From: Phycisphaerae bacterium
Lineage (GTDB): Bacteria > Planctomycetota > Phycisphaerae > Phycisphaerales > SM1A02
Direction of reading: 5' to 3'
Assembly (NCBI GenBank): GCA_016873315.1
Contig: VGXL01000017.1
Coordinates: forward strand, 1 to 32,640
Length of the DNA stretch: 32,640 nt
A program made the translations under genes and the position numbers. Shown here piece after piece: positions 1 through 32,640 of the stretch. Numbering within the stretch: the first letter of the stretch is position 1; each line of letters begins with the position of its first letter. Under the pieces are notes generated by a model. It did no database searches. It was not told the origin of the DNA and worked only from the letters and a program-made list of their open reading frames with translations.

Positions 1-2
1 GC

Positions 3-293
3 TTCATCGAGGAACCCTTCGTCGCGCAGGCGGATCATGCCGCCGGCGATGCCGAGGAGACGAATCTCCTGCTGACGGGCATTGCCAATCTGGTCACGAC
101 CCGCAGCGATGTCTTCACGGTCTACCTTCGGATTCGTGCCTTCACCCAGAATCCAGCGACGGGGCGCTGGGATGCGACCGATGGCGAAAACGTGATCGAG
201 GACACCCGATACGTCATGCTCGTTGACCGATCGCAGGTCAACCGGCCGGGCGATGCACCGCGCATCCTGTACGTCGAGCGGATCGATGATTGA
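3..293 (+). CDS. C-terminal end of an unidentified protein (5' truncated)
   Basis: An open frame runs in from the left edge and stops with TGA at 291-293, giving 96 residues without a start codon. The visible part reads like an ordinary protein: it has a stretch about leaving a test set of values (LLTGIANLVTTRSD), a beta-rich segment (VFTVYLRIRAF) and an acidic end (YVERIDD). The wording of the FTVYLRIRAF region is reminiscent of large planctomycete proteins near type IV pilin or secretion genes, but I cannot name the family from a tail alone. It is followed by 108 bp without a gene and then uppS on the same strand. That gap holds a pyrimidine-rich run (about 362-378) but no hairpin that I would call a terminator. 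Confidence 0.6.
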   Translation, partial: FIEEPFVAQADHAAGDAEETNLLLTGIANLVTTRSDVFTVYLRIRAFTQNPATGRWDATDGENVIEDTRYVMLVDRSQVNRPGDAPRILYVERIDD

Positions 294-401
294 TCGCTCT
301 GTTCCGTTTCGGCACATTCAGGCCCAGTCCCTCGTCACGCTCATCCGCTGGCAGGGCTGGGTCCTTTCTCTTTTCTCGTCCCGCACCCAACGGAGCGCCT
401 C

Positions 402-1169
402 ATGAGTGGTGCGCGGCCAGCCTCGAGCCGAGCGCCGTCAGCAGCGGATCCCCCGCGGCTGCCGCGGCACGTTGCGGTGATCATGGATGGCAACGGTCGA
501 TGGGCCGAAGCCCGGGGGCACTCCCGACTCATGGGGCATGCTGCAGGTGCGGAGCGTGCGAAAGAACTGACGGAACGCTGCGGGAAGCTCGGCATTGAGG
601 TGCTGACGCTGTACAGCTTCAGTGTCGAGAACTGGAAGCGGCCCGCCGACGAGGTGGCCGGCCTCATGGAGCTTGCCGCACTCCAATTGGCGGCGGAACG
701 CGAGGCGCTCGCGGCGAGCAATGTCCGGTTCCGGCACCTCGGCTCGCGACACGGTCTTCCCGCCCGGGTGCTCGACGAGTTGGACACGACCGAACGACGG
801 ACAGCGCACTGCTCAGGCCTGACGCTCTGTCTGGCGTTGAACTACGGGGCGCGTGATGAGATCGTCGCCGCGATGAGGTCCTTGGCCCTTGAGGTGGCTG
901 AAGGTCGGCTGTCGCCTGGTGACATCGACGAAGGGCTGGTCTCGTCCAGCCTCTCCACAGCAGGCTTGCCCGATCCTGATCTGGTGATCCGGACAGCGGG
1001 GGAGTCTCGGATGTCCAACTTCCTGCTCTGGCAGGTGTCCTACGCCGAGTTGCATGTCACGAGCGTGCTGTGGCCTGACTTTGATGCGGTTGCGCTTGAC
1101 GCGGCACTCGCCGACTATGCGGGCCGGACCCGCAAGTGGGGGCGTCTTGCAGGGCAGAAGGCATCGTGA
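402..1169 (+). CDS. uppS: Isoprenyl transferase (undecaprenyl diphosphate synthase family)
   Basis: This 255-residue cis-prenyltransferase condenses isopentenyl diphosphate units onto farnesyl diphosphate to make the C55 lipid carrier for cell-envelope polymers; it acts in the cytosol at the membrane. The family signature MDGNGRWA is at residues 28-35 with the Mg-binding Asp29, followed by the GH-x-x-G-type segment (LMGHAAGA), the SVENWKRP segment (the NW-R/K motif), and the C-terminal RTAGESRMSNFLLWQ and YAEL segments that bind substrate diphosphate. The length is normal for the family, with an Ala/Ser/Pro-rich extension of about 20 residues at the N-terminus. The ATG has a GGAG about 8 nt upstream (within 391-396), so this is a leadered gene. 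The assignment is secure; the exact product chain length (C55 or other) is not determined by the sequence alone. Confidence 0.95.
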   Translation: MSGARPASSRAPSAADPPRLPRHVAVIMDGNGRWAEARGHSRLMGHAAGAERAKELTERCGKLGIEVLTLYSFSVENWKRPADEVAGLMELAALQLAAEREALAASNVRFRHLGSRHGLPARVLDELDTTERRTAHCSGLTLCLALNYGARDEIVAAMRSLALEVAEGRLSPGDIDEGLVSSSLSTAGLPDPDLVIRTAGESRMSNFLLWQVSYAELHVTSVLWPDFDAVALDAALADYAGRTRKWGRLAGQKAS

Positions 1170-1254
1170 TGTTCACGATTGTGCCGAACTCACGCTGGCC
1201 TCCTCCCAGCGACCCCGTACACTTCATGAGTCCGTAGTTCTGACTCACCTCAAG

Positions 1255-4200
1255 ATGTTGCCCATGCCTGGCTTTCCTTGCCATCATGCCCTGCCGCGTG
1301 AGCTGCGACGGCTCACGCGGTTGGCGGCGGTGTCTTTCGCGGTTGGCCTTGCTGCTCTGGCGCCCCCGGCTGCGGATGCAGGTTCTTCCGTGTGTGACAG
1401 TGTCTTCGTCGGCGATCTCAACGGTGACAAGAAGGTCACGGTTGCTGATGTGGCCGTCTTCCAACAGCTGCGCGGGTCGGGCAGTTACTCCGCTTGCGCG
1501 GACTTCAACCGGGATGGCATCCTGAATGATGCCGATGGCACTGTGCTGTCGACGCTGGTGGACTTCAACAGCAGCACGATCAACGGTGGTGGCCAGTTCC
1601 GCGTACCGAACATTGCGCTGAACGAGATCCGGCTCGGCGTATCGTCCACAGCGACACCCCTCCAGCAACGCTACATCGAGTTGCGGGTCCCGCAGGACAG
1701 TTTCCCGAGTAACTACGCATGGAACGGCACGCTGCCGACCGGGTACACGCTGTTGATCATTGGGCGTGATCTTGATGATCAAGCCCTGACGGATCAGGGC
1801 GTCATCCTGCGAGCGATCGACCTGACCGGCATGCAGTTCCAGCGTGATGGTGAGTCCGCCGGCTACGCGCTGGTCCTGCAGGAGCAGGAACTTGGCTCGC
1901 CTCAGGTCTACAACCTGCCCACACCCAATATTCCCGTGCTGCGAACCCCGGAACTGGATCTGGGCGCGCCGTCCGACCTACTCATCGGCAATCCTGAGCA
2001 ACGCAACCTCACGGTGCTGCTGACTTACCGCCGGCCATTGTCATCCAGCCCCCCGTACGATCCCGTGGCGACAGAGCCTGAAGCGGGGAGCGACCTCGAT
2101 TCGGGGAATGCCTGTCGCCTGGTGGCGCGGCAGGTTTCAACCGATGCTGGCCCGCCGCCTTGGGATGTGATCATCGATGCGGTGAGCCTCAAGCGCACGC
2201 TGGTCAACAGCGATTCGGTCGGCTGCATCTACTGCCCGGCGCCCGACTACGCGGTGGGGCCGATTGCCGTTCCCAACGGTCACATCGAAGCCCCGCTTCA
2301 TGCTTGGCGCTGTGAGGGGACCGGCGCGGACGAAGGCCAGTGGCGCGCACTGATTCAGGATCCCGCATTCGGGGTGGATACCCCCGGCGCGACCAACCGT
2401 GCCTGCGACGATCTGGATTCCTTCTGTGGCGACCCGACAGCGGAGAGTTGCTTCATCGCTCATGCTGCGCCTTCCTGCAGCGATGCCGCGTGCTGCTCGG
2501 CCGTTTGCGAAGAGGATCCTGCATGCTGTGCCGTCGGTTGGGATCCTGACTGCGTCGACAGGGCAGCGGAAATCTGTCTTGCGTGCGGTGGATCCGGGGC
2601 TGGAGATTGCTTTGTTGAGAGCGACCTTCCGTACTGTGATGACCTTGAGTGCTGCGATTCCGTCTGTGACATCGATCCCCTCTGTTGCCAAACGGGGCTC
2701 TCGTGGGACGCACAGTGTGCGCAGATCGCACGGGAGGAATGCCTCAATTGCGGAGATCCTGTGGGCAACTGCTTCGTGCCCCATGTGCTTCCGAATTGCA
2801 ACGATCCTGCCTGCTGCAGTCTCGTTTGCAACGCGGATCCGATCTGCTGCACACTGACATGGGACACTCCCTGTGCTCTGTTTGCAATCCTGCGCTGCGA
2901 GCCGCTTGCGTGCGGATCACCAGTAGCTGGTGAGTGCTGCCAGTCCCACCCATCTCCGTTTTGCAACGATCCGGGGTGCTGCAAGGTCATCTGCGACCTA
3001 AATCCGTATTGCTGCGAGGTGCAATGGGATCTTTCGTGCGCCTTGAGCGCCGCTGACCTGTGTGTTTCCATTCAGTGCATTTGTGGTGCACCGGACGCAG
3101 GAGATTGTTTTGCACCGCATGCGGGCATTGGTTGCAGCGACCAGCAGTGCTGCGATCGGGTCTGCAGCATCGATGCATTCTGCTGCGCGGTGAGCTGGGA
3201 TGAGTCGTGTGTCAGGACGGTGGGCTTTGAGTGCGCACAGACACCCAGTTGTCAGCCTGTTTGGGGCATCCCCCCGTTCGGGAGCTGCTTGGTCGAGCAC
3301 CTCTCTCCCGGCTGCAATGACCCGGCATGCTGCGACGAGGTCTGTGCGATCAATCCGTTCTGCTGCGAAACCGTTTGGGATGCTCAGTGTGTCGATGATG
3401 CCGGCGCCTTCTGTTCGTCGTGCGGCGACATCGATGTCGACTCGTGCTTCGTCATTCACAGTCTTCCGACCTGCAACAATGAAGCGTGCTGCCTGAAGGT
3501 CTGCAGCATCGACTCGTACTGCTGCGAGTTCAGTTGGGACAGTTTGTGCGTCGGTCACGCCTACGGCGAGTGCCCGCCTGCTACGGAGACCTGCGGAGAC
3601 CCCGTGCTTCGACCTTGCTTCGTGGCATCGTCCTTGACAGGCTGCGAGGATGAGGATTGCTGCGCCGAGGTCTGCGGGAACTTGGATGCATCGTGCTGCG
3701 AGTACCAGTGGGATGCCATCTGCGCTGCGATCGCCTTCGAGGTCTGCACCCTGCCAGCGGGTTCTCAGGGAGCGAACGGGGATTGCCTCGCCCCCCACCC
3801 GACTCGAGGGTGCGCAAGTGGTCCATGCTCCGCAGCCGTGTGCAGCGTTGCGCCCGAGTGCTGTGCTGCGGGCTGGGACGAGCGATGTGTGACCATCGCC
3901 TTCGCAGTCTGTGTGTCCCCCAACACCTGCCCCGCCGAGGGATCGTGCTTCAGCCCCCACAACGGTCCAGGCTGCGACGATGCAACCTGCTGCAACTCCG
4001 TCTGCTCGTTCGATTCGAGCTGCTGCACCAACCGCTGGGACAGCGAGTGCAGCGCACTCGCTGACAACCTCTGCGTGGTCCAGGAGCCGGATTGGCGTTG
4101 CCCCTGCATCGGCAGTTGCTTCAATCCCCATCCCGACACGCCCGGCTGCGAGGACTATTCGTGCTGCTCCGCCGTGTGCGCCGAGTTGCCAGACTGCTGC

Positions 4201-5493
4201 ACGGTGGGCTGGGACCTTGCGTGTTCGACGCTGGCCCGACAACGCTGCTGCGGCCCGGTCGGTTGTGGCAGCGGCTGCAACGGTTCATGCCTCGAGTCGC
4301 ACGGTACGCCGTTCTGTGATGAGCCGTATTGCTGTGCAGCGGTGTGTGCGCTCCTGCCATACTGCTGCGAGGCGTTCTGGGATCAGGGTTGCGTCGACAT
4401 CGCTGCTGAGCGTTGCGCAGTCGGCTGTGGTTCGCCGTACGGCCAGAGTTGCTTCTCGCCTGCCAAGGGAACGCCTGGCTGCAATGACATCGCGTGCTGT
4501 CGCTTGGTCTGCGACATCGATTCGTACTGCTGTGAGTTTGAATGGGACGATGTGTGTGCGCAGTTGGCGTTCGGGGTGTGCAACGTCCCCAACTGCTCCG
4601 ATCCAGGATTGGGCGATTGTTGCAGCGTCCACAATGGACCATGGTGCTCCGATACCGCGTGCTGCGAAGCGGTGTGTGCAGCTGATTCGTTCTGTTGCGA
4701 AGTGATCTGGGATGAGTTCTGCGTCAGTGGGACCTATGAGTTCGACGGGGCATGCGGCTGTCTCTTGGAGTGTGGTGATGTGTGCGCAGAGAGCTGCTGC
4801 ACGCCCCACTTCGCACCAAGGTGCAACGACCTCGTGTGCTGCACCGAGGTGTGCATGCAAGATGAGGTTTGCTGTGATACAGAATGGGACCAGGTGTGCG
4901 CGGAACTTGCGGGCAACCTGTGCGACGGTAGTGACGGTGGTAGTGACGCATGCCCGCCCCCGTGCGGCCTTCCTGAGTACGGCTCGTGCTGCGTGCCGCA
5001 TGGAACACCAGGGTGCGAAGATCTTGCGTGTTGCACCGAGATCTGCAAGATTGATCCGTTCTGCTGTGACGGAATCTGGGATGCCACCTGCGCCAAGCAA
5101 GCGGGATCGGAGTGCTCGGTGTGCTCGGGCGGTGGCGGATTGACCTGCGGCGCCTCGCAAGCTGGTTCCTGCTTTGAGGTGCACACCAATCCGTACTGCG
5201 ACTTCGAGGCGTGCTGCCTCCTGACCTGCAAGTTCATCCCCGAGTGCTGCTCGGTCGGGTGGGATCAATCCTGCGTGGCGTTTGCCGAGAGCGAATGCAG
5301 TGCCTTCGCCGGTGCCAACGCGTTCCCCCCGACGGTGGATGAACTGCGGCGCCAGCGGGGACTTCGTGACGGACGCCCCAAGCGGAAGATCCGTTCACTG
5401 CTGCCTCAGTTGCAGCGCGGTCAGGCCTTGGACGGCGGCCTGTTGGCACCACCGGCGTCGGTGCCGCCCAGTCTCTCCAATACCGTCAAGTGA
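1255..5493 (+). CDS. Giant secreted cysteine-rich repeat protein with dockerin-like EF-hands
   Basis: This 1412-residue exported protein is of unknown function. Residues 1-42 form a signal peptide (basic n-region, hydrophobic LAAVSFAVGLAALAPP, cleavage after ADA). A dockerin-like pair of calcium loops follows: DLNGDKKVTVAD (54-65) and DFNRDGILNDAD (83-94). Residues about 120-385 are beta-rich, beginning NEIRLG and QRYIELR, which resembles a lamin-tail-like domain (tentative). Residues 391-1348 hold 17 tandem copies of a unit of about 56 residues, each with about ten cysteines and the core CCxxVC, then CC-x3-WD-x2-C. The last 64 residues are basic and proline-rich and show no PEP-CTERM or LPXTG sorting signal. 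ATG 1255 was chosen because the reading frame upstream lies inside uppS; ATG 1264 is equally possible, and neither has a clear ribosome binding site. A TACACT hexamer at 1218-1223 is a possible -10. A structural, disulfide-stabilised surface or matrix role is likely but unproven. Confidence 0.9.
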   Translation: MLPMPGFPCHHALPRELRRLTRLAAVSFAVGLAALAPPAADAGSSVCDSVFVGDLNGDKKVTVADVAVFQQLRGSGSYSACADFNRDGILNDADGTVLSTLVDFNSSTINGGGQFRVPNIALNEIRLGVSSTATPLQQRYIELRVPQDSFPSNYAWNGTLPTGYTLLIIGRDLDDQALTDQGVILRAIDLTGMQFQRDGESAGYALVLQEQELGSPQVYNLPTPNIPVLRTPELDLGAPSDLLIGNPEQRNLTVLLTYRRPLSSSPPYDPVATEPEAGSDLDSGNACRLVARQVSTDAGPPPWDVIIDAVSLKRTLVNSDSVGCIYCPAPDYAVGPIAVPNGHIEAPLHAWRCEGTGADEGQWRALIQDPAFGVDTPGATNRACDDLDSFCGDPTAESCFIAHAAPSCSDAACCSAVCEEDPACCAVGWDPDCVDRAAEICLACGGSGAGDCFVESDLPYCDDLECCDSVCDIDPLCCQTGLSWDAQCAQIAREECLNCGDPVGNCFVPHVLPNCNDPACCSLVCNADPICCTLTWDTPCALFAILRCEPLACGSPVAGECCQSHPSPFCNDPGCCKVICDLNPYCCEVQWDLSCALSAADLCVSIQCICGAPDAGDCFAPHAGIGCSDQQCCDRVCSIDAFCCAVSWDESCVRTVGFECAQTPSCQPVWGIPPFGSCLVEHLSPGCNDPACCDEVCAINPFCCETVWDAQCVDDAGAFCSSCGDIDVDSCFVIHSLPTCNNEACCLKVCSIDSYCCEFSWDSLCVGHAYGECPPATETCGDPVLRPCFVASSLTGCEDEDCCAEVCGNLDASCCEYQWDAICAAIAFEVCTLPAGSQGANGDCLAPHPTRGCASGPCSAAVCSVAPECCAAGWDERCVTIAFAVCVSPNTCPAEGSCFSPHNGPGCDDATCCNSVCSFDSSCCTNRWDSECSALADNLCVVQEPDWRCPCIGSCFNPHPDTPGCEDYSCCSAVCAELPDCCTVGWDLACSTLARQRCCGPVGCGSGCNGSCLESHGTPFCDEPYCCAAVCALLPYCCEAFWDQGCVDIAAERCAVGCGSPYGQSCFSPAKGTPGCNDIACCRLVCDIDSYCCEFEWDDVCAQLAFGVCNVPNCSDPGLGDCCSVHNGPWCSDTACCEAVCAADSFCCEVIWDEFCVSGTYEFDGACGCLLECGDVCAESCCTPHFAPRCNDLVCCTEVCMQDEVCCDTEWDQVCAELAGNLCDGSDGGSDACPPPCGLPEYGSCCVPHGTPGCEDLACCTEICKIDPFCCDGIWDATCAKQAGSECSVCSGGGGLTCGASQAGSCFEVHTNPYCDFEACCLLTCKFIPECCSVGWDQSCVAFAESECSAFAGANAFPPTVDELRRQRGLRDGRPKRKIRSLLPQLQRGQALDGGLLAPPASVPPSLSNTVK
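2425..5298 (+). repeat. 17 tandem ten-cysteine repeats (protein-level)
   Basis: Seventeen units occupy residues 391-1348 of the secreted protein. A typical unit has single cysteines at the start, then C-F/C before a H-x(2)-P-x-C segment, a CC pair, VC, another CC pair, WD-x2-C and a closing C after an alanine-rich helix-like stretch. All 17 copies keep the WD-x2-C element. The DNA copies are diverged, so the repeats are old rather than a recent slippage product. Deviations: unit 9 has lost one cysteine of the first CC pair (GPCSAAVC), unit 2 has an extra residue before WD, and units 4 and 14-16 have CC instead of CF near the start. Confidence 0.9.
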
Positions 5494-5547
5494 GCAGGTC
5501 GCGCCCCGGGGGTCACGATCAGCGTCCAGACATCGAGTCCAAGGCCA

Positions 5548-5570
5548 CCGGCCCGTGACGCAACGGCCGG
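5548..5570. terminator. Possible bidirectional hairpin between convergent genes
   Basis: CCGGCC at 5548-5553 pairs with GGCCGG at 5565-5570 around an 11-nt loop. It lies in the 152-bp gap between the convergent ends of the cysteine-repeat gene and purA. There is no T-tract on either strand, so it is at best a weak or Rho-assisted terminator. The rest of the gap shows no gene that I can support. Confidence 0.25.
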
Positions 5571-5645
5571 ATCTGGATGATGTTCAAGCCCTTCAGCCCC
5601 GGCAATCCGGCCACGTGACCTGGGGCGTGCGGTCCGCGCGCGTGA

Positions 5646-6968
<1,323 letters not shown>

Positions 6969-6978
6969 GAAGCGAGGA

Positions 6979-6984
6979 ATGCTA
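6979..6984 (-). promoter_or_regulatory. Candidate -10 (TAGCAT) for purA
   Basis: On the minus strand TAGCAT ends 10 nt before the purA ATG, which predicts a leader of only about 3 nt. No good -35 is seen. It faces the hemW -10 (6999-7004), and the two hexamers are only 14 nt apart, so the two promoters must overlap. Confidence 0.5.
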
Positions 6985-6998
6985 ACGGGCTCAGGGAC

Positions 6999-7004
6999 TA
7001 GGCT
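6999..7004 (+). promoter_or_regulatory. Candidate leaderless -10 (TAGGCT) for hemW
   Basis: TAGGCT ends 6 nt before the hemW ATG, the spacing expected when transcription starts at or next to the start codon. There is no Shine-Dalgarno sequence between them. Confidence 0.5.
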
Positions 7005-7010
7005 GCAGCC

Positions 7011-8222
7011 ATGGAACCCGTGCATCTGGCGCAAGCGGACTCCGGGGCGACCGCCTCCCGGCCGCTCAGCGACTGGTTGCCGCAACTGCGGGCGGCCCGG
7101 CCCGCTGGCGCGTATGTGCATGTGCCGTTCTGCTTCCACAAATGCCACTACTGCGACTTCTATTCCTTCGTCGACACGAAGGACCGACAGGACGCGTATG
7201 TCGAGCGGCTCCTGGCCGAAGCTCGCACGATGGCAGAACTGGTGCATGAGCCGCTGCAAACGCTCTTCGTGGGCGGGGGGACGCCCACGCTGCTCGCCGA
7301 CGATCGGCTCCGGCGATTGCTCGGCGGGTTGCGTGAGGCCTTGCCGTGGGCCGACGGTGCGGAGTGGACGGTCGAGGCGAATCCCGAAACAGTCACTGCA
7401 GCGAAGGCCCAAGCGCTTGCCTCGTGCGGCGTCAACCGAGTGAGCATGGGCGCGCAGAGTTTCCAGCCGGAACTCTTGCGGCAACTCGAACGCCACCACG
7501 AACCCGCGTCGGTCGCGCGGGCGATGGGTCTGCTCCGAAACGCCGGGATTGAGCGGCTGAACATCGATCTCATCTTCGCGATCCCGACCTCGACCTTGGC
7601 GCAGTGGCAAGACGACCTAGCGCAGGCGCTGAAGTTCGCGCCGGATCACCTGTCGTGCTACGGGCTCGTCTACGAGCCGGGAACGCCGCTGCGCGCACGG
7701 CTCGAGGCTGGGGGAGTCGAGCGGCTGGACGAGGAACTTGAAGCGAGCATGGTCGAGCACACGGTCGACACGCTCGCGGCGGCCGGCTACCACCACTACG
7801 AGATCAGCAACTGGGCCAAGCCCGGTCAGGAGTGCCGGCACAACATCCTTTACTGGCAGAATGGGGAGTGGATCGCGCTCGGTCCGAGCGCCAGCGGTCA
7901 CGCTGCGGGTCTGCGTTGGAAGAATGTTGCGCTCCTGCAGGAGTGGCTCGACGGGGGACCGTGGCCGCCTGTGCGGAGCGTCGAATCGCTCGATGAGGAT
8001 GGGCGGATCGGCGAGGCGTTCTTGATGGGATTGCGGCTTCTCGATGGCATGGAGGCCCAGCGGGTGCGCGAACTGCTTGCTCGCGGATCGCGTGCCGCGC
8101 AGCGCCAAGCAGCGCTCGATGCCGCCGTGGCGCGTGGCGACATGATGTGGACCGACGGCCGGCTGCGATTCTCGGAGCGTGGTGTGCTCACGAGCGACAG
8201 CGTGCTGCGGGACCTGCTGTAA
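7011..8222 (+). CDS. hemW: Radical SAM family heme chaperone HemW
   Basis: This 403-residue protein belongs to the HemN/HemW radical SAM group. The N-terminal HVPFC-x3-C-x2-CDF motif (Cys41, Cys45, Cys48) binds the [4Fe-4S] cluster. It is followed by the SAM-binding VGGGTPT (about 87-93), VEANPET, the RVSMGAQSF segment and the EISNWAKPG-x-x-CRHN-x-x-YW signature typical of HemW. HemW proteins act as heme carriers that deliver heme to respiratory enzymes rather than oxidising coproporphyrinogen. The motif here lacks the extra cysteine of true HemN (CxxxCxxCxC), which supports HemW. It is encoded upstream of the succinate dehydrogenase locus, whose cytochrome subunit needs heme, but the adjacency may be accidental. 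The start is supported by a -10-like hexamer 6 nt upstream. Confidence 0.93.
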   Translation: MEPVHLAQADSGATASRPLSDWLPQLRAARPAGAYVHVPFCFHKCHYCDFYSFVDTKDRQDAYVERLLAEARTMAELVHEPLQTLFVGGGTPTLLADDRLRRLLGGLREALPWADGAEWTVEANPETVTAAKAQALASCGVNRVSMGAQSFQPELLRQLERHHEPASVARAMGLLRNAGIERLNIDLIFAIPTSTLAQWQDDLAQALKFAPDHLSCYGLVYEPGTPLRARLEAGGVERLDEELEASMVEHTVDTLAAAGYHHYEISNWAKPGQECRHNILYWQNGEWIALGPSASGHAAGLRWKNVALLQEWLDGGPWPPVRSVESLDEDGRIGEAFLMGLRLLDGMEAQRVRELLARGSRAAQRQAALDAAVARGDMMWTDGRLRFSERGVLTSDSVLRDLL

Positions 8223-8251
8223 CGAGCGGAACTGGAGCCATGCGATGACGG

Positions 8252-8299
8252 GCTTCGAGAGCGAAGCGAGGAAGTGGCGTGCTGAGCGAGTCGCTCAGC
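8252..8299. terminator. Two tandem hairpins between convergent hemW and sdhB
   Basis: The first hairpin is GCTTCG (8252-8257) with CGAAGC (8262-8267). The second is a perfect 9-bp inverted repeat with a 1-nt centre at 8281-8299 (GCTGAGCGA/TCGCTCAGC) that overlaps the sdhB stop codon. Neither is followed by a run of T on either strand, so a terminator role is plausible from position rather than proven by form. Confidence 0.35.
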
Positions 8300-9107
8300 G
8301 GCCTGTGAAGAACTTCTTCACCGCGTGCACAGTCACATCGCGGCCGATGGCGGCGATCGACTCAGTGAGCGGGATTTCCTTCGGGCAGACCTTCACGCAG
8401 TTCTGCGCATTGCCGCAGTCATTCACGCCGCCCTCGCCGGTGAGCGCCTCGAGTCGAGCATCCTTCTCGGTCGCGCCCGTCGCGTGCATGTTGAAGAGCC
8501 GCGCCTGGTTGATGGCTGCCGCGCCGACGAACGAAGTGTCCCACGACTTCGGTTCAGCTTCCTTCTGATACTGCGGGCACGCCTCGAGACAGCACCCGCA
8601 GGTCATGCATGTGCTCATCACATAGCGCGTCTCTTGGCGATCGGGCGTTTCCTGCGGACCTGCCCCGAGGTCGTATGTGCCGTCGATCGGGACCCACGCC
8701 TTCACGCGGCGCAGTGCGGCGAACATGCGCTCGCGATCGACCGAGAGGTCGCGGACCACGGGGAACTTGCCCATGGGTTCGATGGTGATCGTGTTGTCTT
8801 CGCCCACGATGTGTCCGACCAGTGCGCTGCACGCGGGGCGGACTCGGCCGTTGATGACCATGGCGCACGAGCCGCAGACCTCCTCGAGGCAGCCGGCGTC
8901 GTACACGACGGGCGTGGTCGCCGAGCCTTCGGTCGTGACGGGGCGAGCGGCGATGGACTGGAGCACGCTGATCAGGTTTGCGGTGTCCTGGGTCTCAACC
9001 TGGAACGACTCCCAGCGGGGCTGTTCGGCCGGTCCGTTCTGGCGCTTGATCGAGACGGTGATCGTGCGGATGGGATTGGCCGAAGTCGTGTCGGGCGAGG
9101 CGATCAT
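8295..9107 (-). CDS. sdhB: Succinate dehydrogenase iron-sulfur subunit
   Basis: This 270-residue subunit carries the three Fe-S centres that pass electrons from the flavoprotein to the cytochrome subunit of complex II. The plant-ferredoxin part shows Cys73, Cys78, Cys81 and Cys93 in C-x4-CGSCAMVINGRVRPAC for the [2Fe-2S] cluster. The C-terminal half has the C-x2-C-x2-C-x3-CP motif (STCMTCGCCLEACP) and a final C-x3-CP (NCVKVCPKEIPL) for the [4Fe-4S] and [3Fe-4S] clusters. The sequence style matches the B-type enzymes, in agreement with the five-helix SdhC at 12.1-12.9 kb. It is cut off from sdhA by an opposite-strand gene and has its own -10-like TAGAAT 9 nt before the ATG, so it is probably transcribed separately. 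Confidence 0.95.
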   Translation of the reverse strand: MIASPDTTSANPIRTITVSIKRQNGPAEQPRWESFQVETQDTANLISVLQSIAARPVTTEGSATTPVVYDAGCLEEVCGSCAMVINGRVRPACSALVGHIVGEDNTITIEPMGKFPVVRDLSVDRERMFAALRRVKAWVPIDGTYDLGAGPQETPDRQETRYVMSTCMTCGCCLEACPQYQKEAEPKSWDTSFVGAAAINQARLFNMHATGATEKDARLEALTGEGGVNDCGNAQNCVKVCPKEIPLTESIAAIGRDVTVHAVKKFFTGR

Positions 9108-9116
9108 GGCTGGGCG

Positions 9117-9122
9117 ATTCTA
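9117..9122 (-). promoter_or_regulatory. Candidate -10 (TAGAAT) for sdhB
   Basis: On the minus strand TAGAAT, one mismatch from TATAAT, ends 9 nt before the sdhB ATG, predicting a leader of about 2 nt. It gives sdhB its own promoter although it belongs functionally with sdhCA. Confidence 0.55.
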
Positions 9123-9225
9123 GGCTTGCAGGACGCCCGCGGTGGCGCGAAGGGTGCCGAGGTTGCCCGAGTCGGGCAATTGCGCAAACCCAACCATGGG
9201 TTCGGCCGATAGGTGGGTCATGGCC

Positions 9226-10158
9226 ATGCCCGCACTCCTGAGACTGCTCCGCCCGGGCGACTGGACCAAGGGGGTCTTCGTCCTGATTCCCATCGTCTTC
9301 TGGCTCGCGGGCGAGGGCCGGGATGTCGGGCGCGATGTCGTTGAACTCAAGGTCAAGGCCGCGCTCATGGCCTTTGCCGCGATCAGTCTTGTCGCCAGCG
9401 GGTGGTACGCGCTCAATGACGCGTGGGACGCCGCCGAGGACCGGCTTCATCCGACGAAGCGTCGGCGTCCTGTGGCGAGCGGTGCGGTCTCAGCGGCCAC
9501 CGCTCTGGTCGTTGGGACGATGTGCATGCTCGTCGGCTCGTCGATGGGCTTCGCTGTGGGCAACGGGGCCGGGTGGCTCGTGGCGACCTACGCGGCGTTG
9601 CAAGCGGGCTACAACTTCACGCTCAAGCGTCGTGCGTATCTCGATGTGGCGACGATCGCGCTTGGATTCACGCTGCGCGCTGTGCTTGGTGCGGTGGCCA
9701 TCGATGTTCGAATCTCGGTGTGGTTGGTGTTGTGCGTCTTCTTCCTCACGCTGTTCCTTGGCTTCGTCAAGCGGACCTGTGATCTGGTGGCGGCACAGCG
9801 TGAGGGCGCGGGCTGGAGCCAGTGCGCCGGTTACGGCGACGAGCAAGAGCTGCAGTTCCTGCTTGCCGTCTCGGCGTGCATGGCCGTCCTCATGTATCTG
9901 CTCTATGCACTCAGCGATCACGCGAAGAGCCTGTACGGTTCCGGTGCGACCGGTCTTGCGTTGCTGACCCCGTTCGTGCTCTTGGTCGTGTATCGCTTCT
10001 ATCGCCGCGCGCGTCGAGGCCTGAGCGACAGCCCACTCGAGGTGCTACGCACCGATCGCACCGCGCTCGTGGGCATGGCGTGCTTTGTGGTGGGGACCTG
10101 GGCGAGCTTGTACTGGGCTCCCGCCAAGGCGTGGCTCGATCGACTCTTTATCGCGTGA
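9226..10158 (+). CDS. UbiA-family prenyltransferase (decaprenyl-phosphate phosphoribosyltransferase-like)
   Basis: This is a 310-residue integral membrane protein with about eight to nine hydrophobic segments. The first aspartate-rich motif is NDAWDAAEDRLHP at 64-76, followed by TKRRRPVASG, and the N-terminus begins RPGDWTKG-x-FVLIPIVF. These are the marks of the UbiA subgroup that includes decaprenyl-phosphate phosphoribosyltransferase, which transfers phosphoribose to a polyprenyl phosphate. The second motif region is KRTCDLVAA (182-190). ATG 9226 is preferred because AGGTGG (9211-9216) is at a good ribosome-binding distance; ATG 9220 in the same frame is too close to it. The gene lies on the opposite strand between sdhA and sdhB, and its last 11 bp overlap the end of sdhA. 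Its substrate cannot be told from the sequence; an ordinary quinone prenyltransferase is less likely. Confidence 0.85.
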   Translation: MPALLRLLRPGDWTKGVFVLIPIVFWLAGEGRDVGRDVVELKVKAALMAFAAISLVASGWYALNDAWDAAEDRLHPTKRRRPVASGAVSAATALVVGTMCMLVGSSMGFAVGNGAGWLVATYAALQAGYNFTLKRRAYLDVATIALGFTLRAVLGAVAIDVRISVWLVLCVFFLTLFLGFVKRTCDLVAAQREGAGWSQCAGYGDEQELQFLLAVSACMAVLMYLLYALSDHAKSLYGSGATGLALLTPFVLLVVYRFYRRARRGLSDSPLEVLRTDRTALVGMACFVVGTWASLYWAPAKAWLDRLFIA

Positions 10159-12022
10159 TGGCTTCGGGTGTCGGAGCGGCCGCTGGCGCTTCGACCTTGC
10201 CATAGGTGCGTGCTCGGGGCTGCACGAGGCCCGTGTTGACATCCTCGAAGCTGATCCGGCAGCCGCCCGAGGCCTGGTCGTACGCTGCGACGGTGGTCTT
10301 GAGGAAGCGCTCGTCGTTGCGGGTTGGATAGTCGGTGCGGTAGTGGCTGCCGCGGCTTTCCTTGCGCTCGATCGATCCCTCGATGATGGCTTGAGCAAGG
10401 ATCACCATGTCGGCCACTGCTCGGGCGTAGGACAGATTCTGGTTCGTCCACATGCCCGTGTCCGACAGGCTCATGCGTTGCGAGCGATCGCGCAGTTCGC
10501 TGAGTTTGGCGCGCGCCTGCAGCAGACGGCCCTCGCTCTTGACGACCGTCGAGGCGGCCGTCATCTCGTCGCCGAGTTCCTTGCCGATCTGGTAGGGGTT
10601 CTCGCCGCCAGTGCCCGCGACGAGTGCCTGCATGCGCGCCTGCTCGGCAAAGACGCCATCGTCGTAGACCTGCTGAGGAACCGAATCGACCGCGTGCTCC
10701 TTGGCCCACGCCGAAACGCTCGCGCCGGAGAAGAGCCCGTCGAAAATGCAACTCAGCAGCGCGTTCGCGCCAAGTCGATTCGCTCCGTGGAACTGGTAGT
10801 TGACCTCGCCGAAGGCATAGAGCCCCGGGATGTTGGTCATCATGTTGTTGGGCGCGCCGTAGACCATGCCGCGGTGGTCAGGCTTGGCGGTGTAGGTGGT
10901 CCAGAGCCCGCCCATGCTGTAGTGCATGCCGGGGAAGATGCGCATCGGCACTTCCGAAGGCTCTTCGCCCACGAACTTGCGATAGATCTCGACGATGCCG
11001 CCGAGCTTGCGGTCCATGTACTCGCGACCCAGGTGCGTCAGATCAAGGAAGACCTGGTTCTGTCCGCCGACGCCCATGCCTTGGTTCACGCAGACATCGA
11101 AGATCTCGCGCGTGGCGATGTCGCGCGGCACGATGTTGCCGTACTTGGGGTACTTCTCTTCGAGGAAGTACCAGCGTTCGGCGTCAGGGATCTGGCGCGG
11201 GTCGCGCTGATCGCCCTTGCGGCGCGGAACCCAGACGCGGCCGCCTTCGCCGCGAGCGCTCTCGCTCATCAAGCGAAGCTTGTCGTGGCCAGGGATTGCC
11301 GTGGGGTGGACCTGGATGAACTCGCCGTTGCCGTACCAAGCACCGAGTTGGTAGCAGCGGCTCGCGGCGCCGCCCGTGCACATGACGCTGTTGGTGCTCT
11401 TGCCGAAGACGAGTCCGCAGCCGCCAGTGGCCATGACGACGGCGCTCGCACGGAACGAACGAACCTGCATCGTGCGAAGGTCCTGCGCCACGATGCCGCA
11501 GCAAGTTCCATCAGCCGCGATGAGCGGTCGCAGGAACTCCCAGTGCTCGTACTTGGTGACCTTGCCTTCGGTCTCGAAGCGCCGCACCTGTTCATCGAAC
11601 GCGTAGATGAGCTGCTGGCCCGTCGTCGCGCCGGCGAAGTGCGTGCGCTTGTAGAGCGAGCCGCCGAAGAGGCGCAGATCGCGCTGGCCTTCCTTCGTGC
11701 GGTTGAAGGGCACGCCCATGCGATCAAGCAGGTCGATGATCCGCGGCGCCCAGTGTGCCATTTCGTAGACCGGCGGCTGGTTGGCCAGGAAGTCGCCGCC
11801 GTAGATCGACTCGTCGAAGTGCTCGTACTCCGAGTAGCCCTGCTGACGAGCGATCTCGTTGCACGCGTTGATGCCGCCCTGCGCGCAGACGCTGTGCGAT
11901 CGCTTGACGGGGACGATGCTGAACAGGTCGACCTGGACGCCGAGTTCGGCGGCCTTCACGGCGGCGCCGAGGCCAGCAAGGCCACCACCGACGACGATCA
12001 CGCGGGACTGCTTGGTTGCCAT
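10148..12022 (-). CDS. sdhA: Succinate dehydrogenase flavoprotein subunit
   Basis: This 624-residue catalytic subunit of complex II oxidises succinate to fumarate. It shows the dinucleotide-binding VGGGLAGLGA (11-20), SHSVCAQGG with the likely FAD-linked His43, the HPTAIPG active-site segment, SESARGEGGRVWV with the substrate-binding arginine, and the C-terminal RGSHYRTDYP-x-RND signature. The large size and wording fit the B-type (Bacillus/Wolinella-like) enzymes. GGAG lies 9-10 nt before the ATG. It follows sdhC by 42 bp on the same strand, so sdhC-sdhA form an operon. Its 3' end overlaps the convergent UbiA-family gene by 11 bp, and sdhB lies beyond that gene. Confidence 0.96.
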   Translation of the reverse strand: MATKQSRVIVVGGGLAGLGAAVKAAELGVQVDLFSIVPVKRSHSVCAQGGINACNEIARQQGYSEYEHFDESIYGGDFLANQPPVYEMAHWAPRIIDLLDRMGVPFNRTKEGQRDLRLFGGSLYKRTHFAGATTGQQLIYAFDEQVRRFETEGKVTKYEHWEFLRPLIAADGTCCGIVAQDLRTMQVRSFRASAVVMATGGCGLVFGKSTNSVMCTGGAASRCYQLGAWYGNGEFIQVHPTAIPGHDKLRLMSESARGEGGRVWVPRRKGDQRDPRQIPDAERWYFLEEKYPKYGNIVPRDIATREIFDVCVNQGMGVGGQNQVFLDLTHLGREYMDRKLGGIVEIYRKFVGEEPSEVPMRIFPGMHYSMGGLWTTYTAKPDHRGMVYGAPNNMMTNIPGLYAFGEVNYQFHGANRLGANALLSCIFDGLFSGASVSAWAKEHAVDSVPQQVYDDGVFAEQARMQALVAGTGGENPYQIGKELGDEMTAASTVVKSEGRLLQARAKLSELRDRSQRMSLSDTGMWTNQNLSYARAVADMVILAQAIIEGSIERKESRGSHYRTDYPTRNDERFLKTTVAAYDQASGGCRISFEDVNTGLVQPRARTYGKVEAPAAAPTPEAITR

Positions 12023-12064
12023 GGTTCGTGCTCCGGTTGATGCAAGGCAGACAAGGCGCGGAAG

Positions 12065-12889
12065 TCAATGCGACGCCGCGGGCTGCGCGGCCTGACCGAC
12101 GAGGTGGTTCTCGACTTCCCGAGCGTCCTCAGGATCAAGGGTGACGAAACCAATGACCGCTGTGATTCCCGCAATGGCAAGCGCCACGCCGATGGCCACG
12201 CACACTTGGCCCCATCGTCGCTGCGCGCCAGTTGAGATGGTGAGCCCCCAGGTGATCGCTGCCGTCCACAGCCCGTTGGCGAAGTGGAAGATCAGTCCGA
12301 GCACGCAGAAGAGGTAGAGGATTGCAATCGTCGAGCCCAAGAGCCCATCTTGCATGTGCGAAGCGGTCGAGCTCGCAGCATGCGCGCCGTCGAAACTCGG
12401 CAAGAGCCCGCCAAAGGTCCATCCCCACCGAAGACTGCTGATGTGGGCGAAGATGAACGCCACGCCGACATAGCCGGTCATGCGTTGCAGCCAGTAGCGG
12501 TAGTTCCCTTGGTACGCGTAGCGATCGATGTTGCACTTGCCCGTCCGAGCGAAGTACACGCCAAGGATCGCGTGGAACGCGATGGGCAACCACAGCGCGA
12601 AGATCTCGATCATGATCAGCCCAGGCAGGCTGTGGATGAAGTCGACTTCGTGCTGAAAGGCAGCCACGCCCGCGGCGTCGCTGCCGTACCGGGCGACGAC
12701 ATCGCTGAACTTGCCCTGGTGCAGTGCCGAGCCCCAGACGATGCTTGAGTTCGTCGTCAGATGCGGGATCAGGAAGAGGCCGATGGGCACCACGCCACTG
12801 AGGCTGTGGAGCCGGCGCAGCAGGAAGTAGTGGCGTTCGATGAAGGGAACGGTCGCGGCGGATTTGGCGGGTGCGGCGTGGGTGCTCAC
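12065..12889 (-). CDS. sdhC: Succinate dehydrogenase cytochrome b subunit, B-type
   Basis: This 274-residue membrane anchor has five hydrophobic helices, the arrangement of the di-heme B-type anchors, where one polypeptide replaces SdhC plus SdhD. Candidate heme-ligand histidines lie in RRLHSLSGVVPIGLF, FIHSLPG, AFHAILGVYF, FAHIS and IFHFANGLW. It binds two b hemes and the quinone at the cytoplasmic membrane. The start is a GTG at 12887-12889 with CGGAG about 7 nt upstream. It is the first gene of the sdhC-sdhA pair. The short gap to the DUF1844 gene upstream on the same strand (33 bp) means that the gene may also be read from that promoter. Confidence 0.92.
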   Translation of the reverse strand: MSTHAAPAKSAATVPFIERHYFLLRRLHSLSGVVPIGLFLIPHLTTNSSIVWGSALHQGKFSDVVARYGSDAAGVAAFQHEVDFIHSLPGLIMIEIFALWLPIAFHAILGVYFARTGKCNIDRYAYQGNYRYWLQRMTGYVGVAFIFAHISSLRWGWTFGGLLPSFDGAHAASSTASHMQDGLLGSTIAILYLFCVLGLIFHFANGLWTAAITWGLTISTGAQRRWGQVCVAIGVALAIAGITAVIGFVTLDPEDAREVENHLVGQAAQPAASH

Positions 12890-12922
12890 GGTGGCTCCGG
12901 GGTGGATCGTTCGCGAGGTGAT

Positions 12923-13402
12923 TCAGTCTGGCACGACCAAGCGCGGGCCGGCCGGTGCATCGGCACCGCTGGGCGCTGCCCCTGGACGCCCCATGAACTG
13001 CACGCTTGCGGGGTCCTTCGCCATCTGTTGCTGGATCATGGTGGCGATCTGCACGAAGCGTTGGCGCAGCTCCGACAGGACTTCCTTCAGTTCCGCGGTC
13101 TCTTCGTCAGTGAGGTTGCCCTTGGTCTTCTCTTCGAGCACGCCGAGAAGGTCGATCGCGAACCGGCTGCCCATGAGGTCGATCATCGGGCGGCCCGTCT
13201 GCGGGTCGGCGTACGCACCCAGACCCATGATCGCTTGCGAGGCGAGGGAACCGACAAGCGCGCGCATGTCCGCGGGGGGGAACTCTTCGCTGCCGGGCTG
13301 GCGCGGCGAGTCGTCGATCTTCTGACTGAGCTTTTCCTTCTCCGCCTGAGCCTGTTCCTTCCAGTCGGCGTCGATGTGAAGCTTGGGTGCGTCGTCCGGC
13401 AT
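12923..13402 (-). CDS. DUF1844 domain protein
   Basis: This 159-residue soluble protein contains a DUF1844 domain over most of its length: an ADWKEQAQAEKEKL start, SLASQAIMGLGAYADPQTG in the middle, then IDLLGVLEEKTKGNLTDEET and a helical end. The family is widespread but its role is not established. The C-terminal 25 residues are Pro/Ala/Gly-rich and probably disordered. AAGGA lies about 8 nt before the ATG, and TATACT at 13427-13432 is a good -10, so this is a conventional leadered gene. It is divergent from the SurA-like lipoprotein gene and lies 33 bp upstream of sdhC. Confidence 0.88.
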   Translation of the reverse strand: MPDDAPKLHIDADWKEQAQAEKEKLSQKIDDSPRQPGSEEFPPADMRALVGSLASQAIMGLGAYADPQTGRPMIDLMGSRFAIDLLGVLEEKTKGNLTDEETAELKEVLSELRQRFVQIATMIQQQMAKDPASVQFMGRPGAAPSGADAPAGPRLVVPD

Positions 13403-13426
13403 GAAGGTCCTTTCGGGGAGTCATGG

Positions 13427-13432
13427 AGTATA
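13427..13432 (-). promoter_or_regulatory. Candidate -10 (TATACT) for the DUF1844-sdhCA unit
   Basis: On the minus strand TATACT ends 24 nt before the DUF1844 ATG, leaving room for a short leader with a real ribosome binding site (AAGGA). This contrasts with the leaderless spacing seen at the neighbouring divergent gene. Confidence 0.45.
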
Positions 13433-13479
13433 GGGGTCTCGCGGTGCGCCGGCCCCGACACGCGCGCGTCTGCGATCGC

Positions 13480-13485
13480 TAGCAT
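13480..13485 (+). promoter_or_regulatory. Candidate leaderless -10 (TAGCAT) for the SurA-like gene
   Basis: TAGCAT ends 7 nt before the GTG start, with no Shine-Dalgarno sequence in between. This spacing was one reason for choosing GTG 13493. Confidence 0.5.
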
Positions 13486-13492
13486 TCCCGGC

Positions 13493-14749
13493 GTGAAGCG
13501 AACGACAGGGCTGTTGATCGCCTGCCTCGCGGCAGCGTGCGCCAAGGATGAAGTTGCGCGTGTGGCGCTGTCGCCTGCCGACTTCGGCCCGGCCTCGGGA
13601 TTGGCCCCGCGCGATGCGGGCACCGACGACCTTCCAAACCTCATGGAGATTGAGTCGCTCACCTTGGCGGCGCGTGACGCCCAAGGCACGCGCGCCGACG
13701 GTGAGGTCATCGAGGCCGTCGCGATCAAGGACGATGCCGGCAACATCGTGAAGGAATCGATCGGCGGCGCCCGCGCGGAGAGTGTTGCGGTGGGGCAACG
13801 CTGGGTCGTCGATGGACTGGTTGGGCAGGTCAACGGGCGGCCCATTTTCGCGAGCGAGTTTCTGGCCCCGCTCGAGGACCGCCTGCTCCGTACGGTGGCC
13901 GAGATGCCGCGCGAGGCGGCCGCCAAGGAGATCACGCGCATCGTGGCCGAGCGTTTCGACCAGTTGATCAACAACGAGCTCGTCATCGCCGAAGCCGAGG
14001 CCGGGCTCACGCCCGAAATGCAGCAGGGGCTGTTCGCCTTCCTCAAGGACATGCGCGAGAAGACCGTGGCCGAACTCGGCGGCAGCAATGCCAGCGCGAC
14101 GAACGCGTTGATGGAGGAACTCGGGATCGGCCTAGACGAGTTCATGTCGCGTCGGCGTGATGAGATCTTGGCCGGTGAGCTCCTTCGCGGACGCGTCGAC
14201 AAGCGCATCATCGTGAGCTGGCGCGATGTGGAGCGCGAGTACGCCAAGAACGCCGAGCGGTTCGCGGCCCAATCGCGGATCGTCGTGGGGCGCATGGTGC
14301 TCAAGGCAACGGATGCGGAACTGGTCGCGAAGGCGCGCGAAGCGTTCGCGGCCGGCAAGCCCTTCGCCGGAGTCGCGACCGAACTGGGCGTGAAGGATGA
14401 CGGCGCGTGGCGCGAGTTCGCGGTCGCTGACATCGCCGCGACGGACCTGACCGACGAGCTCAAGTCCCTGCTCAAGGACCTGCAGACTGGCGCCGCCTCC
14501 AAGGAGGTGACCAAAGGTGAAAGTGTGACTTGGTACGCGATCCTGGCGCGCGACAGCCGACCGGCGGCATCGATCTTTGACCCGGGCGTGCAGCTCGTTC
14601 TGCGCGCCGAGATCGCGGGTCGCCGCCGCATGGTCGAGCAGTCTCGATACCTGAAGGGTCTTCGAGACCGATGGGTTGCGGCGGACATCGACCAGATGCG
14701 CGTTCGCCTGCAGTCGATCGCCGTGCAGCGTTATGTTCCCGGCGCGTGA
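13493..14749 (+). CDS. SurA/PpiC-like peptidylprolyl isomerase family lipoprotein
   Basis: This 418-residue protein begins with GTG. A short hydrophobic signal ends in a lipobox-like LAAAC with Cys16, so it is probably a lipid-anchored envelope protein. Residues about 110-250 resemble the SurA N-terminal chaperone domain (QVNGRPIFASEF, then a helical region with FDQLINNELVIAEAE). Residues about 260-345 resemble a parvulin (PpiC) domain, but the usual RHIL histidine region reads VGRMVL. Prolyl isomerase activity may therefore be lost, and the chaperone part may be what matters. The frame stays open far upstream, yet the GTG is favoured by the lipobox and the TAGCAT hexamer 7 nt before it. It is divergent from the DUF1844 gene and convergent with yraN. 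Confidence 0.8.
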   Translation: MKRTTGLLIACLAAACAKDEVARVALSPADFGPASGLAPRDAGTDDLPNLMEIESLTLAARDAQGTRADGEVIEAVAIKDDAGNIVKESIGGARAESVAVGQRWVVDGLVGQVNGRPIFASEFLAPLEDRLLRTVAEMPREAAAKEITRIVAERFDQLINNELVIAEAEAGLTPEMQQGLFAFLKDMREKTVAELGGSNASATNALMEELGIGLDEFMSRRRDEILAGELLRGRVDKRIIVSWRDVEREYAKNAERFAAQSRIVVGRMVLKATDAELVAKAREAFAAGKPFAGVATELGVKDDGAWREFAVADIAATDLTDELKSLLKDLQTGAASKEVTKGESVTWYAILARDSRPAASIFDPGVQLVLRAEIAGRRRMVEQSRYLKGLRDRWVAADIDQMRVRLQSIAVQRYVPGA

Positions 14750-14771
14750 GGGGGCCGATGACGGGCGCGAG

Positions 14772-15194
14772 TCAGGCTGATCCTGCCTCCCAAGCATCGT
14801 TGAAGTGCACGAGTTCGGGTTCGGCGTCTGGAGCGAGCAGGATCGCCAGGACATCGAAGCGCACGAGGAACGGCCGCAACGCCGGTTGTTCGGCCAGCGT
14901 GCGCGCAAGACGAGTCAGGCTGGAGCGCTTGCCGTGATCGATTCGCTCCTCGGGTCGGGCGCCAGGATCGGACCTGGTCTTCACCTCGACGATGACGAGC
15001 GTTCGACCGCAGGGCGTGAGCATCACGAGGTCGGCCTCGTCGTGCCCAATGCGCAGGTTGCGGGCGAGTTCGATGTAGCCCAAGTCGGCAAGATGCTTCG
15101 CGGCAAGTGATTCGCCGCGGGTGCAGAGTTCCCGTCGCGCACGCGCACGCCGCTGCGCTCGCAGCGCATCGATCGTCCCCCGAAGTTCCTGCAT
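14772..15194 (-). CDS. yraN: YraN family protein (UPF0102, endonuclease-like fold)
   Basis: This 140-residue protein belongs to the UPF0102/YraN family. It has the GESLAAKHLADLGY helix-strand start, RNLR, then HDEADLVML (51-59) and VIVEVKTR (67-74). Together Asp55, Glu70 and Lys72 form the D-ExK arrangement of PD-(D/E)xK nucleases. The cellular role of YraN is not firmly established. The ATG lies 3 nt after the sppA stop on the same strand and has no good ribosome binding site, so translation is probably coupled to sppA. The N-terminal 25 residues are Arg-rich. Confidence 0.9.
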   Translation of the reverse strand: MQELRGTIDALRAQRRARARRELCTRGESLAAKHLADLGYIELARNLRIGHDEADLVMLTPCGRTLVIVEVKTRSDPGARPEERIDHGKRSSLTRLARTLAEQPALRPFLVRFDVLAILLAPDAEPELVHFNDAWEAGSA

Positions 15195-15197
15195 GGA

Positions 15198-16259
15198 TCA
15201 CCAGTGCAGTTGGTACATCACGCGCGGCTGCGCGAGTTCCGCCGCAAGGTCTCGAACATCCCGGCCGAGGAAGCTGCCCAGCGCAGCGCCGCCAGTTGGC
15301 ATCGTGCGCGCGCTGAACGGATCGGCGAACAGTCCCGCAGGTCGCGACAGGCGGTTGACCACCGCGCTGCCGGGCGTCAAGCCAGTGAGCGACTCGGCGA
15401 TCGCGATCGCATCCTCGAGGTAGCCGATCGAGTCGATCAGGCCAGCATCGAGTGCCTTCTGCGCGGTGTAGACGGAGCCGTCAGCGACCTGCTGCACATC
15501 GCTGATGTCGCTGAACTGCGTCGATCGGCCATCGAGCACGCGCTTGGTGAAGGTCGCATACGCATCGTCAAGAATGCCCAGCACGACCGCGCGATCCTGA
15601 TCGGTCCATGTCCGGAAGATGTCGTTGGCGACGTCCTTGCGCGGGCTTCCGGTTGCCACGATCGTCATGGGCGCGATGCCGACCTTGTCGGTCAGGCCCT
15701 GCAGCGTGAAGAGCTGTGCGATGACGCCAATCGAGCCGGTGATGCAGGTGGGCTCGGCAACGATCTGGTCGCAGTCGCAGGAGATGTAGTAGCCGCCGCT
15801 CGCAGCCGTGCCGCCGAAGCTCGCCACGACGGGAATGCCTTTGGCCTTCCAGTCCTTCACGATCTTCCAGATGCGGTCGCTCGGCGACACGCCGCCGCCG
15901 CCGGAGTCAACACGAAGGATGATCGCGTCGGGCACACTGCCCGACTCAATCTCGCGCGCGCACTCGGCGACGAAGCGAGCCATCGAGTCGTCGATGCCGC
16001 CTTCGACCGGCACCACGAGAATCTCACCGACGGATCCTGCGCGCAGTTCGCTGCGCTCGAGTTGCTTGCCACCCGAAACGGCCGCGGCGCCGCCGCCAAA
16101 GCCGATGAGCAGCCCGAACCCAAAGACAAGTGTCGTGGCGACGACGCCGATCATCGCGCCAAGGGCACCGCGAGTCATGGAACTACGGACGAGGACTTCC
16201 TGAGGGGCGGTGGCTAGCGCGGGCGGCGGGGCGAACGACGGATCTGGTGATTGCGTCAT
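15198..16259 (-). CDS. sppA: Signal peptide peptidase SppA-type (S49) membrane protease
   Basis: This is a 353-residue S49 serine protease with one N-terminal membrane helix (about residues 32-55), placing the catalytic domain outside the membrane. The Ser-Lys dyad is visible as GTAASGGYYIS (150-160, Ser154) and GSPRKDV (204-210, Lys208). VDSGGGGVSPSDRI (118-130) and TGSIGVIAQ (174-182) are also family features. The length is that of the short, Bacillus-like SppA. A proline-rich cytoplasmic N-terminus of about 25 residues precedes the helix. ATG 16259 has CGGAG about 10 nt upstream, and a TAGGAT hexamer lies 20 nt before the ATG. It likely clears cleaved signal peptides and forms a unit with yraN, with ubiE 73 bp upstream. 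Confidence 0.92.
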   Translation of the reverse strand: MTQSPDPSFAPPPALATAPQEVLVRSSMTRGALGAMIGVVATTLVFGFGLLIGFGGGAAAVSGGKQLERSELRAGSVGEILVVPVEGGIDDSMARFVAECAREIESGSVPDAIILRVDSGGGGVSPSDRIWKIVKDWKAKGIPVVASFGGTAASGGYYISCDCDQIVAEPTCITGSIGVIAQLFTLQGLTDKVGIAPMTIVATGSPRKDVANDIFRTWTDQDRAVVLGILDDAYATFTKRVLDGRSTQFSDISDVQQVADGSVYTAQKALDAGLIDSIGYLEDAIAIAESLTGLTPGSAVVNRLSRPAGLFADPFSARTMPTGGAALGSFLGRDVRDLAAELAQPRVMYQLHW

Positions 16260-16279
16260 GGTGGGATCTCCGTTTGGGG

Positions 16280-16285
16280 ATCCTA
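16280..16285 (-). promoter_or_regulatory. Candidate -10 (TAGGAT) for sppA-yraN
   Basis: On the minus strand TAGGAT ends 20 nt before the sppA ATG, giving a leader of about 13 nt that includes the GGAG ribosome binding site. Read-through from ubiE is also possible. Confidence 0.4.
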
Positions 16286-16332
16286 CGCCGCGCGTCGGTC
16301 CATTCGGAGCCGGGCGACCGGCTTCGCTGCTT

Positions 16333-17103
16333 TCAGCGCTTGATTCCGACGGTCCCAACGCAGACGCCAAAGGTCATCCGCTGTTGGCGGATCTCGACGA
16401 ATCCCGCCTCATCCACCTGGGATCGCAGGCGCTCGGGACTCAGATAGGTCTCGACGCTTCGAGGCAGGTAGCGATAGGCGCCGCTGCGGTCCCGCGCGAT
16501 CAGGCTCGCCGTGAACGGCATCAGGTGGTGCGTGTACAGCCGGTTGAACCAGCGCAGCGGCGCGAAGCTCGGTTCGCCGAACTCAAGCACCACGAGACGG
16601 CCGCCAGGAGCGAGCACGCGGTGAAACTCCCGCAGCGCCTTCAGCGTGTCGTCGACATTGCGGATGCCGAAGGCGATTGAAACGATGTCGAAGCTCCCAT
16701 CAGCCCACGGCAGCGATTGGGCATCGCCCTGCACATAGGTGGGTTGGACGGCGAGGCGACGACCGTCCACCGACTTGGCTTTCGCCAAGTCGAGCATCGC
16801 TGCGGTGTAGTCCAGCCCGGTGACGCACTTGGCGCCGGCGTTCGCAAACGCCTCGGTCAGGTCGCCCGTGCCGCACGCGCAGTCAAGGACCCGCGCGCCG
16901 TCAACCGGCTCAGTCATGCGCACGGCGGCGCGGCGCCATGCCTGATCGCGCCAGAAACTGTGCAGACGGTTGTTCAGGTCGTACGCATGCGCGATCGAGG
17001 TGAACATGCGCTGAACACGGAGCGCCTTATCGCTCACCGCGTGAGGATTTCGCTCCAAGTCGTTGGCGGTCCAGGCGGGATGCCCGGTCTCGTGTTGACG
17101 CAT
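16333..17103 (-). CDS. ubiE: Ubiquinone/menaquinone biosynthesis C-methyltransferase
   Basis: This 256-residue class I SAM-dependent methyltransferase performs the C-methylation that finishes menaquinone (and ubiquinone where present). The family pattern is clear: MFTSIAHAYDLNNRLHSF near the N-terminus, the SAM-binding VLDCACGTGDL, GDAQSLPWADGSFD, FGIRNVDD, and the C-terminal YRYLPRSVETYLS-x-E. The start at 17103 is fixed by the TAGACT hexamer 7 nt upstream; a longer frame continues but has no family similarity. With a B-type succinate dehydrogenase nearby, menaquinone is the more likely product, but this is inference. Confidence 0.94.
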   Translation of the reverse strand: MRQHETGHPAWTANDLERNPHAVSDKALRVQRMFTSIAHAYDLNNRLHSFWRDQAWRRAAVRMTEPVDGARVLDCACGTGDLTEAFANAGAKCVTGLDYTAAMLDLAKAKSVDGRRLAVQPTYVQGDAQSLPWADGSFDIVSIAFGIRNVDDTLKALREFHRVLAPGGRLVVLEFGEPSFAPLRWFNRLYTHHLMPFTASLIARDRSGAYRYLPRSVETYLSPERLRSQVDEAGFVEIRQQRMTFGVCVGTVGIKR

Positions 17104-17110
17104 AACGGCC

Positions 17111-17116
17111 AGTCTA
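17111..17116 (-). promoter_or_regulatory. Candidate leaderless -10 (TAGACT) for ubiE
   Basis: On the minus strand TAGACT ends 7 nt before the ubiE ATG with no ribosome binding site. It is identical in sequence and spacing to the element in front of the thioredoxin-like gene at 21.1 kb. Confidence 0.55.
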
Positions 17117-17266
17117 GGCGCGCTCCGGCGCCGGGAATGGGGTTCGGGGCGTCCAATATCGCACATGAAGCCGTTCGCGCGGTCATCTGTGAAGTCGCGT
17201 GGGTTCCTCCCGATGAACACGGTGCGCAGGACGAAGCCTGCCACACACCACGAAGGAAACCTGACC

Positions 17267-17974
17267 ATGCACACCGATACCGCCATCGAGACCCTCTTCA
17301 ACACGCTCCTCACCGGCGACCGCACCGCGGCCCGAACCTTCGCCGACGAACTCTGCTCGGACCTGACGCCCGAGGGCGCGATGAATGATGTGGCGTGGCC
17401 CGTGCTCGAGATGATCTTCGCGCACTACCGCAACGACCAGCTCACGACGCTCGCCCACAACTACGCGATCCGCACGCTTCGCCAGGTCGTGGACCAGGTT
17501 GCTGCGAACTACACCCGCCGCGCGCGCCGTGATGTGCGCGTGTGCATCTTCGGTGGCGTGGACGAGAGCATGGATCTAGCCAGCCAGATGGCGGCCGACA
17601 TGCTTGAAGCGGCCGGGTTCGATGTCTTCTTCGCTGGCGGCGGCGTGGCGAACGACGAGATCTACCTGGAGTGCACGAACCGCAAGCCGAATGTTCTGCT
17701 GCTCTGGGCAGCCAGCGGCAAAGACACCCCTGGCTTCCGCATGCTGATCGACATGATCCGCAACAACGGCGGCCATGCCGGCATGCAGATCGTCTGCGGT
17801 GGCGGCATCTTCAACCGCGTCCCGGGACTGGCCGAGGAAATCGGCGCCACCGTGGTGGCCCGCACGCCGCGCGAACTCGTGGAGAGCATGGAGTCGCTCT
17901 TCGCGCCGGCCAGCGCGAAGAAGGCCACTGCGCCCGCCGCGCGATCGCTGCGCCGCGCCCGCGCGGTCGCCTGA
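17267..17974 (+). CDS. Cobalamin-binding-domain-like protein lacking the axial histidine
   Basis: This 235-residue protein looks like a stand-alone B12-binding module. Residues about 8-80 form a helical cap like that of methionine synthase or CarH/LitR (TGDRTAARTFADEL, then an LTTLAHNYAIRTL segment). Residues 88-212 form a Rossmann-like domain (RVCIFGGVDES, FDVFFAGGGV, VLLLWAAS, QIVCGGGIFN, GATVVARTPRELV). The DxHxxG motif that supplies the lower axial histidine to cobalamin is replaced by D99-ESMD-L, so His-on binding is not possible at that site. There is no DNA-binding or catalytic domain. The tail is Ala/Lys/Arg-rich. ATG 17267 has AAGGA about 9 nt upstream; an ATG at 17165 in frame has none. 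A strong terminator follows at 18001-18030. It may be a regulator or carrier; the function is unknown. Confidence 0.75.
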   Translation: MHTDTAIETLFNTLLTGDRTAARTFADELCSDLTPEGAMNDVAWPVLEMIFAHYRNDQLTTLAHNYAIRTLRQVVDQVAANYTRRARRDVRVCIFGGVDESMDLASQMAADMLEAAGFDVFFAGGGVANDEIYLECTNRKPNVLLLWAASGKDTPGFRMLIDMIRNNGGHAGMQIVCGGGIFNRVPGLAEEIGATVVARTPRELVESMESLFAPASAKKATAPAARSLRRARAVA

Positions 17975-17994
17975 CCAGCACCAATCCAGAGCAT

Positions 17995-18000
17995 TACGAT
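17995..18000 (+). promoter_or_regulatory. Candidate leaderless -10 (TACGAT) for tilS, abutting a terminator stem
   Basis: TACGAT ends 7 nt before GTG 18008 and directly touches the first base of the terminator stem at 18001. Transcription would be expected to start near 18007-18008, inside that stem. Confidence 0.45.
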
Positions 18001-18030
18001 GCGCGCCGTGGATCCCCACGGCGCGCTTTT
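18001..18030 (+). terminator. Intrinsic terminator of the cobalamin-binding-like gene
   Basis: A perfect 11-bp stem (18001-18011 with 18016-18026, arms GCGCGCCGTGG/CCACGGCGCGC) with a 4-nt loop ATCC is followed at once by TTTT (18027-18030). It lies 27 bp after the stop at 17974. This is the best intrinsic terminator in the window. It overlaps the predicted 5' end of tilS. Confidence 0.8.
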
Positions 18031-19024
18031 GCTTCGAGCAGGTCGTCATCCCCTCGCGCACGAGGTCGAGCGGAACCTTCGCTTGTGGTGCACGCGCCAT
18101 CCGGCGACGATGGCCGACACGATCATCGCCGTCAGTGGGGGTGCCGACAGCATGGCGCTGCTCACGATCATGGCGGCGCTCCACGAGCGCGGGAGCGGGC
18201 CAGCGCGCATCGCCGCGTGCTGCGTGCACCATCACTTGCGCCCCGAAGCCGATCGCGAACTTGAGTCGGTCCGCGCGCACTGCGACCTGCTCAAGGTCCC
18301 GTTCTTCAGACGCGATGTGTACCCGGCGGATGAGCCAGGCAATCTGGCAGCGGCAGCGCGCCGGCTTCGATACGAGGCGCTCGCCGAGTGCGTGGTCGAA
18401 GCGCGGATGGGGGCTGTGGCGACCGCGCACCATGCGGACGACCAGCTCGAGACGGTGCTCATGGCGCTGTGCAGGGGGGGTGCGAACTTCGGCGTTGGAG
18501 GCATGCGATGGAGCCGTCGTTTGAGCGAGGATGTGGTGCTCATGCGTCCGCTGCTCGACATTCCGAAGGCGCGCCTTGTGGAATTTGTGCAGGAGCTTGG
18601 CGTGCCGTGGCATCACGATGCATCCAATGAGGATCCCGAGTCGGCGCGCGGCATGTTGCGCACCAAGGTGCTGCCGCATCTCTTGGAGCGTTGGCCGAAG
18701 GCCGCAGTCCATGTGGCTCACACAGCGGAGGCGATCGACGGCATGGGTAACGCGCTGCGCATGTCGCAGCGTGCGGACCCCGAGAACAAGGACCATCGAT
18801 TCGAACTCGGTGGAATGGAGCGAGCGATTCCCGAGGTGTTGCCGTACTTGATTCAGTTGATGCAGCCGCCGAGCGCGCAGGGCGACAGCCGATTCTGGGC
18901 TGAGGAGCTGCTCCGCAACGATCCCGAGCCGAGGGTGTACGAGGCGGGCCCGGACTGGGAACTGCGAATCCAGGGCGGCGAGGCGCAGTTCACGGAGCGG
19001 GCGGGGCGCCAAGGCACGATGTGA
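18008..19024 (+). CDS. tilS: tRNA(Ile)-lysidine synthase
   Basis: This 338-residue PP-loop ATPase changes C34 of tRNA-Ile(CAU) to lysidine so that it reads AUA. The ATP-binding SGGADSMALL is at 43-52, followed by VHHHLRPEADRE, the NLAAAARRLRYEAL segment and TAHHADDQLETVLM, which are typical of TilS. The C-terminal half is shorter and less typical than in E. coli, close to the small TilS type. The start is uncertain. GTG 18008 is 7 nt after a TACGAT hexamer and suits a leaderless message; ATG 17999 lies inside that hexamer; TTG 18029 would avoid the terminator stem. The 3' end overlaps the convergent thioredoxin-like gene by 35 bp. Confidence 0.88.
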   Translation: MDPHGALLLRAGRHPLAHEVERNLRLWCTRHPATMADTIIAVSGGADSMALLTIMAALHERGSGPARIAACCVHHHLRPEADRELESVRAHCDLLKVPFFRRDVYPADEPGNLAAAARRLRYEALAECVVEARMGAVATAHHADDQLETVLMALCRGGANFGVGGMRWSRRLSEDVVLMRPLLDIPKARLVEFVQELGVPWHHDASNEDPESARGMLRTKVLPHLLERWPKAAVHVAHTAEAIDGMGNALRMSQRADPENKDHRFELGGMERAIPEVLPYLIQLMQPPSAQGDSRFWAEELLRNDPEPRVYEAGPDWELRIQGGEAQFTERAGRQGTM

Positions 19025-19955
19025 AGTCCTTGTCCGCGGTGCAGCGGATCACACCATCCTTGAGCATGGCCACGCTGGGCGTGGTGATGAGCCAGGTCGG
19101 CCCCTTGGGAAGTTCGAGTCGGACGCAGGTCGGGCAGTTGATGTCACCGACATCGCCGTCGCCTGCAGCTTCGAGCGCACCGTCGGCCGCGGGGACCATG
19201 ACCGCAATGATCTTTTCGTTGCGGCCCTTCGCGAGCCAGCGGTCGAACACCTCATGGCAGTGCCCGCACTTTGGGTTGTAGAAGACGACGATCGCGTCGC
19301 CCTCGAGCGTTTCAGCGGTCAGCCGAGGAAGATGCTTTGCGACGCCGGCATCGGCAAAGGTGCGGCCCTTCCAGGACTCGAAGGCAAGATCGACCGCTGT
19401 GAGCCCTTGGTTCGCAAACGCTTCCGTCTTGACGGTGTTCTCGACGGGAAGACGCGTTGCGACGCCCATCATGATCGTGAACACAACAATCGCCAGAACC
19501 GCGCTCGACAGTGCGTTTTGGCGCGGTCCGTCCGAGGGCGATGTCTTGGTCACCAGGAACAGCACGGCGATGGCCAGAACGATCGCCGGCACGAGCATGG
19601 CCGACGCGCCGGCGCCCGCGGCCACCGCACCGGGTGCGTTGAGCGCCGCAAGTTCTGCAAGCGAGACGAAGGCGGTGGCCAACGCGCAGCCCCATGCGAC
19701 TTTGGCGCCGAGCGAGCGCAGCACCACGCAGAGCCCCGCGGCCGTGAGCTCAAGGCCAATCAGGACTCGCAGACTGTCTGCGCCATTGAGTTCAAATCGA
19801 AGGCCAACATTCGCGAGCCATGTCGGCAACCACGATGTGCCGCCGTTCCACTGGAGCACGGCCATGCCAACGAGCAGGCACGCCACCGCGAAGCGGAGAT
19901 GGATCTCACGGAGTCCCAACGAGAAGCTCCTCCCACTCGATGTCGCGTCGCTCAC
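18990..19955 (-). CDS. Membrane protein with C-terminal thioredoxin-like CGHC domain
   Basis: This 321-residue protein has about four to five hydrophobic segments in residues 20-165 and then an extracytoplasmic thioredoxin-like domain. The active-site-like motif is CGHC (230-233) in VVFYNPKCGHCHEVF. A second CxxC (CPTC, 274-277) comes before LPKGPTWLITTP, where TTP is the likely cis-Pro turn, then KDGVI. The start is GTG 19953-19955, overlapping the stop of the upstream gene in a GTGA, so the two are translationally coupled. The same motif order occurs in that upstream gene, so they are probably paralogs. The likely job is thiol-disulfide exchange at the envelope; the partner is unknown. The 3' end overlaps tilS by 35 bp. 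Confidence 0.8.
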   Translation of the reverse strand: MSDATSSGRSFSLGLREIHLRFAVACLLVGMAVLQWNGGTSWLPTWLANVGLRFELNGADSLRVLIGLELTAAGLCVVLRSLGAKVAWGCALATAFVSLAELAALNAPGAVAAGAGASAMLVPAIVLAIAVLFLVTKTSPSDGPRQNALSSAVLAIVVFTIMMGVATRLPVENTVKTEAFANQGLTAVDLAFESWKGRTFADAGVAKHLPRLTAETLEGDAIVVFYNPKCGHCHEVFDRWLAKGRNEKIIAVMVPAADGALEAAGDGDVGDINCPTCVRLELPKGPTWLITTPSVAMLKDGVIRCTADKDFTSCLGAPPAP

Positions 19956-21100
19956 GATCCGCCCTCCAGAACATCGACCAAGCTGACCTCGTCCTCAGGA
20001 TCGGTGCAGATGGCTTCGATCACTCCATCCTTCATGCGCATCACCACTGGGGTCTGAACCACATAGTTGGGGCCCTTGAGGAAGGTGCGGATTGTGCACT
20101 CCGTGCATGGCATGGGCTGCTCATTCGCCGGATCATGATCGGGGATGCCGATCAGAAGTGCCGGGCGCTTGAGCGAACCGACGAAGTGCGATTCGAGCAC
20201 TTGGTGGCAGTGTTCGCAGTCGGCGCGATAGAGCATCACGATCCATGTTCCGCTCGAGATCGTCGTCGGCGGAGGAGCGTCGAGCAGAGCCATTTCGGGT
20301 TGCGAAGCGAGCGGCTTGCCGACCCAAGTCGCGAAGTCCGGCAGGTAGTACGGCTGCACTTGGCTCGGTCGTGCCGGCCAAGCAGGCGGCGTCACAGCGG
20401 GCGGCGTCACAGCAGGCGGCGTGACTGCTGGCGGCGTGACAGCGGGTGGCGTGACTGCAGGTGGCGTGACTGCAGGCGGCGTGACGGAGGTCGGATCCTC
20501 GAGTTGAACTGCGCGAGCTGGCATGCCGAAGGCGACGGCAATGCCCACAGCGGCCACGATTGCTGCACGCGCGCCGCCAGCGCGCCACGAGCGATGACTG
20601 CGTCCACAGCCCTTGCCCAGGACAACGACGCCAGTCAGCAGCGCGCCGTCGATGAGCAGCATGTACAGCGGATTCATGCCCGACTTGCCGAAGCAGCCGC
20701 ACGAACCCTTGAGGACGGCCTCGAATCCGTCCTTGGCCCAACCAGTACCGATCAGCCAGAGCAGGATCACGCAGAAGAGCGCAAGCACTGCCGTCGCCAA
20801 CGGGCGAGCGAGCCTGGGCATGCACAGAATCATGCCGGCGATCATGAACTCAATGCCGCAGATGGAACGCAGCGCGAAGTCCATCCAGTCCACACCCTGA
20901 AGACCGAAGGTCCCATCGAGCGCACGAACGGCATCAAAGATCGGCTTAGGCAGATTGCGCGGATCGTTCTCGACGAGCTTGGTGATCGCGCCAGCGCAGA
21001 TCCATGTCGGAACGGCCAGACGCGTGATGACGAAACCGAGTCGTGAACAGAGTGCGCCAACCGGGGCGGCGCTCGAGGTCGAGTCATGCGTGGCGGCCAT
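19952..21100 (-). CDS. MauE/DoxX-like membrane protein fused to a thioredoxin-like CEHC domain
   Basis: In this 382-residue protein, residues about 20-165 contain four hydrophobic helices with a CGCFG motif (134-138), as in MauE/DoxX-type membrane proteins linked to disulfide chemistry. A fifth helix (about 177-195) is followed by a linker of seven perfect VTPPA repeats (206-240). The C-terminal domain has CEHC (295-298) in MLYRADCEHCHQV, a second CxxC (CTEC, 332-335), then FLKGPNYVVQTP and KDGVI. ATG 21100 is 7 nt after a TAGACT hexamer and has no ribosome binding site, so it is probably leaderless and heads a two-gene unit. A role in envelope disulfide exchange is inferred. Confidence 0.82.
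   Translation of the reverse strand: MAATHDSTSSAAPVGALCSRLGFVITRLAVPTWICAGAITKLVENDPRNLPKPIFDAVRALDGTFGLQGVDWMDFALRSICGIEFMIAGMILCMPRLARPLATAVLALFCVILLWLIGTGWAKDGFEAVLKGSCGCFGKSGMNPLYMLLIDGALLTGVVVLGKGCGRSHRSWRAGGARAAIVAAVGIAVAFGMPARAVQLEDPTSVTPPAVTPPAVTPPAVTPPAVTPPAVTPPAVTPPAWPARPSQVQPYYLPDFATWVGKPLASQPEMALLDAPPPTTISSGTWIVMLYRADCEHCHQVLESHFVGSLKRPALLIGIPDHDPANEQPMPCTECTIRTFLKGPNYVVQTPVVMRMKDGVIEAICTDPEDEVSLVDVLEGGS
20381..20485 (-). repeat. Seven tandem 15-bp units encoding VTPPA
   Basis: One hundred and five bp code for exactly seven VTPPA pentapeptides. The copies differ only at a few third-position bases, so the array is recent and probably variable in copy number. It forms an extended linker between the membrane part and the thioredoxin-like part of the protein. 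Confidence 0.92.
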
Positions 21101-21107
21101 GATGCGA

Positions 21108-21113
21108 AGTCTA
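21108..21113 (-). promoter_or_regulatory. Candidate leaderless -10 (TAGACT) for the thioredoxin-like gene pair
   Basis: On the minus strand TAGACT ends 7 nt before ATG 21100, with no ribosome binding site. It is the same hexamer and spacing as at ubiE. Confidence 0.55.
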
Positions 21114-21257
21114 CGCAGCCTGCGTCCTGATGTTCGGTCGTGACCCGTTGCAGCGGCCCCGTTCCGATCGATGACGCCATTGGACTGGTCTTTCCTGAGC
21201 CGCGTGATCGCGTCCTTGAGGGAGAATCCACGCGGTGAACAAGGTGCACCCCATGCC

Positions 21258-22631
21258 ATGAGCCGATTCACGCGCTCAAGCCCGATGCCCGTGTCGCGAC
21301 AGGATCTCGCGCACTGGCACATGCGCGATGGTGCGCTGCAGCGCATGCTCCCACCGTGGGAAGAGGTCGATGTGGTCAAAGCGCCCGTGCCCATGGTCGA
21401 TGGCGCGACGGCGGAGTTCATCCTTCAACGGGGGCTGCTGCCGATTCGTTGGGTCGCGCGGCACGAGCAGGTCGATCCAGCGACGGGATTCGTGGATCTT
21501 CAGGTTCGAGGCCCGTTCCGTCGTTGGCGTCACCAGCATCGCTTCGAGGAGCGGGGTGCAACAAGCGCGATCACCGACGACATCCAGTACGAACTCCCTG
21601 TCCCACCTGTCGGTCCGATTGTTGCTGGGTGGGTTGTGCGTGCGCATCTGGAGCGCGCATTCCGCTTCCGTCATCGACGCTTGTCGAATGATCTTCATCG
21701 GCACCGGGAGTGTGCGGGGTTGGCTGGTCTGCGCGTCGGCATCACGGGAGCCAGCGGCCTGGTCGGTCGACAACTTCAGGCGTTCCTCACGACCGGCGGG
21801 ACGAGTGTGAAGCGCCTGACCCGCGGATCAGCAAGTGCAAGCCGCGGAGAAATCCAGTGGAATCCGCGCGGCGAGCGTGTCGCGACGGCGCCGTTCGAGT
21901 CGCTCGATGCGATCGTGCATCTGGCCGGGGCCAACCTTGCCGACGAACGATGGACGCCCGAGCGAATGGTCGTCCTGCGCGAGAGTCGCGTCGCCGCCAC
22001 GCGCCACCTGTGCACGCTGCTGGCGGGCTTGGAGCGCAAGCCAAGGGTCTTGGTCTGCATGAGCGGCGTCGGCCTGTACGGCACCGATCACGACCGCTCG
22101 GTCGACGAGCGCGATCCGTCCGGTCGTGACTTCATCGCGCAACTCGCACTGGATTGGGAGGCCGCAGCGCAACCCGCGATCGACGCGGGCATTCGCGTCG
22201 TCTTCCTGCGCGCTGGCATGGTGGTGACGGCCGCAGGTGGCGCGGTGGCGAAGATGCGAACGCCGTTCCTCTTTGGTGCAGGTGGACCGATCGGCTCTGG
22301 GCGGCAGGGCATCTCGTGGATCGCAGCGGATGATCTTCTGGGCATGATCGCGACGGCCATCGTGGACGAGCGGTGGACGGGGCCAGTGAATGCCGTGGCG
22401 CCCGAAGCTGTCGAGCAACGCCACTTCGCCAAAGTGCTCGGACGCAGCCTGCGGCGACCGGCGATCGCGCCGATGCCAGCGGCCGTGGTCAAGATGCTCT
22501 TCGGCGACATGGGCGAGTCACTGCTCTTGCGAGGTCAGTTCGCGCAGCCCACACGCGCGACTGAACTTGGATTCCGTTGGGATTTCCCGCGCCTGCACGA
22601 TGCACTCGACTTCGAACTTGGGCGCGCGTGA
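21258..22631 (+). CDS. SRPBCC domain fused to TIGR01777-family NAD(P)-dependent oxidoreductase
   Basis: This 457-residue fusion has a SRPBCC/START-like ligand-binding domain at residues about 1-145 (FTRSSPMPVSRQDLAHWH, ALQRMLPPWE, GPFRRWRHQHRFEE). An extended SDR of the TIGR01777 (YfcH-like) group follows: GITGASGLVG (161-170) binds the cofactor, and VHLAGANLADERWTPERM, SGVGLYGT, LRAGMV and GPIGSGRQGISWIAADD follow in the family order. Such fusions are known, but the substrate is not. ATG 21258 fits the usual domain start and has AAGGTG about 12 nt upstream; ATG 21171 in frame would add 29 residues without family likeness. The gene diverges from the thioredoxin-like pair across 157 bp, in which I see no promoter for it. 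Confidence 0.85.
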   Translation: MSRFTRSSPMPVSRQDLAHWHMRDGALQRMLPPWEEVDVVKAPVPMVDGATAEFILQRGLLPIRWVARHEQVDPATGFVDLQVRGPFRRWRHQHRFEERGATSAITDDIQYELPVPPVGPIVAGWVVRAHLERAFRFRHRRLSNDLHRHRECAGLAGLRVGITGASGLVGRQLQAFLTTGGTSVKRLTRGSASASRGEIQWNPRGERVATAPFESLDAIVHLAGANLADERWTPERMVVLRESRVAATRHLCTLLAGLERKPRVLVCMSGVGLYGTDHDRSVDERDPSGRDFIAQLALDWEAAAQPAIDAGIRVVFLRAGMVVTAAGGAVAKMRTPFLFGAGGPIGSGRQGISWIAADDLLGMIATAIVDERWTGPVNAVAPEAVEQRHFAKVLGRSLRRPAIAPMPAAVVKMLFGDMGESLLLRGQFAQPTRATELGFRWDFPRLHDALDFELGRA

Positions 22632-22710
22632 CGGCTCCTTCGGACGGGCGGGCGGTGACGATCCGTGGTGAGCACAAGGAACAGACTGGCGCGGCGGACG
22701 CGGGGCTTGG

Positions 22711-22716
22711 TACAGT
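22711..22716 (+). promoter_or_regulatory. Candidate -10 (TACAGT) for tRNA-Arg
   Basis: TACAGT ends 15 nt before the first base of the mature tRNA, a reasonable distance for a short 5' leader removed by RNase P. No clear -35 is visible 16-18 bp upstream. Confidence 0.4.
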
Positions 22717-22731
22717 TCTTCCTCGTGTGTT

Positions 22732-22805
22732 GTCTTGGTAGCTCAATTGGATAGAGCGTCGCCCTCCGAAGGCGAAGGCTGTGGGTTCAAGTCCCGCCCA
22801 GGACG
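22732..22805 (+). tRNA. tRNA-Arg (anticodon CCG)
   Basis: This is a 74-nt cloverleaf. The acceptor GTCTTGG (22732-22738) pairs with CCAGGAC (22798-22804) with one G-U pair. The D-stem GCTC/GAGC encloses AATTGGATA. The anticodon stem TCGCC/GGCGA holds the loop CTCCGAA, so the anticodon is CCG and reads codon CGG. The T-stem GTGGG/CCCGC holds TTCAAGT, and the discriminator base is G. The CCA end is not encoded. It stands alone between the SRPBCC-SDR gene and the MazG-like gene. Confidence 0.95.
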
Positions 22806-22902
22806 TTTCGGTTCGATGACCCCATGCCACGGTGCGGTGATTGTGGCCGCGCGGCTGGGTCGACGCGGCCACGCTGGGCTCTCTGGAGCGACTTGCACCG
22901 CG

Positions 22903-22908
22903 TAGAGT
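22903..22908 (+). promoter_or_regulatory. Candidate leaderless -10 (TAGAGT) for the MazG-like gene
   Basis: TAGAGT ends 6 nt before the ATG at 22915 with no Shine-Dalgarno sequence between them. Confidence 0.5.
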
Positions 22909-22914
22909 CCGCGC

Positions 22915-23199
22915 ATGCGCATCGCCGAGTTTCAGAAGCTCATTCACGATCGGTACTACGCCACGGACAGTGCTCGCGGTGCGGGCAAGACCTTCCTGTG
23001 GTTCGCCGAGGAGTTTGGCGAGTTGGCTCACGCGTTGGGCAAGCTCGAGCGCGGCGAACCGGATCCCGCGAACCTGCGCGAGGAGTTCGCAGACTGTCTG
23101 GCCTGGATGTGCACGCTCGCCAACATCGCCGGCGTCGATCTTGAAGAGGCCATTCGCGAGAAGTACCTGCAGGGCGGCGGACCCAAGGGCACCAAGTGA
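22915..23199 (+). CDS. Small MazG-like nucleotide pyrophosphohydrolase
   Basis: This 94-residue all-alpha protein has the MazG/iMazG metal-binding pattern: EEFGE (32-36) on one helix and EEFAD (56-60) on the next, giving the E-x2-E and E-x2-D pairs that bind Mg2+. Such enzymes hydrolyse NTPs or dNTPs to the monophosphate and pyrophosphate, often to clear damaged nucleotides. The length is that of single-domain members. A TAGAGT hexamer 6 nt before the ATG suggests a leaderless message. Its stop overlaps the GTG start of the HIT-like gene (GTGA), so the two are coupled, which makes sense for two nucleotide-handling enzymes. Confidence 0.88.
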   Translation: MRIAEFQKLIHDRYYATDSARGAGKTFLWFAEEFGELAHALGKLERGEPDPANLREEFADCLAWMCTLANIAGVDLEEAIREKYLQGGGPKGTK

Positions 23200-23696
23200 G
23201 TCGACCGCCCGTCGCATTGGCGGCTCAGTCAGTGCCGGACGCATCCGCCCCGAGTTGTGCCGTCTGTGAGCAGCACAAGGCGGCGCGCGCCGCAGGGCAG
23301 GTGCTCTGGACCGACGGCAGATTCCTCGTGATTCATCATCCAGAGCCAAGTCCGCTTGCTGGATGGCTCCGGCTCGATGCAGTGGCCCATGTCGGTGGGG
23401 TGGCGGATCTTTCGGACGATGATGCTGCCCGCTTCGGTGTGCTGCATGCTCGTGTGTCCGCGTGCATGAAACGGGCACTCGGCGTGGACCGTGTGTACTC
23501 GATCGCTTTCGGCGAGAGCGCGCGTCATCTGCACATGCATCTCGTGCCACGCCGTGCCGATCGTGATGATCTGGCCGCGTGGGACCTTGCCGACGGATAT
23601 CGCGCGTGCATGCGGGATCCGTCGATCGCCGCTGACTCCGCTGCGGTGCGCCAAGCGCGCGAGCGACTGCGCGAACTGCTCGCAGCCGCGCTTTGA
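23196..23696 (+). CDS. HIT-like (histidine triad) domain protein
   Basis: This 166-residue protein has a HIT-like fold. The triad HLHMHLVPR is at 111-119, with His113 as the expected nucleophile, and an N-terminal CAVC (21-24) pair is as in many HIT proteins that bind zinc there. WLRLDAVAHVGGVADLSDDD fits the strand and helix before the triad. HIT proteins cleave or transfer nucleoside phosphoramidates or dinucleoside polyphosphates; which applies here cannot be read from the sequence. It starts with GTG 23196, overlapping the MazG-like stop. The first 20 residues are poorly ordered. It converges on the flavoprotein gene across a 56-bp gap. Confidence 0.85.
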   Translation: MSRPPVALAAQSVPDASAPSCAVCEQHKAARAAGQVLWTDGRFLVIHHPEPSPLAGWLRLDAVAHVGGVADLSDDDAARFGVLHARVSACMKRALGVDRVYSIAFGESARHLHMHLVPRRADRDDLAAWDLADGYRACMRDPSIAADSAAVRQARERLRELLAAAL

Positions 23697-23736
23697 CGGC
23701 ACAGTGATGCGATTCGGCTCGGCGACTCAGCTCGTC

Positions 23737-23765
23737 GAATCAGCTGATCGATTCAGTTGTTTGAC
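23737..23765 (+). terminator. Weak hairpin with T-rich tail after the HIT gene
   Basis: GAATC (23737-23741) pairs with GATTC (23750-23754) around the palindromic ATCAGCTGAT, followed by AGTTGTTTG. The stem is short and the tail is interrupted, so this is a weak candidate for ending the MazG-HIT transcript. It overlaps the stop codon of the convergent flavoprotein gene. Confidence 0.3.
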
Positions 23766-25030
23766 TCAGCGATCGGCGCGATGGCCCGGGCCGCCGCTTG
23801 GCCTGCGATCCACCCAGTCGCCCACGCCCACTGAAAGTTAAAGCCGCCGATGCGGCCATCGACATCGAGTACTTCGCCGCAGAGGGACAGCCCTGGACAA
23901 GTCAGGCTCTCCATCGTGCCAAGATCGACCTCGTCGATCGGGACGCCGCCGGCGGTGACTTCCGCGTAGGTGAAGCCACGATCGCCTTGGATCGGCAACT
24001 CGGTGGCGACGAGCAACTCGACAAGCGTTCGACGACTCTCGCGCGGCGTCTGCTGAACGGTGGCGTCATGCGCGAGTCGTGCCTGCGTCAGGATCGCGCG
24101 CGAGAGCCGTTCGGGGAGTCGTTCGCGAAGCACGCCGAGCAGGCCTCGACCCTTGGAGGCGAGCAGCCAAGCATCGGTCGCATCGGCCGATTCACCTGGC
24201 ATCCAATTCAGGATGAGCGTGGTCCCGGGTTCGCGGTCGCGCGCATCGAGCAAGTAGCGACTGATGTCGAGCACGCTCGGTCCGCTGAGTCCGAAGTGTG
24301 TGCACAGCGTGCTGTTCGCAAAGTGCACCAGTCGCTTGCCGGTCGGTCCGCGCAGCACGAGCTCGGCGTGCACCGTGAGTCCGCTGAGCTCCGTGATCCA
24401 GTGCCCGCTCGGGAGCGTGAGCGGGACGAGGGCCGGGCGGATCGCTGGGGTCAGCGAGTGTCCGAGCGACTTCGCGAATTCGTAGCCCGCGCCATCCGAT
24501 CCGCTGCGCGGGAGCGCCATGCCACCGGTCGCCAGAATCACGCGCGTGGCGCGCATCGAGCCCCACTCGCCGCTGATCGTGAAGCCCTGCGCGCCGCGGT
24601 TGATGCCGGTGACGCGCGCGGGATGCACGATCGACGCGCCCACATCATCGACCGCGCGCAGCAGAGCATTGAGCACCGTGCGCGCGCTGTCCGTGACCGG
24701 GAAGAGTTTGCCGGTCTCTTCGCGCTTGAGTTCGACGCCAAGGTCATTGAAGAAGTTCACCGTCTCGTCCGCACCGAAACGCCTGAGCACACTGCGCACA
24801 GCGGGGCGGTTGACGGCGTACTCCGCTTCGGTCACGCGCCAGTGCGTGACATTGCACCGGCCGCCCCCGGCCACCAGGATCTTGGCTCCGAGCGTTCGCG
24901 CGCCATCGAGCGCGACGATCGAGCCCGAGGCTCCGTTCGCCCGGAGCGCGCGCCCTGCGGCGACGGCGGCCATCAGGCCAGCCGCGCCGGCACCGACGAT
25001 GCACACATCCGTCGCGGCTGGCACGATCAC
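23753..25030 (-). CDS. BaiN/HI0933 (YhiN)-family FAD-dependent oxidoreductase
   Basis: This 425-residue flavoprotein has an N-terminal FAD-binding VGAGAAGLMAA (12-22), then GAKILVAGGGRCNVTH (the family hallmark GxKxxxxGxGRCN), ATGGMALPRSGSDGAGY in the middle, and a C-terminal VTAGGVPIDEVDLGTMES and GLSLCGEVLDVDGRIGGFNFQWAWATG. These make the HI0933 family assignment firm. Members are implicated in reductive steps on varied substrates; no substrate can be named here. The start is GTG at 25028-25030, overlapping the stop of the carboxypeptidase gene in GTGA, so it is the last gene of the six-gene unit and is probably translationally coupled to the M14 gene. Confidence 0.92.
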   Translation of the reverse strand: MIVPAATDVCIVGAGAAGLMAAVAAGRALRANGASGSIVALDGARTLGAKILVAGGGRCNVTHWRVTEAEYAVNRPAVRSVLRRFGADETVNFFNDLGVELKREETGKLFPVTDSARTVLNALLRAVDDVGASIVHPARVTGINRGAQGFTISGEWGSMRATRVILATGGMALPRSGSDGAGYEFAKSLGHSLTPAIRPALVPLTLPSGHWITELSGLTVHAELVLRGPTGKRLVHFANSTLCTHFGLSGPSVLDISRYLLDARDREPGTTLILNWMPGESADATDAWLLASKGRGLLGVLRERLPERLSRAILTQARLAHDATVQQTPRESRRTLVELLVATELPIQGDRGFTYAEVTAGGVPIDEVDLGTMESLTCPGLSLCGEVLDVDGRIGGFNFQWAWATGWIAGQAAARAIAPIAESNN

Positions 25031-26778
25031 GGCGCGACCGTCTCCTGCAACACGACCTCAAGTTCAAGCGGCCGTGCCTTCTGGCTCTCGTACCGAACCC
25101 GCGCGATCGAGCCTGCGCCTGCTCGCACGATGAACCGGAAGACCGTCGAACGCAGGCCGGGAATGCCGCGTTCGACCCGCAGCCGACTCGGTTCCGCTTT
25201 CGCTGGCGTGAAGGTGCGATCGAGCACGCCGCCCTCGGCAATGCCGCCGGCCACCACGGCGCCGGCGGGATCGCCGAGCCCGACCGTCATGAGATCGGGC
25301 AGAGCGATGCCCCGTTCCGCAGCGCGGCCGGTCCGGGTCGGAATGTGTCGATCGTTGCAGATCTCGACCGACATGTCCCACACACCTTCGCCGAGCGAGC
25401 GCACGCGAGTGTTCCCCGCCCGCAGGAGCGGCATCTGGCTTGCGTGGAAGGTCGTGAACGCGAAGTTGCGGTGGCACTCTTCCTCGAGCATGAAGTGCGG
25501 CGTCACGCGGCTGGACCACTTGTTCTGCCCACCCACGAGCACGGTGCCGAGCGTTGGATGTTGAATTTCCGTCCAGTCTTTGAAGGTGCGGCCGAAGAGG
25601 ACATCGTCCCGCCATCGGGTCCGCTGCTCCTCGGTGGGATCCGATCCACTTTGCATGATGCGGTCGTCGGTCCAGAGTTCGTTGGTGAACGAGACGATGC
25701 CCAGGCCCTCGGCGGTCCAGTTCACGAAGCCGCCATGAACGGTGTAGAGATCCTTGTAGATGATCATCGGGCGGTACCCGGGCAGCATCTGCGCACCTGC
25801 TGCGGCGATGGCGTCATAGGCGGCGCGATCGCTCGCTGGATACGCGGACTCGTTGTACTGGGCCCCGGGACCGCGCAAGATCATGCCACCGGCGTTGTGA
25901 TAGCTCTGCACGGCGGCGATGTTCGGCCGGGCCAAGATGAACTCCGCAATGCACCGAGTCTCTGGATACGAAAGCGGCCACGGTCCGGCGCCGTGCTGCA
26001 CATGGTCGGGCTGCCAGTCGCTGGGCCAATTGCGATTCATGTCGTATCCACCTTGACCGTCTTCGTTCACGCGGCCGTCGCCGTCGTTGTCGATGCCTTC
26101 TTCGCCGGCGGAACTCCACTCGCCGCGCTCGGTCGTGCCATCAGGACGGGGCTCGCGCGACACGGGAATGAAACTGCGCGGATCCCGCGGATCGCGTCGG
26201 TGCGTGCCGTTGGGGTCCTTGCGCCACATCTGCCCGATGGACCCGTCGCCATCCAGGTCATCGGGTCCATCTTCATCGACTTCGCCGTCGTGGTCGTTGT
26301 CGAACGGCTGCAGCCCCGTGCGATTGGAGTGGGGCGTGTTGGGCTTGCTGAACCACTCATCGCGTCCATCGGGATTCACGCTCGGGCAAAGGTAGAAGAC
26401 GGACCGATCGATGAGCTCCGTGAGCTCCGGAACCTGCCCGTGTGCATTGCACAGGGCATCGAGCGTGTAGCCCACGACCTCGCCAGCTTGCACCTCGTTG
26501 CCGTGGACATTTCCGTCGATCCACATCGCAGGCTTCGACGCTTCGGCGCCCGTCGCAGGGTTGTTCACGATGGCCACGACCATCGGCCGGCCGAGCGCGC
26601 TCTTGCCGATCTCTTCAATGCGGACGAGGTTCGGCGAACGGGCGGCGATCTGCCGCACGGCATCGAGCAACTCGTCATAGTCGCGGTAGCGATTCCACGC
26701 GATGCCGCTCTTGCTTGGAAGGGCATCCTGCGGAGCGAGCGTCACGGCGGCGATCACGATCATGGGAACCATCACCAT
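25027..26778 (-). CDS. Secreted M14 zinc carboxypeptidase, catalytically intact
   Basis: This 583-residue protein has a short signal-like N-terminus (VPMIVIAAVTLA). The M14 active site is complete: HGNE gives zinc ligands His92 and Glu95, NPDGRD (135-140) and MNRNW (247-251) line the substrate pocket, the third zinc ligand is His294 in SYHNAGG, and the catalytic Glu367 is in FTNELW. It should remove C-terminal residues or cleave peptidoglycan-type peptides outside the cytoplasm. Two insertions carry calcium-loop-like acidic runs (DNDHDGEVDEDG at 160-171, DNDGDGRVNEDG at 230-241). ATG 26778 has a perfect AAGGAGG (26785-26791) 6 nt upstream and overlaps the end of the preceding gene. The C-terminal 150 residues form an extra beta-type domain. 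Confidence 0.9.
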   Translation of the reverse strand: MVMVPMIVIAAVTLAPQDALPSKSGIAWNRYRDYDELLDAVRQIAARSPNLVRIEEIGKSALGRPMVVAIVNNPATGAEASKPAMWIDGNVHGNEVQAGEVVGYTLDALCNAHGQVPELTELIDRSVFYLCPSVNPDGRDEWFSKPNTPHSNRTGLQPFDNDHDGEVDEDGPDDLDGDGSIGQMWRKDPNGTHRRDPRDPRSFIPVSREPRPDGTTERGEWSSAGEEGIDNDGDGRVNEDGQGGYDMNRNWPSDWQPDHVQHGAGPWPLSYPETRCIAEFILARPNIAAVQSYHNAGGMILRGPGAQYNESAYPASDRAAYDAIAAAGAQMLPGYRPMIIYKDLYTVHGGFVNWTAEGLGIVSFTNELWTDDRIMQSGSDPTEEQRTRWRDDVLFGRTFKDWTEIQHPTLGTVLVGGQNKWSSRVTPHFMLEEECHRNFAFTTFHASQMPLLRAGNTRVRSLGEGVWDMSVEICNDRHIPTRTGRAAERGIALPDLMTVGLGDPAGAVVAGGIAEGGVLDRTFTPAKAEPSRLRVERGIPGLRSTVFRFIVRAGAGSIARVRYESQKARPLELEVVLQETVAP

Positions 26779-28547
26779 GTCCAGCCTCCTTCGAGGACGC
26801 GGCCGCCAAGCTGGAGCGAGTCGTCGTCCACGATGATGCGGTCGTAGCGTCCGTTCGGAGCGTGCATGTCGATCTCGATGTGCGTCTTCGGAGCGCGTCG
26901 CACCGTCCACGAAACACTCGCTCGCGAACCGGGGTCGAGTCGTTCGATCCGGCGCTCGATGCTGCCGGCGAGCAAGGCCTCGACACCGACCTTGGCGCGC
27001 AGGCGAAGCGGCCCAATCGCATCGTTGGTCCTAGCCATGGCCGTCGTCATCGGCATGCGTCCATCGTTGACCAGGTCGACCGTGATTTCGGTCACGCCCG
27101 GCGCGACTTCGCGAGCCTTGACGCGCTCCACATGCACACGAGCCGATTCACCAGCGAGCGCGGCAACGAATCGAGCGTGTTTGGTGATGAGATCTGGGAG
27201 CATCGCGCTCGGCGGTTCAGTCCGGAAGCCAGGCACCCAGCCGCCGATCTCGACCTTGCCCAGCGTGGGATGGTCGAAGGACTTCCAGGGAAGGAAGCCG
27301 CGGCCGCCCTGATCGCGGTCGCTCCATGCCAGCCACGCAGCCGCGTCTTCGTCGACGGGCTTGGGAGCGTCCTTCTTTTCCTCGGGCGGCGGCGATGGAT
27401 CCGGCCGTTGCCAGAGTTGGCTGCAGAAGGTCGGCAGTCCGCGGTGCGCATAGCACCACGCAGCGAACGATCCCTCGTGCGTGGCATCTCGGGCGCGTTC
27501 GATCCCGGTCGATTCGCGATAGAGCTTGCCGATGCGTTCGTAGAGACCCTTGTCCTCGCCATCGATGAAGACCGGCGTACGACCTGTGATGTCGCGGCGC
27601 TCGTGGTTTGGGGTTCGCGCGAGCGAATCTTGGCGGCCGAGCACATAGACGGCACCAACTCCTGGATGGGCGCGTACGAACTCCGCGAGCGCTTTGGCTT
27701 CAGGCGCTTCAAGGGGAAAACGCCCAGCATCCGCAGCGAATTCGCGCCAAAGATGCGGAAAGTTTGCATCCATCGTGATGCCGCCGACGGCGTCCTCGCC
27801 CACGCTGCCATCGGCGTCGCGGTCGAGCGACTCGGTCAGCAACGAGAAGGTCGCGAGTTGCCCGTTGTCGCGATCGGGTGCACGATCGAGCCGCGCATCC
27901 GCTGGATCAGCGACGAGCGTGGCTGGGGCATCGGAAGGGCAGTCGAGTCGACGCATCATCGCGATCACACCGTCGCCGTTGATGTCGCACGGTGCGTCCT
28001 CGTCGAGGCGGCCATCCCGGTCATCATCGACGCGCGCACCGACGCGACCGGCCAGCTCCTGCGGACGGGCCACGCCCACGGCCCACGCATCGGGGTTGGC
28101 GACGGGGATCACCCACAGGTCCAGCGCATCGAGCACGGTCCGTGCATCGATGGCCGCGCGTGACTCCATCGCGAATCGCTCGGCGATGCCGGCAGCAACC
28201 AAGCTGCCGGACCGATGCCAACCATCGAGCCCCGCCACGATGAGCACGGTGGGGATCGGCACTTTTCGATTGGGCTGGTTCGTCACATGCACGGCATGGA
28301 TCGCGCGGCCGGATGTGCTCGTTCCGATCGAGGTCAGCGTCACCTTGCCGTCGCTCGCAGCGGCGAGTCGCTGGAGTGTCTGTTCGAACGCCTCGATCGA
28401 GACGAGTTCACCGAAGCTCGTTGACGGCGCTTCTGGCTTGGTCGGCTCTGTGGCTGGGACCGGAGCGGGCGCGGCGGCGTCCTGCGTTGGCGCCGCTGCA
28501 TCCTGCATGAACGCGAGGTGGAGGATGGCGAGCGAAGCGATCATCAT
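26772..28547 (-). CDS. M14 carboxypeptidase-like protein lacking all zinc ligands (pseudoenzyme)
   Basis: This 591-residue protein is built like its downstream neighbour, with the same domain order and the same D-x-D-x-D-G insertions, but without an active site. Aligned by eye, the HxxE zinc motif becomes G109-WH-R112, the third zinc histidine becomes Gly304 (YVLGRQ), MNRNW becomes MDANF and the catalytic Glu becomes Gln377 (CSQLW). The NPD and LW anchors remain, which supports the alignment. A short hydrophobic signal (MMIASLAILHLAFM) is followed by a proline/alanine linker with two QDAAAP copies. GAAGGAAGG lies just before ATG 28547, 12 nt after the DUF3299 stop. It may bind peptides or regulate the active M14 partner. 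Confidence 0.82.
   Translation of the reverse strand: MMIASLAILHLAFMQDAAAPTQDAAAPAPVPATEPTKPEAPSTSFGELVSIEAFEQTLQRLAAASDGKVTLTSIGTSTSGRAIHAVHVTNQPNRKVPIPTVLIVAGLDGWHRSGSLVAAGIAERFAMESRAAIDARTVLDALDLWVIPVANPDAWAVGVARPQELAGRVGARVDDDRDGRLDEDAPCDINGDGVIAMMRRLDCPSDAPATLVADPADARLDRAPDRDNGQLATFSLLTESLDRDADGSVGEDAVGGITMDANFPHLWREFAADAGRFPLEAPEAKALAEFVRAHPGVGAVYVLGRQDSLARTPNHERRDITGRTPVFIDGEDKGLYERIGKLYRESTGIERARDATHEGSFAAWCYAHRGLPTFCSQLWQRPDPSPPPEEKKDAPKPVDEDAAAWLAWSDRDQGGRGFLPWKSFDHPTLGKVEIGGWVPGFRTEPPSAMLPDLITKHARFVAALAGESARVHVERVKAREVAPGVTEITVDLVNDGRMPMTTAMARTNDAIGPLRLRAKVGVEALLAGSIERRIERLDPGSRASVSWTVRRAPKTHIEIDMHAPNGRYDRIIVDDDSLQLGGRVLEGGWTW
26785..26791 (-). promoter_or_regulatory. Strong Shine-Dalgarno (AAGGAGG) for the active M14 gene
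   Basis: The sequence lies inside the 3' end of the pseudoenzyme gene, 6 nt before ATG 26778. It decides between three nearby in-frame starts (ATG 26778, GTG 26775, ATG 26772) and predicts good translation of the active peptidase independent of coupling. Confidence 0.75.
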
Positions 28548-28559
28548 GGGGACCTTCCT

Positions 28560-29312
28560 TCACATGTCCTGCGAAAGCGTGGCTTCATCCATCAGGTACA
28601 GGCCAACGAGCCATCGTTCCATCACATACGGCTGCACTCGGAAGATGCCGGTGATCGATGCGAACCGGATCTGGTGCTTCAAGCCGACCTCCACCGGCGC
28701 GCGGAGCTTCACCTCGACCGCGTCGTACGGCGAGGGCGGTACGCCGATGCAGCAGCCGTCCCATTGATTGAGCATAGCGAGGAGTTCGTCGGACTCCGTC
28801 GAGACAATCGGGAAGGCGATGTAGCCGGCGATCGTGACCCACTTGTCGTGCAGCATCGCGATGCGCTGTGGAATGATCTTCTCGCTGAGCCGTGGGACAT
28901 AGGTGTTCGAACTGCTCTGCAGGAGGTCCCACGAGACTTCGTACGGATCTTCCTTCGTGCCCGAACCGCGAATGATGAAGTTGCCGTCGGCGACGATCTC
29001 GCCGTCCTCCTGCTTCAGCATGCCGGCCTTGACTGTTGCGTCGTTGATGCGCGCGTCGAGCCCAACCGACAGGCCGCCTTCGGGTGCCTTGTCGGGTTCG
29101 CGAGCGGGTGCGTTCGCTGCAGCGTTGGTCTCCGTGTCCGACCTCGTCCCGCGTGGTGCGGCCGTCGAGCCACCGCGCATGGGCAGGTCAATCGATCGCC
29201 CGATTGTGTTCACTGCGTCCATCGCCGGCGGCGAATCTGCGCCCTCTGGTGCAAGGAGAATCCATGCGCCAGCGGCGAGGAGGATGGCGAGCAGCGCCCA
29301 GAAGAGCTTCAT
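28560..29312 (-). CDS. DUF3299 domain membrane-anchored protein
   Basis: This 250-residue protein has one N-terminal membrane helix or signal anchor (residues 3-21), a disordered Ala/Arg/Thr-rich linker and a C-terminal DUF3299 domain (about 130-235). The domain shows WVTIAGYIAFP, then a variable stretch, and the hallmark GCCIGVPPSPYDAVEVKL. DUF3299 is of unknown function but is often encoded beside LolD/FtsX-type ABC transporters; that co-occurrence is recalled, not checked. The gene starts 8 nt after the permease stop and ends 12 nt before the M14 pseudoenzyme, so it sits in the middle of one transcription unit. A GAGG lies very close to the ATG. Confidence 0.85.
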   Translation of the reverse strand: MKLFWALLAILLAAGAWILLAPEGADSPPAMDAVNTIGRSIDLPMRGGSTAAPRGTRSDTETNAAANAPAREPDKAPEGGLSVGLDARINDATVKAGMLKQEDGEIVADGNFIIRGSGTKEDPYEVSWDLLQSSSNTYVPRLSEKIIPQRIAMLHDKWVTIAGYIAFPIVSTESDELLAMLNQWDGCCIGVPPSPYDAVEVKLRAPVEVGLKHQIRFASITGIFRVQPYVMERWLVGLYLMDEATLSQDM

Positions 29313-29320
29313 GGCCTCGA

Positions 29321-30622
29321 TCAGCCCAGTGGGCGCAGGCCCTGCACGACGGCCGTGCGGTACGCGCGGAGTGCAGGAACGATGCCTGCGGCGCACGCCA
29401 AGAACGTGGCTGCCGCGGCACAGAGCACGATCGTGCGAAGGTCCATCGTCGGATCGATCACGAGACCCACACGACGCTGCAGCTCGGCGCTCGCAACCGT
29501 GCCGAAAACGGCAGCGAGCGCGACCCCGAGCCCCGAACCAAGCAGACCGATGATCGCACTCTCAGCGAGCACGAGTCCGAACACGCGACCTTGGCTCGCA
29601 CCGAGGACGCGCAGGATCGCCACCTGTCGGCGTCGCAAATCCATGCTGTTGTAGAGCGCAAGCATGACGCTGAGCGCACCAGCGACCATGACCGCGACGG
29701 CCATGGCGATGAAGAGCGTGTCGACGCCGCTGACGATTTCAAAGAGCCGCCCGACCTGTTGGGCAGGTTGCGCGACCGTGAAGGGGAACTGTCGACGCAA
29801 CAAATCGAACGCAACCGGGAGCGCGCTGCTGACTTGTTCGCCGGGTCGCGTCGGGACGCGGAGCAGGATTCCCGTGATGAGCTTCTCGCTGTCGCGCAAG
29901 TCCTCGGCAGCGACATGGAGATGCCCGTGGTCGTCCTCGCCGGGATTCGCGGCGGCGGCCTCCTTCAAGCGAGCTTCCTCGGCGTGAACGCACCAGCCGG
30001 TCTCGAGGCTGGTGAAAATCGCGCGGTCGTGCGCGCTGCCGGTCGGCGCGAGGATGCCCACGACCTCGACCGGGTGGTCGTCGTGTTCGTGCGCGGCCTC
30101 ACCGCTCGCGGTGCCGACGCCGTGAGCCAGCACGAGTTCGGAACCAACCTTGAGACCGTGCACGCGTGCCGCTTCCGCACCGACCACTGCTTCGTAGGGA
30201 GCTTCGAAGGCCTTGCCTGCAACAAACATCCAAGGTTGCCCGAGCACTGGCTCGAAGTTCGTGAAGAACTCCTTGCTCGTCGCCATCACCGGGGAGCCAC
30301 GGAAGCTGTCGCCCAACTGCGTCGGAATCGTCCACGACCAAGGGAACGCCTCGCGGATCTTCATGTACGCGGCCCAGTCGATCGGCTGCGACGGCGCGTT
30401 GGCGTAGAACATGCCGTTGAGGACCGCGACGAGCGGGCTCGAGTCCGCACTCACGAGCAGGTGCACATTGCCGGTGCCGCGACGGAAAGCTGCTCGACCC
30501 GCATCGCGCATGGCGAGCAGCACGAGCAAGAGCGCCACGCTGACGGCGACCATCGTCACGGTCACCGTGGTCGAAAATCGGCGCAGCGACAAGCTGCGCA
30601 GGACGATCGTGAAGTCGGTCAT
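29321..30622 (-). CDS. FtsX/MacB-type ABC transporter permease with histidine-rich loop
   Basis: This 433-residue permease has one N-terminal helix (about 19-38), a large extracytoplasmic domain (about 40-295) and three C-terminal helices (about 300-325, 350-375, 397-418): the FtsX/MacB layout. The loop contains HEHDDH (178-183) and HGHLH (232-236), an unusual density of histidine that suggests metal binding. EVVGILAPTGSAHDRAIFTSLE is a segment characteristic of a permease subgroup encoded with DUF3299 proteins. The ATG overlaps the stop of the ATPase gene (ATGA at 30619-30622) and has GGAGG 7-8 nt upstream. It probably works with the neighbouring ATPase in mechanotransmission or substrate extraction. 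Confidence 0.88.
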   Translation of the reverse strand: MTDFTIVLRSLSLRRFSTTVTVTMVAVSVALLLVLLAMRDAGRAAFRRGTGNVHLLVSADSSPLVAVLNGMFYANAPSQPIDWAAYMKIREAFPWSWTIPTQLGDSFRGSPVMATSKEFFTNFEPVLGQPWMFVAGKAFEAPYEAVVGAEAARVHGLKVGSELVLAHGVGTASGEAAHEHDDHPVEVVGILAPTGSAHDRAIFTSLETGWCVHAEEARLKEAAAANPGEDDHGHLHVAAEDLRDSEKLITGILLRVPTRPGEQVSSALPVAFDLLRRQFPFTVAQPAQQVGRLFEIVSGVDTLFIAMAVAVMVAGALSVMLALYNSMDLRRRQVAILRVLGASQGRVFGLVLAESAIIGLLGSGLGVALAAVFGTVASAELQRRVGLVIDPTMDLRTIVLCAAAATFLACAAGIVPALRAYRTAVVQGLRPLG

Positions 30623-31275
30623 CGTGCTGCCTCCGCATGGCCCAACTCGATCACACGGCTGAAGTGGGCGCGCAGTGAGGGATCGTGGCTGGTGCAGAGC
30701 AGCGCAGCGCCGTGATCCCGACACGCGCGCTGGAGCAGTCCGATGGCGGTCGCCGCATTCGCGGGGTCAAGGCTCGCCGTCGGTTCGTCCGCCAGGACGA
30801 GGCTCGGCCTGCACGCCAGCGCGCGCGCGACGGCGACGCGCTGCTGCTGCCCAACGCTCATCGTTTCAACGGCTTGATCGGGCAGTTCAATGCCGAGTTC
30901 GGCCAAGAGCGCCCGTGCGCGCGAATCATGCGTTGCCGCAGGGATCGAACTGAACATCATGGCCACCATCAAGTTCTCGCTCGCTGAAAACCCGTGGAGC
31001 AGGTTGAAAGTTTGAAAGACCATGCCGATTGATGCGCCGCGGAACGCATCGCGCGTCGCCCCGCGCAGCGATTCCATCGGCGTGCCGGCGACGGTGATGG
31101 ACCCCGCGTCGGGATCCTCGAGTCCGGCGATCAGGTGCAAGAGCGTGCTCTTTCCACCGCCCGAGGGCGCGACCAGAAGTGCTTGCTCGCCTTGCGCAAG
31201 GGTGAGTGTGGGGACCGAGAGGTTGAAGCCACCCGGGCGGGTGAGCTCAAGACCAGTGATGGAGAGGGCATGCAC
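30619..31275 (-). CDS. ABC transporter ATP-binding protein (LolD/MacB type)
   Basis: This 218-residue ATPase is of the LolD/MacB group. Walker A is APSGGGKST (36-44), with Ala in place of the first Gly. The Q-loop is VFQTFNLL (86-93), the signature is MSVGQQQR (139-146) instead of LSGGQ, Walker B is LVLADEPT (159-166) and the H-loop is CTSHDP. The small substitutions are compatible with activity. The start is GTG 31273-31275, with TACCAT ending 9 nt upstream and no ribosome binding site. It is the first gene of a six-gene unit running to 23753. Only 20 bp separate it from recG, so read-through from recG is also possible. Confidence 0.9.
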   Translation of the reverse strand: MHALSITGLELTRPGGFNLSVPTLTLAQGEQALLVAPSGGGKSTLLHLIAGLEDPDAGSITVAGTPMESLRGATRDAFRGASIGMVFQTFNLLHGFSASENLMVAMMFSSIPAATHDSRARALLAELGIELPDQAVETMSVGQQQRVAVARALACRPSLVLADEPTASLDPANAATAIGLLQRACRDHGAALLCTSHDPSLRAHFSRVIELGHAEAAR

Positions 31276-31284
31276 GGCCGACGG

Positions 31285-31290
31285 ATGGTA
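31285..31290 (-). promoter_or_regulatory. Candidate -10 (TACCAT) for the ABC/DUF3299/M14 operon
   Basis: On the minus strand TACCAT ends 9 nt before GTG 31275, predicting an almost leaderless message. Any -35 would lie within the 3' end of recG. No palindromic metal-regulator site is evident in the 20-bp gap. Confidence 0.4.
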
Positions 31291-31295
31291 GCCGT

Positions 31296-32640
31296 CTAGC
31301 CCACATCGGCCAGTCCGAGCGCGTCGCCGTAGGTCGACATGAGTTTGCGGCGAAGGCGCGCATCAATGGGATCCGAGAACGACGGCGAGGCGTCGATCGC
31401 GCGTTGAGCTTCATCGCGCGCGGCAAGCAGCAGCGCGGTGTCGCGCGTCAAGTCGGCCACACGCAGCGGTGGCAATCCACTCTGCCGTGTGCCGAAGAAC
31501 TCGCCCGGTCCGCGGAGCTTCAGGTCTTCCTCGGCAATCTCGAAGCCGTCGGTCGTGCTGGCCATCGACTTCAGACGACGCTCACCGTCGTCGGCCGTTG
31601 GATCCCCAATGAGCACACACAAGCTCGCCTTTGAACCGCGTCCCACGCGTCCACGGAGTTGGTGCAACTGCGCCAGCCCGAACCGCTCGGCGTGCTCGAC
31701 GATCATGACCGTGGCGTTGGGCACATCCACACCGACCTCGATGACGACCGTGCTCACCAAGACACTGGTGCGGCCGTCCTTGAAGGCACTCATGACGGCA
31801 TCGCGCTCGGCCGGGGCGAGCCGTCCGTGCATCTGCCCGATCGACAGACCGGCGAATGGACCTGCCTCGAGCGCAGCCGCGTGGCTCGCGACATCCGCCA
31901 GGCCTTGATCGCTCTCCTCGACCGCGGGCACCACGACATAGACCTGTTCACCTCGATCGATGCGCGTGCGGGCGTAGGCGTACACCTCGGTGGACCTCGA
32001 GCGTGGCATCACACGCGTGGCGATCGGCTGGCGTCCGGGAGGCAGAGCGCGAATCGAGCTCACATCGAGATCGCCAAAGAGTGTGAGCGAGAGCGTGCGC
32101 GGGATCGGCGTGGCCGTCATCACCAGCATGTGCGGCATGTGACCGTTGCCCTTGGAGCGAAGGGCTGCGCGCTGCTCGACGCCGAAGCGGTGCTGCTCGT
32201 CGATGACCGCTAGCGCGAGACTGTGGAACTGAACCCCCTCACCGAGCAAGGCGTGCGTGCCGATCGCCAAATCGACCTGGCCACCCGCGAGGGCGGCGTT
32301 CGCTTCAGTTCGCTCGCGCGGCGACAGCGATCCCGTCACGAGTTGGAACCGCACGCGACTGTCGCGTAAGAGCGCAACCACATTTCGGAAGTGTTGCTCA
32401 GCAAGAAGTTCAGTCGGCGCCACGATGGCGGCCTGGTGGCCGTGCGCAATGGCGAGGAGCGCCGCGTAGAGCGCCACCGCCGTCTTGCCCGAGCCCACAT
32501 CACCTTGCACGAGCCGATTCATCGGTGCAGTGCCCGCGAGGTCGTTCGCAATCTCGTCGCACACCGCACTCTGGTCGGGCGTGAGGATGAAGGGGAATCG
32601 CTCGATGATCGCCTGGTGGATCGCCTCGGTCCTCGGCAGC
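31296..32640 (-). CDS. recG: ATP-dependent DNA helicase RecG (N-terminal part outside the window)
   Basis: The C-terminal 447 residues of RecG are present; the wedge domain lies beyond the right edge. The helicase motifs are in order: LTPDQ before motif I, GDVGSGKT (motif I), APTELLAEQH (Ia), GTHALL (Ib), VIDEQHRFGVEQR (II, DEQH), MTATPIPRTL (III), then VVPAVEESDQ (IV), STVVIEVGVDVPNATVMI (V) and QLRGRVGRG (VI). The TRG region follows (LKLRGPGEFFGTRQSGLP) and is complete. RecG remodels stalled replication forks and branched DNA. The gene ends 20 bp before the GTG of the ABC ATPase gene on the same strand. Confidence 0.96.
   Translation of the reverse strand, partial: LPRTEAIHQAIIERFPFILTPDQSAVCDEIANDLAGTAPMNRLVQGDVGSGKTAVALYAALLAIAHGHQAAIVAPTELLAEQHFRNVVALLRDSRVRFQLVTGSLSPRERTEANAALAGGQVDLAIGTHALLGEGVQFHSLALAVIDEQHRFGVEQRAALRSKGNGHMPHMLVMTATPIPRTLSLTLFGDLDVSSIRALPPGRQPIATRVMPRSRSTEVYAYARTRIDRGEQVYVVVPAVEESDQGLADVASHAAALEAGPFAGLSIGQMHGRLAPAERDAVMSAFKDGRTSVLVSTVVIEVGVDVPNATVMIVEHAERFGLAQLHQLRGRVGRGSKASLCVLIGDPTADDGERRLKSMASTTDGFEIAEEDLKLRGPGEFFGTRQSGLPPLRVADLTRDTALLLAARDEAQRAIDASPSFSDPIDARLRRKLMSTYGDALGLADVG

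Follow-up and report, generated by a model that had tools for sequence, protein, structure and literature searches.

A ZrgA-less, Zrg-type ABC transporter module beside an active and an inactive M14 peptidase gene in a Phycisphaerae bacterium

The six genes at 23753-31275 of the window, as we call the whole stretch of 32,640 nt that was analysed (contig VGXL01000017.1, from an uncultured planctomycete), are a lineage-specific union of two modules. The first, an ATPase, a permease and a DUF3299 protein, makes up a MacB-fold ABC system of the Zrg type that lacks ZrgA. The second is a pair of M14 genes, one active and one that has lost its catalytic residues. We favor, at a probability of roughly 0.55, the reading that the run is an operon in which a metal-handling ABC module is joined to an M14 enzyme/pseudoenzyme module without either depending on the other.

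Gene order and coupling

All six genes lie on the minus strand with short overlaps or gaps throughout (Table 1), and the coordinates confirm the coupling described in an earlier note on this DNA. The ATPase and permease genes overlap by 4 nt, the dead and active M14 genes by 7 nt, and the active M14 and BaiN genes by 4 nt. The DUF3299 gene follows the permease after 8 nt and is followed by the inactive M14 homologue after 12 nt.

Table 1. Features of the run and its upstream neighbor (window coordinates)
Feature	Position	Strand	Size or remark	Basis
recG	31296..32639	-	C-terminal 447 aa, cut by contig end	NCBIfam RecG
ABC ATPase (ZrgC/PA4064-like)	30619..31275	-	GTG start	Pfam ABC_tran 106.5 bits
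MacB-fold permease (ZrgB/PA4065-like)	29321..30622	-	433 aa	Pfam FtsX, MacB_PCD
HEHDDH codons	30074..30091	-	permease H178-H183	sequence
HGHLH codons	29915..29929	-	permease H232-H236	sequence
DUF3299 protein (ZrgE/PA4066-like)	28560..29312	-	250 aa	model match 4hsp; Pfam 17.0 bits
M14 pseudopeptidase	26772..28547	-	591 aa	Pfam M14 48.3 bits; hhalign
M14 carboxypeptidase	25027..26778	-	583 aa	Pfam Peptidase_M14 146.5 bits
BaiN/HI0933-type flavoprotein	23753..25030	-		TIGR00275 362.1 bits, cut-off 183.8

The order extends beyond this genome. The best 80 of 220 permease relatives were retained for locus comparison; a downstream flank of 6.5 kb or more is available for 47 of these 80, and the same six genes occur in the same order in 26 of the 47 loci. 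All 26 six-gene loci have an in-frame start at -4 nt for ATPase to permease, at -4 or -1 for dead to active M14, and at -4 to +7 for active M14 to BaiN, these figures being the smallest possible gaps because, among candidate starts, the script picks the one closest to the stop codon of the preceding gene. Among the same best 80 of 220, the ATPase adjoins the permease wherever 800 nt or more of upstream sequence is available (78/78 relatives). The flavoprotein also scores 240.3 bits against Pfam HI0933_like. Of the 27 loci that contain the M14 pair and have sufficient flank, 26 carry the flavoprotein gene 3' of the pair; at two loci lacking the pair it directly follows DUF3299.

Twenty nt upstream of the ATPase gene, on the same strand, lies recG, which is absent from the earlier note. 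Its best score against the NCBIfam RecG models (659.4 bits) is below the full-length cut-off of 718 because the gene is a fragment. As the window is the entire contig, the start of the run is outside our view. At loci with an upstream flank of at least 2.5 kb, recG occupies this place in 38 of 70 relatives. Its immediate proximity would fit a run of unrelated genes behind recG that are co-expressed and share no function, as would the PP-loop (TilS-like) gene that precedes the transporter in family f4 and the BaiN-type flavoproteins, which are widespread. We find such a housekeeping run unlikely, as the order and overlaps are kept despite M14 proteins in other genera being only 33-61% identical to those of the window. 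In addition, on a tree with 48 labelled rows the label "M14 beside permease" can be explained by 4 changes, compared with 15.6 after shuffling, though relatedness alone clusters labels.

The M14 pair and its distribution

The two M14 proteins align with each other at an hhalign E of 3e-61. The active member has a signal peptide, judged by eye, and its PDB relatives include a carboxypeptidase GP180 domain and carboxypeptidase T. Its zinc ligands (H92, E95 and H294), two arginines (R139 and R249) and catalytic E367 are kept in 36/36 sequences. The zinc ligands and catalytic Glu are lost from the other member in 39/39 sequences: the first ligand is D108 and F263 replaces the Arg of NR in all 39, and the catalytic place is occupied by Q (18), N (9), T (7), S (4) or a gap (1). 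Asp-rich loops are retained in this protein while the catalytic residues are replaced. The division into a dead and an active protein made in the earlier note therefore stands.

Both genes are found in the same 74 of 151 genomes, where they are adjacent on one strand in 74/74, with 35-167 nt between the profile matches. In one genome (G023) they share a single open frame of 1,255 codons. These results support a pseudoenzyme partnership, and they make the pair a clean bacterial system in which to ask why inactive peptidases are retained. On the other side, in 4/74 genomes (G080, G086, G099 and G151) one stop codon falls inside the best active-M14 match. The secreted carboxypeptidase would carry Asp-rich loops, perhaps binding Ca, and the co-inherited pseudopeptidase would most likely steady, place or regulate it, much as has been suggested for the third domain of carboxypeptidase D, which is inactive.

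The earlier note had proposed that the M14 pair receives metal from, or is mechanically controlled by, the transporter and the DUF3299 protein; as a fixed system this is not supported by the distribution. Using a permease threshold of E<=1e-40, both modules were found in 54 of the 151 genomes, the M14 pair only in 20, the permease only in 21 and neither in 56. Hence 20/74 genomes with the pair have no permease match (in G035 a contig end is possibly the cause) and 21/75 permease genomes have no pair. Where both are present, they are neighbors in 24/54 genomes, covering 10 genus codes, and apart in 30/54 (G157, at a contig end, is undecided). This split inheritance leaves obligate dependence unsupported, and an obligate transporter-M14 system was rejected. 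The 54 genomes with both modules nevertheless exceed the ~37 expected from the totals by hand calculation (Fisher P 2e-8, made too strong by genome relatedness), so a genuine link may exist.

Such a link could mean that the transporter and DUF3299 protein load the M14 pair with metal or switch it mechanically, as a client in an FtsEX-like manner. The 24 genomes with neighboring modules, the excess of co-occurrence, the overlaps and short gaps that persist across the 26 six-gene loci, and the fold kinship of the permease with FtsX and LolE all point this way. The genomes with only one module, the 30 with the modules apart, and the two permease-DUF3299-BaiN loci without M14 weigh against it. Additionally, the surroundings of 20 M14 pairs taken from elsewhere show no unlabelled neighbor cluster common to more than two loci, according to rough gene calls from a home-made codon-score script, which was also applied to 20 phylum-wide permeases and the DUF3299-like loci; beside one of these pairs (G037) a weak permease-like frame is divergently oriented. 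We therefore regard a client relationship as doubtful. In the two-module reading that we prefer, the M14 enzyme may gain from metal handling but would not need the transporter, and in this lineage both modules would be expressed from one run behind recG, presumably as one transcript.

The transporter module and its candidate metal site

The permease matches both FtsX (52.1 bits, cut-off 25.5) and MacB_PCD (39.5 bits, cut-off 27), and its predicted fold is likewise of the MacB/FtsX type: the model (mean pLDDT 92.4) is best matched in the PDB by 5xu1, MacB (5gko) and LolE, and its fold relatives also include LolC, FtsX, YbbAP and the haem exporter HrtB. Membership in LolCDE was rejected, as the NCBIfam scores are 150.9 bits for LolD (cut-off 307.75) and 25.8 bits for LolCE (cut-off 362.45). 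A scan of the permease against IMG/VR gave 8 pattern matches, of which 0 were confirmed.

At 17.0 bits, the third protein scores below the gathering cut-off of 22 for DUF3299 (PF11736). The relatives tested score 19.2, 19.2, 20.7, 21.8, 32.2 and 37.4 bits, and three further relatives (L037, L070 and L187) gave no match to this family. The predicted structure has the PA4066 fold: at E<=0.001 it matches 4hsp (PA4066) and no other PDB entry, with an E of 8.6e-5 and a TM of 0.52 normalized by target length. A WDGCCIG motif is invariant in the 36 rows of the DUF3299 alignment (A4), and an N-terminal helix (residues 2-20) may serve as a membrane anchor. A search of this protein against plasmids gave no match.

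A kinship with Zrg loci, which the earlier note had put forward with some reserve, is borne out by gene content and order. Table 1 of PMC9817125 gives zrgC as the ATPase, zrgB as the permease and zrgE as the DUF3299 gene in Vibrio, and the same source reports induction of zrgA-E without zinc in V. parahaemolyticus. The window holds these three types of gene in one run. A P. aeruginosa plasmid has the order DUF2796-ATPase-permease-DUF3299 with a permease 30.0% identical to that of the window, and a Rhodobacteraceae plasmid has the same order with 27.5% identity. ZrgA (DUF2796, PF10986) exceeded its cut-off in 0/61 genomes, with one sub-threshold fragment in G053. Four His-rich small genes adjoin distant permeases; none reached the cut-off of a Pfam family, and one gave a faint ZrgA score (14.1 vs 27.4 bits).

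FUR-family matches are present in 9 of 10 genomes searched and absent from the window's own genome, which also has a ZnuA-type gene and a ZIP gene. We know of no Zur site for this group. A palindrome lies between the ZnuA-type gene and a frame that we take to be DtxR/MntR-like; as a shared metal-regulator site it was rejected, with 0 matches in the window at up to 3 mismatches.

The earlier note had pointed to two histidine clusters in the permease, of which only the first is conserved in part. Within HEHDDH, H178 and H180 are kept in 81/81 sequences and H183 in 27/81, and H167, H198 and H213 are equally invariant. HGHLH was rejected as a conserved metal site, as H232, H234 and H236 are kept in only 29, 43 and 30 of 81 permeases, respectively. 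H167, H180 and H213 are also found in three Zrg-like outgroups together with D199. Among the 20 phylum-wide relatives, H167 and H180 are each present in 19 and D199 in 20, and the third His is at 213 in 3 and two residues later in 17. E. coli MacB, LolC and LolE have none of these histidines at the aligned places, and in LolE the residue aligned with D199 is a His, both by remote alignment. Judged from residue conservation, these conserved His and Asp would form a candidate metal site in the outside domain, where residues 171-180 (including H178 and H180) are modelled at pLDDT 64. Collectively, these results support a metal link of the transporter. As the histidines are common to Planctomycetota and Pseudomonadota and missing from the E. 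coli proteins, a direct mutational test is possible.

In the proposed mechanism, the ATPase would power the four-helix permease, whose outside domain would hold its own divalent-metal site (H167, H180, H213 and D199), with H178 and H198 as additions in this clade. The OB-fold DUF3299 protein would act alongside the permease. Powered by ATP, the outside domain would move (mechanotransmission) and in this way handle a metal resembling Zn or Co, or a complex of such a metal, at the outward-facing side of the membrane, and the permease site would take over part of the job that ZrgA has elsewhere.

The role of the system may not be zinc uptake, since PMC11481552 describes a mutant in the P. aeruginosa homologue that showed no additional drop in zinc content and had more cobalt. 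That study argues for export of pyochelin-cobalt and likewise reports reduced growth under low zinc. The literature on these systems is thus split between zinc uptake in Vibrio and cobalt-pyochelin export in Pseudomonas. An exporter-like fold and a role in zinc starvation would be reconciled if the permease were a metal receptor that loads extracytoplasmic proteins rather than importing metal, with DUF3299 proteins (through their CC) as relay chaperones and the neighbors as clients, although we consider this quite improbable.

Recurrent neighbors that could be such clients are the M14 carboxypeptidase in the window and a type I phosphodiesterase at other loci. Of 10 loci whose DUF3299-like gene has no adjoining permease, 8 have the phosphodiesterase before that gene and 2 lack it, by rough gene calls at loci that were all fetched because they contain a gene of this kind.

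A metal-free mechanotransmission system, e.g., for lipoprotein release, with structural histidines would suit the nearest solved folds (5xu1, MacB and LolE/LolC, also YbbAP and HrtB), but it is highly improbable given scores far under the LolD and LolCE cut-offs, the E. coli proteins without the His set, and the Zrg gene order with its DUF3299 partner.

Comparison with known systems

PA4063-PA4066 of P. aeruginosa, as described in PMC11481552, resembles the window in that genes for an ATPase, a permease of the MacB fold and a DUF3299 protein follow one another in the same order, and permeases of this type share H167, H180, H213 and D199. The window differs in the missing ZrgA (DUF2796) gene, two extra invariant histidines in the permease, the CC motif of its DUF3299 protein, and the M14 pair and BaiN gene that come next. 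Likewise, zrgABCDE of Vibrio shares the zrgC ATPase, zrgB permease and zrgE DUF3299 genes (PMC9817125 and PMC9820375), whereas the window has no zrgA over the cut-off, no zrgD in the run, and a transporter linked to recG. MacB and LolCDE are similar in predicted permease fold; the window differs in having six genes without an adaptor, scores below the Lol cut-offs and other residues in the outside domain. For the M14 pair, the closest parallel is carboxypeptidase D, in which, according to PMC11266112, active M14 domains are kept alongside an inactive third. Unlike that protein, the pair is bacterial, is encoded by two genes (one frame in G023), carries Asp-rich insertions and has the dead member first.

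Gene run and conservation of its order

The six coupled minus-strand genes described in the earlier note are borne out in strand, spacing and gene set by gene calls, Pfam and NCBIfam. The end of recG lies 20 nt upstream of the ATPase gene on the same strand, and the run therefore holds at least seven genes. Its start is outside our view because the window is the whole of contig C17 of the source genome (2.42 Mb, 95.4% complete). The same contig carries a very long Cys-rich repeat ORF.

Coordinates of the features discussed (L, fetched loci; G, genomes)
Location	Strand	Feature
window 31275-30619	-	ATPase
window 30622-29321	-	permease
window 29312-28560	-	DUF3299
window 28547-26772	-	dead M14
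window 26778-25027	-	active M14
window 25030-23753	-	BaiN-type flavoprotein
window 1054-5493	+	Cys-rich ORF, 1479 aa, numerous CC-containing repeats
L063:9504-13211 (G023)		dead and active M14 domains in one open frame, 1,255 codons
L159:7234-11998 (G054)		ZnuA gene and M14 pair
G000:C14 22374-22769 (L070:8366-8953, L070:8950-10371)		second DUF3299-like gene overlapping type I phosphodiesterase gene (PF01663)
L069:7980-9308; L037:8534-9964		DUF3299 with N-terminal trypsin-like domain
L179:2296-4019		ZnuA-type gene and divergent frame
L152:3737-6044		D. radiodurans MP1 permease and ATPase
L190:6219-6701; L192:3977-4546; L203:5999-6532; L204:4267-4818		short His-rich genes

Scanning a 14-row permease alignment against one genome per species gave 220 relatives, of which the best 80 were retained; the nearest loci are mainly planctomycete MAGs by title, with a few titled as other groups or just as uncultured bacterium. 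The six-gene order, first noted in a single genome, recurs with all six genes in 26 of the 47 best-80 relatives that have at least 6.5 kb downstream. ATPase-permease-DUF3299 stands alone in 18 of these loci and is joined by BaiN in two, and one locus has all except BaiN. The ATPase adjoins the permease in all 78 of 78 relatives whose upstream flank reaches 800 nt. DUF3299 does so in 69/70 with 1.2 kb or more downstream, and recG is present upstream in 38/70 with 2.5 kb or more there. A permease tree built quickly from 51 rows, 48 of them labelled, gives an uncertain history because of its long branches and open forks. On it, adjacency to M14 requires 4 changes compared to 15.6 in shuffles, at least 2 of the changes being forced by starred branches, and the recG label requires 2.

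Zrg kinship and the permease histidines

By gene order and partner, the transporter module (ATPase, permease, DUF3299) is Zrg-type. DUF2796 (ZrgA), ATPase, permease and DUF3299 follow in that order on a P. aeruginosa and a Rhodobacteraceae plasmid, whose permeases share 30.0% and 27.5% identity with that of the window. By Pfam, the DUF3299 match is weak (17.0 bits, cut-off 22), but the protein's structure model (mean pLDDT 83.6) has a single PDB match at E≤0.001, P. aeruginosa PA4066. The Zrg link given with less certainty in the earlier note is supported. ZrgA scored above cut-off in 0/61 genomes; the source genome contains a single ZnuA-type gene and a single ZIP gene. In V. parahaemolyticus without zinc, zrgA-E rise 76- to 206-fold (PMC9817125, Table 1).

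Several side loci were also observed. Short His-rich genes (7-10%) adjoin four distant planctomycete permeases; they have no Pfam family above cut-off and are perhaps stand-ins for ZrgA. In D. radiodurans MP1, a related permease and ATPase follow a small gene for a hypothetical protein, and an alkaline phosphatase gene also lies upstream; neither DUF3299 nor DUF2796 is annotated next to them. The second DUF3299-like gene has no Pfam match at E≤0.01, and a type I phosphodiesterase precedes the DUF3299-like gene in 8 of 10 fetched loci without adjoining permease, all selected for presence of that gene. In some relatives the DUF3299 protein begins with a trypsin-like domain, for which Trypsin_2 scores 35.0 bits in L069, above the cut-off of 27.6, and 23.5, below it, in L037; by eye, the customary catalytic Ser motif is absent, perhaps making this another dead peptidase. 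In L179, the genome's sole ZnuA-type gene diverges from a regulator-looking frame, presumably DtxR/MntR-like, with a GAGTTTGA-n4-TCAAACTC-like palindrome between them, as seen in sequences of the genus; this ZnuA-type gene may serve manganese.

Across the window and 80 relatives (81 sequences, near-copies included), H167, H178, H180, H198 and H213 are each kept in 81/81, and H54 in 77. Of the two loop clusters singled out earlier, HEHDDH (H178-H183) thus keeps H178 and H180 but not H183 (27), and HGHLH (H232-H236) is not conserved (H232 29, H234 43, H236 30), some relatives carrying long His-rich inserts there. Three outgroups share H167, H180, H213 and D199, with H178 and H198 absent. In 20 phylum-wide loci, picked by us among matches in 70 genomes, His occupies 167 and 180 in 19 each and Asp 199 in 20, while His is at 213 in 3 and two residues further on in 17; DUF3299-profile matches (E≤0.01) adjoin 13 of these permeases, four scoring at most 20 bits. 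In a remote alignment, E. coli MacB, LolC and LolE have no such His at the aligned places, and LolE has a His aligned to D199. This pattern fits a candidate metal site, but the model has a pLDDT of 64 in the segment that holds H178 and H180.

The M14 pair and its separate inheritance

That one M14 protein is dead and the other active is upheld by their residues. The active protein keeps H92, E95, R139, R249, H294 and E367 in 36/36 sequences. The dead one has Asp at the first ligand and Phe in place of the NR-motif Arg in 39/39 and no Glu at the catalytic place, with Asp-rich loops retained. Their alignment spans 516 columns (E 3e-61), and in G023 both domains share a single open frame. In G054, a ZnuA gene on the same strand (PF01297, 173.9 bits) precedes the pair by about 225 nt.

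Among 151 genomes of the order (permease E≤1e-40, dead M14 E≤1e-30, active M14 E≤1e-60), 75 matched the permease, 74 the dead and 74 the active M14, the last two sets being identical. Dead precedes active on the same strand and contig in 74/74, with profile matches 35-167 nt apart (in 13 the dead match was split in two and the piece closer to the active gene taken); one stop codon lies inside the active match in 4/74. Both modules occur in 54 genomes, only the pair in 20 (including G035, where DUF3299 sits at a contig end), only the permease in 21 and neither in 56. They are neighbours (same strand, within 3 kb) in 24 of the 54, all in the window's family and covering 10 genus codes, and apart in 30, among which G157 is undecided, its permease being 270 nt from a contig end. 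Co-occurrence exceeds expectation (Fisher P 2e-8), on which we do not lean as the genomes are related. Among 246 genomes phylum-wide, active M14 occurs in 60, the permease in 70 and both in 21; by eye, and with many genomes in short contigs, the modules are close together only in the window's genome. The operon thus has the look of a recent joining of two modules, each with its own inheritance. These counts do not support a fixed system in which the transporter and the DUF3299 protein, as proposed earlier, feed or control the M14 pair.

Possible function and comparison with known systems

Gene content, order, conservation, residue loss and separate inheritance are direct observations; the earlier reader's observation is confirmed and its interpretation partly supported. 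In this ZrgA-less system, we infer that a putative metal site would be borne and used by the permease itself, and that the M14 pair would be made alongside the transporter, not as an obligate client. The listings and passages searched in open-licence papers gave no account of the six-gene operon, the permease histidines or the bacterial M14 pair, and the interest of the finding lies in the candidate permease site and the pair.

The solved relatives of the active M14 are carboxypeptidase T and a carboxypeptidase GP180 domain, which we take to be carboxypeptidase D. For the transporter, excerpts of PMC11481552 model PA4064-PA4065 as MacB and argue for pyochelin-cobalt export, the P. aeruginosa mutant showing no further fall in zinc content, raised cobalt and reduced growth at low zinc. 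Zinc acquisition through ZrgA is argued in parts of PMC9820375 and PMC9817125, and the available text of PMC8561739 leaves the job of PA4066 open. For the dead M14, the nearest parallel found in print is carboxypeptidase D, with its inactive third domain (PMC11266112, in part).
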